This document shows positions 1 to 44,541 of a stretch of 44,541 nt of DNA, in pieces. The DNA lies in the IMG/VR virus record IMGVR_UViG_2162886007_000060, positions 1 to 44,541 of that record. One strand, written 5' to 3'. The first letter of the stretch is position 1, and each line of letters opens with the position of its first letter. This DNA is from a virus. The translations under genes and the position numbers were made by a program. The notes under the pieces are model-generated. The model searched no databases and had not been told where the DNA came from. It saw only the letters and a list, made by a program, of their open reading frames with translations.

Positions 1-275
1 CCTTTAGGCCCTTTCTTGGGTTTTTCAGGGAATAGCTGTTCTCCATCACCTCTTGACTTGCCTCTATGTACGTCTGATCCAGTTTCTCCCTCTCCCTCAG
101 ACTGCGGAAGTCTATGCCCATCACCCTCTCCCTGTTGTTGCTCTAACGGCAACTCTTGCTGTTGTGACTGTCCTTCATCACCACCCTGCTCACCTTCAGG
201 TGTAGTGGGTTGTTGATCTTGAATGCCAAAGCTGTTGCCAACTGCATCCATCAGGTCTTCTTGTTCTTTAGGCAT
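1..275 (-). CDS. Scaffolding protein, N-terminal part (runs off the left edge)
   Basis: The ATG at 275-273 follows a strong AGGAGG ribosome site and opens a Gln/Glu/Gly-rich, acidic, low-complexity reading frame with no stop up to position 1 (91 full codons). It lies 30 bp after the portal stop, exactly where a scaffold gene is expected. The frame that enters at the right edge (44541 to 43765) supplies the missing alpha-helical C-terminal part just ahead of the capsid gene, so I infer one gene cut by the window ends. Joining the two edges directly puts them one base out of frame, so at least one base is missing at the cut. Scaffold proteins guide procapsid assembly and are not kept in the virion. 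The role is inferred from position and composition. Confidence 0.7.
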   Translation of the reverse strand, partial: MPKEQEDLMDAVGNSFGIQDQQPTTPEGEQGGDEGQSQQQELPLEQQQGEGDGHRLPQSEGEGETGSDVHRGKSRGDGEQLFPEKPKKGPK

Positions 276-305
276 TGTAGCCTCCTATGCTGCACACGCT
301 GTGCA

Positions 306-2618
306 CTAAGCCGCAGCACCTTGCTGCATTTGTTGTATCAACTGTGATGCTATGTCAGCAACACTACGACCGCGAGCGAGTTGTACGCCGAGATGTTGTT
401 TCATTTCAGGCGGTAGACCGTCGATTAGGCGAGCTACCTCCTGTACGATTGATGCAATGTCGTCAATCTGTGGTCCACCTGCACCACTAGCACTACCACC
501 GCCTTGACCACCACCAGCACCTTGCGGAGCGCCTTGTTGTCCTTGTTGTGCAGCCATCGCACGCTCATGCATACGCTGCATCATGGCTTCTTTACCCTGC
601 GCGTCCTGTTGTTGTGCTTGTTCTTCACCGGGAGCAGGTCCACTTGTCTCTTTGATGATGCCTTTGTAGATTAGCTCCCAATCTGTCTGACTTATGACAG
701 CATTATCGAACGCTGTTGCTAGAACTTTGAGTGCAACTACCGCTGCAATGGGTGTCGCACGAGTGAACTGACCGATGATCTGCGAAATTTGCAGTGCTTG
801 CTCCTTTTTCGCCCTAGAAGTAGGTTTGAGAGTGCTACCACCCACAACACGAGGCGTGAATGTCGTCCGAATTGAATTTGCATCCATCTTCTCCCAAGTT
901 GACGCCATTTCATCACCGAGTAGTGTTGCAACTTCCTCTTTTTCCATGAATTGCAAGCACATTTGTGCTACTAGCCACAACACTGTTCCAACACTATCCT
1001 CGATAGCGTCCATCTTCTCATCTGCACGTGTCTGTGTTTGACTTTCGTAGCTCTCTATTGCTCTGTTGGTGGTGTTTGTCTTGTATTCGACGCCTCGCTG
1101 AACACTCGTGACACCGGAGAGGCGGTCAATGGCCTCAAGAACAGGCTTCTTGTCAAAGAATTTGATGGCGTCGGCACTAGGTGGTAGTAATGGGCCGAGT
1201 ACATCACCGAGCTTCTTGCCCTCTGGCAAATCCAAGCCGATTGTATTACTATCGAGTGTGCCAGAGATAAGACTTTCGAGTACGTCTGCGCTCTTGAGTG
1301 CGTTCTTGTCATATGCTACCTTACCTGCAGCGAAGCGACGTACTTTAGACCACTCATTGTTGATGATGTTTATGTCATCTTGCTGGTCTAGATAGTAGGT
1401 AACTTCGCCCTTCGCGTACATAGTGATTGGATCAGTGTGGAACTCCATTGGCACCACACTAAAGAACTGGTCAAGTGAATAAGGATCATCCCATACCCAC
1501 AGAGGATAGCACCAGTCATTGCAGTTGTATAGTTCAACTCGTCTTGTGACCTTATCCCATACATAGCACACCTTTGTCATCTGTGCTGCGAGGAAGCTGC
1601 GTTGGTCGCTGTAGCCGTACTTGGCATATTCGCTAGTGCTGTAGCTGAATAGCTGGAAGTTGTCTGTCTGACCACGTTCGCCTTGATCTGGACTGACACC
1701 AGCTTTGATGACGTTGGTAGGACTAAAGACGCTCTCCCACTCATCGCTGTTAGGCTTCTTGCGTCCGTACTTAGCACGCAGTAGTGATGTGTACATCAAG
1801 TCTTCAATCATGACCCAATTACACGTGCCACTAAGGTCTAAGTCGGTAGCTGTTGGATCGACTATTACTTGGTCTGGACGGCGTACTTTCACCCACGGAC
1901 CACTAGGTGTGAGCATGTCAATGGTTTCTTCCAACGCTAGCAGCTTGCCTTCGCACTCCTTAATGTCCTTCTGCGACTTGGCTTGCTCTAGCTCAGCACT
2001 GAGTTTCTTGACTTCCTCTAGTGCTGCTTCACTGCTCTGCTCACGTAGTGTGTAGCCGCACTCGAACCAGCCTACATTAGTCAACGTAGTGCTGACGATG
2101 TTGCGCTTCACTTTACGCTTGAGGTTCAGTCCCGGTGATGTTTTCTTAGCAGCGAGTACGTTGACTAGTTTCTCTAGAGTGCGCTGCTTCGGCTCGTCTG
2201 CTTTGTCTTCACTAGTAAACTCGGCCTCCGGGTTTTTAGTGAATAGCATAGGAACGAGAGCGCTGACGTTCGCAAATACCAAGTTCTCAGTGCTGTCAAA
2301 CGTACCTTGGAGGGGTTTACCGGCTGTACTATCTTCCTCAGTTCGTGATGGAGCATTAGTACGGGTATGGTCATGTCTGTAGTACCTATACGCCTCCGAC
2401 CATGCATCTGTGTTCTTGCTCATTGCAGACTTGCCCTGATCGTAGCGCGAACGCCACAACGGGCCACGGTGTTTAGAGACAGGTATCTTGCTTTCACCTA
2501 TGACACGATACATAGGCTGGTCATCTACTACAGCATTAGGATCGGCTGTGACACCTTCATAGGTGTTGTAGTCGGTAGCAGGTTCCGCGGGCGGAGGATT
2601 GCCGTAGTCGTCAGCCAT
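306..2618 (-). CDS. Portal protein
   Basis: This 770-residue protein lies between the large terminase and the scaffold, the standard place for the portal (head-tail connector). The portal forms the dodecameric ring through which DNA is packaged and ejected. Its length fits podovirus portals. A charged coiled-coil stretch falls near residues 200-230, a conserved-looking helix-rich core follows, and the C-terminal 80 or so residues are Gln/Gly/Ala-rich, as in the crown or barrel of many portals. Its ATG overlaps the stop of the 63-residue upstream gene (TAATG), which implies translational coupling. The call rests on context, length and overall character rather than on a catalytic motif. Confidence 0.85.
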   Translation of the reverse strand: MADDYGNPPPAEPATDYNTYEGVTADPNAVVDDQPMYRVIGESKIPVSKHRGPLWRSRYDQGKSAMSKNTDAWSEAYRYYRHDHTRTNAPSRTEEDSTAGKPLQGTFDSTENLVFANVSALVPMLFTKNPEAEFTSEDKADEPKQRTLEKLVNVLAAKKTSPGLNLKRKVKRNIVSTTLTNVGWFECGYTLREQSSEAALEEVKKLSAELEQAKSQKDIKECEGKLLALEETIDMLTPSGPWVKVRRPDQVIVDPTATDLDLSGTCNWVMIEDLMYTSLLRAKYGRKKPNSDEWESVFSPTNVIKAGVSPDQGERGQTDNFQLFSYSTSEYAKYGYSDQRSFLAAQMTKVCYVWDKVTRRVELYNCNDWCYPLWVWDDPYSLDQFFSVVPMEFHTDPITMYAKGEVTYYLDQQDDINIINNEWSKVRRFAAGKVAYDKNALKSADVLESLISGTLDSNTIGLDLPEGKKLGDVLGPLLPPSADAIKFFDKKPVLEAIDRLSGVTSVQRGVEYKTNTTNRAIESYESQTQTRADEKMDAIEDSVGTVLWLVAQMCLQFMEKEEVATLLGDEMASTWEKMDANSIRTTFTPRVVGGSTLKPTSRAKKEQALQISQIIGQFTRATPIAAVVALKVLATAFDNAVISQTDWELIYKGIIKETSGPAPGEEQAQQQDAQGKEAMMQRMHERAMAAQQGQQGAPQGAGGGQGGGSASGAGGPQIDDIASIVQEVARLIDGLPPEMKQHLGVQLARGRSVADIASQLIQQMQQGAAA

Positions 2619-2809
2619 TAGACAAACCCTTTGTCAGTAGCAAGCCACATAGGCATTGTGAATGTGCCATCGTTGTTGTCTTCAACTTGTGACTTTGGCA
2701 CCCACGCAGTTGTCTTACCATCGTACAAGCGTAGTGCTTTCTCTGTCTCGCCACGTACTTCTGCAGCCATGTCGAACAGTTCACGCTTAGTTGACTTTGT
2801 ATTAGCCAT
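2618..2809 (-). CDS. Small protein between terminase and portal
   Basis: The 63-residue frame starts at the ATG at 2809, inside an ATGGCTAA overlap with the stop of the large terminase. It ends in a TAATG overlap with the portal start. A longer start upstream (2881) would lie wholly within terminase coding sequence and is less likely. The protein is soluble and mixed-charge, with a Lys/Arg/Glu-rich first half and a short aromatic C-terminal segment. I do not recognise a family. Tight coupling on both sides suggests a role near head assembly or packaging, but no function can be assigned from sequence. Confidence 0.7.
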   Translation of the reverse strand: MANTKSTKRELFDMAAEVRGETEKALRLYDGKTTAWVPKSQVEDNNDGTFTMPMWLATDKGFV

Positions 2810-4400
2810 AGCGGTGTGCTCTTGGGTTCTCAGCGCTGCGGTCTTTCTCTTGCCACAGCATCCACGAAGGTACACGCTCATTTGCAGGGATTGCGTACTT
2901 GCCTATATCTGGCATCTCACTGAGTAAGTACTTAGTCATGTCCATCGCATGATCGTTGCGATCTGTTGGCTTGTCTATGCGCTCGCCACTAGTAGACTGC
3001 TGCCAGAAGTATCCTGCAATCTCGTCTGTCCACCAATCGAGCTTTGCATTGACGAACAAGCGCGGGGAGCCAGCCACACGGCGAATAGGATGAAGCAAGC
3101 GATGATTAATGTTAAGATAACTTCCGACCTTAATAATCCCATTCGCCACATCGTTGTTTCCACGACGCATACGTATGTCGTCGTCTTTGAACATGTCAGC
3201 TATCGTCTTCCCCACGGTGCGTTTGTTAACTGTCCGACGACCGAAGATGGATGGATCGGCGTTGATCTTGTGCATGTCGTCAAGTTCAGCACTCCAATCG
3301 GCACGTATACGCCGTATAGCACTAACTTGTTGGTCGATTGACATTTCCTTTTGGTAGAAGCCATCACATAGTACGACATGCTGCTCAGGTGTAACGAATG
3401 CAAGACCGTAGCAACTAGGCTGCGCTTGACCATAGTCGTAGCCTTCTATCCACGTGGGATGGTAGTGTGTCTCTACATACGCATCCAGCAGAGCGTGTAT
3501 GTCGCCTTCCTGCAGTAGATGTACAGACGTATCGTATTGGGGGTACACCAAACCCTCATACGCAACCCACCGTCCGAGCAAGAAACGATCACGTTGCTGC
3601 CCTTGATACATCGTTTCAAGGGTCTGGATGAAGTCGCCACCTTCAGCTTCATGCACATGGCGTAACTCGTAGGTGCTGCCTTCGACAACTTCTATTAACA
3701 ACTGCGGCTTGCCATCTTCACCGAGTACTGGCTTACGGTCTATGTCACGAGCGCAGATGAGGTCGTCAGTCACAACGCCAGTTGCTTTGTACTGTTGCAG
3801 TGGGCGCACGAGTTTGGTGTAGACCCAATTACCAGTTGGATTGCATGTCAACATCATCCAACGTGGGCCAGTGACAGGCATCGTACCATCTTCGCCAATG
3901 TAACGGGCGCGACCACGTAAGCGACCGAACAAGTCGAGGAAGTCCTTATGTGTGATTTCAGGGTCTTCAACTTGATCTACAATGACCCAATCGAATGTTG
4001 CTGACAGCAAGTTAGAACTACTGCTCTCAGTCTTTGTCCCTTGCTGTGCGATGTAACGGAAGTACACAGTGGTGCCGTTCTTGAGATGGCAGATGTTGTC
4101 ACCGTTCTGTCCTGTGCTAAACGACACTATCCACTTGGGGGGACACCACTTGAGGAACTCTTTGCGGATAGTGTCGTTTAGTTTCGGATAGGTTGAGCGT
4201 GATATGAGGCCAGTACTACCGGGATACATGTCAGCGAGTTGTAGTGCTTTGATGACTGCTGCTGTTGTCTTACCATTGCCGAAGCCACCGCCGTAGATTT
4301 GCACCTTCGCACGCGAATGCAAGAACTTGTCCTGCAAGCTGTTCTCCTTCAACAGCAACTCAGGACGTTCTGCAACTTGTACAGTGCGTACACGCGCCAT
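2802..4400 (-). CDS. terL: Terminase large subunit (packaging ATPase and nuclease)
   Basis: This 532-residue protein powers DNA translocation into the procapsid and cuts the concatemer. The ATPase half has a Walker A motif GGGFGNGKT (about residues 37-45). Its Walker B-like segment is VIVDQVED (about 139-146), in which the usual DE pair reads D-Q with acidic residues two and three positions later. A TCNPTG coupling motif lies near 185-190. The C-terminal RNase H-like nuclease shows acidic residues in GYDYG (about 322), NADPS (about 382) and DRNDHAMD (about 483-487). Its ATG overlaps the preceding stop (TGATG). Length and motif order are normal for the family. Packaging mode (cos or headful) cannot be told from this alone. 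Confidence 0.95.
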   Translation of the reverse strand: MARVRTVQVAERPELLLKENSLQDKFLHSRAKVQIYGGGFGNGKTTAAVIKALQLADMYPGSTGLISRSTYPKLNDTIRKEFLKWCPPKWIVSFSTGQNGDNICHLKNGTTVYFRYIAQQGTKTESSSSNLLSATFDWVIVDQVEDPEITHKDFLDLFGRLRGRARYIGEDGTMPVTGPRWMMLTCNPTGNWVYTKLVRPLQQYKATGVVTDDLICARDIDRKPVLGEDGKPQLLIEVVEGSTYELRHVHEAEGGDFIQTLETMYQGQQRDRFLLGRWVAYEGLVYPQYDTSVHLLQEGDIHALLDAYVETHYHPTWIEGYDYGQAQPSCYGLAFVTPEQHVVLCDGFYQKEMSIDQQVSAIRRIRADWSAELDDMHKINADPSIFGRRTVNKRTVGKTIADMFKDDDIRMRRGNNDVANGIIKVGSYLNINHRLLHPIRRVAGSPRLFVNAKLDWWTDEIAGYFWQQSTSGERIDKPTDRNDHAMDMTKYLLSEMPDIGKYAIPANERVPSWMLWQEKDRSAENPRAHRYG

Positions 4401-4612
4401 CAGTTGAGCTTAGCCCATGTAGTTGTGCCCTTCTCCAAGGCACGGTAGAGTTCAAAGGTTGTAGTGTTCAACTGTATCTGACCTGCAAACAACGATGCAC
4501 CGCTAGGCACACCTGCTGCGGCAGTAGTAGGCATGCAGTAACTCACATCAACCACACCGACGAAGCCGTTGGCTTTGATACCTTGGCCGTCCTTATTCGG
4601 TACGATTGCCAT
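4400..4612 (-). CDS. Small protein between the terminase subunits
   Basis: A 70-residue frame sits between the small and large terminase genes. Its start overlaps the end of the small-subunit gene by 20 bp, and its stop overlaps the large-subunit ATG. The protein is Gly/Ala/Thr-rich, without membrane segments or cysteine clusters. Its pattern of short beta-like stretches ending in a Trp-Ala-Lys tail recalls the short repeat-like domains of virion surface proteins, but I cannot name a family. The tight overlaps make it a real gene; function unknown. Confidence 0.65.
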   Translation of the reverse strand: MAIVPNKDGQGIKANGFVGVVDVSYCMPTTAAAGVPSGASLFAGQIQLNTTTFELYRALEKGTTTWAKLN

Positions 4613-5264
4613 TGTTCTTCTCCCTTAGTGGAGTAACGTCTTTAGCATCTACGTCGATTGTTGGCATTGTCTTCGGTTGCGCTATCTCACGTATGTGACG
4701 AATTGTCAAACCGCCCTCAAGCGAGTGACGGTGTTCCATGACTTGTTTAGGACTAAAGCCGCCACGGTCAAGCATGTTCATGTACACACGCGCCTTCGTA
4801 GCAGGTTTAGTTTCTTCGTCTTCAAGAATGTCCTCTAAGCCATCGAGAGCCTTGGACGACATGCGTTCAATGCGCTTCTGCACGTTGTCAGCTTCGAGTG
4901 TAGCGAGGTTGTCTTTGATGAGGTGATCTAGTTGCTGGAACAGTTGTAGACCTTTAATCATGTCTACCTGTGACAGCTTCAAGCCTGTGGCGTCTGCAAT
5001 CTCTGCATCGTTTATACCGAGTATAAAGTACAACCACACTACTCCGGTGGTAGTGACGGCTCTACTATCTGCAGGGAGGTCAACAAGACCACGACGCACA
5101 ACACGGTTGTTACGATCACGACCACGAACAACAGCCGCTTCGGGAGGTTGTTTAGTGCGCGTTGTCTGTTGTTGTATAACTGCCTCTGGCGATGTAGACG
5201 GAATAATCGCTTGACCAGTCCGCGTGTCGATGACGAGGCCATTTGCAAGTGGTAAATCCGGCAT
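4593..5264 (-). CDS. terS: Probable terminase small subunit (DNA-recognition)
   Basis: This 223-residue protein lies one small gene upstream of the large terminase. A helix-turn-helix-like segment NDAEIADATGLKLSQVDMIK (about residues 85-104) is followed by a long, charged helical region (about 105-175) suited to ring oligomerisation. This is the architecture of small terminases, which bind the packaging site and regulate the large subunit. The N-terminal 50 residues are Thr/Arg-rich and probably disordered. The start 6 bp after the previous stop lacks a strong ribosome site, so coupling is likely. The call is inferred from domain layout plus neighbourhood. Confidence 0.7.
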   Translation of the reverse strand: MPDLPLANGLVIDTRTGQAIIPSTSPEAVIQQQTTRTKQPPEAAVVRGRDRNNRVVRRGLVDLPADSRAVTTTGVVWLYFILGINDAEIADATGLKLSQVDMIKGLQLFQQLDHLIKDNLATLEADNVQKRIERMSSKALDGLEDILEDEETKPATKARVYMNMLDRGGFSPKQVMEHRHSLEGGLTIRHIREIAQPKTMPTIDVDAKDVTPLREKNNGNRTE

Positions 5265-5270
5265 TGTTCA

Positions 5271-6017
5271 TTATACTCGCCGTCTACGTGCAGTGGGCGT
5301 TGCTGTTGGCCCTTGTGCGCCGCGTGCTGTAGGCATGTTAGCACGATAGGCGTCAGCAATGACAGCGGCTATACGTGGATCAGTAGTAGGCCCACCACGT
5401 GCAACAGGCATGTTAGGTGCTGAAGGGCGCATTGGTCGAGCAGGGCTGCTAGGCATACCACGTGCTGTAGGTACTGCAGCATTAGGATCACCTGCAGCCT
5501 GTTGCATCACTGCAGCACTAATGAGATCATCCATACTGCCGCCAGCACCGCTAGGCATACCACCGCGAGGCATCGCTGTTGCTCCTTGTTGTTGTGGATT
5601 AGCTCCTGCAGGTACTTGCTCACTTTCGCCCTCAGCTTCTTCATCATCTGGCGTAGGTTCAGCGGCTTCGTCGTCAGGAGCAGCAGGTGCAGATGATGGT
5701 GGTGTGTGGGCATCATCAGGAGGTTGATCTTCGGGACTTTCACCACCATCATCTGCTTGAGTAGACGGCTGCGCGGGATTGCCACTAGCATCGTCGGCAG
5801 CTTGATCTACCCAATTCTCTGCAGCACTCTGCACTTGTTCAGGAGATACCTGAATGCCCATCTGTTGCAGTGTAGCAGCAACTTCATCAGGTGACATTGC
5901 CATGAGTTGCTGCAACATGTCGCCTATGTCCACAGCGCCAGCACCTTGCTGCTGTTGTAATGCTTGCAGTACTTGTGGCGATAACTGTGTTTGCATCTGC
6001 GGCATGTCTACGGGCAT
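5271..6017 (-). CDS. Low-complexity protein upstream of the terminase
   Basis: The protein has 248 residues. The first 70 or so look like a folded Gln/Met-rich helical region. The middle (about 70-140) is very acidic and Pro/Asp/Glu/Gln-rich. The last 100 residues repeat short M-P-x-A-R-G type units and end in an Arg-rich tail. The composition suggests a disordered protein with an acidic arm and a basic, nucleic-acid-friendly tail, as in some minor head or packaging accessories. I do not recognise a family. It sits between two other late genes on the same strand with only a few bases between stop and next start. Confidence 0.6.
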   Translation of the reverse strand: MPVDMPQMQTQLSPQVLQALQQQQGAGAVDIGDMLQQLMAMSPDEVAATLQQMGIQVSPEQVQSAAENWVDQAADDASGNPAQPSTQADDGGESPEDQPPDDAHTPPSSAPAAPDDEAAEPTPDDEEAEGESEQVPAGANPQQQGATAMPRGGMPSGAGGSMDDLISAAVMQQAAGDPNAAVPTARGMPSSPARPMRPSAPNMPVARGGPTTDPRIAAVIADAYRANMPTARGAQGPTATPTARRRRV

Positions 6018-6332
6018 CTACCTGTGTTCCTTCTCTCTACCAGCATTAGCAGCTTTAGGAGCAGCTTCAGGCGGCGGAATAGGTGCCGCAGTTGCCGGTG
6101 GGTCTGCTGGCACTGCTACACCACCAGCCATGCCCCACGCTTCGTACTCACGGCGGTCGAAGTCGTTAGGATCGTTGGGAATGTGCACGCCGTCTTTGGT
6201 GCGAATGACTACATCACTGTGAGTGAGTTTGTAGTCTACAGGGTCTTCCACAGGTGCTTCACCTGCTTTAGCAACAGGCTTAGGTGGATTGGTAGGCTTC
6301 TTTGCCTCAGCTTCTTTGACTGCTGCAGCCAT
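6018..6332 (-). CDS. Small virion-region protein with an HIPNDP-type motif
   Basis: I choose the ATG at 6332 because it follows AGGAGTAAC at good spacing; a longer start at 6386 overlaps the upstream gene. The 104-residue product has an Ala/Lys/Pro-rich first part, then a compact domain with DVVIR, DGVHIPNDPNDFDRREYEAW and a Gly-rich tail ending in a Pro/Ala-rich stretch. The same domain appears in the gene at 35442-35714 next to the tail fibre, so the two are paralogues. Similar IPxDPxNxDxxxY patterns are common in small phage proteins beside tail-fibre genes. The molecular role is unknown. Confidence 0.65.
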   Translation of the reverse strand: MAAAVKEAEAKKPTNPPKPVAKAGEAPVEDPVDYKLTHSDVVIRTKDGVHIPNDPNDFDRREYEAWGMAGGVAVPADPPATAAPIPPPEAAPKAANAGREKEHR

Positions 6333-6357
6333 CGTTGTTACTCCTATCGTCTGTGTG

Positions 6358-6744
6358 TCAGTTGATAGTACCTGCTTTACCACCACCGCCGTTACCTGAC
6401 TTGTCTACAGGGTAGATAGCAGGAGCGAAGGTGGGTTGGTATATTCTGTTAAGCTGCACAACATCAGCAGCCGTGGTAGCACGATTGATGAGTGTGGTTG
6501 CTGAGATGGGCACTTGACCACCCATGTTCAAGCCATCTGCCTGTCGCGCTGTTACATATGATTGTGTAGCTGTAGCGTTAGCACCGGGAGCTACACCATC
6601 GAGTGCTACCATTGCAGCACCTACGTCGCGCTGTGCAGTGGGAAACATGATGCGTGCTAAACCACGTGCGGCTGCTGACGGCTCATTGAGTAGAGCATAC
6701 GGCTGCGCGAATACGTTGTCCCACAATCCTGCCCATGATGGCAT
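6358..6744 (-). CDS. First gene of the late arm, unknown function
   Basis: The 128-residue product is encoded by the first gene after the minus-strand promoter at 6787-6815; its ATG is about 40 bp downstream of the -10 box. It is Ala/Gly/Thr-rich, begins with an aromatic helix-like segment (MPSWAGLWDNVF), has no cysteines or membrane segment and ends in a Gly-rich tail. I do not recognise a family. Its place at the head of the structural operon suggests a virion or morphogenesis role, which is inference only. Confidence 0.6.
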   Translation of the reverse strand: MPSWAGLWDNVFAQPYALLNEPSAAARGLARIMFPTAQRDVGAAMVALDGVAPGANATATQSYVTARQADGLNMGGQVPISATTLINRATTAADVVQLNRIYQPTFAPAIYPVDKSGNGGGGKAGTIN

Positions 6745-6786
6745 AGTAGTACTCCGTGTGGTTGAAGCTGGTTGTGTCTATCATCG

Positions 6787-6815
6787 GCCATAGCACAAGA
6801 TGTGGTATTTGTCAA
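6787..6815 (-). promoter_or_regulatory. Late promoter, sigma-70 type, reading the minus strand
   Basis: On the minus strand there is a perfect TTGACA (6815-6810), a 17-bp spacer and TATGGC (6792-6787) preceded by TTGTGC, an extended -10 (TGC). It lies about 40 bp upstream of the first late gene. The only similar minus-strand promoter I found (38400-38428) shares TTGACA, the 17-bp spacer and the TGTGCTATG core. Confidence 0.7.
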
Positions 6816-6844
6816 TAGAAAACAACACCATAGGCTGTGATAGT

Positions 6845-6861
6845 CCGGCCCGAAGGGCCGG
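6845..6861. repeat. Perfect GC-rich hairpin between divergent promoters
   Basis: CCGGCCC-GAA-GGGCCGG is a perfect 7-bp inverted repeat with a 3-nt loop. It has no T-run on either side. It lies upstream of both divergent promoters, so it is not an ordinary terminator. It might be a transcription insulator or a protein site. Confidence 0.5.
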
Positions 6862-6930
6862 TTGGTGGACTTACTAACTTCCAAGCGTTACATACACAAC
6901 TACGCACTAGCTATCTACAACAGCGACGAC

Positions 6931-6958
6931 TTGCATGTAGTTCTACATGTGCTATACT
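6931..6958 (+). promoter_or_regulatory. Early promoter 1
   Basis: TTGCAT (6931-6936), a 16-bp spacer and TATACT (6953-6958) with an extended TGC just before it. The spacer itself contains a near-perfect palindrome, CATGTAG-TT-CTACATG (6934-6949), a possible operator. It belongs to a set of five related promoters in the plus arm. Confidence 0.75.
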
Positions 6959-6964
6959 AGCTAT

Positions 6965-7039
6965 GTTGTGTTGTAGTAAGCTACCAACTGAGCACTCGTC
7001 GTTGTAGTTGTTATAACTACCACGGCGGGTGCTCTTTTT
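6965..7039 (+). ncRNA. Candidate small RNA or attenuated leader (about 75 nt)
   Basis: Transcription from the promoter at 6931-6958 should start near 6965 and meet a strong intrinsic terminator ending at 7039. The predicted transcript has a small 5' stem (GTAG-TAAG-CTAC, 6974-6985) and a long terminator stem-loop. No start codon with a useful frame lies inside. It could be a trans-acting small RNA, an antisense regulator, or a leader whose terminator is overcome by antitermination, as at lambdoid nut or HK022 put sites. Neither size nor expression has been measured. Confidence 0.5.
6990..7039 (+). terminator. Intrinsic terminator close behind early promoter 1
   Basis: GAGCAC (6990-6995) pairs with GTGCTC (7029-7034). 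The stem continues inward with G-U pairs (TCGTCG with CGGCGG), and an inner arm GTAGTT / AACTAC closes the top. Five T residues follow directly (7035-7039). Confidence 0.75.
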
Positions 7040-7256
7040 CATTTATACATTGTATAGACTATACACACTCAAGTACTCACAACAGTCGGCGTTTGGGTTT
7101 TTATGCTACAAGCGCTACAAGCAATTCAACAATGCGAGGGGCTTGAGACAGAGCTTCTATTCCGTCCGCGTGCCTTGTGGCTGTGGCAGTGTTTGGGAAT
7201 TGGCCGGGGACTACCTCCTCTACTTCACACCACGCGCACTCACTAGCTGGCAGTGA
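7029..7256 (+). CDS. Possible small protein in the control region
   Basis: A 75-codon frame with a GTG that falls in the terminator stem; the true start, if any, is probably further in. The product would be Tyr/Arg-rich, with a Cys-Gly-Cys near residue 50. Its stop overlaps the ATG of the next frame (TGATG at 7254-7258), which is the only argument that it is translated. There is no good ribosome site at the start. I treat it as uncertain. Confidence 0.25.
   Translation: MLFFIYTLYRLYTLKYSQQSAFGFLCYKRYKQFNNARGLRQSFYSVRVPCGCGSVWELAGDYLLYFTPRALTSWQ
7044..7056. promoter_or_regulatory. TATACANTGTATA dyad, copy 1
   Basis: Perfect copy (TATACATTGTATA) just after the terminator of the candidate small RNA. 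It overlaps a second palindrome, TGTATAGACTATACA (7052-7066). Confidence 0.65.
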
Positions 7257-7426
7257 TGCAGCTATACAATGCTATGCCTGCCGCGTTGGCATGTATGCAA
7301 TGCGGACATAAGTCACGCCGCAGCGACGGGGCGCATTGTCCCCACATGCACCGCGCTATGTCAGCTAGTGTTCGCGCTATGTCAGCTATTGCACACTGCT
7401 ACGCCCTAATTTTATACAGTGTATAA
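7256..7426 (+). CDS. Possible 56-residue zinc-ribbon-like protein
   Basis: ATG at 7256 overlaps the preceding stop (TGATG). The 56-residue product contains CMQCGH and, 10 residues on, CPHMH, a plausible Cys-x2-Cys / Cys-x2-His zinc-binding set. The TAA stop at 7424-7426 lies within the perfect dyad copy at 7413, the same stop-next-to-dyad arrangement seen after three other genes. There is no recognised family and no strong ribosome site, so this is tentative. Confidence 0.35.
   Translation: MQLYNAMPAALACMQCGHKSRRSDGAHCPHMHRAMSASVRAMSAIAHCYALILYSV
7413..7425. promoter_or_regulatory. TATACANTGTATA dyad, copy 2, with following hairpin
   Basis: Perfect copy (TATACAGTGTATA), followed within a few bases by an inverted repeat CAGGC-N7-GCCTG (7429-7445), which extends through flanking TATAA/TTATA arms with a 2-nt bulge. 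It lies 58 bp upstream of early promoter 2. Confidence 0.65.
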
Positions 7427-7482
7427 CGCAGGCTATAATTGCCTGTTATACAGTAGCAGCATGTATGCTACTTTATGATTAG

Positions 7483-7510
7483 TTGCATGTGATTTCAGAG
7501 TGTGTATACT
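7483..7510 (+). promoter_or_regulatory. Early promoter 2
   Basis: TTGCAT (7483-7488), a 16-bp spacer and TATACT (7505-7510). The base triplet before the -10 is GTG, so the extended element is weaker than in its relatives. A start near 7517 gives a 55-nt leader to the gene at 7572. Confidence 0.75.
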
Positions 7511-7571
7511 AGTTAGCGTTGATAGCAATAATGCTGCAACAGAGTACAACACAACAGAAGGAACTAGGACG

Positions 7572-8459
7572 ATGGTACAAGTCACCAACACCAACACTAC
7601 AGACACAAAGCGCAATGCATCTAACATTGGCGCTGATGTGTTCCACCTTGCTACGATTAAGGATGAGTTAAAGAGCGGACCTATCATGCTAGCTCATACT
7701 TATCCTGCTGAACTCACCTCACTGCTGGCACGTATCACTGGCAGTAAGGACGGCGAAGACAGTATTCGTGGCATGTTGCTTGAATACTGGCATGCTACGC
7801 CAGAGGGCGACACGCATAAGAAGCGCTATGACCAGCTAGTAGCACTCGGCAAGTTGAAAACAGCCGAACAGAAAACCGAACAAGCTACAATGCTGTTGCA
7901 ACAGAATAACGTTGCGATCATGTTGCAGCGGGCAGTGGAAACGTTCCAAGGTATCGACCTGCTACGCAAGGCGCAACGCGATGTGACAGTGACGCGTATT
8001 CATAACCAGCAAAATGCGTTTGCTTGCTACGTATACCGCACTGCTACTGGTGAAGGCGAATGGATACGCTTTAGCGCCGAACAATTGCGCAACGTTGCAA
8101 GTGCTACATTCGACAATGATACGAAAGTCAGTGACATTCGTATAGCTTGCAGCAGTGCGAAGAATGGTGCAGCGAATAAAGACAAGGGCACCAATGGTGA
8201 GCGCATTGCGCCGTCTAAGATAGCCGATGCAGTGACCGCCATTGATACGTCACTTGCCCCGCTGTATAAGGACGATGGCACGTTGGCAGTACCTCCGGGC
8301 GGTATGAAAGCATTGCACCGCTTATGGGCGCAGCTAGATGCAGTCATGTCAGATAATGACAAGGCCAAGGCGAGAGGCGAATACAAGGCAGAAGGCGACA
8401 AAGCCGATGCAGCTATTGCAAAGGTGATTAAGCCTAAGGCTAAGCGTAAGTCAGCCTAA
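7572..8459 (+). CDS. First gene of the early arm, unknown function
   Basis: I choose ATG 7572, which follows an AAGGAACTAGGAC ribosome site; the longer frame from 7500 would begin inside the promoter. The 295-residue product is soluble and mostly helical in character, with a Thr/Asn-rich N-terminus and a Lys/Ala-rich basic tail (PKAKRKSA at the end). I see no enzyme motif. It has its own promoter upstream and a strong terminator downstream, so it is expressed as a single-gene unit immediately on entry. The basic tail would suit nucleic-acid binding. It is one candidate for the protein that reads the repeated dyads, though nothing in the sequence proves this. Confidence 0.8.
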   Translation: MVQVTNTNTTDTKRNASNIGADVFHLATIKDELKSGPIMLAHTYPAELTSLLARITGSKDGEDSIRGMLLEYWHATPEGDTHKKRYDQLVALGKLKTAEQKTEQATMLLQQNNVAIMLQRAVETFQGIDLLRKAQRDVTVTRIHNQQNAFACYVYRTATGEGEWIRFSAEQLRNVASATFDNDTKVSDIRIACSSAKNGAANKDKGTNGERIAPSKIADAVTAIDTSLAPLYKDDGTLAVPPGGMKALHRLWAQLDAVMSDNDKAKARGEYKAEGDKADAAIAKVIKPKAKRKSA

Positions 8460-8468
8460 GCCTAACGT

Positions 8469-8481
8469 TATACACTGTATA
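8469..8481. promoter_or_regulatory. TATACANTGTATA dyad, copy 3
   Basis: Perfect copy extended to a 17-bp palindrome, GTTATACACTGTATAAC (8467-8483). It begins 8 bp after the stop of the first early gene and is followed directly by that gene's terminator. Confidence 0.7.
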
Positions 8482-8488
8482 ACTACTA

Positions 8489-8520
8489 GCCTCCGCGTCA
8501 GCAATGGCGCGGAGGCATTT
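8489..8520 (+). terminator. Intrinsic terminator after the first early gene
   Basis: GCCTCCGCG (8489-8497) pairs perfectly with CGCGGAGGC (8508-8516) across a 10-nt loop and is followed by ATTTCTGTGTCT. It ends the unit begun at promoter 7483-7510. Confidence 0.7.
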
Positions 8521-8822
8521 CTGTGTCTGTTGATGTAGCGTAGCAAGCGAGCAAGCGACCGCCAACTCATGCGCCCGATTACAGCGCCGCGCAGCGTCAC
8601 AGCTACACATGCTATCTAGCACTACAACACCAGCCCCGGAGGGCGTAGCCCGACACAAGCTTCTTCACTGCCGCTGATGACAGTCGCATGTAGAGTAGTT
8701 AGTAGAGTAGTATGTAGTAGTTGTTAATAGCGTAGTGGGCGTTGGGAGGCAAGGGCCTCCTTGGCAGTTGTTGAGTAGTTGTTAAGCTGTGTATAACTAG
8801 TGCTATCACAGAATTAGTAGAC

Positions 8823-8851
8823 TTGCATGTGTTTTCTAGATGTGATATATT
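8823..8851 (+). promoter_or_regulatory. Early promoter 3 (for the DUF932 gene)
   Basis: TTGCAT (8823-8828), a 17-bp spacer and TATATT (8846-8851). The spacer keeps the GATGTG found in its relatives. It is 110 bp upstream of the ATG at 8961, with a dyad in the leader. Confidence 0.65.
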
Positions 8852-8932
8852 ATAGGTATACAAAGAGAGGGAGTACAACTTAGAGTAGAGGCTAGAGTAG
8901 GAATAGTAGTGAGTAGTAGTGAGTGGTGTATA

Positions 8933-8945
8933 TATACACTGTATA
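8933..8945. promoter_or_regulatory. TATACANTGTATA dyad, copy 4 (5' leader)
   Basis: Perfect copy (TATACACTGTATA) in the untranslated leader, 15 bp before the ATG at 8961 and next to its ribosome site. Binding there, or a hairpin in the RNA, could control expression of the DUF932 gene. Confidence 0.7.
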
Positions 8946-8960
8946 ACATGGAGAGCTACA

Positions 8961-9794
8961 ATGGCGCAGCAACAGCTTAGCTTATTCGCAAAGCATGAAG
9001 TTGAAGCAATCGACACTGCACGTGTCTTTAATGACGTAGATGAGATGCAAGCACGAGCACCTGCACTATTCGCTAAATCACCGCATCCTAAGATGAGCGG
9101 TAGATATAGCTTCACTAATACCTACGACATACTGCTGCACATTCACAATCGCGGATTCAAGGTGAGCAGCGTGCAAGGTGGACAGAGAACTTATAACAAG
9201 GTGATGATACGTATGCGTCATGATGCATACGACAAGCGCGATGATGCACCTGAGATTGTCATAGTTGATAGCCATGATGGCACCAGTAGATTGAAGATGA
9301 TGCTCGGTATTATCAGGTTCATATGCATGAATGGCATGGTCGCTGGTGATATGCTGTATAGTAGATCATTCATACATCTAGCTCCTGACTTGATGGAGCA
9401 GGTGATGTTAGAACTAGATGATATACAACAGCACATCACTGCGTTGGAGAAGCGCGTACAGCGCATGAAGAACTACACAACTAACATCGGTGAGCGCATA
9501 CTGCTAGCCGATGCAGCTATCAAAGCTCGCTTCAATCGTGATGAAGATAGACCAGCTAGCTTCATAGCTGACATGCGCCAGCGTATGCTGCACACTCGTC
9601 GCAGTGATGATGAGAGCAAGGACATGTACACTGTGATGAATGTGATACAGGAGAATGTGTTACGAGGTGGTATGACATATCACATCAGCAACACCATTCG
9701 CCGCGTAGCTCCGATCACCAATGTTGATCGTAACCTATTGATTAACCATACACTATGGCGTGAAGCTGAGGGCTTGATCGCTAAGGCTGCTTAG
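8961..9794 (+). CDS. DUF932-family phage/plasmid protein
   Basis: I choose ATG 8961 after a GGAGAG ribosome site; the longer frame from 8919 would run through the dyad. The 277-residue product shows the DUF932 pattern: a VDSHDGTSRLKMM segment (about residues 103-115) followed by GIIRFICMNGMV, a His-containing helix and a long coiled region (about 145-175). DUF932 proteins are common on phages, plasmids and integrative elements, often near replication genes, but their biochemical role is not established. The gene is a separate unit with its own promoter (8823-8851). A dyad directly follows its stop codon. Confidence 0.8.
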   Translation: MAQQQLSLFAKHEVEAIDTARVFNDVDEMQARAPALFAKSPHPKMSGRYSFTNTYDILLHIHNRGFKVSSVQGGQRTYNKVMIRMRHDAYDKRDDAPEIVIVDSHDGTSRLKMMLGIIRFICMNGMVAGDMLYSRSFIHLAPDLMEQVMLELDDIQQHITALEKRVQRMKNYTTNIGERILLADAAIKARFNRDEDRPASFIADMRQRMLHTRRSDDESKDMYTVMNVIQENVLRGGMTYHISNTIRRVAPITNVDRNLLINHTLWREAEGLIAKAA

Positions 9795-9807
9795 TATACA
9801 GTGTATA
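9795..9807. promoter_or_regulatory. TATACANTGTATA dyad, copy 5
   Basis: Perfect copy (TATACAGTGTATA) beginning at the very next base after the TAG stop of the DUF932 gene. It is followed by the hairpin at 9827-9853. Confidence 0.7.
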
Positions 9808-9826
9808 ACGTTGTGGCAACGGTAGC

Positions 9827-9853
9827 GGTGAGTGGCCGTGCTTAACACTCACC
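9827..9853 (+). terminator. Hairpin between the DUF932 and PEP-CTERM genes
   Basis: GGTGAGTG (9827-9834) pairs perfectly with CACTCACC (9846-9853) across an 11-nt loop. There is no T-run, so it may slow, attenuate or protect rather than terminate. It ends 19 bp before the PEP-CTERM start codon, close to its ribosome site. Confidence 0.45.
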
Positions 9854-9872
9854 ATCCTAGGAGACTACAAAC

Positions 9873-10685
9873 ATGAGGCTGACAAGAGGAATACTAGCAG
9901 CAATCGCGCTGTTAGCGGTGGCAGATATAGCACGTGCTGTAACTGTTGACGACCCACTTCACGGCATCATCTGCAGTGGAGTAGGTACTGGCTGCAGTAA
10001 TGCAGCGGACAATGGTAGCTTCACGCCATTGTCACAAACAAACAACTGGAGCTTCGCTATTAGCCCCGGTCCTGCAACTGGTGACTTGACGTTGGTGTTC
10101 TTAGTACCTACCAACACAATCAACGTCGCCTTGTTCAACCTACCCGGCATTACTGACAACAACTTACCCACTATTGGAGCAACAGTATTCGATAGGGTGA
10201 ACTTGTTCACAGCAGCATCACCGGGTGTGTCTACATACTTAGGCTTAGCAGGTGCCTTCTCACCTACTAACAACTTCGCCAACAGCAGTGCTGGTGAAGC
10301 TACACTCAATCCCGGTTTCTTGGGTGCGTTCCTAGCATTCACCTTAACACTTAACGATGTGACACTAGGTGATGTTGCTAGTACTACAACAGCACATGAC
10401 TTCTCGTTTGGCAGTAACTTGCCAGCCGGGACTGTGATCTTAGGGTTGTTCATTGAGGAGTTCGACAAACATGGCAACCCCTGCACTAACAACTGTGCTA
10501 TAGGCACAGCAGCTAGTGCTGATTTAGTAATCACACCATTTGCTGCAGAAACCCCACTACCAGCCGCAGTGTGGCTGTTCGGTGGTGGCTTAGGTGTGTT
10601 AGGTGTGTTAAGCAGACGTAGGCGTAAGTCAAGAGGTGCGTGGGATGACTTACCACGTGTAGACTTCTTGCCTAAAGTTGTGTAA
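9873..10685 (+). CDS. PEP-CTERM-type exported surface protein
   Basis: The 270-residue protein has an N-terminal signal peptide (basic MRLTR, hydrophobic core, cut near ADIARAV). Its middle region is Asn/Thr/Gly-rich with four cysteines. The C-terminal sorting signal has PLPAAVWLFGGG (about 228-239), a short hydrophobic helix and RRRRK (about 248-252). That triad is the hallmark of PEP-CTERM proteins, which exosortase processes in Gram-negative bacteria that make extracellular polysaccharide. Unusually, 18 residues follow the basic cluster; the signal normally ends there. The ribosome site TAGGAG is good. A dyad and hairpin precede the gene and a hairpin array follows it, so it looks like an inserted single-gene unit (moron). 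A surface-altering or superinfection-related role is inference. Confidence 0.9.
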   Translation: MRLTRGILAAIALLAVADIARAVTVDDPLHGIICSGVGTGCSNAADNGSFTPLSQTNNWSFAISPGPATGDLTLVFLVPTNTINVALFNLPGITDNNLPTIGATVFDRVNLFTAASPGVSTYLGLAGAFSPTNNFANSSAGEATLNPGFLGAFLAFTLTLNDVTLGDVASTTTAHDFSFGSNLPAGTVILGLFIEEFDKHGNPCTNNCAIGTAASADLVITPFAAETPLPAAVWLFGGGLGVLGVLSRRRRKSRGAWDDLPRVDFLPKVV

Positions 10686-10712
10686 GTTAGTTGTAGTAGT
10701 ACTACTCTAAAG

Positions 10713-10789
10713 GCAACGGCGCTTTTACTAACTACCAGCAAGAGCGCCGTTGCTCTAGCGAGCAACAGCGTTCGGGCACTTCGTGCCCG
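10713..10789 (+). terminator. Hairpin array with mutually exclusive stems after the PEP-CTERM gene
   Basis: Stem 1 pairs GCAACGGCGCT (10713-10723) with AGCGCCGTTGC (10743-10753). Stem 2 pairs GTTGCTC (10749-10755) with GAGCAAC (10760-10766) and shares bases with stem 1, so both cannot form at once. Stem 3 is CGGGCAC-TTC-GTGCCCG (10773-10789). No strong T-run follows. The arrangement resembles an attenuator or a structured terminator separating the PEP-CTERM unit from the next operon. Confidence 0.6.
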
Positions 10790-10848
10790 TAGTGTGTGCC
10801 TTGTTACATACATAGGCGTAGTTACAACATCATGAAAGGAGCCAAGTT

Positions 10849-10974
10849 ATGAATAGCTTGCAGTACATGCAGTATTGGGAACGCGACATAGCGCCAATAA
10901 TGTACTACGGCGATGCTCGTTGGTGCAGCAGGTGTGAGTGGTTAATCCCCGGTTACGACATATGGTGGTGCTAA
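10849..10974 (+). CDS. 41-residue Cys-x2-Cys protein
   Basis: ATG 10849 follows a strong AAAGGAG ribosome site. The 41-residue product is Trp/Tyr-rich, contains WCSRCEW (a Cys-x2-Cys knuckle) and ends in WWC. The next gene starts one base after its stop. It is the first of several tiny cysteine-bearing proteins in this arm. The family and function are unknown; metal binding is a guess from the cysteines. Confidence 0.65.
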   Translation: MNSLQYMQYWERDIAPIMYYGDARWCSRCEWLIPGYDIWWC

Positions 10975-10975
10975 C

Positions 10976-11926
10976 ATGTTAGCACAATCATGGCTATATG
11001 GCCGTCGTATGACTTCTCCGCACGATGCCATACTTGAGCGTCATCTCAAGCTGCCCGATCAATTCAATCCTCATTCATCAGTAGCAGTGTTGAACACGTT
11101 GGCTGAACGTATAGTGTTCACTGACGATGTGCCTTCACTGCTATACGACATGCACGATAATAGGCAGCTAACCTACGAAGGCATGTTGACCAGTGTTAAA
11201 CTCCCATTCGATTGCTTCTGGCTAGAATACCGTAGCGTACTAGGCATAGGTGATGTGTATGAAGCTAAGCGTGCCGAGTATGGTGCGCTAGTCATGCGCA
11301 TGCCTAACGACCGTGTGCGTATGTACATAGTGATAGGTACAGACTTCGTTGATCTAGGCACTATCTCTAGCCTAGCCTACGTTGTTGAGTTTGAACATTG
11401 GCCTCCTGTCATGATGCCAATGCTTAGCAAGTCGTTGAACAGCAAAGCATTGCAGTTCTACATCAACTACGCGTACAATCGTGACAAGATCGAGAGTAAG
11501 GATGAAGACGCCACTAACATCATCGGTGGCATCGTCACTGAATTAATCTTCGGCATCTTCCTAGTCACACAGCCGAAAGTCTACAATGATGAGAAGATCG
11601 AGTGGCACCCTAAGAAACAAGGTGCACGTGCTAAGCACGGCAAGCCTCCGTTGTTGGAGTATCGCCGCATTCGCTTGCGTATCACTAAGCCTGTGAAGCG
11701 GTACAACAGTCAACCGACCGCCAGAACGCGCGGTATACAGTGTATAGACAACGAACACGACACGGAGAGTAGCGATGCTATCAATCATCGACGCTACCAC
11801 AAGGTCATGGGTCACTTCAGGCACTATCTACGTCACGATCCTGCTTACACCGTATGGATAGAGCCTCATTATCGCGGTGATCCTGCTCTTGGTATCACAT
11901 TCACAGAGCGAGATGTAACCAAATGA
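10976..11926 (+). CDS. Unknown conserved-looking early protein
   Basis: The 316-residue protein starts at an ATG one base after the preceding stop; a second ATG at 11009 is possible. It has a mixed alpha/beta character with hydrophobic strands near residues 100-150, a Lys/Arg-rich stretch near 210-240 and a His/Arg-rich C-terminal part with HKVMGHFRHYL and WIEPHYRGDPALG. That His/Arg/Glu clustering would suit nucleic-acid or nucleotide handling, but I recognise no enzyme family. A perfect dyad copy (11734) lies within the coding sequence. Its stop overlaps the next start (ATGA). Confidence 0.75.
   Translation: MLAQSWLYGRRMTSPHDAILERHLKLPDQFNPHSSVAVLNTLAERIVFTDDVPSLLYDMHDNRQLTYEGMLTSVKLPFDCFWLEYRSVLGIGDVYEAKRAEYGALVMRMPNDRVRMYIVIGTDFVDLGTISSLAYVVEFEHWPPVMMPMLSKSLNSKALQFYINYAYNRDKIESKDEDATNIIGGIVTELIFGIFLVTQPKVYNDEKIEWHPKKQGARAKHGKPPLLEYRRIRLRITKPVKRYNSQPTARTRGIQCIDNEHDTESSDAINHRRYHKVMGHFRHYLRHDPAYTVWIEPHYRGDPALGITFTERDVTK
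11734..11746. promoter_or_regulatory. TATACANTGTATA dyad, copy 6 (inside a gene)
   Basis: Perfect copy (TATACAGTGTATA) within the gene at 10976-11926, where it encodes part of the peptide GIQCID. Confidence 0.6.
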
Positions 11927-12099
11927 CTGACACTCAAACACCGAAACAAGTGCGTGACTACGCATGTGTATTGTGTGGTCACGCGTGGACTGCATCTGTC
12001 GAGCTTCATAATGGAGCTAACTTGTGGTGTCCTGAGTGTTCTAGCAACTACTCAATCAAGGTATCTCCTACTCATGGAGCAGATGAGGTGGACAAATGA
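11923..12099 (+). CDS. 58-residue zinc-ribbon protein
   Basis: The ATG overlaps the previous stop (ATGA) and the stop overlaps the next start in the same way. The product has two Cys pairs, CVLC near residue 16 and CPEC near residue 37, spaced like a classical zinc ribbon, with a beta-rich segment between them. Such mini-ribbons often serve as DNA-, RNA- or protein-docking modules. The specific partner is unknown. Confidence 0.75.
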   Translation: MTDTQTPKQVRDYACVLCGHAWTASVELHNGANLWCPECSSNYSIKVSPTHGADEVDK

Positions 12100-12284
12100 C
12101 ACTATACTCATTCAACCCACTCTGTGCATTCTGCCACCTACCTCTAGCCAAGGGAGAAGGCAATGACTGTTGGCCGTTTATTGTCTCTGGCCTATGTTGC
12201 GATGATTGCGATGATACTATCGTCTATCCGCACCGTTGTGTCATACTTGCAACTCCTAGAACCACCAATGATAAGGTTCACTAG
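12096..12284 (+). CDS. 62-residue Cys-rich protein
   Basis: Coupled by ATGA to the zinc-ribbon gene before it. The product contains CAFCHLPL and, about 20 residues on, CCDDC plus a further Cys, a likely metal-binding arrangement (treble-clef or HNH-like knuckle without the catalytic half). The family is not recognised. A longer overlapping frame begins at 12163, but its better start is at 12286, after this gene. Confidence 0.65.
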   Translation: MTLYSFNPLCAFCHLPLAKGEGNDCWPFIVSGLCCDDCDDTIVYPHRCVILATPRTTNDKVH

Positions 12285-12285
12285 C

Positions 12286-12519
12286 ATGGCAGACAGAGAG
12301 AACATCTGGCTACAGCCGGGAACACGTGCACACATGCTTGTCTACAAAGACGGCAAGTGGCAAGTGTGGACTAGCACCAACTCGCGCAGTGGTGATAGTG
12401 ATTTGTGGTGTGGTACTTACATGGAACTACACCCCAATGGAATGTGTATACAGTGTACACGTACTGAAGCGTATGTGAACAACATCGTAGTAAGACCAGC
12501 AACAGGGGATGCAACATGA
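12286..12519 (+). CDS. Small protein, unknown
   Basis: I choose ATG 12286, one base after the preceding stop, giving 77 residues; the longer frame from 12163 lies over the upstream gene and would begin with an odd hydrophobic stretch. The product is beta-rich (LVYKDGKWQVWTS) with Cys residues near its centre, and it carries a one-mismatch dyad copy (12447) in its coding sequence. Its stop overlaps the next start. Confidence 0.6.
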   Translation: MADRENIWLQPGTRAHMLVYKDGKWQVWTSTNSRSGDSDLWCGTYMELHPNGMCIQCTRTEAYVNNIVVRPATGDAT

Positions 12520-12929
12520 CTAACAACGGTGGTAAGCCTTTGGTAGATCAACTACACGAACAAGCTGCACGCGGTGTAGAGGCTATCCAGTTGATAGTAA
12601 CTGAACGCGATGACCTACGCCTACAATCAGATCGTATGAGCGCTGAACTCGCACTCATACGCGAGCGCAACAATCAACTAGAGAGCCGTCTTAAAACGGC
12701 AACAGTCGAGCGTGACCACTACATGCGTCACGCTGTTGAGTTAGTGAGTAGACTTAACAACATTCAGTTGTTGATAGTGAGTGCAGTAGAGGAAGCAGGT
12801 AGAGTAGCCTATCGACCATCGCTTGTAGGCAAGGCACGAGAGCATGAGACAGTAACTAGTGAAGATGTTAAAGCTATTGAAGGCATCTTGAAGCGCCTAC
12901 CACAGAACAATGGGGATACAACACAATGA
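12516..12929 (+). CDS. Coiled-coil protein
   Basis: The 137-residue product is coupled to both neighbours by ATGA overlaps. Residues 10-85 form an almost continuous charged heptad-like helix (Glu/Arg/Leu/Gln-rich), followed by a short basic link and a C-terminal helix. It is probably a dimerising or scaffolding factor. I recognise no family. Its position directly ahead of the GHKL-like ATPase gene raises the possibility that it works with that protein. Confidence 0.7.
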   Translation: MTNNGGKPLVDQLHEQAARGVEAIQLIVTERDDLRLQSDRMSAELALIRERNNQLESRLKTATVERDHYMRHAVELVSRLNNIQLLIVSAVEEAGRVAYRPSLVGKAREHETVTSEDVKAIEGILKRLPQNNGDTTQ

Positions 12930-14173
12930 CTAAAGCTATATGCTTCTACAACGATGGCACTCTAGATCACCGTGCATTCACCATGCTCGGCTTGAGTGCT
13001 AAGTCAGATGACAAAGCCATAGGCTTCTTCGGCACTGGCTTCAAGTACGCTATCGCTACACTCCTACGCTGTGGCTGTGATATAACTGTACACGTGCACG
13101 ACAAACATGGTGAGTTCGATGAGTACAAGTTCTTCTCTGTGCAAGGCCACTTCCGTGACAAAGAGGTGGAGTTCATCTACTACAACGATGGCAAGAGTGA
13201 CCACGAACTGCCATTCACTACACACTTGGGTGCCAACTGGAAGCTGTGGCAAGCCTATCGTGAGCTATACACCAACGCGCTCGATGAAGGTGGTGGTGTA
13301 GAGCTAGTTGACGACATACATTGCTTCAACCCTGCCATTGGCGACGTATGTGTGTACGTCATGGGTGATGAGTTTATACGTGTATATGAGCAGCGTGCCA
13401 AGTACTTCTTGAAGGCTGAACCACTCGCTGCATCCTTCCGTATGCGTTGCGTTGAGAAGATAGCCGATAGTGACAACGTTGTATACTACAAGACCATGTA
13501 CACCGGCACTAAGTTGGACAAGCCTACTCACTTCACTTACGACTACACAACCACAGTAGAGCTAACTGAGGATAGAACTATAGGCGATACATGGTCACTA
13601 CGCCATCACATCAGCCACCTGTGGCTAGAGCACATGAGCTATGACTTCCTTATTCAACACCTACCAGCTATAGCCAATGAGAAGATGTACGAGAACCAAC
13701 TCTCTGCAGACTACTGCACACCTAGCGATGACTTCAATCGTGCGTGTGCTTATCTCAATCAGCACCACCGCTCGATGCCACTATGGGCGCGTGATGCATA
13801 CAACCGTAGTCGCCCATTCGATGAACAAGTTGAGCACTTCAAGCCTAACAGGTGGCAGCGTACTCAACTCAAACGTGCCATTGCTATCCTACACTACAAC
13901 GGGAGCATGATTGACCCTGCTACTATAACCACGTGCGCTTCTCTACCCGAAGACGTTATAGGCTTGTACAAGAACGGCACAATCTACATCACTAAGGAAG
14001 CGTTCGAGCGTGGCTTCTTAGCACTACTCGGCACGTTGTATGAAGAATACACACACCTAACTACTGGCTACGAAGATGGCACTAATCGGCTGCAGAACTT
14101 GCTAGTAGATAAAGTAGCCAACCTGATGCAGCAAGTCTATGAGATGGACAAGGAAACTGAGGGGAGTGAATGA
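12926..14173 (+). CDS. GHKL-like ATPase with permuted motifs and degenerate peptidase-like tail
   Basis: Near the N-terminus (about residues 9-43) the protein reads YNDGTLD, GLSAKSDDK and IGFFGTGFKYAIA. This matches the consecutive G1, SxK and G2 boxes of Hsp90/MutL/MORC-type ATPases. The N-box-like RELYTNALDEGGG comes later (about 112-124), although in normal GHKL proteins it comes first; the order suggests a circular permutation. The last 50 residues hold LYEEYTHLTTGYED (about 371-384), which resembles a metallopeptidase HExxH with the first His replaced by Glu. The gene is ATGA-coupled on both sides. ATP binding is a reasonable inference; the substrate and role (host takeover, counter-defence, DNA handling) are unknown. 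Confidence 0.65.
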   Translation: MTKAICFYNDGTLDHRAFTMLGLSAKSDDKAIGFFGTGFKYAIATLLRCGCDITVHVHDKHGEFDEYKFFSVQGHFRDKEVEFIYYNDGKSDHELPFTTHLGANWKLWQAYRELYTNALDEGGGVELVDDIHCFNPAIGDVCVYVMGDEFIRVYEQRAKYFLKAEPLAASFRMRCVEKIADSDNVVYYKTMYTGTKLDKPTHFTYDYTTTVELTEDRTIGDTWSLRHHISHLWLEHMSYDFLIQHLPAIANEKMYENQLSADYCTPSDDFNRACAYLNQHHRSMPLWARDAYNRSRPFDEQVEHFKPNRWQRTQLKRAIAILHYNGSMIDPATITTCASLPEDVIGLYKNGTIYITKEAFERGFLALLGTLYEEYTHLTTGYEDGTNRLQNLLVDKVANLMQQVYEMDKETEGSE

Positions 14174-14331
14174 CTATGCACATAGTAATCTTAGGCGATC
14201 CTATCAACGGCTACACCTTCGTAGGTCCATTCCCTACTAAGGCTGACGCAGAGCTATACATCGACGAAGATGGCAGCGACGACTGCGCGTGGACTGTCAT
14301 GCTAACTGAACCGGGGGAGGTTAAGGACTAG
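14170..14331 (+). CDS. 53-residue acidic phage protein
   Basis: ATGA-coupled to the ATPase gene. The product begins MTMHIVILGDPINGYTFVG and continues with an Asp/Glu-rich helix and a Trp-containing strand. The layout (a short strand, a G-x-x-F-x-G-P-F turn, then an acidic helix) matches a common family of tiny uncharacterised phage proteins. No enzymatic motif is visible. The start is well supported by the overlap. Confidence 0.7.
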   Translation: MTMHIVILGDPINGYTFVGPFPTKADAELYIDEDGSDDCAWTVMLTEPGEVKD

Positions 14332-14333
14332 TC

Positions 14334-14576
14334 ATGTTACAACTGCTCTACTACTACAAGACAACACTCACTGTGTTCGTACTCGTCTACCTACTGCCCG
14401 TCATTGCGTTCATCTATGCTGTCAAACACCGACAAGTGTTGAGCAAGATCAACTACGCTGCATGGCTAGTAGGCACATTCTACGGTGGCATGACACTATG
14501 GAGCTTGTACTGGCTGCTCTTTAGTGGTGAAGCTAGCGCTAGCCGGTGTTGGGACGGAGGGCATTTGATATGCTAG
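14334..14576 (+). CDS. Small inner-membrane protein, two helices
   Basis: The 80-residue product has a hydrophobic segment near residues 10-30 (TVFVLVYLLPVIAFIYAV) and another near 43-65 (WLVGTFYGGMTLWSLYWLL), with a basic loop between them, so both ends may face the same side. It begins 2 bp after the preceding stop. Such proteins in early phage operons can act in superinfection exclusion or host membrane remodelling, or be holin-like, but the early position argues against a lysis role. Function is not assigned. Confidence 0.65.
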   Translation: MLQLLYYYKTTLTVFVLVYLLPVIAFIYAVKHRQVLSKINYAAWLVGTFYGGMTLWSLYWLLFSGEASASRCWDGGHLIC

Positions 14577-14803
14577 ACAGTGAAGAACGCAGATACCAAC
14601 GCAAAGATAGACGAACTGCTACTAGTAAACCACAGCTAGAGCATCGCCACTATGCTGTCATTGCGTATGTGATAAAGAACTTCATCGCTACAGACATACG
14701 TGAGGACGTAGCACAGGTGTTTGGTCGTGAACTCAAGCACACCAACCCTAAGTTCGACCGACGCCGCTTCCTTATAGCGTGTGGAGTAGTACGTGATGAC
14801 TAA
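14570..14803 (+). CDS. Small basic helical protein
   Basis: I prefer ATG 14570 (77 residues), which follows GGAGGG at good spacing and overlaps the stop of the membrane protein by a few bases; a start at 14546 is less likely. The product is Arg-rich and helical, ending NPKFDRRRFLIACGVVRDD. A tail of this form, with an FDRxRFLxAC core, is common in short uncharacterised phage proteins. Function unknown. Confidence 0.65.
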   Translation: MLDSEERRYQRKDRRTATSKPQLEHRHYAVIAYVIKNFIATDIREDVAQVFGRELKHTNPKFDRRRFLIACGVVRDD

Positions 14804-15518
14804 AGACAAAGTGCCGCAGCACGTTAAAGATCAGCGTGCTGCGGCTGCTGCTGGTAGAACTGTTGGCAAACGCACCAAGCAACTACGCCACCACCGTGAG
14901 CGTAGTGAGAGCTATGACGTATTCCGTCGCATCAACATGCACAATGGTGACAAAGACGTATGTTGGGAATGGCTCGGCGCTCACGGCACAGGCACACGCG
15001 GTGAAGTACGTCCGCGTGTGTGTATCGACAAGCGTCACTACTACGTCTACCGTGTAGTCTACGAGCTTTATACAGGGTATAAGCTGCAGGAGCGGGAAGT
15101 TGTCCGCCATGCGTGCGACAATTCGTGGTGCTGCAACCCATACCACATGTTGATAGGCTCACAAGCTGACAATGTAGATGACATGCTGCAACGCGAACGC
15201 GTAGGTCTGAAGCACTACCAAATCCGTCGCATCATGCAAGCGTTGGAAGTCGGTTGCACCGCTACTGATGTGTGTGTGATGATGAAACAGGGCTACAACC
15301 TATCACTAGACGAAAGCGTGGTGCGCAAAATCCGTATGCGTGTGATCTACAAGCACATTGACTGGCCGTGGGGTGATGCCTATGCCAACTTGCGCAAGCG
15401 TAGATTGGCAGAGTTGAGAAATCAACGACTTGCATCTGATCCTAAATCTGCTATAATAAGTGATAGTCAACAAGGAGCTACAACACATGGCGAAGAAAAG
15501 GAACGTAAAGATGACTAG
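14796..15518 (+). CDS. HNH endonuclease (free-standing)
   Basis: The 240-residue protein has a basic, Ala/Arg-rich N-terminal arm (to residue 40), then CWEWLGAHGTG (56-66) and a beta-hairpin, then VVRHACDNSWCCNPYHMLIG (102-121). The last carries the His (105), the Asn (114) and the terminal His (117) of the HNH active site. It continues with SQADNVDDM, as in HNH_3-type nucleases, and a C-terminal helical DNA-binding region. These enzymes nick or cut DNA and are often mobile in phages. The ATG at 14796 overlaps the preceding gene. The last 30 codons contain promoter 15430-15457 and look compositionally different, so the C-terminus may have been extended by insertion. Confidence 0.85.
   Translation: MTKDKVPQHVKDQRAAAAAGRTVGKRTKQLRHHRERSESYDVFRRINMHNGDKDVCWEWLGAHGTGTRGEVRPRVCIDKRHYYVYRVVYELYTGYKLQEREVVRHACDNSWCCNPYHMLIGSQADNVDDMLQRERVGLKHYQIRRIMQALEVGCTATDVCVMMKQGYNLSLDESVVRKIRMRVIYKHIDWPWGDAYANLRKRRLAELRNQRLASDPKSAIISDSQQGATTHGEEKERKDD
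15430..15457 (+). promoter_or_regulatory. Early promoter 4, inside the HNH gene end
   Basis: TTGCAT (15430-15435), a 16-bp spacer and a perfect TATAAT (15452-15457) with an extended TGC. It is 30 bp upstream of the ATG at 15487 and lies within the 3' end of the HNH coding sequence. Confidence 0.75.
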
Positions 15519-15954
15519 TCCTGAGAAGAAAGAGCTACCACTCGAAGCACGTGCTATACAATGTATAAATGCATTCCTAGCACCGAAGACCACGCAGGAT
15601 GCAGTAGACCAAGTAGCTGCTGAGTTCTTGACTGCTAACCTACTCCGCACACATGCTGAGAAGCGCTACGAAGCTGCCAAACGTTCTATAGCTGCAGCAC
15701 ATGAAGACAAGATCAATGATGTGCGCAATCGTGCTAGCGAGAGCATGATGAAGTCAACTATCATGCTCTACGGCAGTGATTGGGTGTTGAACTTGAACGC
15801 TAATCGTCCTGCTACACGCTGCGACGTTGATGAGCTACGAACAGAGCTAGTAAGGATGGGAATAAGTGTTGATGTGCTAGACGAGGCAATCGCTAAGGTA
15901 ACAAAGAAGTCTACGCCAGCGTTAGTAATCTCTGTCACTCCCGTTGCGGGGTAA
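15487..15954 (+). CDS. Unknown early protein
   Basis: ATG 15487 follows AAGGAG at 15472-15477; the longer frame from 15460 ignores this. The 155-residue product starts with a basic segment (MAKKRNVKMTSPEKK), followed by helices rich in Ala, Glu and Arg, and ends in a short hydrophobic strand. A perfect dyad copy (15555) lies in its 5' coding part. No family recognised. It opens a new transcription unit (promoter 15430-15457) of small proteins leading to the recombination genes. Confidence 0.7.
   Translation: MAKKRNVKMTSPEKKELPLEARAIQCINAFLAPKTTQDAVDQVAAEFLTANLLRTHAEKRYEAAKRSIAAAHEDKINDVRNRASESMMKSTIMLYGSDWVLNLNANRPATRCDVDELRTELVRMGISVDVLDEAIAKVTKKSTPALVISVTPVAG
15555..15567. promoter_or_regulatory. 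TATACANTGTATA dyad, copy 7 (inside a gene)
   Basis: Perfect copy (TATACAATGTATA) about 68 bp after the ATG at 15487, where it encodes AIQCIN. It lies roughly 100 bp downstream of promoter 15430-15457, a good place for a roadblock. Confidence 0.6.
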
Positions 15955-15959
15955 TACAC

Positions 15960-16385
15960 ATGTCCAATGACGACAACGGCAAAGTCGTCAAGCTGCGCCA
16001 GCCTCAGGTCAACAAGCCTGCGGCTGGCGTTGGCGTTGGCGCGAGTATTGATGAAGCTATCAATCCTAAGTCCTTTATGAACATGTCTGACTTAGAGCAA
16101 GACATGTTCCTACAGCAGCTACGCGAACGTCGCATGCGCGTGGTTGAAGTACTCAAAGCAGCTAAAGCTGCCAAGTCTCAAGCAACTTCAATAGCTGCCA
16201 AGGTCAAGCTAGAACGCAAGATAGATCAGTTGGAGAAGCAACTTGAACGCACCACCAAGGCGCTCGATAAGCTCGAAGAACTTGTATACGATGTGCGTGC
16301 ACTTACTCTCCAACACACTGATACAGACATTACAAGGGTCGCAGATAATGTCAAGATCACCACCGACAACGGAAGCAAGAGCTAG
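15960..16385 (+). CDS. Coiled-coil early protein
   Basis: The 141-residue product has a disordered, charged first 40 residues, a Met/Leu-rich helix, and a strong Lys/Glu/Leu coiled coil (about residues 75-115). It starts 5 bp after the preceding stop. I see no enzymatic motif; an oligomeric accessory factor is plausible. Confidence 0.65.
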   Translation: MSNDDNGKVVKLRQPQVNKPAAGVGVGASIDEAINPKSFMNMSDLEQDMFLQQLRERRMRVVEVLKAAKAAKSQATSIAAKVKLERKIDQLEKQLERTTKALDKLEELVYDVRALTLQHTDTDITRVADNVKITTDNGSKS

Positions 16386-16680
16386 ACTAGCTCGCCTCCG
16401 CTTCAAACAACAAACCACCAAACGTGCACGCATTGACCTGATGCTACAGCCGTTAGTAGCTGCAGCGCTTAAAGGCCCATTCGTGCGTCATCTTGCAGTC
16501 AACGAGCGTGCTGGTCTAATTCAGTTCCGCTTCGCTGGTCGTCGTGTGCAGTATTGGGTAGGTGCACGTAAGCTGCTAGTCAGCAACGCGATAGCTTCTA
16601 CAGTGTATATAGACTACCGACCCGATCAGCTAGTGCGCGATGTAGCTGTGACTAATCCTAACTGTGCTTTCAACTTGTAG
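16348..16680 (+). CDS. Small basic protein
   Basis: I choose ATG 16348 (110 residues) after an AAGGG site at 16333; the frame upstream to 16243 lies inside the coiled-coil gene. The N-terminal third is very Arg-rich (ARARLARLRFKQQTTKRAR) and would suit nucleic-acid binding. The second half is beta-rich (LIQFRFAGRRVQYWVG). It ends at the ribosome site of the next gene. No family recognised. Confidence 0.6.
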   Translation: MSRSPPTTEARARLARLRFKQQTTKRARIDLMLQPLVAAALKGPFVRHLAVNERAGLIQFRFAGRRVQYWVGARKLLVSNAIASTVYIDYRPDQLVRDVAVTNPNCAFNL

Positions 16681-16689
16681 GAGGTTAGT

Positions 16690-16947
16690 ATGGTGAACTA
16701 TGTGCAGCGTGCACGTGATGTACGCTTGCTCGTCAAAGAACACGGTGTCGAGCGCGGCTTAATCAAAGCCGTAGAAAGGCTGAGTGAAGACAACGAGATG
16801 TTGCGTCAGGAAATGGCAGGTGTGGTGAAGACAGTTGATATGATGGCTAACATCGTCGCTGACATATCAACTGTAGGTGCTAAGCTGAAAGACGACTTTA
16901 CTAAGTTGCAACAGAACTTCCGCAGGGGAGAGGAACATGATCTATAA
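16690..16947 (+). CDS. Small coiled-coil protein
   Basis: The 85-residue product follows a strong AGGAGG ribosome site. It is almost entirely helical: a basic first helix, then an Asn/Glu/Met-rich heptad helix to the end. The next gene starts inside its last codons. No function assigned. Confidence 0.65.
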   Translation: MVNYVQRARDVRLLVKEHGVERGLIKAVERLSEDNEMLRQEMAGVVKTVDMMANIVADISTVGAKLKDDFTKLQQNFRRGEEHDL

Positions 16948-17119
16948 GTGTGACGTATGCGGTAAGTTCGTGTCACTAAACAGCGCTGGCGCTGTGCGTA
17001 GACTGCTAACACCTGATAGCCAGTTCACAACTGAAACCTACGAAACACTGTGTAAGCAACATGCAACTAGCGGAGAAGCAAAAGCGGCTTCGCTCGCCGG
17101 GGAGAAAGGCAATGGTTGA
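16937..17119 (+). CDS. 60-residue zinc-knuckle protein
   Basis: The start overlaps the preceding gene. The product opens MIYKCDVCGKFV (Cys-x2-Cys-Gly, the first half of a zinc ribbon) and has one more Cys near residue 40 with a following His (CKQH). This gives a plausible Cys2-CysHis metal site. It ends in a Gly/Ala/Lys-rich tail that overlaps the next gene's start. The family is not recognised. Confidence 0.65.
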   Translation: MIYKCDVCGKFVSLNSAGAVRRLLTPDSQFTTETYETLCKQHATSGEAKAASLAGEKGNG

Positions 17120-17327
17120 CACCTTCAAGACATACAAGCGCAAGTCACGCATCGAACTGCGTCCCTACATACAGGGTGAGAACCTAGACGGTGTTAGCAT
17201 ATCTGCGCCTGATAAGAAGAATGGCTCACCTAAAGTTGGTGATTGGATAGCTCGCAATCCTAAAGATCACAGCGACATGTGGTTGGTGAGTGCTGCATAC
17301 TTCGCTGACAACTATGAGGTGGAGTGA
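17112..17327 (+). CDS. 71-residue conserved-type phage protein
   Basis: ATG 17112 (within AAAGGCAATGG) gives 71 residues; the longer frame lies on the preceding gene. The product reads ELRPYIQGENLDGVSIS, GSPKVGDWIARNP and DMWLVSAAYFADNYEVE, a motif series I associate with a widespread small phage protein of unknown function. Its stop overlaps the next ATG (TGATG). Confidence 0.7.
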   Translation: MVDTFKTYKRKSRIELRPYIQGENLDGVSISAPDKKNGSPKVGDWIARNPKDHSDMWLVSAAYFADNYEVE

Positions 17328-17584
17328 TGAGAGCTTTTACAATGTACAGACGCAATGTACCGAAGGAAACGCATAATGAGCTGCAAGCAAATCCGCCAGA
17401 CATGCCGCAGTTTGAGGGTGTTGTTTGGAGCGACGGTACTTGCACGATACGTTGGTTAACAGCACGCGGCTCGACTGCTGTGTGGTCTAGTATGGATGAC
17501 ATGCTAGCTATCCACGGCCATCCTGAATACGGCAGTGTACTTGTGTGGCATGATGTGATTGAGGGCAAAGCAAATGCTGATTAA
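17327..17584 (+). CDS. 85-residue conserved-type phage protein
   Basis: ATG 17327 overlaps the stop of the preceding gene. The product shows MPQFEGVVWSDGTCTIRW and IHGHPEYGSVLVWHD, a compact beta-strand layout common in small phage proteins of unknown function that sit beside the gene for the protein at 17112. Its end overlaps the start of the Cas4-like nuclease by 11 bp. Confidence 0.7.
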   Translation: MRAFTMYRRNVPKETHNELQANPPDMPQFEGVVWSDGTCTIRWLTARGSTAVWSSMDDMLAIHGHPEYGSVLVWHDVIEGKANAD

Positions 17585-18635
17585 ACCAACCACCGACAAG
17601 ACGCTGCCTTGGGTAGACTACTCCACTCTCTCCGCTGTCAACACCTGTCCTAGATGGGGCCTCATTCACAACTGGCACGGTAAGCACTTGCCTAGTGGTG
17701 TCGAACGCGTGCTGCCGTTGGAAGCGGGTAGAGCTATGCACGATGTGTTTGCCTGTGCTCGCTTGTTCGACCTACTAACTGCCAAACCTGAACTGCGTAA
17801 CAACATCAACGCCTACGCAGTGCGACTACTCACTAACGACATGTACCCTGAGCGTTGGCAACAAGCCATGCGCTACTTCGACACTGGTGAAGACAGTGAA
17901 ACACGTTGTATGCAGATGGCACTCTCGCTGTTGGAAACCAGCGGCTACAGTGACGATCCACGTGACACTCGTCGTACACAGGCCAACCTTGAGAGTGCAG
18001 CTATCTCTTATATCCAACGCTACCCACTAGGCCGCTTCATTCCTATCTGCAACGACGACGCAACACACATCGGCGTTGAAGTACCGTTCGATCTAACTCT
18101 CTACAATGACGACAACAAACCTGTCATCCGTCTAGTAGGTCGCATCGACGCTGTATGCTTGGACACACTGCGTCCTAGCGACAAGACGCCTGAGGTGCAT
18201 GAGAACAAAACCGGCTCGCGTATAGACACCGTGTGGAGTAGTAGCTTCGACACCAGTCATCAAGTCACAGGCTACTGCATAGCTATGTCCTGCGTGCTTA
18301 GTATACCAATCCGCAACGTCGTCATGTGGGGACTGCAGATACCAGTGCCTAAGGCATCTAGCTACACCGATGGCATCATGCGCTACCCAACTAGCCGCAC
18401 TGACGAAGCCATCTACGAGTGGATGCTGTGGGTAGAACACACACTAGAGTTGATAGACAAGTACGAGAGCGATCCTACCAACGCACCAATGTACACTCAC
18501 TCATGCAACCGCTACTTCCGTAGCTGCTCACTCATACCGCTGTGTACTGAGACACGTGAACAGCGCAAGCACATCTTCGACAATGAGATGAAGCAAGAAC
18601 GCTGGTCGCCGTTGGAACAAGACAATCTAATATAG
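17574..18635 (+). CDS. Cas4/RecB-like PD-(D/E)xK nuclease with iron-sulphur cysteines
   Basis: I choose ATG 17574 (353 residues). The protein shows the PDDEXK_1/Cas4 layout. An N-terminal Cys lies in VNTCPRWGL (Cys25) and a His in AGRAMHDVF (His56). Catalytic-type acidic residues are in LVGRIDAV (Asp192) and VHENKTGS (Glu210, Lys212), with Gln230 in the following helix. At the C-terminus three cysteines, CNRYFRSCSLIPLC (311, 318, 324), would complete a 4Fe-4S cluster with Cys25. Such enzymes are 5'-3' ssDNA exonucleases or flap nucleases in recombination and replication. It lies directly upstream of the Sak4-type ATPase, which fits that role. The host or phage target is not determined. Confidence 0.85.
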   Translation: MLIKPTTDKTLPWVDYSTLSAVNTCPRWGLIHNWHGKHLPSGVERVLPLEAGRAMHDVFACARLFDLLTAKPELRNNINAYAVRLLTNDMYPERWQQAMRYFDTGEDSETRCMQMALSLLETSGYSDDPRDTRRTQANLESAAISYIQRYPLGRFIPICNDDATHIGVEVPFDLTLYNDDNKPVIRLVGRIDAVCLDTLRPSDKTPEVHENKTGSRIDTVWSSSFDTSHQVTGYCIAMSCVLSIPIRNVVMWGLQIPVPKASSYTDGIMRYPTSRTDEAIYEWMLWVEHTLELIDKYESDPTNAPMYTHSCNRYFRSCSLIPLCTETREQRKHIFDNEMKQERWSPLEQDNLI

Positions 18636-18641
18636 CAGTAG

Positions 18642-18669
18642 TTGCATGTAATCCTGCATGTGCTATACT
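18642..18669 (+). promoter_or_regulatory. Early promoter 5 (recombination genes)
   Basis: TTGCAT (18642-18647), a 16-bp spacer and TATACT (18664-18669) with extended TGC. The -10 is embedded in a one-mismatch dyad (18664-18676), so dyad binding would block it. Confidence 0.75.
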
Positions 18670-18692
18670 ATGTATAACAATGGGAGACTGTA

Positions 18693-19469
18693 GTGGAACT
18701 GAAGATCGAAAAGCCTACAGACGTACCTGCCCGCATTAGCATGGTGATATGGGGTGACAGCGGCAGTGGCAAGACTACACTAGCTGCAACTGCTCCCGGT
18801 CGCAAACTATTCCTGCTGCTCGATCCTGATGGTGACATGAGTATTCGCAACATGCCTGACTGGCAGCGCATCAATCTTACTAAGGAGAGTAGCGTCGATA
18901 TTGTCAAGGAAGGCATGAAGCCTGACCCTTATACATTGTATAACATGCTCGGTGACTTTGACACCTTGATTGTCGATAGCCTCACCAAGTTCAGCGAACA
19001 TGCGTTGCAGTACGCTGTACGTGTCGCGCCTAAGTCCAGCATCGAGGCTCCCGGCTTGCAAGGGTACGGCTTGCGTAACATCTGCGTGTCGTCGCTCATC
19101 TCCAATGTTCTCCGCATCACAAGTGCATTGAACAAACACGTGATCTTCATTACGCATGAGAAGGACGCTGACAGAAATGACGATGGTGCGATCATCAGCG
19201 TGTCGATGTTGCTCGGTGGGCAACTGCCGAACATCACTAGCAAAGACATTAGTGAGGTGTGGAACCTTCGTGACCATGCTGGCAAACGCTACATTGCTAT
19301 ACGTCCTGAGCGCTTTCGCTCACCGATGAAATCTCGCATGTTCGATATGACAAGTGCTACGAACTTCGAGTGGCGCTACAACTCTAACACTGGCAAAGGT
19401 CCGACGATAGCTGAATGGTGGCAGACATACACCGCCAACAACTACGCTAAGTTACCAGTGCCAAAGTGA
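18693..19469 (+). CDS. Sak4-type RecA-fold ATPase
   Basis: The GTG start at 18693 follows TGGGAG; an ATG at 18680 runs into a stop after four codons. The 258-residue product has a Walker A GDSGSGKTT (21-29), a Walker B-like DTLIVDSLT (about 90-98), and a KHVIFITHE strand (about 150) with a following acidic helix. This is the layout of phage Sak4 or AAA_24 recombinases, which anneal single strands together with an SSB protein. The SSB-like gene follows directly, supporting the pair. Promoter 18642-18669 drives this gene, and a perfect dyad copy lies in its coding sequence (18930). Confidence 0.85.
   Translation: MELKIEKPTDVPARISMVIWGDSGSGKTTLAATAPGRKLFLLLDPDGDMSIRNMPDWQRINLTKESSVDIVKEGMKPDPYTLYNMLGDFDTLIVDSLTKFSEHALQYAVRVAPKSSIEAPGLQGYGLRNICVSSLISNVLRITSALNKHVIFITHEKDADRNDDGAIISVSMLLGGQLPNITSKDISEVWNLRDHAGKRYIAIRPERFRSPMKSRMFDMTSATNFEWRYNSNTGKGPTIAEWWQTYTANNYAKLPVPK
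18930..18942. promoter_or_regulatory. TATACANTGTATA dyad, copy 8 (inside a gene)
   Basis: Perfect copy (TATACATTGTATA) inside the Sak4-type gene, about 265 bp after promoter 18642-18669. It encodes PYTLYN, a different frame from the copies at 11734 and 15555. Confidence 0.6.
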
Positions 19470-19497
19470 CACCCACTACTTATAGTGCTTACCCAAT

Positions 19498-19544
19498 ACA
19501 CACTGAGCTAGCTGTAGCGGCTTGTTAGCTCTCTAATAGTGTGT
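19498..19544 (+). other. Two-tier hairpin in the leader of the SSB-like gene
   Basis: ACACACT (19498-19504) pairs with AGTGTGT (19538-19544), enclosing GAGCTA (19505-19510) paired with TAGCTC (19526-19531). The two stems are contiguous on the 5' side, with a 6-nt bulge on the other. A TGTGTATAAC half-dyad overlaps its 3' end. It may regulate the downstream gene or protect the mRNA. Confidence 0.5.
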
Positions 19545-19580
19545 ATAACTAGAGTGCCGCTCAAACAGAAGGAGGCCCTG

Positions 19581-19988
19581 ATGGGCATACTAAACTTCAG
19601 TCAGAACATTGCAGATGCAGAACCACCTCCGCAGCTACCTGCTGGCGAGTACAAGGCAATCTGCACTGCAGCAGTTGATAAGATGGCAGCATCATCTGGC
19701 AACCCGATGCTGACATTGACCTTGCAAGTGCCGCGTAGTGAGTTCCCTGCAGACTTTGATCCCGGTGATGGTGTTGACGAGTTGACATTCACTCTCAACG
19801 TTGTCAGCCGTGACATTCCTGCAGACCGTTGGCGCATGAAGAACACCTGCAAAGCGTTCGGTGTTCCCATGTCCAACAGTATCGACCCTAACGACTTCGT
19901 AGGTCGTGAGGCTCGCGCTCGTATCCGTATGGGCCTCGATCTGGAAAAAAACCCACGCGCGGAAGTTGGACAGGTATTGCCTCTCTAA
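19581..19988 (+). CDS. SSB-like/DUF669-type single-strand DNA-binding partner
   Basis: ATG 19581 follows AAGGAGG at ideal spacing; the longer frame from 19539 starts upstream of the ribosome site. The 135-residue product has a beta-rich layout (YKAICTAAVDKM, PMLTLTLQVPR, LTFTLNVVSRD) and RWRMKNTCKAFGV, typical of phage proteins that partner the Sak4 ATPase and resemble SSB or DUF669. It probably binds ssDNA for annealing or replication. There is no obvious acidic SSB tail. A near-perfect dyad and a hairpin follow the stop. Confidence 0.7.
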   Translation: MGILNFSQNIADAEPPPQLPAGEYKAICTAAVDKMAASSGNPMLTLTLQVPRSEFPADFDPGDGVDELTFTLNVVSRDIPADRWRMKNTCKAFGVPMSNSIDPNDFVGREARARIRMGLDLEKNPRAEVGQVLPL

Positions 19989-20011
19989 CTTCTACAGTGT
20001 ATAACGACAAA

Positions 20012-20037
20012 GCTAGGTGGCAATGTCGCCACCTAGC
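20012..20037 (+). terminator. Perfect hairpin after the SSB-like gene
   Basis: GCTAGGTGGC (20012-20021) pairs perfectly with GCCACCTAGC (20028-20037) across a 6-nt loop. No T-run follows, so full termination is unlikely. It is preceded by a one-mismatch dyad (19991-20003) just after the stop codon. Confidence 0.55.
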
Positions 20038-20073
20038 ACACCCTAGTAACTCTTACAAGAGGAATTTGCAACA

Positions 20074-20349
20074 ATGGCAGTAGCACCTGTCCGTAATACC
20101 GCTGGCAAGAAGCCAGCAAACCGCGCACCTCAGAAGCGCACCTTCCACTTCTTCCTCAAGGTTGTCGATGAAGCTGGCAATCCCATTCAGGGTGCCAAGC
20201 TGAAGGTTGACCGCATCATCACTGATGCACGTAAGGTCATCGAGTTCATGGACACACCTGATTATGCGGACATGGGCCTTACGCGTGTCAAGCATGAGGT
20301 CATCTCTACTAAACGTGGCGAACAAGACGGAGCTACACAAGTCGGATAG
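20074..20349 (+). CDS. Small basic early protein
   Basis: The 91-residue product follows AGAGGAA. It begins with a Lys/Arg/Pro-rich arm (about 1-22), then has a compact beta-rich part (FHFFLKVVDEAG, LKVDRIITDARK) and a charged tail. It lies between the SSB-like and helicase genes and is probably an accessory in replication or annealing, but no family is recognised. A long hairpin separates it from the helicase gene. Confidence 0.65.
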   Translation: MAVAPVRNTAGKKPANRAPQKRTFHFFLKVVDEAGNPIQGAKLKVDRIITDARKVIEFMDTPDYADMGLTRVKHEVISTKRGEQDGATQVG

Positions 20350-20381
20350 GCTCACAAACACCGAAGCCGATAAGTGTGGGG

Positions 20382-20426
20382 CAGCGCCGCGTGTAGTAGA
20401 GTATCCCCTACGCACATGCGGCGCTG
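20382..20426 (+). terminator. Long hairpin before the helicase gene
   Basis: CAGCGCCGC (20382-20390) pairs perfectly with GCGGCGCTG (20418-20426). The loop contains a partial inner stem (GTGTAG with CTACGCAC). It is followed by TCTATATTAATAA, a weak U/A-rich tail. It could attenuate transcription into the helicase-polymerase pair. Confidence 0.5.
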
Positions 20427-20469
20427 TCTATATTAATAAGCGCGAAACCTAGCGCTGAAAGGACATACA

Positions 20470-21819
20470 ATGGATTTAGACGTTGAACAACAACGTGCAG
20501 TTGACATGTGCACGGACTACACAAAGCGCCTAGTGGCAGTAACAGGTGAAGCTGGCACAGGCAAAACAACAATCATCAAGAACACCTGTGACATACTCTC
20601 AGAACATGCTGGCGGTGGCAACTTCACCATCGCCGCTCCCACCGGCAAAGCTGCTCGCCGCATACGTGAAGCTACTGGCTATCCAGCACAGACTATTCAC
20701 AAGTTGCTAGAGTTTAACAGGCCAGATGTAGATGAAGAAACAGGTGAAGCTACATCTGTCAGTCAGCCTAGCCGAACACGACACCATCCACTCGATCAAC
20801 GCATCATCATCGTAGACGAATATGCAATGGTCAGTACAGGACTGCATCGTGATCTTGTTAGTGCTATTCCTTCTGGCGGTTGTCTACGCGTGTTTGGCGA
20901 TGTACGGCAGCTACCCCCTATAGAGAACAATGACCTAGCTGATCCTACCTCTCCATTCCAACGCTGCTTGGAGATGCCCAACACCTTCACGCTACAAAAC
21001 ATCTACCGCCAAGCCGAAGGCAACGGTATCATCGAAGCTGCGCGGCGCATAACTCGCGGCCAGTTCTTTGGTAGCAATCCTGACGTAGAGATACGACTGC
21101 ACGACGCTGTACTACACAGTCTCTACACCAAGCTCGACGACGACAAGTCAATCGACTGGTGTAGTCTTGACAATCAAATCATATCACCAGCGCGCAAGTC
21201 TGACATAGGTACTATCAGGTTGAACAGCATACTGCAAGCACGCTTCAATCCTGAGATGCCCGGTAAGACAGAACTACCGCGCAACAAGTGGGAGGCTAAG
21301 AACCGTGTCTTTGTATCAATCGGTGACAAGGTTGTATGCAACACCAACAGCTACGATCTACGTGATTATAGCGAGCGTTTCGCTGAGTACGACGCTAATG
21401 GCGTTGGCCTCATTGGCAGCTTTATCCCATGCCCTGATACGAAGCAAATGCTCAATGGTGAAGTCGGACGCATTCTCAACATTGATGAGTATGGTGTCCT
21501 AGAGATTGACTTCGGTGATCGTGTGGTAGAGCTACCACCACGCATCAACGACTACAACATGCGCAAGCGCTTTCACTACCACTACGACCCTCGCAAGGCG
21601 ATTGAGTTAGCATATGCACTCACGACACACAAATGTCAGGGGAGCCAGTATGATAACATCATCTACTGCATGGCTAGTTGTGCGTTCTTTAATCTTAGCC
21701 GTCCTAACTTCTACACTGGTATTACTCGTGCTGCTAAGCACGCAACCATTCTAACAGATCAACGCAGCTTCGCCACATCGCTCAAGTCGATGGGCTGGAA
21801 ACGGAAGAAGACCACATGA
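20470..21819 (+). CDS. SF1 helicase, RecD/Dda type
   Basis: The 449-residue protein has Walker A GEAGTGKTT (26-34), motif Ia APTGKAARRI (56-65), motif II IIIVDEYAMV (112-121), motif III GDVRQLPP (143-150), motif V near ALTTHKCQGSQYDNIIY and motif VI YTGITRAAKHATIL near the end. This complete set fits a RecD2/Dda-like 5'-3' DNA helicase with the UvrD_C_2-type C-terminus. It probably unwinds DNA for phage replication or recombination. Its stop overlaps the polymerase ATG (ATGA), so the two are made together. Its length is close to that of phage Dda. Confidence 0.9.
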   Translation: MDLDVEQQRAVDMCTDYTKRLVAVTGEAGTGKTTIIKNTCDILSEHAGGGNFTIAAPTGKAARRIREATGYPAQTIHKLLEFNRPDVDEETGEATSVSQPSRTRHHPLDQRIIIVDEYAMVSTGLHRDLVSAIPSGGCLRVFGDVRQLPPIENNDLADPTSPFQRCLEMPNTFTLQNIYRQAEGNGIIEAARRITRGQFFGSNPDVEIRLHDAVLHSLYTKLDDDKSIDWCSLDNQIISPARKSDIGTIRLNSILQARFNPEMPGKTELPRNKWEAKNRVFVSIGDKVVCNTNSYDLRDYSERFAEYDANGVGLIGSFIPCPDTKQMLNGEVGRILNIDEYGVLEIDFGDRVVELPPRINDYNMRKRFHYHYDPRKAIELAYALTTHKCQGSQYDNIIYCMASCAFFNLSRPNFYTGITRAAKHATILTDQRSFATSLKSMGWKRKKTT

Positions 21820-24341
21820 TGAACACGGCTGAACTGAAAGAGCGCTTCACATTGCAAGCGCAGACTGCAGGCTTGCAAGTAGAATGTGCAATGGGCGGCA
21901 CTATGAACGCCACTCTCGCTATAATAGCAGAAGCTCCCGGTCGCAATGAGATAGCTCAGGGCATTCCACTAGTAGGAGGTGCTGGCAACATACTGTGGAA
22001 GGCGATCAAGACACACTGCCCTGAGATCAAGCGTCATGAGTGCTACATCACCAACGTAGTCAAGCGTCAAGTCGCCTTCGACACTGACATTAATCGCAAG
22101 CCTGTAGGCAAGCATGAGCTAACAGCGTGGCAGGAGCTATTGTTGTGGGAGTTGGCTATGTTGCCTAACCTACAACACGTACTCCTGCTAGGCAACTTCG
22201 CTGTTGAAGCACTCACTGGCAAGAAAGGAATAACCAACTGGCGTGGTAGCATCATCGAGTGCAACTTGTCCAATCGCAAGCTGACTGCAGTGTGCACCTA
22301 CAATCCTGCCTTCTGTGCACGTGACCCAATGGCGCACATCGTGTTCGACATGGACATAGGCGACAAACTACGACCAGTTGTGTTAGGGAGATACAAGCAG
22401 CATGACGTATCGGTGCAGATCAATCCCACCTACAAGCAAGCACTTGAGTACATTCGTCATTGTCAAACCTCACCTAATCCAATCGCGTCGGATATTGAAG
22501 TCATCGGTAACGAGACAGCTTGCGTGGGCCTTGCAGCCTCACCGTATGAAGCCACTTGTATCGCATTTCGCAACGAGGAAACAAACTTATACAGTGTACA
22601 AGAAGAACACGAAATTCGTCGCCGTCTGCAACGACTTTACTCTACGCCAACTGTACGTGTGGTGTGGCAGAACGGCGGGTTCGATATGGCGTGGTTATGG
22701 TTTAAGGATCGGATACGCTGCAGGCCCGCATACAGCGACACGATGCTTGGTCATCATGTTCTATATCCCACAATGCCACACGATCTTGGCTTCATCGTTA
22801 AACAGTACACCACACACCCGTTCTATAAGAACGAGAAAGACGAGTGGCGACATACAGGTGGTATTGACAACTTCTGGATATATAACGGTAAAGACTGTGC
22901 ACTCACACTTGCGTCGAACGCTCACATCATTGCGGAGTTGCGTGAGCAGAAGCTAGACAAGTTCTACTTTGAACACGTGATGCGCTTGCAAGCTCATCTA
23001 GTGCTAATGACCGTAGGTGGTGTGTTGAATGACATGCCGCTGCGTGCTCGCATGCTTGACGAGAACACACCCGGCAATCTGTACAGTGATCTACAGCGTA
23101 AGCTGGCAGACTTCTACGCAGCGTGTCGTGAGGCAGTTGGTGACTACAACTACACACCAAATCCCAACAGCCCGAAGCAGATGGCAGAGTTGTATTTCAG
23201 TAAGTTGAAGCTAGTAGGCAGAGGCACTAGCACCGATGCTACCAACCGTGAGTTGATGCGTAAGCATCCACGCACAACACAAGCTGCACGTAAAGTCCTC
23301 GATGCAGTTGATAGCTACATCGAGGATGATAAGTTCTACAGTGTATATGCGTCAGCCAAGCCTGATAGCGATAGTAGGATGCGCTGCGACTACAGGCAGA
23401 CCGGAGTACGTTCTGCGCCGGGGCGTCTTAGTAGTGCGCAAACACTGTGGGGCAGCGGCGGCAATCTGCAGAATATCCCCGACCGCGCGAAGGAGATGTT
23501 TATAGCTGATCCCGATTGCTGCTTCATCTACATTGATGGCTCTCAAGCGGAGGCTCGCGTCGTCGGCTGGCGATATAACATCGCAACGTGGATCGACCAG
23601 TTTGAGAGGGCTAGGCGTGACGGCAGCTACGACTGTCATCGCGCCCTCGCCAGTGACATGTTCAATGTACCGTACAACGAAGTTCCGACCTTCGACCGCT
23701 ACCCCTTGGATGAAGTTGCCGCGAAGCGTGATGGCATCGCATACAACGCGGACATGGCGGGGAAGCCCACAATCCGCTACATTGCCAAGCGTTGTCGTCA
23801 TGGTCTTAACTACCGTATGATGCCTGACCGTCTAGCTCTAACAACAGGCTTGTCACTATCAACAGCAAGTGAGGCGTTTGTCAAGTACCACAAGTTGACA
23901 CCTGAGTTGAAGCTAGGATGGCAAGCCGATCTGAACCGAGTACGCGGCGAGCGTGCTATCTATAACGCCTACGGACGGCGATACGTTCAATTAATTCCAG
24001 TGACCGAGGAAAGCACCGAGGCGATAGTCGCCTTCTACCCACAGTCCACTATAGGCGACCACATCTGCCGCGTCATATATAAGTGTCACGACGACGACAA
24101 ATGGCCCAAGGGCAAGGCCAGAATAGCACTCAACACTCACGATGGGCTGATAGGTCTAGCGCGGAAGGACGTAGCCAAGCAGGCACTACGTGTGATGGTC
24201 AAACACGCCGAAGCACCAATACTGATAGGCGGCAAACAACTCATCATCCCTGCCGAGTGCGGCATTAGTGTGCCGGGAGATGATGGTGTACATAGGTGGT
24301 CAACGATCAAGAAGATCAAACAAGCGGAGCTTATGCACTAG
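21816..24341 (+). CDS. Uracil-DNA glycosylase - DNA polymerase A fusion
   Basis: 841 residues. Residues 33-175 resemble a UDG-superfamily domain: IIAEAPGRNE (36-45), PLVGGAG (51-57), YITN (77-80), LLLGNFAV and TYNPAF (161-166). Next comes a 3'-5' exonuclease: SDIEVIG (Asp226, Glu228), QNGGFDMAWL (285-294), and YNGKD (356-360). The polymerase has motif A YIDGSQAEAR (Asp574), motif B RYIAKRCRHGLNY (654-666) and motif C NTHDGLIG (Asp776). Odd features: His662 occupies the O-helix position that is Phe in E. coli Pol I and Tyr in T7. Motif C has Gly777 where Pol I has Glu. The glycosylase may excise uracil ahead of the polymerase. The gene ends 3 bp before the convergent late arm. Confidence 0.9.
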   Translation: MMNTAELKERFTLQAQTAGLQVECAMGGTMNATLAIIAEAPGRNEIAQGIPLVGGAGNILWKAIKTHCPEIKRHECYITNVVKRQVAFDTDINRKPVGKHELTAWQELLLWELAMLPNLQHVLLLGNFAVEALTGKKGITNWRGSIIECNLSNRKLTAVCTYNPAFCARDPMAHIVFDMDIGDKLRPVVLGRYKQHDVSVQINPTYKQALEYIRHCQTSPNPIASDIEVIGNETACVGLAASPYEATCIAFRNEETNLYSVQEEHEIRRRLQRLYSTPTVRVVWQNGGFDMAWLWFKDRIRCRPAYSDTMLGHHVLYPTMPHDLGFIVKQYTTHPFYKNEKDEWRHTGGIDNFWIYNGKDCALTLASNAHIIAELREQKLDKFYFEHVMRLQAHLVLMTVGGVLNDMPLRARMLDENTPGNLYSDLQRKLADFYAACREAVGDYNYTPNPNSPKQMAELYFSKLKLVGRGTSTDATNRELMRKHPRTTQAARKVLDAVDSYIEDDKFYSVYASAKPDSDSRMRCDYRQTGVRSAPGRLSSAQTLWGSGGNLQNIPDRAKEMFIADPDCCFIYIDGSQAEARVVGWRYNIATWIDQFERARRDGSYDCHRALASDMFNVPYNEVPTFDRYPLDEVAAKRDGIAYNADMAGKPTIRYIAKRCRHGLNYRMMPDRLALTTGLSLSTASEAFVKYHKLTPELKLGWQADLNRVRGERAIYNAYGRRYVQLIPVTEESTEAIVAFYPQSTIGDHICRVIYKCHDDDKWPKGKARIALNTHDGLIGLARKDVAKQALRVMVKHAEAPILIGGKQLIIPAECGISVPGDDGVHRWSTIKKIKQAELMH

Positions 24342-24344
24342 CAA

Positions 24345-27300
24345 CTACTCAGCACTAGCACCTGCGCTAGCAGTAGGATTGCTAATGCTCTCACGCAACA
24401 TCTCGTCAATCGCCTTCATCGTTATAGGACGACCCTGCAAACGTGGAGCCAGCACCTTGCCGTACTTGTCACCAACAGTCTGCTCGAAGTACTTGGTGGC
24501 TAGGTGCTGTTGCTCCATGTTGTCCTGCATACGACCGATGATGATGTTCTGCCTACGAGTGCGTTCCTCTTGCGGCAAGTTATACTGCACAGCAACAGCA
24601 CGGTTCTGATTGCTCAGCACATTGTATTCCTTGTGCAGCTTGCCGAGTGTACCAGTCGGGTTCTGCCACGCCTTCACATCTTGTGCAATCTTAATCAACG
24701 TCAAGTCACTCAGCACTTGTGGCGCTATACCACCAGCCTGTTGTGCTTGCTGCCTACGCAACTGTGCAGCCTTGCCAAGCACATCATCACGCATGCCTGA
24801 GATTGACCTGATGTACTGCTGATTGTCTTTGACATACTGCCAAGCAGGTGTGCTGACTTTGTAGCGTTCCTTGTTCTGCCATATCAACGGCACATCTGGC
24901 GCGTTAGTAGTGGCTTTGTTGTATATCTCCGTAGTAGCAGCCTTCAACCCTGCAGCGAAGTCTGCACTCTGTCTAGGTGTAATAGGCCCCAAGGCACTAC
25001 CAGCCTGAGGGTGAAACTTTGCAGCGTGTAGTGCTACATCTGTACTCGCTGCCAGATAGCTACCAAAGGCACCGAACAGTGCGTTCATCGTCAACGCTGT
25101 AGAGTTGCTGACTTGGCCTAGATTAGTGACACTCTCTGACTGCGGCCCTGAACGGAATGCACTACCGAAGTTGCGTATCCACTGACCACCTCTTGTATCA
25201 GCACCTTGTGGGTCTAGCTTCATACCGCTCTGTGCGAGCAGCGCTTGCAACAGCGGCGGCATAGCAGGTGTCAAGCTGTCTATCCATATCTTCGGCAAGT
25301 CATGTGCTATCGGTCTAGGAGTAGCACTGCCGGGTATCATGCCCATCATCTGCATCATCGCCGTTGCACTGGCAATGATACCAGTGAAGTCAGGCGGCAG
25401 TGTTATGCGGTAGAACAGCTTGCGATTGAAGTTAGGGTTCTCACCTTTGTACCATGCCCACAACAACTGCGGTGTAGGTACATCAAAGCTACGCCACCTG
25501 TCGTACTCAGGTGTACGCTCCCAAAGGTCTTTCCTGCTTTCCTCATTCCAGTACGTGCGCCAGTAGTAGCTCTGTCCAACAGCATATGTCATCAGTGCCA
25601 GTCTAGGCAACATGTAGCTAGCAGTCTCAGGACTACCCATGTGCCTCATCAAGTGCCATGCACCTAGCTTCGTCTGCGACAAGTAGGGCATAGCAACTTC
25701 TAAATCCTTCATGCCCTTGCTAGCTGGCACCTTCGACATGTCGCCGCCGATAGCACGTGTCTCGTACTGCAGCTTGACCATCTCCTTCTCAGGTATATTG
25801 CCGCCGTACTTGGCATGTAGCAGTGCGTAGTTCTCGGTGTAGAACATGCGCTTGGGAGCGAGATACACACTATCAAGTACATCTGTGTAGAAGCGCCATG
25901 CACCTTTCAGTGGACTAGGCACCATCTCTTTGATAGCTTCATAGTGCCCACGCACTTGCGCCACATTATCTATGTCTCTGTTACCACGCGCTGCACCAAA
26001 GCGCTGCATCTTGACAGTGGCGAAGTTCTCAGCCATTGAAGCAACCTTCAACGACGCGCCGACCATTGCATGATAGTTCCTTTCACCTACAGCACGACGA
26101 AACGCGTTGAACGGTTCTAGGCTAGACAAGCCATCAGCGATCTTGCGCGTTGCATAGTGTGCAAGCATCTCCGACACAGCCATAGCCGCATGATACGGCA
26201 CAGTGACCAGTGCAGTAGGATCGGGTATACGGCCTATAACGTGCTTAGCAATGCTCTCAGGCAGGAAGCGATTGCCTAAGTAGCTCAGCGTTCCAAACGA
26301 CCTGTTAGGCATGCGCGTTAAGATGCCCACTAGCAGATCATAGGCAGCACCCTTGAGTGTGAAGATAGGATTGCCACGACCTGTAGTAAAGAACTTGAAC
26401 CACCTACTCGTGACACCTAGCGTCTTCATCATGCCGTTGAAGCGTACAGGGTCTTGCCTCAACCACGCTGCATAATCACGATCACCTATCTCCCAAAACT
26501 TGACGTTGCCATTCTCCCACTGAGGCACAACATTAGGATCACTCATCGCCTTCTGCACATACGGCGTTTCAAGCTTGTTGTTTGGTATCCACTCTTTGTT
26601 GGTAGTAGGATCACGCATAGGACGTATGTTGCCATTGCGTACTAGGTCAGACGGCGTTCCATCTGGCTTAGTAGTCAACAACCTGATGCCTTCATTGCGT
26701 GACCGAGTTAGTGCTTCCTCTCTGTATATGTCCTGCGTGTATCTAGCTATAGAAGTGCGTGGGTCTTGTACAGCAGTGACACGTGTCTCAGGATCATTCA
26801 GATCACGTACAGGTGGCACCTCTCGCTTGAACTCATGTATAGGACTTTCACGTGCCATCGCCTTAGTAGCACCTTCAACGTCACGTGTCATAGCGTTGTC
26901 AACGCTGTTCATAGCTGAACGCCACACGCGATTGAAGCCAGATAGTCCTTTCAGTGGGTCGTTGATGATAGGCATGTAGTAGGGGTCTTGTGCACGCATC
27001 CTAGTAGCAGCAGTTGGACTTTCCTTACCACTACTCACACGCACTGCCATTACATCGTCAGCCCACTTCTTCCACGCATCTCTAACACGCTGCATCTCTG
27101 GCGATGGATCATTCTCAAATGCATGCGCTATAGCTTGCTTCTGTGAAGTAGGTAACTCAGGCAGTGCAATACGCGCACTCGCATCAGCGTCATCTCTGAG
27201 GCGTGCTAGATCACTCTTAGCCTTGGTCAACTCAGTGCTGCTAGCAGGGTCTTTGAGTGTCTTCTCTAGGTTGTCAATCTTCTCTACAAGCTCACGCTCA

Positions 27301-28613
27301 ATCATTTTATGACGCGACATAAGAGTTGACATTATCCCGCCGTCTAGTGCAGCACGCATATCTGCATTAGGCAGATTGTCTATCGCTTGGAACAACTCAC
27401 GTGTGACAGCTTCAGCCTCCGCGGGCGCTGTATCATGCAACACCGAACCACTACCTGATCTAAGAGCCTCCATCCAGTTCGCTTCATCACCACCATGTGT
27501 GCGCCTAATCTCTGCCAACGGCCCGTAGCCTTCATCGACAAGCTGCGTTGTAGCTCGTTGAATGAGACTAGTGGGCTTGTTCATAGTACTCTGTGAAGGC
27601 TCAGCATACAGCCGTTGCTCAGCGCCAGCGACGATAGTAGGCTCACCTACACGTGGCTCAGCAGCAGTACGTATGTTGACAGAACCTTGTTCCTCTAGCG
27701 CACGTGCAGTGCTAGTACGTGCAGCTTCACTAGCAGCTAACACCTCACGACTGCGACCTTTGACAGCGCCGACGAGTGCGGCTAGCCCTGCTATACCTGC
27801 ACCTGTTGCAGCTAGTGCACCAACGCCAGCACTATCAGTCGGCGTAGGAGTGAATGCTGTAGGCTTGTCTTGTGCATAGCGTATAGCTTGATCTATGCCA
27901 ACACCAACTGCAGCGTTCGCTGCTACGTTTGTCCCGGTGTAAGGCATAGTAAGTGGAGTGAGCAACTCAGCACCCTTGAGTGCAACACGGCTAGCGGGGT
28001 TATTGACAATCGCATTAGTAACTGCATTACCAGCAGCACGAGTACCCAACTTAGTAGCCCAACCAGCAGGGCCAGGTATAAGCGCACCGCCCGCGATCTC
28101 TGCAGCGCTCTCTGTCCAACTGCGTTGATTAGAGGGACGCTCGTCACCTAACAACCTACGCACAGTGTCCTTAGCTTTCGTTGCTAAGTATGCACTACCG
28201 CTAAGCTGTTCGGTGGTAAAATCCTCGAATTGTTTAGATTTCTTGTACTGTTCCAAGCCTGAGTTGATGGTATCATCATCCAGTTGTGGATTGCTCGCCT
28301 TCCACGAGTTAGCAACCTCATTCAAGTGATTGGTGATGTTCTTCTGTGCGTCTTCAACCTGAATGTTCTTGGCGAACTCATCCATGAACTTTGTATCATC
28401 TGCATATGATCTGTATAACGCACTGGCACCTGAGTACGCTAGCCCCGGTAGTGCGAGTATGTCAGTAGGCGTAGTAGCAACACCAACAGCGAGCGACTTG
28501 AGATGGTCTTTAATACCACCGCCGCCAGTTTGCTCAGCTAGCACATCATTCGGGTCTTTGCCGTACTTGGCGATGTACTCATCGCGCGTCATATCGACAT
28601 AGGCATCACTCAT
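24345..28613 (-). CDS. Giant ejection-type (internal virion) protein
   Basis: This 1422-residue protein is the last gene of the late arm. Residues 35-45 and 70-300 are Ala/Gly-rich with hydrophobic, possibly membrane-inserting stretches. The middle (about 330-700) is helical and charged. Its later part, with NPIFTLKGAAYDLLVGIL and further hydrophobic helices, resembles the LPD38-type domain of large phage polyvalent or ejection proteins. Such proteins are stored in the head or tail and cross the host envelope to make a DNA channel. It overlaps the stop of the 956-residue protein by 4 bp. The domain name is from memory of the family; no search was done. Confidence 0.7.
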   Translation of the reverse strand: MSDAYVDMTRDEYIAKYGKDPNDVLAEQTGGGGIKDHLKSLAVGVATTPTDILALPGLAYSGASALYRSYADDTKFMDEFAKNIQVEDAQKNITNHLNEVANSWKASNPQLDDDTINSGLEQYKKSKQFEDFTTEQLSGSAYLATKAKDTVRRLLGDERPSNQRSWTESAAEIAGGALIPGPAGWATKLGTRAAGNAVTNAIVNNPASRVALKGAELLTPLTMPYTGTNVAANAAVGVGIDQAIRYAQDKPTAFTPTPTDSAGVGALAATGAGIAGLAALVGAVKGRSREVLAASEAARTSTARALEEQGSVNIRTAAEPRVGEPTIVAGAEQRLYAEPSQSTMNKPTSLIQRATTQLVDEGYGPLAEIRRTHGGDEANWMEALRSGSGSVLHDTAPAEAEAVTRELFQAIDNLPNADMRAALDGGIMSTLMSRHKMIERELVEKIDNLEKTLKDPASSTELTKAKSDLARLRDDADASARIALPELPTSQKQAIAHAFENDPSPEMQRVRDAWKKWADDVMAVRVSSGKESPTAATRMRAQDPYYMPIINDPLKGLSGFNRVWRSAMNSVDNAMTRDVEGATKAMARESPIHEFKREVPPVRDLNDPETRVTAVQDPRTSIARYTQDIYREEALTRSRNEGIRLLTTKPDGTPSDLVRNGNIRPMRDPTTNKEWIPNNKLETPYVQKAMSDPNVVPQWENGNVKFWEIGDRDYAAWLRQDPVRFNGMMKTLGVTSRWFKFFTTGRGNPIFTLKGAAYDLLVGILTRMPNRSFGTLSYLGNRFLPESIAKHVIGRIPDPTALVTVPYHAAMAVSEMLAHYATRKIADGLSSLEPFNAFRRAVGERNYHAMVGASLKVASMAENFATVKMQRFGAARGNRDIDNVAQVRGHYEAIKEMVPSPLKGAWRFYTDVLDSVYLAPKRMFYTENYALLHAKYGGNIPEKEMVKLQYETRAIGGDMSKVPASKGMKDLEVAMPYLSQTKLGAWHLMRHMGSPETASYMLPRLALMTYAVGQSYYWRTYWNEESRKDLWERTPEYDRWRSFDVPTPQLLWAWYKGENPNFNRKLFYRITLPPDFTGIIASATAMMQMMGMIPGSATPRPIAHDLPKIWIDSLTPAMPPLLQALLAQSGMKLDPQGADTRGGQWIRNFGSAFRSGPQSESVTNLGQVSNSTALTMNALFGAFGSYLAASTDVALHAAKFHPQAGSALGPITPRQSADFAAGLKAATTEIYNKATTNAPDVPLIWQNKERYKVSTPAWQYVKDNQQYIRSISGMRDDVLGKAAQLRRQQAQQAGGIAPQVLSDLTLIKIAQDVKAWQNPTGTLGKLHKEYNVLSNQNRAVAVQYNLPQEERTRRQNIIIGRMQDNMEQQHLATKYFEQTVGDKYGKVLAPRLQGRPITMKAIDEMLRESISNPTASAGASAE

Positions 28614-31480
28614 TGTACTTCCTCAACAACAGGCTGCTCTACGTCCTCTAGTGGCTGTTGTTCTAGCATCTCATTAGGAGCGAGTATCCTGCCTGTGCGT
28701 GGGTCTACTCTAAACACACCTGCACCACCGGGAGGCGGTGGCACTGCAGTGCCGCTATTGAATACAACACCACCCGGTATGGTAGACGCAGCAGCAGGAG
28801 TACCGGGCTTAGGTTGTTTAGTAATCAAGTCAGGCGTCAACTGTGGTACAGGAGGTGTGTAGTACTCACCACCACCTGTCATCGGCATAGTCTTTACTCG
28901 CTTAGGTCCAGTATCAACAGGTATACCAGCGTTAGCCGCTGCATCACCCTTACCCCACTTGGGCCATACGAACGGCATGCTCTGTCCTACAGGTAACATG
29001 CCCTCACCTGTTGCAGCTATCATTGCACCGAGTTGGTCATTAGAACCAGCAGCGGGCATGTTAGGATCGACAACAGGTGGCGGTGGTGTAGGTGCACTAG
29101 GACCACTCAGTGCTGTAGAGAAGCCGCTAACCGACTTCGCCGCCCTATTGTAGATAGCATCAGCAATCGACTTGAAGCCTGCAGCGGGCGATACGTATTC
29201 AGGTGCGTGCTCGTTCATGTCATCTACAGTATAGCCGCTGTTCTCTGGCGTCGTTGGTGCTGTGGGCTGCGCAACAGGTGGTGCTTGTGTAGCTTGTGTA
29301 GTCGGTTGTGCAGTCTGCGGAGTAGGCTCGCTGGCAGCAGCGCTCATGTCATCAGGTATAGCTGCAATCTGTGTTTGCGTGGGTCTAGACTGCGGCAGTG
29401 GTACGTCTATAGCCAGCCGATTGACTTGTGGCTCACTAGTCATACCTTGCGCTGTCATAACAGGCGGCGACACAGGTGCACCAAATGTGCTGGTAGCACC
29501 ATACATGCTAGGCTTCCTAACAGGTGCAGCGGCAGCCTCAACAGTAGGAGCAGTGGGTGATTGTTGCGTGGGAGCAGTTGTAGCAGTGGCAGTCTCAGTA
29601 GGCTGTTGTACCCCTTTCAATGCAGCAGCACCAGCGGCTAGTTGCTGCGGCGTAAAGTTTCGCGCCGAAGGCCCGCCGCTCTGCATGTGCATACGATCAT
29701 ACGGTACACCACTGTTGAAGTGTCCACCCCACGTGAACTTCTTATCAGGGTGTGCTTGCAGTTGATAAGCTTTAGCTGCAGCGGCGAAGTTCTCATACAC
29801 CTTCCATCCCGGCACATTCGGATTGCCGAGATTGGGTATCTTTCTGCCTTGATCGTCAACGATCCTAACGTCAATAGCACGACCACTAGGGTGCCACGGT
29901 GTCCCGCGTGTTCTGCGATCTACAGTCGAAGTCACCTCGACACGATAACCAGCGGGCAGTGTACGAGATGCTTGTCTCACAGTGTCAATCAACCACGGCT
30001 GCACATTGATACCACCGCGCGTGTAACCATGTGCACCACGCTCATCAACACGCACATCACCTACATCTGGCACTCTACCGGGAGGCCGCGGAGCTACATC
30101 GGAGGTAGTTGCTCCTGCTCCTGCTCCTGATCGTCCACTAGGAAACCTACCGGCATCGCTTGTCGGCGGTGCCACCTCCTGACCTGTTGGCGCTGGCTGT
30201 TGCGCAGGTTGTCTAGGCATCTCTTGACCACGTACAGTCTCAGCTAAATAAGGATCGACCTTGCCCTTGACGAGTTTGTTGTAGAAATCACCGACAGTGA
30301 TGTTGCTAGGTACACCACTCATAATGAGTGTGCGTGAGTTGTCACGAACACTGCCGTCAGGGTTTTTCACCTCAGGCAGTATCCTAGTCAACGGTGCTTG
30401 CGCGTTTAGGTGCAAGTTAGCAAGTGCACGTGGACCAGCAACAGGTCCAAGCTGTGTCAACATCAGTATCTTCGGCACATCATCCACAGTGTTGCCTAGC
30501 GATGGCAACTTAACACCGGGAGCAGCACCTTGAGCAGTGCCAGTCTCACCAGCGAACTTGTGATAGGCGTCTATACTACGGCGCATGTTCCGCGCAGCGT
30601 GTTCGCCCATCCTGATAGGATCGCTAGTCTCCTGATCGCTGATGTTCAACTCACGACGCAGTTCTGCAGTAGTACCGAACCAGCCCATAGCACCTGTATC
30701 TGGCCTAGGTGTTGGCTTGGCATCATAACCGCCGTTGTTAGCAAGGCCCATTGCAGTCTGCAGTATGCCGCGTGGCAGCTTGTACTTACGTTCAGCAGCC
30801 TCCCATGCAGCAGTAATCTCAGGACGTATCTCAGGAAACAACTGGCCGCGTTGCTTACCACTGCTAGCACCGCGAGCAGAGCGCGGCAGTGTTGCACTAG
30901 TTGCTACAGGTGTGTACAACCGTGGCAATGCAGTGCCAGCTTTACTCTGTGCAGGTGCTTGATTGCTACGTGCCATGAGTTCTAAAGCACCACCATCAGC
31001 ACTTGCCATCGCATCATTAGGGTCTTCAACATCAACTTGTGAAGTCTTACCACTAGACGTAGGTGTGAAGTCTGTGCTAGGTGCAACAGGTGCAACACTC
31101 CCCGGTATAGTTCTAGGTGCAGGAGGTATAGGAGGTGCACTACCACCTGTACTCCCTGACATAGTTTGACCGGGTTCTAGTGGACTTGGGCCTCTACTGT
31201 CCCTGTCATATATCTTGTGCTTAGTAGCAAACCTGTCACGTTCTTCAGACCCCATACGGAAGCGACGTTCCCATTCTTCGTTAGCACGCTCAGTAGCATC
31301 TAGGCGCTCTTGTCTACGCAACTCGTTCTCGTGCATACGCATTTCACGATCTTGCAGACGTTCCTCTCTACGTGCCATGAGTGTGTAGAACAGGTGCGTA
31401 AGTGCATCCATAGCTGCAGCATTACGCATAGCAATCTCAGGCGTTAAGTCTTTAGCATTTTGACTAGGAATGACTGCCAT
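28610..31480 (-). CDS. Ejection-type protein with M15-like peptidase domain
   Basis: 956 residues. The N-terminus (25-95) is a charged coiled coil. Residues 232-305 resemble a lytic transglycosylase (GAMGWFGTTAELRRE), but the segment that should carry the catalytic Glu reads NNGGYD, so it may be inactive. Residues 520-600 match an M15-type peptidoglycan peptidase: HPSGRAID (His530, Asp537), WGGHF (584-588) and DRMHMQ (Asp595, His598), a full zinc-ligand and catalytic set. The rest is Pro/Thr/Ala-rich linker. I infer a virion protein that opens the cell wall during entry, and perhaps serves at lysis, since I found no separate endolysin. Its partners are the adjacent 340- and 1422-residue proteins. 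Confidence 0.8.
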   Translation of the reverse strand: MAVIPSQNAKDLTPEIAMRNAAAMDALTHLFYTLMARREERLQDREMRMHENELRRQERLDATERANEEWERRFRMGSEERDRFATKHKIYDRDSRGPSPLEPGQTMSGSTGGSAPPIPPAPRTIPGSVAPVAPSTDFTPTSSGKTSQVDVEDPNDAMASADGGALELMARSNQAPAQSKAGTALPRLYTPVATSATLPRSARGASSGKQRGQLFPEIRPEITAAWEAAERKYKLPRGILQTAMGLANNGGYDAKPTPRPDTGAMGWFGTTAELRRELNISDQETSDPIRMGEHAARNMRRSIDAYHKFAGETGTAQGAAPGVKLPSLGNTVDDVPKILMLTQLGPVAGPRALANLHLNAQAPLTRILPEVKNPDGSVRDNSRTLIMSGVPSNITVGDFYNKLVKGKVDPYLAETVRGQEMPRQPAQQPAPTGQEVAPPTSDAGRFPSGRSGAGAGATTSDVAPRPPGRVPDVGDVRVDERGAHGYTRGGINVQPWLIDTVRQASRTLPAGYRVEVTSTVDRRTRGTPWHPSGRAIDVRIVDDQGRKIPNLGNPNVPGWKVYENFAAAAKAYQLQAHPDKKFTWGGHFNSGVPYDRMHMQSGGPSARNFTPQQLAAGAAALKGVQQPTETATATTAPTQQSPTAPTVEAAAAPVRKPSMYGATSTFGAPVSPPVMTAQGMTSEPQVNRLAIDVPLPQSRPTQTQIAAIPDDMSAAASEPTPQTAQPTTQATQAPPVAQPTAPTTPENSGYTVDDMNEHAPEYVSPAAGFKSIADAIYNRAAKSVSGFSTALSGPSAPTPPPPVVDPNMPAAGSNDQLGAMIAATGEGMLPVGQSMPFVWPKWGKGDAAANAGIPVDTGPKRVKTMPMTGGGEYYTPPVPQLTPDLITKQPKPGTPAAASTIPGGVVFNSGTAVPPPPGGAGVFRVDPRTGRILAPNEMLEQQPLEDVEQPVVEEVQ

Positions 31481-31488
31481 CGTTGCAC

Positions 31489-32511
31489 CTATGAATAGAA
31501 CGAACCTTCTGTACCAGTGTACAACTCACTATCGTCACCACCGCCACTACCACCGAAGCCACTTACACCGCCACCACCACGTGCGCCCATACCTCTAAAC
31601 GCGCTAGCAAGCTGCGCACCGGCACCAGCTATAGCATTGCCATAGCCCATGTTCGGTTGTGTGTAGTCGAGTGTGCCGCCCTGCTTAGCGAACATGCCCG
31701 TTGCAGTATTACCAGCAGACAACAAGCCAGATTGTCCAGCAGGTAGTGTACCTTGTGTGTCAAGTGCTTGAGGCTTGTAGTTAGTCTCAGGTAGTTGACC
31801 AGCACGTGTAGCGAACAAGTTGTAGAGATTAGCCAAGCTATTGCGTCTTGTATCAGCCTCTTTCTGACCAATGCCACGAGCCATGAGCTTAGATGTTAGT
31901 GCAGCTTTAGCATACGCAGCATTGTTCTCGCGTGCCATGCTAGCAGCTAGATCATCGAAGTTAGAGTTCTGACCAGTTCTCATAGCCTGTGTGAACACGC
32001 GACGACCAGCATCACCGCTAGCCTCACGTATGCCCATAGCTTGTGCATTGTATAGGTCACTAGCTATGCCTTCGTCACTAGGCGTATAGGTGTTTTGTAG
32101 TTGCCGTCTGAATGTATCAGCTAGGCTTTCTTCCTCTATACCACGTGCGTAGTTGCGCTGCATAACCTTGCGGCGCATTGGCAAGTCTTCTTGTAGCACC
32201 TTACGCTGCTCAGCATCTTGCAGCGCTATCATGTCGAGCACGCCTTTACCGCCCTCGACTACCCAACCTTTACCCGGCACGAAGTGTGTACGTGTACCGC
32301 GTATGTCTGTTGTACCTAGCTTCTGCTCAGCACGCACTTTCAACGCCATAGCGATAGCTTCTTGGCGCTCTCGCTCGCGCTGCTGCATGTTCATTACGTT
32401 GATAGCCCAATTCAACTGGTTAGTCTCATCTTGCGCCTCGGCATTCATTATGCCGCCAGCAAGACTAGCACCTGCACCAGCTAAACCGCCTATCAGACCA
32501 AACATTTCCAT
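31489..32511 (-). CDS. Internal virion / ejection-type protein
   Basis: 340 residues. The N-terminus (MEMFGLIGGLAGAGASLAGG) is a Gly/Ala-rich hydrophobic segment, followed by a long charged helix (about 30-130), further helices and a Gly-rich C-terminus ending in a Ser/Tyr tail. This matches the small internal or DNA-ejection proteins that precede larger partners in podovirus-type genomes. It lies 8 bp upstream of the 956-residue gene. The role is inferred from layout. Confidence 0.65.
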   Translation of the reverse strand: MEMFGLIGGLAGAGASLAGGIMNAEAQDETNQLNWAINVMNMQQRERERQEAIAMALKVRAEQKLGTTDIRGTRTHFVPGKGWVVEGGKGVLDMIALQDAEQRKVLQEDLPMRRKVMQRNYARGIEEESLADTFRRQLQNTYTPSDEGIASDLYNAQAMGIREASGDAGRRVFTQAMRTGQNSNFDDLAASMARENNAAYAKAALTSKLMARGIGQKEADTRRNSLANLYNLFATRAGQLPETNYKPQALDTQGTLPAGQSGLLSAGNTATGMFAKQGGTLDYTQPNMGYGNAIAGAGAQLASAFRGMGARGGGGVSGFGGSGGGDDSELYTGTEGSFYS

Positions 32512-32522
32512 GAGTGTACTCC

Positions 32523-33635
32523 TTAGAAGATACCCTCATTTGTCTTAGCGTTCTGCTGCGCTTGGTTCTGGAACGTGTCATACAACGAGCTAGTTCCTGC
32601 AGTAGTTGTAGGAGTGGTAGCGTTGCCAACACGAGCAGCAGCTTTGCCAATGAGCGAGTTAACGTCGAAGTATTCCTTACCGCCCACTGCACCACGCAGT
32701 TCACCTTCAAGACCAGCTTGGCGTTCGCCAGCGTAGCTACGAACACGACCAGCCTCAGATGTGGGATCGTAGGTAGTACCAAAGTCCCAATTCGCCGCTG
32801 CATCAAGCGCTGCTTGGCGACGTTGATTGACTGAGGTAATGTCGCTCTCACGAATGCCACGACCGATGTTCTGCAAGTCGGTGTTAGCAGTGTACTTAGC
32901 AGTGCCAAGATCACGTAGTGCGCGGTCATAGACAGCTTGACTAGCTTGACCACGGCCCTTAGCTGCATCTAGATCAGACACAGCTGTGTTGTACTGCTCA
33001 TCGAGGATGCTGTTCAAGATGGCATCATCGCTAGTAGCACCGAAGGTGTCTTCAGCATAGTATGGTGACACCTGCTCATTGAACGTGCCACGGTACTTGT
33101 TGCGCTGACCAGTTCGTGCACTTCCTAGTATCTCATCTAGGATAGTCGGTGAGAATGCACTGGTGTAATCCCCGCCAACTTGCAGCGATTGATTAGCAGT
33201 GTTGATCCTGTTGGTGAATTGATCGTATACACCGTAGGGATCACCGCTTTCAATGCCGAGTGAGCGTAGCCTGTTAGTACCACCAGTCAATGCACCTGTG
33301 TACGCTGCACCTTTGCTCGACTGCCAAGCAGCATCACTCGCCGCCTTTGCACGTTCTTCACGATCTCTGTCTTCTTGTGCACGGCGCTGTTCACGTTCAA
33401 ACTCTTGTGCAGCTTCCCACTCACGAGCTTGCGCCTGTTCCATAGGTGACGGCTGCGGAGGTGGAACATAGCCACCACCACCTTTAGTCTCTAGCACACG
33501 TTCTTCAACCTTCTTGCGCTTCTTACGTGCGCTGTTAGGAATGTCAGTAGCATCGCCAGCGTCAGCGTGTAGCTCGTTGTCATTCAACTTGTTCTGTTTG
33601 TGCAACGCCCACGCCGCTATGTGTGGTGCGATCAT
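32523..33635 (-). CDS. Helical virion-type protein
   Basis: 370 residues. It has a Lys/Arg-rich disordered start, a Pro/Gln-rich link, a long Glu/Arg coiled coil (about 70-110) and an Asn/Gln/Ala-rich second half with repeated short helices. Its start overlaps the end of the acetyltransferase gene. Composition and position (between tail accessories and two ejection-type proteins) suggest another ejection or internal protein. No family recognised. Confidence 0.6.
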   Translation of the reverse strand: MIAPHIAAWALHKQNKLNDNELHADAGDATDIPNSARKKRKKVEERVLETKGGGGYVPPPQPSPMEQAQAREWEAAQEFEREQRRAQEDRDREERAKAASDAAWQSSKGAAYTGALTGGTNRLRSLGIESGDPYGVYDQFTNRINTANQSLQVGGDYTSAFSPTILDEILGSARTGQRNKYRGTFNEQVSPYYAEDTFGATSDDAILNSILDEQYNTAVSDLDAAKGRGQASQAVYDRALRDLGTAKYTANTDLQNIGRGIRESDITSVNQRRQAALDAAANWDFGTTYDPTSEAGRVRSYAGERQAGLEGELRGAVGGKEYFDVNSLIGKAAARVGNATTPTTTAGTSSLYDTFQNQAQQNAKTNEGIF

Positions 33636-34122
33636 CGTCGTTACCTTTCTGCTTGATGTGTTTCACAGCGATGTAGCCTTGCTTCTTATAACCTAATCTA
33701 TTCATGATGGCGATAATGCGTTCGACTATTTCAGGCTTCTCATCGTGTTCGACTTGCGTGTAGATGTGTTCAACGCCTTTGCTAGCAGCCCACTTCTCGA
33801 AATGCCACAGTAGCATTGCAGCTATCAAACCGCTGCGATGCTCAGGTACAACAAACCACATCTCCTGCTGCGCTATATCGCTAAGGCTATAAAGAGAAGG
33901 GCGAATAGTACCAACAATATAGCCCACAGGACGATCCGCGTTGTCGTAACCGATCCACGCATTGAGGTACTTCCTCTCTGGATCGCGCACGCATTGCCAA
34001 ACAGCACGCGCAACTGCAAGCACGTTGAATTGACGACTGCCGCCGAACTCGTCGTGATGCAGTTGCGCTAGCTTCTCAATGTCCACACCTTGCTGTGGTG
34101 TGTTTAGTAGTTCTACTTTCAC
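33580..34122 (-). CDS. GNAT-type N-acetyltransferase
   Basis: 180 residues. The core has strands and helices in GNAT order: an N-terminal helix, YLNAWIGYDNADRPVGYIVG (about 52-71), then MWFVVPEHRSGLIAAMLLWH (about 88-107), the motif A region where RSGLIA stands in for the usual R/Q-x-x-G-x-G/A pyrophosphate loop, and GYKKQGYIAVK near 145-155. It probably transfers acetyl from acetyl-CoA. Its substrate is unknown. Acetyltransferases occur among phage tail and lysis genes and can modify host or virion proteins. The extension past residue 155 overlaps the downstream gene's start. Confidence 0.75.
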   Translation of the reverse strand: MKVELLNTPQQGVDIEKLAQLHHDEFGGSRQFNVLAVARAVWQCVRDPERKYLNAWIGYDNADRPVGYIVGTIRPSLYSLSDIAQQEMWFVVPEHRSGLIAAMLLWHFEKWAASKGVEHIYTQVEHDEKPEIVERIIAIMNRLGYKKQGYIAVKHIKQKGNDDDRTTHSGVGVAQTEQVE

Positions 34123-34126
34123 GGCG

Positions 34127-34345
34127 TCAACTTATCCTTGGCATGTTGACGTTTATACCAGCAATACCAAGCAACACTATCAGTACCCATATCACGATGA
34201 TTACCGTGATAATGCCCATCAACACACGGATGATAGTGTTGAACGGTTCGCCTAATGATATGAGAGCTAACAACTGCTGCGCTCCCCACCATATCGCGCC
34301 GAGGATAATGAGTACGAAGATCAGTCCTATGATAGTACCGATCAT
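34127..34345 (-). CDS. Small two-helix membrane protein, holin candidate
   Basis: 72 residues with two strong hydrophobic segments: MIGTIIGLIFVLIILGAIWW (1-20) and VLMGIITVIIVIWVLIVLLG (about 41-60), with a short polar link. Size and topology suit a class II holin or a membrane accessory. It lies in the late cluster next to the tail, near the peptidase-bearing ejection protein. The start is the ATG 2 bp after the preceding stop. Holin identity is a guess from size, topology and position. Confidence 0.55.
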   Translation of the reverse strand: MIGTIIGLIFVLIILGAIWWGAQQLLALISLGEPFNTIIRVLMGIITVIIVIWVLIVLLGIAGINVNMPRIS

Positions 34346-34346
34346 G

Positions 34347-34481
34347 TTACTTACTCCTTGCTGCTTTGCGCTTCACACTGTAGGCAATAGCAACAGCTTG
34401 CTTCTGCGGCTTGCCAGCTTTGCGCTCAGCACGTATATTCGACTTGAACGCAGCTTTACTCGTTGATTTCTTCAACGGCAT
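34347..34481 (-). CDS. 44-residue basic phage protein
   Basis: The 45-codon frame opens at the ATG at 34481 and ends TAA at 34349-34347, one base ahead of the membrane-protein start. The product is very Lys/Arg-rich (MPLKKSTSKAAFKSNIRAER, then AGKPQKQAVAIAYSVKRKAA). The AGKPQKQAVAIAY pattern is a common small phage protein, usually near late or structural genes. Function unknown; nucleic-acid binding is plausible from the charge. Confidence 0.7.
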   Translation of the reverse strand: MPLKKSTSKAAFKSNIRAERKAGKPQKQAVAIAYSVKRKAARSK

Positions 34482-34487
34482 CTACTC

Positions 34488-34817
34488 TCACCTCCTTTTC
34501 GGTCCAGCTTGACCTGCACCGGGTGCGTAGTACCAACCTTCGTCAGTGTTAACGCCCCAACCACCACTCTCAGGTGCCTTCTTGACAGTGATAGTGATAC
34601 CAACACCTGTTTCTTCAACAGGAGGTGGTTCTTCAATAGGAGGAAGTACGATAGGATGCTCAGGGTGTGCATCACCGGGACGACCTCCCGGCATTGGACC
34701 ACCACCAACTTGAAGACCAGTGATCCACGCATAGCCAACTATCGTTGCTGGATATGGGTCGATGCTCTTGTCACGCGGATAGACGATAACTTGCATTGAG
34801 ACAGGTACTTGAGCCAT
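34488..34817 (-). CDS. Small late protein, unknown
   Basis: 109 residues with a beta-rich start (VPVSMQVIVYPRDKS), a Gly/Pro-rich middle (about 38-70), and a Tyr/Gly-rich tail ending in KRR. Its start overlaps the stop of the DPBB-like gene upstream. The Pro/Gly-rich style is common in minor virion proteins. No family recognised. Confidence 0.6.
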   Translation of the reverse strand: MAQVPVSMQVIVYPRDKSIDPYPATIVGYAWITGLQVGGGPMPGGRPGDAHPEHPIVLPPIEEPPPVEETGVGITITVKKAPESGGWGVNTDEGWYYAPGAGQAGPKRR

Positions 34818-35242
34818 TATGCAACTCCTTCATTTCTGTTGTAGGTGTAAGGGAAGATCACGTGTACTTCGTCGTCAGTTTCTATCATCAATTCCTGCAT
34901 TAGCCCCGAACTTATGTCGGCTACTCTGCCTGTATCTTTGTGTGGTCCCCAATCAGCAGGGAATGCGCGCAGTATAACGCCAGTCTTAGGTGCGCGTACT
35001 AGTGCTGTTTGTGTCAACAACATCTCACGAGGTGTTACATCGTAGTCCCATCGACAAGCGATGTAGTGCACACGTGGATTGAGCCTACGAGCTAGACCTG
35101 TAGTGTTAGGCGGTTGGTGTGTTAAGAACAAGAACGGTGCGTCTTCTACACTGTATATGAATGCAAGCGGCTCATCAGGACTGACGCCTTCATCCATAGG
35201 TCCACCGAACCAGCTAACATTGCCATGTAGTTCTAACAACAT
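34817..35242 (-). CDS. DPBB-like late protein
   Basis: 141 residues. The N-terminus has NVSWFGGPMDEGVSPDEPLA and the C-terminus VADISSGLMQELMIETDDEV; this arrangement (a D-x-S-x-G-x-x-x-x-L strand-turn) resembles the double-psi beta-barrel fold of RlpA/expansin-type proteins. Such folds bind cell-wall glycans. Similar small proteins occur beside phage tail genes. I infer a wall- or glycan-binding tail accessory; a catalytic role is not shown. Confidence 0.5.
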   Translation of the reverse strand: MLLELHGNVSWFGGPMDEGVSPDEPLAFIYSVEDAPFLFLTHQPPNTTGLARRLNPRVHYIACRWDYDVTPREMLLTQTALVRAPKTGVILRAFPADWGPHKDTGRVADISSGLMQELMIETDDEVHVIFPYTYNRNEGVA

Positions 35243-35244
35243 AA

Positions 35245-35445
35245 CTAACGCCCCTCTCGCAACTTCTCACGAACTCGCTCAGGTGTCTCTTTTACACACA
35301 AGCCTATACCACTTAAACGAATAGCAGCGCCATGCGGATTGTGGCAGTGTGAGTGCACTGCTGGCCTGATTGCTTGCACTGCTGTACTCTCGACCCAGAT
35401 AGGAGAGCCGTCGAGTTGTGTGAGCATGATGAGTGTGAGTATCAT
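35245..35445 (-). CDS. Small late protein, FlbD-like pattern
   Basis: 66 residues. It starts MILTLIMLTQLDGSPIWVES, followed by an A-x-x-A-I-R-P helix and GLCVKETPERVREKL at the end. The pattern of an L-x-x-L-D-G-x-x-I-x-V start, a helix and a basic V-x-E-x-P-E-x-V tail resembles FlbD-like small proteins and similar short phage proteins. The start overlaps the upstream gene by 4 bp. Function unknown. Confidence 0.5.
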   Translation of the reverse strand: MILTLIMLTQLDGSPIWVESTAVQAIRPAVHSHCHNPHGAAIRLSGIGLCVKETPERVREKLREGR

Positions 35446-35714
35446 GTCATCTTTTTGTTAACGAAGTCTGCAAGTGCTAACGGCGGTTGTCCTTCCAGAG
35501 CGCGCAAACGGTTCTCATGGTCGTACAGCACCGTCGCTTCCTGTGATGCGTGCGGTGGCGTTGGTTCAGGTGGCGTGTAAGGATCGGGCACACCGCCGTC
35601 TGCGAGCCATTGCTCGTACTCAGCGCGGTCACGATTAGCAGGATCGTTTGGGATATGAGCGCCATCCCCATTGCGGACGACAACATCAGTTGCGGTGAGT
35701 TGATAGTCTGCCAT
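35442..35714 (-). CDS. Tail-fibre-adjacent HIPNDP protein
   Basis: I choose ATG 35714 (90 residues), overlapping the tail-fibre stop (TGATG); GTG 35717 is also possible. It carries the same domain as the protein at 6018-6332 (DVVVR, DGAHIPNDPANRDRAEYEQW and a Gly-Gly-x-P tail), then a helical C-terminus. This placement beside the fibre gene is the usual one for the family, which may assist fibre assembly or attachment. Function is not proven. Confidence 0.65.
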   Translation of the reverse strand: MADYQLTATDVVVRNGDGAHIPNDPANRDRAEYEQWLADGGVPDPYTPPEPTPPHASQEATVLYDHENRLRALEGQPPLALADFVNKKMT

Positions 35715-38338
35715 CACATCCTCGCGTCAGCGTAGTAACCGGACCAAAACGTGCTAAGACCTGCTGCTGCTGCGGAAATGAACCACTGGTGTCCATATGT
35801 ATTGCACTGTGGAGAGTTCAGCGCGAAGCTGCCATTGGTGGCTTGTCCTCCGTAAGTAGTGCCGAATAACGTAATGGTTGGAGTGACCCGTTTAACTGTC
35901 TTGTACGGCGCGGTGTTACCATGAACATTCGTACCAGCAGTGTTCATATAGGCACTAGAGGTCATCTGACCGAGTTCATAGTATCGCTGACAGCGGCGCA
36001 GTTCTTCATCATAAGGATAACCAACCTGCATTGACTGCTCTGAGAGCGGCACATCCCAACTTGGCAACATCATCACGCCTGAAATTTGAAACGTCGCATT
36101 CAGCATTGTGGTGATGTTTGTCTGCCCTGCGCTCGATAAGTAGTTGCCATTCTGCCAAACATTGAGCGCTGGTGCGTTGTAGTTCGTGCCTCCCATCAGC
36201 CCAAACCTGTAATACATTATGGGGTTGGTAACCCAGTTCGAGCCAACAGGAGCCGGTGGGAACAGAACCGTTTTGTATTCCCAAGTGTTCGCTGCATTGA
36301 CAGTGAACGGACTGTTGATCGAGTAGTCTGTTATCCCGTTGCACACGCCAACAGTGAATGTACCTGTGACGCTGCATTTGACCCAAAAGCCCAATCCAAC
36401 AGGTAAAGCTGGCGACCAGCCCCAACGGAGATAATTCCAGTGGATATTCTCCATTGGCTGCAAGATGGTTGCGTAGTCGCTTGCAACTGGTGCAGAGGCG
36501 GCTGTTTTGATTGTTGCTTTTAGCGAGTACGAGAAGTTGGCAGCAGGAGGACCATCGGCAACTGTAGTTAGGTTTACGACTAGACTGGAATTGCTGAGAT
36601 GACACTTCCATCCGTCTTGACCATAAGGAAGGTTTGAGTTGCTCGCATCTACGTTTGTCGCAAACTGACAGATTATCATGTTGCCGTTGAGAACCATATT
36701 TGTTGATCGCATTGCGAGCACAGAGGCAGCGCCGATATTCGTTTTTGCTTGTACTTGTTGTGCGTCAGTCAATGACTGTGCAGCGTCGTAGCGAACCGCG
36801 CTAGTAACGACGCCAGATGCGACTGCGTTCGCCACAAACGCAGTCGTTGCTATAGTTGTATCGTTATCACCAGCACTCGGTGTAGGTGCTTTAGGATCAC
36901 CAGTGAATGTTGGGCTGGCTATTGGAGCTTTGAGAGCATCTTGGGCATTAACATATGTTATGTCGGCTTTCAGTGCATCCTGATTATCGACGTATGTCTT
37001 GATACTAGTCTGCAACGCAGCATCAGCAGTGGTGACGAATGCTGTAGTTGCTATACTAGTGTCGTTATTTCCTGCAGTTGGAGTTGGTGCAGTAGGATTG
37101 CCAGTGAACGCTGGCGAAGCTAGTGGAGCCTTTGTGTCAATGTTTGCTTGTAGGCTTGCTTGTAGAGCAGCATCAGCGCTATCAACATACTCTTTGCGCG
37201 TGGCATGATTTGATATAGTAGCTGGACTACTAAGTACAACTTGCACAAATGGTGGCGTGTCTGTAGGACCAACACCAATGTTGTCAGCAGCAGCTACAGG
37301 GTCGGCAACGTCGCTGAGGTTGTTAGTGCTCAGCATGTCGCCAGAGCCGCTACCTGACGTACCAGAGTTGCCTGTACGTGTGAATGCTACAGCGAGATTA
37401 TCACCGTCAGCGAGCGCGCCGCCATGAGCGATGTACTTGACAGATACGGATTGCCAAGTGCCATTATCAACGACAGGGCCATTAACATCAAACACTAAGA
37501 AGTTCTCAGGTGAGGCAGCATTGCGCACGTAGATGCTGCCGCGTGATGTTAGGTTAGTACTGTCGTCCCAAGTAATGACCCAACCCGACACATTAGGATT
37601 ACCAAAGTCAGCACTCTGCGCACTTAGCATCAACTGCGTGATGTTAATGAGAGTAGCGTTGTTGAAGCGTACTTCACCCATGCCTGGGTCGGCTGCAACT
37701 GTAGAAGCGTCGAAATTCCACCTGAATGCACTTTGTGCAGTTACAGCTAAGCTAGCTGCTTGCTCTGCTTCATCAGCACTAGCTGCTGCCTCTGCCGCAC
37801 TAGCTGCAGCAGCAGCGGCGCTATTAGCTGCATTCGTTGCTGCAGCTTCAGCGTCTAGTACTACATTGGTAGCATCGAAGACAGTTTCCCAAAAGGCGTC
37901 GTCGGGAGGGAAGGTAGTGCTAGATGTATGTGATACAACGCACAGGTGATAGTGATATTCACCAGTTACAACTATATCACCTAACGCGTACACAGCACCA
38001 GCTAGCCAATCACCTCTAAACAGAGGCACACCTAGTATCTGTATAGTCCAATAACTAGGATTAGCTAAACGGTCTGCAGCGAATGTACCAGTAGCAGCAC
38101 TCGTATGAGTTACAAGGCATCTATACAGTTGTGATGTTTCGGCTTCAAATACTCTATCGCCTACTACATACTGAATAGAGTTCTGCCACTCACCGCGTAC
38201 AGGTGGAGTGCCTAGTTGTAAGAACATTGCATCGACTTGCGACCAGTTAGCATACTCAAGTGTATGCCAACGCGGCGTGTCGAAGTTTACGAGTTTGAAG
38301 TTGTAGTTAGGAGTATAACCGCGTATATTAGCAACCAT
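35714..38338 (-). CDS. Tail fibre / receptor-binding protein
   Basis: 874 residues, the first gene behind promoter 38400-38428. Residues 50-100 and 105-155 are two related W-x-N/A-x-x-x-Y-x-x-G-D-x-V blocks ending in CLVTHTS and CVVSHTS, resembling CBM5/12-type carbohydrate-binding modules. Ala-rich helical repeats (about 165-205) form a coiled shaft. A region near 395-500 has two copies of a P-A/T-F-T-G-x-P-x-A-P-T-P type block ending IATTAFV, as in phage fibre repeats. The C-terminus (about 740-870) has MQVGYPYDEELRRCQRYY, a pattern common in fibre tips. It recognises the host surface; the receptor is unknown. Confidence 0.9.
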   Translation of the reverse strand: MVANIRGYTPNYNFKLVNFDTPRWHTLEYANWSQVDAMFLQLGTPPVRGEWQNSIQYVVGDRVFEAETSQLYRCLVTHTSAATGTFAADRLANPSYWTIQILGVPLFRGDWLAGAVYALGDIVVTGEYHYHLCVVSHTSSTTFPPDDAFWETVFDATNVVLDAEAAATNAANSAAAAAASAAEAAASADEAEQAASLAVTAQSAFRWNFDASTVAADPGMGEVRFNNATLINITQLMLSAQSADFGNPNVSGWVITWDDSTNLTSRGSIYVRNAASPENFLVFDVNGPVVDNGTWQSVSVKYIAHGGALADGDNLAVAFTRTGNSGTSGSGSGDMLSTNNLSDVADPVAAADNIGVGPTDTPPFVQVVLSSPATISNHATRKEYVDSADAALQASLQANIDTKAPLASPAFTGNPTAPTPTAGNNDTSIATTAFVTTADAALQTSIKTYVDNQDALKADITYVNAQDALKAPIASPTFTGDPKAPTPSAGDNDTTIATTAFVANAVASGVVTSAVRYDAAQSLTDAQQVQAKTNIGAASVLAMRSTNMVLNGNMIICQFATNVDASNSNLPYGQDGWKCHLSNSSLVVNLTTVADGPPAANFSYSLKATIKTAASAPVASDYATILQPMENIHWNYLRWGWSPALPVGLGFWVKCSVTGTFTVGVCNGITDYSINSPFTVNAANTWEYKTVLFPPAPVGSNWVTNPIMYYRFGLMGGTNYNAPALNVWQNGNYLSSAGQTNITTMLNATFQISGVMMLPSWDVPLSEQSMQVGYPYDEELRRCQRYYELGQMTSSAYMNTAGTNVHGNTAPYKTVKRVTPTITLFGTTYGGQATNGSFALNSPQCNTYGHQWFISAAAAGLSTFWSGYYADARM

Positions 38339-38399
38339 TTACATCACCCCTCTGACGAGCGGCGATGAAGCCAATATCTCTCTCTTTGTGTATAAGTAA

Positions 38400-38428
38400 G
38401 ACATAGCACATTTTGCCTTATATGTCAA
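38400..38428 (-). promoter_or_regulatory. Second late promoter, for the tail-fibre operon
   Basis: On the minus strand: TTGACA (38428-38423), a 17-bp spacer and TATGTC (38405-38400) preceded by ATGTGC (extended -10). It lies in the 111-bp gap between the nozzle stop (38450) and the fibre start. Core bases match the late promoter at 6787-6815. Confidence 0.7.
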
Positions 38429-38449
38429 CCCCTTACATAGTATAATCTA

Positions 38450-40942
38450 CTAGCCGCGCACTACGCTTCCTTTCTGATACAGGAAGCTATACGCGCTGAT
38501 TGAGAGTGATTGTGTACTCTCCCCGCTTGTGCGTACTTTAAGCAGTTTGCACTTAACTGGCATCTGCCATAGCTTTTGTTCACGTGTTCTACGTCCAGCG
38601 CCGTATACCTGTTGACCTGCACCATACGCGCCAGCTTCATTCGGTACGAAGGTGATAGAACGTGCAGGAGTTAGTTGTCCTGTAGCTGCATCTCTGTATA
38701 TGTTGTCAGAGAATAGCTCGACTGTGAATTGTGCTTGGCCGTTAGCATCGGCATGTACGAAGCGTAGTGCTTTGGTATGTTGTCTAGCACCGAAGTCACT
38801 CCACGGCAGTTCCCATGTGAAGCTAATAGGCTCACCTTTGTATTCTTCCCAACTGTCAGGTTCTAGCTCACGAGCAGTTTGGAAGTCTGTGGCTGTTGTA
38901 GTTACATCTTGCAAGCACTTGTACACTAACCCATCGTGGCTGTCGAACACACGCTCTTTAGCGTGATATGTCTGCCCACTCGTCCATGAAACGAAGTCGT
39001 ACATGCCATACCAATCGGCATACACAGGGTTCTCAGGTGAACCATAGCGCATCATGTAGCCGTCAGGTGTGAATAAGAATGCACGACCTTCTAACGTGCC
39101 ACAGCCGCAGTTGAAGCGCAGATATTCCTTAGTCTTGAAGCGTGACCACGCAAACAGCTTCAACTGTGGTACGTAGTGGTAGATGTAGCCAATGGTGCCG
39201 TCGATGACAGGTTTCACTGTAATGAGATTGCCACCACCACTTGTGTTGCTGCTAGGTACTACTGGTAGAGTAGTGCCTATCTCTACTAGCAAATAGTTCT
39301 CACTCAATACTCCTAACACCTTACGAATACCGTTGATGTGTTCAGGTAAGATCGTGTTAAATCCTGTAGCGCCTTCTATGGTTATAAAGTCACCTTGCTC
39401 TAGTAAGTGCGCATCATGGCGAAGTATCAATGAGTGGTTGGTAAACTCATGATTAGCCATGTCTAGGTCGAAGTAGAATGGATCATCTGACAACTTGCGT
39501 ACATCTTGTGCATCGAACTTCGGCAAGTAGAAGTGCACGTTGTGGTTCTTACCATCGTAGAAGCCGAACGTCTTCAAGCGCATGGTGTCCTTACGCATAC
39601 GCCCAATGTGCTTGCTCAGCATCGTTTCGACGTAGTTGCTCACACGCTCTGGCACTACTGCGTTGCTGAGTGCTGACAGCTTAGCACTAGGCACACCGTT
39701 GAAGTCCAACATGAACACATCGCTGCCTATCTCTACTATCGAACGAGGTGCATTGGAGCCAAAACCATTCAAGGTGTCGATAGGTTGTGGGTCGTGTTGA
39801 CCTGCATCGTTGTATAGTCCGAGCTTCATCATCGTTGTTGAACTAGGCGAGATGACGAGTAGTGCGTCTTTAATAGTCGCAAACCCGCGCACTGTCTGCT
39901 CAGGACTAGCAGCGATCTTAGACATGTCAATGTCAACAGCGTCGTTAGGATTAGGACTATCACTGTAGACCATCGAGGTGTCTTTAGCCGCTACACGTAT
40001 GTCTGTAGCATGTTGTGGTATTGTGGTTGGCTCTGTATCGTGAATGGTGAAAAACCTAAACGCTGACTTGCACGCATCAAATGCTGGCACCTTAGTGTTG
40101 CTAAAGCTGTTGCCGGGGTCTACTAGATACAACACCCACTGCGTTGCGTCTGTGCGTGTAAAGTCTATACTCAATGGCTTATCACGCCCGTTGCTACAGA
40201 TCAGCTCCTTACCGAATACATCATGTGCAACAAGCTCAGTGTAGCTCCAACCGATAGGCGCACCGGGAAGTGCTGCGGCTATCTTGTTGCTCCATATACG
40301 TTGTATAACTTTTGTGCGGTCGATTGTCAGTATTTCGCCAGTGCTAGTCCACAACAGTACAAAGTTGGCGAAGTAACAGCACTCAACAGGCTCACCTCCG
40401 AGTGCATGTGTGTCATACACACAGTGCCAATTCATAGGAGCGCTGATAGCAGTTGCTAGCGCTTTGAATGGTAGCACTATCTCGTAGGTGTTGGCATCTA
40501 CTACACGGCGTATGTCGTGCGTTCTGTTCATCATCGCCGCTGTGATGCCACTAACACCAGCGACTACATCAACGAAGCCACTAAAGGTGACATGATTGCC
40601 TGCAGTGTAGCCGTGTGCTGTTTGTAGTATAGACACAACTGTGCTATCGAGCGTCGTAGCAACACCGCCACCCACAACATCTACAGCAGTCTCAGTGCCT
40701 TGCTTCAGCTTCAACCACATCTCATAGCCGAAGCGCGGACCTGCGCGGCGGTCAGTATAAGTTACCATGTTGTCGAAGACTGGTGAGAACTTGCTTGTTA
40801 AGTTCTGCTCACTGTCAACTACGTTCAACCCACCGCCAAAGTCACGGATAGTAGTGTTGTTGAGCTTTGGTGTAGGCCGCGGCTGTTTCGGTCTGCCTAA
40901 TGGCTTGAGCCGCGTAAGCATCTGTACCATAGTCAGGTCCAC
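38450..40942 (-). CDS. Tail nozzle / tail tubular B-type protein
   Basis: 830 residues. The N-terminus carries an FGGGLNVVDSEQNLTSKFSP segment followed by TDRRAGPRFGYEMW, the pattern at the start of podovirus tail-nozzle (gp12/gp10-like) proteins. The body is beta-rich with many short strand repeats, consistent with a beta-propeller. Residues 680-720 include a WTSGQTYHAKERVF...VYKCL block resembling a carbohydrate-binding module also found twice in the tail fibre. The nozzle sits at the tail tip and controls ejection. Its start overlaps the adaptor gene end by 10 bp. Confidence 0.8.
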   Translation of the reverse strand: MDLTMVQMLTRLKPLGRPKQPRPTPKLNNTTIRDFGGGLNVVDSEQNLTSKFSPVFDNMVTYTDRRAGPRFGYEMWLKLKQGTETAVDVVGGGVATTLDSTVVSILQTAHGYTAGNHVTFSGFVDVVAGVSGITAAMMNRTHDIRRVVDANTYEIVLPFKALATAISAPMNWHCVYDTHALGGEPVECCYFANFVLLWTSTGEILTIDRTKVIQRIWSNKIAAALPGAPIGWSYTELVAHDVFGKELICSNGRDKPLSIDFTRTDATQWVLYLVDPGNSFSNTKVPAFDACKSAFRFFTIHDTEPTTIPQHATDIRVAAKDTSMVYSDSPNPNDAVDIDMSKIAASPEQTVRGFATIKDALLVISPSSTTMMKLGLYNDAGQHDPQPIDTLNGFGSNAPRSIVEIGSDVFMLDFNGVPSAKLSALSNAVVPERVSNYVETMLSKHIGRMRKDTMRLKTFGFYDGKNHNVHFYLPKFDAQDVRKLSDDPFYFDLDMANHEFTNHSLILRHDAHLLEQGDFITIEGATGFNTILPEHINGIRKVLGVLSENYLLVEIGTTLPVVPSSNTSGGGNLITVKPVIDGTIGYIYHYVPQLKLFAWSRFKTKEYLRFNCGCGTLEGRAFLFTPDGYMMRYGSPENPVYADWYGMYDFVSWTSGQTYHAKERVFDSHDGLVYKCLQDVTTTATDFQTARELEPDSWEEYKGEPISFTWELPWSDFGARQHTKALRFVHADANGQAQFTVELFSDNIYRDAATGQLTPARSITFVPNEAGAYGAGQQVYGAGRRTREQKLWQMPVKCKLLKVRTSGESTQSLSISAYSFLYQKGSVVRG

Positions 40943-41574
40943 CTGTTGACTGTGCTACGCGACGACATGATAGTGTCGAGGGGAATGTTGAAAGTCTGCC
41001 GATTGAACTGACTGAGTGCATCCTGAAACAGGATGCGAAACTTGTCGCTAGCGCCGGGATTTGTGCCATCATCTTCAAGTACGTCCCAACATGTGCCTAA
41101 CATCAACAACTGCGTATCCATGAATATCTCATCGCTGTCTTCTTCAAAGTCGTCAGGCTTGGTGCGATATGTCACATACACCTTGCCAACTGTATTAGCT
41201 GGTAGTACTCTAAACCACTTCGTCTTGTTGTTACCGAGTGGTCGTATGCTAGGGTAGTTAATGTCAATGTCCCGCGCATTCATTGGTGCTATTGGCAGCG
41301 GCTTGTGCGAGCCTTCCCAAAACACACTGTGTAGATCGCGCCAATCTTTTAGCTTGTCATCTAGGGCATCTGTAATGGTGCCAGTGACACCGTCGAGTGT
41401 GTGTGGTTCTTGGTATGTGGTGTAGTCAGGTAACCAGTACTCACGGAAGATCATGTCGAACTTGTGCTGTACTGCTAACTGTATGCGTGGCTCTGCATAT
41501 ATCTGCGCGTCAAGGCCCTCTACGAGCGCCAAGCGCTGCAGCACCTTTGTAACAATGTCACCGAATGTAATCAT
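40933..41574 (-). CDS. Head-tail adaptor / tail tubular A-type protein
   Basis: 213 residues, mostly helical at both ends with a beta segment in the middle (NTVGKVYVTYRTKPDDF). It starts with GDIVTKVLQRLALVEG, followed by RIQLAVQHKFDMIFREYW. This is the layout of phage adaptors (P22 gp4-like or T7 gp11-like) that ring the portal base. It lies directly upstream of the nozzle gene, the standard order. The structural role is inferred from context and fold pattern. Confidence 0.75.
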   Translation of the reverse strand: MITFGDIVTKVLQRLALVEGLDAQIYAEPRIQLAVQHKFDMIFREYWLPDYTTYQEPHTLDGVTGTITDALDDKLKDWRDLHSVFWEGSHKPLPIAPMNARDIDINYPSIRPLGNNKTKWFRVLPANTVGKVYVTYRTKPDDFEEDSDEIFMDTQLLMLGTCWDVLEDDGTNPGASDKFRILFQDALSQFNRQTFNIPLDTIMSSRSTVNRWT

Positions 41575-41610
41575 TGTAAGCTCCCCACGTGTGTAGTATA
41601 CACGAGCGGC

Positions 41611-41634
41611 CTGTGTGGTGGACTAACCACACAG
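41611..41634 (-). terminator. Hairpin between the structural gene at 41660 and the adaptor gene
   Basis: CTGTGTGGT (41611-41619) pairs perfectly with ACCACACAG (41626-41634) around a 6-nt loop (GGACTA), and the arms extend through GG/CC with mismatches. No T-run follows on the minus strand, so it may be a processing or pausing site. It lies in the 85-bp gap of the late arm. Confidence 0.45.
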
Positions 41635-41659
41635 ACCACTCATGCCCGCACCCTCAGAA

Positions 41660-42316
41660 CTACGCAATCACGTGGGCCGCACCATGTAGATTGTTGCGGT
41701 CTACTACACAAGTGAACCTGTAGCTACGCACACCATCGGGAGCTAGGTTAGGTGTGTAGGTGCCACGAGGATCACCACTAGTAAGTGTCTGTGGAGATAC
41801 ACCAGCTACAAGCGCACCTGCAGTTGGCGTTACATCACTTGTCAACTCACTGAGTATCGTCGTGCCAAGTACTTTATAAGGCACTCCTAACACAGCGCCG
41901 TAGCCGACATTGATAGTTGTACCTGCAGTCAAGCCATATGCCACGTTCACAATGTCAGCAAACATCTTCTTGCCGACAACAGGTGTAGCACCTGTGAGTG
42001 TGAAGCTCTCCTTCATAGCTTGACCGAGATAGTCAAAGCCGTACACAGTGACGTTAGATGTAGCAGCACCGCTAGCTACAACTGTGATGTTACGGCCATA
42101 GCGACCTAGCGAACTAGGATTGAAACCAACTACCGGCGACGAAGTGCCAGCAGCAGCGATTGACTGTGCATTCAAGATACCTGTAGCAAGCGCTGCAGGA
42201 GGTGCAGGAATGTCAACAGTAGTAATGCCGTCAACGCCTACATCAGCCGCGTAGCAACACGCTTCTACACGGTTGTTGATGCGACGCATACCGGGGATAG
42301 CAACTTGTACCGCCAT
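41660..42316 (-). CDS. Structural protein, probable head decoration type
   Basis: 218 residues, very Ala/Gly/Thr/Val-rich, low in charge, with a repeated beta-strand rhythm (VTVYGFDYLGQ, ESFTLTGATPVVG, TINVGYGAVLG). This suits a capsid decoration or minor capsid protein. It is two genes downstream of the capsid gene and 5 bp from its neighbour. The family is not recognised. Confidence 0.6.
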   Translation of the reverse strand: MAVQVAIPGMRRINNRVEACCYAADVGVDGITTVDIPAPPAALATGILNAQSIAAAGTSSPVVGFNPSSLGRYGRNITVVASGAATSNVTVYGFDYLGQAMKESFTLTGATPVVGKKMFADIVNVAYGLTAGTTINVGYGAVLGVPYKVLGTTILSELTSDVTPTAGALVAGVSPQTLTSGDPRGTYTPNLAPDGVRSYRFTCVVDRNNLHGAAHVIA

Positions 42317-42320
42317 GTGT

Positions 42321-42764
42321 CTATTCCTCTACTTGCTCTGGCTCTTTGCTCGCAAGCAACTTCTCCACTAGCTGTGGATCGTTCTCTACTAGCCGCGTGA
42401 GAACATCGAGCGCTGTCTTTTGTTTGTCTGACAATGCAGCATTCATCTGCTGCATTCCTACTGGTGTATCGTCACCGCCTTCGATCAACAAAGGAACAAG
42501 ATTGCGGTCGAGCTTCAAACGCACAACATCTTCGTGCGACAGAAACACGCTATCACCGCGCAGTGTACGAACCATGTAGCCTTCAACCTCTACATCGGTA
42601 GGCACAATGCGGAAGCCTATCTCATCTTTCACAGTGCGATTGACTACAGTCTTACGCTTCATAGGCTCTATGGTGTATGCAGGAACGGGCTTCTTACGCT
42701 CGTCCATGCTGTAAGCTGCGCGCTTCTCTTGGAAGCTGACTGGTGTTATCGGCGTTTCAGCCAT
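42321..42764 (-). CDS. Small late protein after the capsid gene
   Basis: 147 residues with an N-terminal Met/Lys/Pro-rich stretch, a beta-rich middle (VNRTVKDEIGFRIVPTDVEV, VRTLRGDSVFLS) and a Glu/Gln-rich helical tail. Its ribosome site AGGAG is directly preceded by a perfect dyad (42780). The position after the capsid gene fits a head or head-tail joining accessory. The family is not recognised. Confidence 0.6.
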   Translation of the reverse strand: MAETPITPVSFQEKRAAYSMDERKKPVPAYTIEPMKRKTVVNRTVKDEIGFRIVPTDVEVEGYMVRTLRGDSVFLSHEDVVRLKLDRNLVPLLIEGGDDTPVGMQQMNAALSDKQKTALDVLTRLVENDPQLVEKLLASKEPEQVEE

Positions 42765-42779
42765 TGCTTGCTCCTATGC

Positions 42780-42792
42780 TATACAATGTATA
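42780..42792. promoter_or_regulatory. TATACANTGTATA dyad, copy 9 (late arm)
   Basis: The palindrome GCTATACAATGTATAGC (42778-42794) is perfect and lies in the 37-bp gap between the capsid gene and the next late gene, just upstream of the AGGAG for 42764. It is the only perfect copy in the 27-kb late arm. As RNA it could fold into a hairpin near the ribosome site. Confidence 0.65.
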
Positions 42793-42801
42793 GCGCTGTG
42801 G

Positions 42802-43752
42802 TTAATCGTTGACGACTGCGTGGGTTCTATACTGTTTCCAAGTGCAGAACTGACATTGCGTGATGACACGTTGGCCGTAGCCGTCGATTGTCCACGGTGC
42901 TGTCAAGTCAACATTCTTCATGTTGTTGTCACCGAGGATGTGCAGACGGAGATATGTGTCATTCAAGAAGTATGCACGATCAACTGGACAGCTTTCGTCG
43001 TAGATGATCGGCACACCATTGTGTGAGACACCATCAAAGCCAAGGTCCATCATGCGCTTGCCGCTGCTGGTGTTCGTGAGTGGGATGGTAAGCTTGCTAC
43101 GAACAGCAGCACGATACAGGCGGTAGTGATTACGACCAGCAATGATGACTTTGGGGCGCTCTGTTCCTTGTTTAAGGTCGAGCAATACATCGTCATATGC
43201 TTCTTCAATGTTGGTGCTGTTGAGAGTACCAGCAAAGTCATACGACGAAGGTCGCCACTGCACTTCCAACGCACGATCCACACCGGCAAGAGAACCAGTA
43301 GTAGGATCGTCAGGTATAAGGAGTGCAAGACCATTAGGATCATTGCCGCCACCCAAGCCGTAGAGGTAGCCTGAGAACTTCTCTTTGATGCTAAGCTCAA
43401 GAGCCTCAAGTTTGCCCTGAAGCAGCTTAACTGCAGCTTGCTCACCTTTGTTCTCGTCTTCCTCTTGGTTGCTGATGATGACTGTGCCAGCAATACGTGA
43501 CCAGCGATACTCAAGTTTGATGAACTCTTGTGTCTGCTGCACTGGTAAGCTGTCATAGTACTGATAGCTGCCCACTGTCGGATTTCTGCCGGTCAACAGT
43601 GGATTAGTGATGTTGTAACCGCTGCTTTCATTCTCAATGCGGTCACGTGCGAAGCACCACGCCATGAGCGCGTTGCTCTGCATAGCTGCTACAATGAGCT
43701 TCTTACGCGAGCGCTCGATTGTAGTAGCAAGTACGTTTTGGAGTACAGGCAT
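42802..43752 (-). CDS. Major capsid protein
   Basis: 316 residues, lying directly after the scaffold. The N-terminal helix is followed by a PVQQTQEFIKLEY strand region and an extended loop. Residues 95-130 form an acidic/Lys helix and residues 205-215 carry PKVIIAGRNHYR, as in HK97-fold capsid A-domains. The C-terminal part reads GVPIIYDESCPVDRAYFLN, then YLRLHI, a signature I associate with podovirus capsid proteins. It forms the icosahedral shell. The gene order scaffold-capsid-decoration is standard. Confidence 0.85.
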   Translation of the reverse strand: MPVLQNVLATTIERSRKKLIVAAMQSNALMAWCFARDRIENESSGYNITNPLLTGRNPTVGSYQYYDSLPVQQTQEFIKLEYRWSRIAGTVIISNQEEDENKGEQAAVKLLQGKLEALELSIKEKFSGYLYGLGGGNDPNGLALLIPDDPTTGSLAGVDRALEVQWRPSSYDFAGTLNSTNIEEAYDDVLLDLKQGTERPKVIIAGRNHYRLYRAAVRSKLTIPLTNTSSGKRMMDLGFDGVSHNGVPIIYDESCPVDRAYFLNDTYLRLHILGDNNMKNVDLTAPWTIDGYGQRVITQCQFCTWKQYRTHAVVND

Positions 43753-43764
43753 TGTGTCTGTGTC

Positions 43765-44541
43765 CTACTTGTTGTTGAGTTCTGTGAAGACCGCTGCAGC
43801 AATGTCACGCCACGGTGCATTGCTCTTGAAGTCTGCACGCGAATTTGTAGTGCTTTGAGTAGGAACGTCGCTTACTCCACGCATACTGCCGGGAGTTGAC
43901 CTACTTCTACCATTGCCGCCACGTTGGCGCTTCATAGCAGCCTCGATCTGTGGTCGGAGTGGTGTTGTAAAGTCGAAGCCTCTGCGTTCTACCCAACTGC
44001 GAAGCTCAAAGTATGCACGCTCTGGCGTCAAGCCATGTTGTGCTACTAAGTTGCTGATTTCCACACCATGTGTCTCAGCATGGGGATGACTAGCGACAAA
44101 TTCTTCCATCTGCACTTGTGCAGTTTCAGCAATTTGTGCTTGTCGCTGTTGCTGTTGCGTTTGCCGCTCTAGCGGGCCTAGTCTACGGTCAAGTTCATTG
44201 GTAATGACACGAGCATTGATGCTAGGAACAGCGTCATTACCAAACAACTGCTCCATTGTCACGCCTGTCGATAGCACACGCGCTACTATGTCGCGCACTG
44301 CCATGATAGGGTCTTTCTCAGCCATAGCACGTAGCTGTAGCGCTTCCTGTGCCATCTGTGGCGACAGGTTGTTCTGCTTCATTACATCGTCTAACGCTTT
44401 GTACTGCTGGAAGTGGGTTTGCATCTGCCTGAGTTGACGAGATGCTTGGTTAGCTGCGTACTGTGCCCTGTTGAGGTTGTACGCAAGCTGCTTCTCTCGC
44501 CTAGTCGCTGCAACCACTTGCCCATCTTTACCAAGAAGTTC
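43765..44541 (-). CDS. Scaffolding protein, C-terminal part (runs in from the right edge)
   Basis: The frame is open from 44541, so the true start lies beyond the right edge; 259 codons including the stop are seen. It begins ELLGKDGQVVAATRREKQ, then a very long charged helix (about residues 20-60), an Ala/Met-rich helix, a Gln-rich coiled coil (about 135-155) and a Pro/Ser/Arg-rich C-terminus. Helical, Gln-rich content and place (13 bp ahead of the capsid gene) are typical of scaffold proteins. The N-terminal part is probably the frame at 1-275. Confidence 0.75.
   Translation of the reverse strand, partial: ELLGKDGQVVAATRREKQLAYNLNRAQYAANQASRQLRQMQTHFQQYKALDDVMKQNNLSPQMAQEALQLRAMAEKDPIMAVRDIVARVLSTGVTMEQLFGNDAVPSINARVITNELDRRLGPLERQTQQQQRQAQIAETAQVQMEEFVASHPHAETHGVEISNLVAQHGLTPERAYFELRSWVERRGFDFTTPLRPQIEAAMKRQRGGNGRSRSTPGSMRGVSDVPTQSTTNSRADFKSNAPWRDIAAAVFTELNNK

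Follow-up and report, generated by a model that had tools for sequence, protein, structure and literature searches.

A phage-encoded protein with a VPLPA-CTERM sorting signal, and the exchange of ectodomains and C-termini among its counterparts in environmental phages

Sorting by PEP-CTERM signals and exosortase has so far been described for bacteria, where it is linked to exopolysaccharide. The bacterial substrates (TIGR02595, TIGR03370 and PEPxxWA-CTERM NF035944) are exported and, with exosortase, sorted in connection with exopolysaccharide; they combine a signal peptide, a diverse ectodomain and a motif followed by a helix and a basic C-terminus, and the basic cluster lies close to their end (Haft et al., 2006, PMC1569441). 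PEP-CTERM proteins of Zoogloea keep exopolysaccharide on the cells (PMC9012009). Among 5.39 million open-access papers, none joins PEP-CTERM with viral contigs, viral genomes or auxiliary metabolic genes, and, by their titles and the openings of their abstracts, none of those on PEP-CTERM with phage or prophage, or on exosortase with bacteriophage, is about phage-encoded substrates.

Phage-encoded proteins of the host envelope offer a second comparison. Llp of phage T5 is a lipoprotein that blocks the receptor FhuA, SieA of P22 acts by another route, and to our knowledge neither uses exosortase sorting. Both are phage-encoded envelope exclusion proteins (Llp, PMC9586334; SieA, PMC10883804). 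The protein described here resembles them in its predicted placement in the host envelope and in being encoded by an accessory gene, and it shares with the bacterial substrates the order of signal peptide, ectodomain, motif, helix and basic cluster. Unlike the bacterial substrates, it and its counterparts are encoded by accessory genes of phages in which no exosortase was found, it carries an 18-residue tail beyond the basic cluster, and its modules are exchanged between phages. That many phages make use of a bacterial sorting signal is real and, as far as could be checked, undescribed.

The locus lies in a 44,541-base virus record from a soil phage (IMGVR_UViG_2162886007_000060), the whole of which was analyzed and is referred to as the window. 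Structural genes (portal, terminase, tail fiber) occupy the minus strand and DNA-processing genes (exonuclease, Dda-like helicase, DNA polymerase) the plus strand, a content that contradicts host chromosome and bears out the earlier sequence-only reading of the window as phage. Relatives of this phage came from many metagenomes, with DNA polymerase identities mostly of 78–98%. Elsewhere in the window, an HNH endonuclease gene (PF13392, 14793–15518), possibly a homing endonuclease, sits among the replication genes, and positions 24345–31480 hold two very large minus-strand ORFs (1422 and 956 aa), possibly for virion or internal proteins, the second of which has a weak PHROG match.

The gene of interest (9873–10685, plus strand) encodes a protein of 270 aa, with coordinates, frame and length exactly as first read; all features of the gene and its flanks given below lie on this strand, apart from a palindrome to which no strand is assigned. 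It stands behind a DUF932 gene (PF06067; 8919–9794; family match and synteny) and ahead of a phage gene (10976–11926; synteny) that adjoins DUF932 where the insert is absent. Its GC content of 0.492 is consistent with the phage, and its codon fit is the lowest among 29 genes, yet close to the others (−1.19 vs. −0.95 to −1.12). By inspection and a simple hydropathy screen, residues ∼1–22 (MRLTRGILAAIALLAVADIARA, 9873–9938) form an N-terminal signal peptide, with similar leader peptides in relatives. Cleavage is predicted after MRLTRGILAAIALLAVADIARA and before VTV, and, unlike in T5 Llp, this predicted site (between ARA and VTV) has no lipobox cysteine. Export of the protein is a well-supported prediction; its function in the infected cell we infer.

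The ectodomain (residues 23–225, 9939–10547) is rare, with two relatives at 98% identity (L002 and L003), and is unrelated to the ectodomains of other phage proteins that share its C-terminal tail. A PHROGs search returned no family below E 0.2 for the protein, and its structure prediction reached a pLDDT of 28. A 284-aa ORF antisense to the gene has no counterpart in L010.

The sorting signal (ETPLPAAVWLFGGGLGVLGVLSRRRRK, residues 226–252, 10548–10628) consists of the motif ETPLPA, the hydrophobic helix AVWLFGGGLGVLGVLS and the basic cluster RRRRK. It was recognized by NCBIfam model TIGR03370 (VPLPA-CTERM) at residues 228–251 with 28.3 bits (cut-off 25.35, E 1.3e-6), whereas Pfam PF07589 stayed below threshold (15.0 vs. 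20.7) and TIGR02595 (PEP-CTERM) was absent from the list even at E ≤ 10; the flavor is thus VPLPA-CTERM and not classical PEP-CTERM. The sequence-only reading had proposed an exported phage protein with a textbook PEP-CTERM signal and had named a missing TIGR02595 match as grounds for dropping the idea. Taken literally, that match is missing; the sister model passes its cut-off, so the exported protein with a PEP-CTERM-type signal stands and the label of textbook PEP-CTERM does not.

The whole signal falls within the last 45 residues, 18 of which (SRGAWDDLPRVDFLPKVV, 10629–10682) follow the basic cluster, more than in most phage relatives. These extra residues had been noted as atypical; they are present, and they proved to be a module that recurs across phage proteins with other ectodomains. 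The tail (RGAWDDLPRVDFLPK) reappears in L010, L046, L092 and L195, and the pattern RGxWDxLPRVxFLPK is common to unrelated ectodomains. Among the tail-sharing proteins, with the near-identical pair of the window and L002 set aside, C-termini were 59–82% identical (z 13–27) and ectodomains had no similarity (z −1.7 to 1.4). They are related only through the C-terminus and, in some of them, the signal peptide, and in profile comparisons the C-terminus alone aligned. Compared with the divergent L092, core and tail look to be under purifying selection, with pN/pS of 0.04–0.26, the synonymous sites being near saturation. Such a tail, unusual for PEP-CTERM proteins, could be a cytoplasmic tail retained instead of cleavage; its conservation may also reflect a piece carried along by recombination, or a cytosolic element acting before cleavage.

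Exchange was seen in the other direction as well. The class-E ectodomains (a class described below) of L195 and L199 are 97.7% identical and have different C-termini, one with the tail and the other ending in RRRKQKA, and a second tail, AWPKYA, is common to L193 (class A) and the second gene of L181 (class E). In the window and L002, the ectodomains are identical and the C-termini 89% identical. On the tree of class-A ectodomains the flavor of the sorting signal changes at least seven times, where two changes would suffice, and the L099/L100 pair has 97/92 support. We conclude that ectodomain and sorting signal are each a cassette of their own, exchanged from phage to phage by recombination. 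Repeated exchange of flavor on one ectodomain would be best explained by adaptation to the exosortases of different hosts, and exchange of ectodomains under one signal would fit selection on surface interactions, by analogy with phage exclusion proteins such as T5 Llp.

Mapping of 43 window proteins onto related phages allowed gene order to be compared. In the window, G001, G002, G007, G033 and G038, a PEP-CTERM gene separates DUF932 from the gene that follows; the same junction is empty in four relatives (G015, G041, G035 and G027, with gaps of 87–161 nt), and a PEP-CTERM-like gene is found after the DNA polymerase gene in G009 and G021 and after the gene matching window positions 12926–14173 in G012. 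With the junction empty in four relatives and the gene elsewhere in three others, this is a moron-like accessory gene, an addition between two genes that relatives have side by side. The proposal that it is an inserted unit is thereby supported.

That the unit has its own control and is flanked by hairpins was upheld in part. Directly 3′ of the DUF932 stop and 5′ of the gene, a pattern search and the junction listing gave an operator-like 13-bp palindrome (TATACAGTGTATA, 9795–9807); it recurs genome-wide, with 38 hits on both strands against 1.9 expected when one- and two-mismatch variants are included, some of them intergenic, and no sigma-70 promoter or T-run terminator was called adjoining the gene. 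The palindrome is probably the operator of a phage regulator. Copies or variants lie at window positions 7044, 7413, 8469, 8933, 9795, 11734, 12447, 15555, 18930 and 42780, among others, and similar palindromes of the TATAC-N3-GTATA type precede the homologous genes in L046, L048 and L045. Folding supported the downstream hairpins (10713–10789, z −4.0), namely a strong one (GCAACGGCGCT...AGCGCCGTTGC, 10713–10753) and a perfect one (CGGGCACTTCGTGCCCG, 10773–10789); the upstream dyad (GGTGAGTG...CACTCACC, 9830–9853), with its 8-bp stem, was weak and no better than shuffles (z −1.2). Between the dyad and the start codon, a leader with a Shine-Dalgarno-like CCTAGGAGACT (9854–9872) is common to the window, L046, L048 and L045 at the DUF932 site.

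In other phages a structured RNA-like element adjoins the PEP-CTERM gene, upstream or downstream (L010:9410–9520, L013:1330–1425, L046:11750–11840, L048:11640–11740 and L045:11590–11690). It consists of a long hairpin, with z between −4.4 and −7.2 in the four cases folded, and has GA[CT]GCCACA conserved on its 3′ side; it accompanies the gene at three different genome positions. The element has no Rfam match and was not found in the window.

Genes of the same design extend well beyond relatives of the window phage. Ectodomain class A (L010/L022/L048), which is unrelated to the window ectodomain, was found in at least 167 tblastn-confirmed viral contigs, a number that overstates diversity because many records are near-identical and apparently from the same sample series; the 80 that were fetched gave ∼30 distinct proteins below 93% identity. 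Further classes in phage contigs include B, E and others. Across 32 class-A proteins 27 positions are invariant, nearly all of them in the ectodomain. A terminase large subunit was present in 17 of 36 class-A carrier records and 3 of 13 in a further set of carrier records, and, from a reading of ORF C-termini, the class-A gene directly follows a terminase-like ORF in L106, L108, L116 and L132. In G060 (the record of L118), the terminase match at 15225–16574 contains seven in-frame TGA codons, which might be a recoded stop or an inserted element. Some records hold two PEP-CTERM genes with different ectodomains (L092:5666–7049, L181:8001–9352, L113:7941–9523 and L189/L198/L202), in tandem where both were located.

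The C-termini come in three flavors, VPGPxxGAG[LI]PG (most), VPLPA and PEPxxWA, two of which are recognized by curated models. VPLPA scored above cut-off in the window, G001, G002, G009, L190 and L193, and PEPxxWA reached its 35-bit cut-off in G086, where PF07589 was also passed. The signature VPGPxxGAG[LI]PGLxxA...RRRR ends the proteins of L106, L116, L121 and most class-A loci; no NCBIfam sorting model was over cut-off in L106, L121 and L104, which were scanned, and the signature suggests a candidate sorting signal not yet modeled. The structure model of class A (pLDDT 82) shows a beta-rich domain with one helix at its N-terminus and one at its C-terminus. Foldseek returned nothing for it at E ≤ 0.001, so no function is drawn from the fold. 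In a VIA comparison, the best Z of 7.8, to the beta domain of an Akkermansia enzyme, reflects a common arrangement and was not used as evidence.

Searches outside viral contigs mostly gave no relatives. Protein searches found no match to window, class-A or class-B proteins in cultured phages, nor to class-A or class-B proteins in plasmids, and a DNA search with the window locus found none in cultured phages. Scans of 84,980 species genomes for the window type and class A gave 67 and 24 pattern matches, none of them a relative; short exact peptide patterns were used, so divergent host relatives may be missed. C-terminal peptides compared with plasmids had only weak matches, including VPLPA-CTERM proteins of Roseobacter and Jannaschia. 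The window protein has a weak likeness, C-terminus included, to the Zoogloea flocculation protein PepA (NF033554; 18.2 bits, far below the cut-off of 80), with no ectodomain homology shown. The class-E ectodomain nearly reaches the bacterial PEP-CTERM family NF038126 (FxDxF; 45.7 bits, cut-off 50), which makes a host origin probable for at least one ectodomain. No exosortase (PF09721) was found in 40 phage records.

The explanation we favor, and consider rather likely, is that a moron-like gene of the phage supplies an envelope protein which parasitizes host sorting, with exclusion or masking of a receptor or the coat as its most likely benefit. That the envelope protein is sorted by host machinery seems quite probable; superinfection exclusion as the specific benefit is proposed tentatively, and effects on adhesion, receptor or polysaccharide, which the sequence-only reading had suggested, are hypothetical. 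The gene lies on the strand of the replication genes and, judging from this position, its product would probably be made in the early or middle phase of infection; the signal peptide would export it. As in the known system, a host exosortase would recognize the VPLPA-type signal and cut before the hydrophobic helix, and the cleaved ectodomain would pass to the outer surface or the exopolysaccharide, where it may block competing phages or reshape the coat. If the signal is used, a host exosortase must act, because none was found in the phages; that the hosts have one we infer. Cassette recombination would fit selection for new surface specificities and for the matching exosortase flavor of each host.

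Other readings of the same data were weighed. The sorted protein might instead join the host exopolysaccharide and make infected cells stick or disperse, aiding phage spread. Bacterial PEP-CTERM proteins do hold exopolysaccharide on cells, and mutants without the regulators of these proteins release a soluble form (PMC9012009); the class-E resemblance to NF038126 points the same way. The window ectodomain, however, gives only weak sub-threshold scores against PepA, and the pattern scan of bacterial genomes met no window-type or class-A ectodomains, in contrast to bacterial substrates; we regard matrix remodeling as unlikely. Less likely again is a plain inner-membrane anchor, in which helix, arginines and tail would hold a periplasmic protein with a cytosolic tail; such a protein might serve in lysis or keep DNA from entering. 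A tail kept across unrelated ectodomains, seemingly by purifying selection, is not expected of a discarded peptide, but an anchor would have no need of a VPLPA or PEPxxWA signature, two flavors of which pass curated cut-offs, and the same ectodomains also occur with short, tail-less C-termini.

Conservation of the signal under a freely exchanged ectodomain is what would be expected of a decoy, an abundant phage substrate that occupies the host exosortase and so keeps host surface proteins from being sorted. Such a role gives no reason to maintain an ectodomain of 150–200 residues, let alone the invariant positions of class A, and we consider a decoy very improbable. Finally, the gene might be host DNA misbinned into a viral record, or a passive passenger that has no function, since IMG/VR contigs can hold host DNA and many carrier contigs have no terminase match. 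In the window and its relatives, however, the gene lies between syntenic phage genes, its composition matches the phage and it is kept intact at several sites, which leaves this last reading hardly credible.

Sorting by a host exosortase to alter the infected cell's envelope is the reading we carry forward. On a broader scale, the proposition that environmental phages hold a large stock of surface proteins, most of them phage-specific, assembled from interchangeable cassettes with flavors tuned to host exosortases and re-dressing infected cells (e.g., against rival phages), is in our judgment evenly balanced. If true, phage substrates without the enzyme, bearing swappable signals of several flavors, would be a new route to alter the host envelope and would give a handle on the unknown pairing of exosortases with their substrates, and signal flavor would be a possible clue for host prediction in uncultivated soil phages. 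Many environmental phages have genes of this kind, in which outer parts and tags can be swapped, and this suggests that infection by such phages remodels the cell surface.

Follow-up and report, generated by a model that had tools for sequence, protein, structure and literature searches.

GHKL ATPases are recognized by a motif order, N-G1-G2, that is taken to be fixed. The locus analyzed here raises the question of how to understand a phage protein in which these motifs appear in the order G1, G2, N-box and are followed by a C-terminal end reminiscent of a metallopeptidase. The window, i.e., the entire 44.5-kb virus record under study, contains genes for terminase, portal, tail, a RecD-like helicase and a UDG-DNA polymerase A protein, the last of which (21816-24341, + strand) is a single 841-aa ORF with a uracil-DNA glycosylase domain (family 4-like) ahead of a family A DNA polymerase. 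The ORF encoding the protein of interest starts with an ATG that overlaps the stop codon of the gene before it. A sequence-only reading of this DNA had delimited the ORF and seen in its product a permuted GHKL ATPase; the boundaries proved exact, and the product belongs to a conserved family, phrog_8203. Its features are as follows:

12926..14173, + strand: 415-aa protein with putative permuted GHKL ATPase, transducer-like and zincin-like parts; phrog_8203, homolog of Yuavirus gp29
12935..13186, + strand: first part of the GHKL domain (residues 4-87), with G1 strand, lid, G2 helix and the next strands; corresponds to residues 44-123 of the sister family
12950..12967, + strand: G1-like motif NDGTLD (residues 9-14), with Asn instead of the adenine-contacting Asp
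12989..13015, + strand: lid with GLSAKSDDK (residues 22-30) and its SxK motif; G22 and K26 in 60 of 60 sequences; low pLDDT
13019..13051, + strand: G2 motif IGFFGTGFKYA (residues 32-42); G33, F35, G36, T37, G38 and K40 in 60 of 60
13199..13309, + strand: relocated block of strand, N-box helix and strand (residues 92-128), from the AF2 model; matches residues 3-37 of the sister family in hhalign
13262..13294, + strand: N-box ELYTNALDEGG (residues 113-123); E113, N117, D120, E121 and G123 in 60 of 60
13343..13591, + strand: Hsp90-middle/transducer-like domain (residues ~140-222), collinear with the sister up to its residue 246
13562..13579, + strand: LTEDRT (residues 213-218) with R217, in 60 of 60; an Arg is likewise invariant in the LxRDR motif of the sister
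13841..14131, + strand: zincin-like C-terminal domain (residues 306-402), from VIA-align and from hhalign to HExxH relatives
14042..14095, + strand: altered metal-site motif E373-E374-x-x-H377...D384...Q390, all five residues identical in 56 of 60

The phrog_8203 profile covers residues 3-404 of the window protein (E 3e-66) and thus constitutes a full-length match. By tblastn, 72 phage records in GenBank contain homologs, and in 66 the match covers 80% or more of the query; the homologs include Yuavirus gp29, and the hosts are Pseudomonas, Bordetella, Stenotrophomonas and Synechococcus. In IMG/VR, a pattern scan identified 303 stretches carrying the family pattern. The GenBank labels mostly read 'hypothetical', still so for the homolog in phage Lydia (described in 2025), with 'HATPase' in Epa38 and Ssp-JY42 and 'hydrolase, metallopeptidase' in AN14. 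The gene AN14_29 (L020 4597-4962), adjoining the Yuavirus homolog, is labeled 'putative hydrolase, metallopeptidase' in GenBank; a peptidase motif was sought in its sequence and none is present, and the label is probably a mis-annotation. A putative split homolog in Escherichia phage ERS-1 (PP337211.1, L100) was rejected as belonging to an error-laden record, which resembles a Yuavirus-like genome riddled with frame errors and whose annotated host may be wrong.

The coiled-coil protein encoded immediately upstream (12516-12929), which had been suggested as a partner, has homologs at position -1 in just five examined loci, all of them close relatives, and is therefore not a general partner; across the loci examined, no operon partner is conserved beyond such close relatives. 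Downstream of the ATPase gene lies a gene for an HNH-type endonuclease (14793-15518, + strand), with relatives in 12 examined loci. Elsewhere in the window, a secreted-type phage protein (9873-10685, + strand) carries a VPLPA-CTERM sorting signal (TIGR03370, 28.3 bits against a cut-off of 25.35), which suggests a host with an exosortase system.

Conservation was scored in a 60-sequence alignment whose members range down to 26% identity and mostly share ~30% with the window protein. The G1, SxK and G2 motifs and the N-box all lie where they had been placed, at residues 9-43 and 113-123, and their key positions are conserved in 56 to 60 of the 60 sequences. Invariant throughout are the listed lid, G2 and N-box residues, together with R112 and R217, such that the N-box conforms to ExxxNxxD (E113, N117, D120) and G2 to GxxGxG (G33, G36, G38). 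G1 deviates from the pattern: the window family has NxGx(I/L) in place of the DxGxG found in a normally ordered cellular relative, with Asn (N9) at the position of the Asp in 56 sequences and Thr in four, G11 retained in 58, and the second Gly replaced by Ile, Leu or Phe. Because of these two substitutions, nucleotide binding is not assured. Nothing relevant to this protein was found in Pfam, phmmer and hmmsearch returned no match among PDB sequences, and the sacsin-type domain NF047352 reached 19.8 bits, well below its cut-off of 50, over residues 4-40 only, its matches being similarly weak in all ten scanned family members.

The unusual order of G1, G2 and N-box is explained by circular permutation. 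Since hhalign comparisons with small HtpG or MutL profiles from bacterial genomes gave scores of 25-28, too weak to decide, a closer sister family was needed. Residues 10-61 of the window protein match phrog_6077 (E 3e-15), whose members match phrog_8203 in return. This family, from Vequintavirinae and other phages, includes proteins labeled 'RIIA lysis inhibitor' in PAKlein3 and 'HATPase' in Vibrio phage VPMS1. It shares with the window family the G1-lid-G2 block, the transducer-like domain with a conserved Arg and an N-box with W-x-x-W/Q-x-x-R-E-L, but here, in the classical GHKL arrangement, the N-box (in one member YVSHWSWWQGARELMQNAID) comes first, followed by G1-SxK-G2 and the transducer-like domain with LxRDR, and most members have no recognizable C-terminal zincin motif. 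Profile alignment of the two families places residues 10-246 of ours on residues 50-246 of the sister (E 5e-16); a second match, out of order, places residues 92-126 on residues 3-37 (E 1e-6), and the two cannot be collinear. When the 135-column domain of the sister was rotated in 3-column steps and the local profile score recorded, a rotation just after the N-box raised the score from 77.2 in the native order to 123.5 (E 3e-13 to 9e-22); the plateau was confined to cut points from sister residue 33 to residue 57, in the stretch that separates the N-box from G1/lid.

A FastTree analysis covered 120 proteins over 170 columns, with the blocks set in a common order. The 69 permuted and 51 normal proteins are divided exactly by one branch (support 0.976, one Fitch change), so that the permutation, as far as the aligned sequences tell, probably arose once. 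Among the permuted proteins are two from huge phages (LR756500, LR756511) and those of a clade of large uncultivated phages (L239-L256). A protein with two N-boxes, as expected for a duplication intermediate, was looked for and none was seen.

Predicted structures point in the same direction. The AF2 model of the window protein (mean pLDDT 93.1, pTM 0.80) comprises GHKL-like, Hsp90-middle/transducer-like and zincin-like C-terminal domains, and its sole long weak stretch is the lid, as expected for a mobile element. The first part of its GHKL domain consists of E4-10, H16-19, H37-48, E52-58, E64-76 and E79-87. When compared with a model of the sister member L216 (mean pLDDT 74.8; residues 1-150 mostly >79), the ATPase-domain elements agree in order, except that [E3-9, H18-31, E35-41] of the sister corresponds to [E92-98, H107-120, E124-128] of ours. 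In VIA-align, the alignment of the sister with GyrB, MutL and Hsp90 begins at the sister's own start (Z 9-10). Relatives with the normal order, both cellular and phage, match HATPase_c_3/HATPase_c, and the cellular match exceeds the Pfam cut-off. The comparison of the model of the window protein with Hsp90, proposed as a check by the sequence-only reading, gave a divided answer: the order of elements fits a permuted Bergerat fold, but the alignment of residues 1..294 with Hsp90 80..453, which extends into the middle domain, reached a Z of ~6, a value that alone is within the chance range. Its start at about Hsp90 residue 80 only is what a sequential aligner would produce on meeting a permuted domain, and for the same reason the lack of a Foldseek match to the PDB at E<0.001 is as expected. 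Taken together, the rotation test, the normal-order sister, the element order and the PDB matches support the conclusion that the GHKL domain of the window protein is circularly permuted. Homology and element order further suggest that the N-box helix packs in cis into the pocket.

The C-terminal domain has a recognizable ancestry of its own. Residues 306-402 align in VIA-align with 3e11, 4jiu, 4qhf and 5ln5 at Z 6.4-7.2, and the top rows of the PDB list for this domain are mostly zincin-like metallopeptidases (3e11: Z 7.2, rmsd 2.7, 84 residues; also abylysin, selecase and Wss1). Hhalign with HExxH relatives places EEYTH on HExxH and D384 on a conserved Asp (E 7.7e-10, 1.1e-7), which bears out the earlier suggestion that EEYTH (373-377) is an HExxH motif that lost its first His; being fixed as EExxH in 56 of 60 sequences, it is not decaying. 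An intact HExxH is retained by the normal-order relatives L216, L224, L229, L236 (Moorella phage), L237 (Exiguobacterium phage) and L234 (bacterial), and also by the permuted large-phage clade (IIHEYDHYSTGITD..REFR). The proteins of this clade (L239-L258), from large uncultivated phages, combine a permuted GHKL domain with a HEYDH zincin and an extra C-terminal stretch, for a length of ~540-565 aa. On sequence grounds, the C-terminal domain of the window protein descends from an HExxH zincin, and the first His appears to have been replaced early by a residue now under constraint, given that EExxH...D...Q is fixed in its clade. Both a re-liganded metal site and a substrate-binding site fit this pattern.

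We consider it likely that the window protein belongs with Hsp90, sacsin and MutL as a conformational machine powered by ATP, built from three parts that include a permuted GHKL domain and a zincin-like end. The block of strand, N-box helix and strand that normally opens the GHKL domain sits after the G1-lid-G2 half, and both halves would refold into one ATP pocket. There, N117 would hold Mg and E113 activate water, while K26 of the lid and R217 of the transducer-like domain would contact the gamma-phosphate; by analogy, R217 is proposed as a candidate catalytic arginine equivalent to Hsp90 Arg380 (PMC9880540). Closure and reopening of the lid, driven by ATP, may then move the zincin-like domain, which would serve as a substrate-holding or metal-altered module rather than a standard HExxH protease, its target during infection probably being a protein of the host or of the phage. 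Its ATPase activity, any metal binding and its biological role are all predictions. Because motif order, the residue at the G1 Asp position and the EExxH motif all depart from the family definitions, the most fitting description is that of a protein which works like the GHKL and zincin families and descends from them.

Other readings need to be weighed against this one. Coincidence, with GHKL-like motifs arising in an unrelated fold, could explain the empty Pfam and Foldseek results, but it is most improbable and already refuted at the sequence level by the invariance of the motif residues; the two hhalign matches to phrog_6077, the similarity of the phrog_6077 model to GyrB, MutL and Hsp90 and the HATPase_c_3 matches of relatives speak against it as well. 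A more specific objection is that the N-box block could act in trans, its transposition serving dimerization through a domain-swapped dimer instead of refolding in cis. Hsp90 and MutL do dimerize via N-terminal elements, yet the AF2 monomer is confident over the block (pLDDT ~88-97 per 10-residue bin) and the flanking strands have moved with the helix, as a permutation in cis predicts, so that we regard a swap as quite unlikely.

Two further alternatives concern the chemistry of the two putative active sites. The altered G1 would suit a pseudo-ATPase that keeps the fold as a scaffold and neither binds nor hydrolyzes nucleotide. We doubt this, since the catalytic Glu, the Mg-binding Asn, the N-box Asp, the G2 glycines, the lid Lys and the transducer Arg are all invariant, and since sacsin, with the same Asn and Lys, has been argued to bind ATP (PMC9880540). 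As for the C-terminal domain, it could have metallopeptidase activity, with Glu373 taking the place of the first zinc-binding His: E373, E374, H377 and D384 are fixed as in no decaying site, and the label of the AN14 homolog agrees. However, none of the examined members of the window protein's clade has HExxH, and Q390 stands where some HExxH relatives keep a Glu, leaving peptidase activity a minor possibility. The preferred reading thus remains that of an ATP-driven machine with an altered zincin-like end.

Cellular relatives provide hints as to its setting. Proteins labeled 'ATP-binding protein' (L234/G168, Croceicoccus, Salinibacter, Natrinema) share the layout of GHKL, transducer-like and zincin domains, and their HExxH...GxxDxTREFE aligns with EExxH...GxxDxTRxMQ of the window family, whereas L234 differs in that its motifs follow the normal order and both DxGxG and HExxH are complete. 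They occur in bacteria and haloarchaea, on plasmids and chromosomes (L234 on G168 contig C274; L265, L266, L268), but are rare (3 of 398 genomes). In Salinibacter, a type I restriction operon has the gene between S and R; in Natrinema, a single gene separates it from a Piwi gene; in Croceicoccus, it lies near CoiA/SbcCD/SMC genes, and in the bacterial genome G168 beside a gene for an AAA ATPase that looks OLD-like by eye. A role in conflict biology is plausible from this handful of neighborhoods, which are anecdotes without statistical control, and the cellular GHKL-transducer-HExxH proteins are a possible uncharacterized defense component. Weak PADLOC matches to TmtA (E 0.049 for the window protein, 2e-4 for the sister) are given no weight. 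Counter-defense would be the likeliest setting of the phage clade, a guess that we hold with little confidence. It is tempting to go further and speculate that a natural permuted GHKL domain, with a topology undescribed for the class of Hsp90, MutL, gyrase and histidine kinases, arose once in a phage clade that is a counter-defense derivative of a cellular defense ATPase-peptidase, its ancestor being a GHKL-transducer-zincin protein that cells also encode on plasmids, next to genes for restriction, Argonaute and SbcCD; this combined scenario is tentative and rather improbable as a whole.

The family is a widespread, unstudied phage protein that joins a permuted GHKL domain to an altered metalloprotease-like end, a layout that we could not find described for the GHKL class. 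Our search of the open-access literature found no permuted GHKL or Bergerat ATPase; the claim of novelty is limited to this search, which does not prove absence. Annotation tools miss such a member because they take the motif order as fixed, as seen here from the empty Pfam result and the many 'hypothetical' records. A natural permutation reveals which connections of the Bergerat fold can be cut, and it makes it possible to test directly how elements at the N-terminus link ATP to dimerization and output in Hsp90-like machines. Yuavirus gp29, from phages grown on P. aeruginosa PAO1, is a tractable target for such work as a conserved protein of unknown function.

Among known systems, the SprT-like/minigluzincin metallopeptidases (3e11, abylysin, selecase, Wss1) resemble the window protein in the fold of residues 306-402 and differ in having HExxH where it has EExxH. 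The phage protein T4 rIIA is not known to be permuted. It has an N-terminal GHKL ATPase domain (PMC7824862) and thus shares with the window protein a phage origin and a domain of this type; no rIIA PHROG or Pfam family was among the profile matches. Close parallels are found in sacsin SR1 and the Hsp90 N-terminal domain, with an N-box of the form ExxxN..D, a G2 motif and, in the domain that follows, a catalytic Arg. Sacsin, in particular, has an Asn in place of the G1 Asp and a lid with Ser178 and Lys180, the Lys being predicted to contact the gamma-phosphate (PMC9880540), so that N9, S24/K26 and R217 would be the equivalents of its Asn, Ser-x-Lys and catalytic Arg. What sets the window protein apart from sacsin and Hsp90, both of which keep the order N-G1-G2 and are without a zincin domain, is the combination of a permuted ATPase domain with a zincin-like end.
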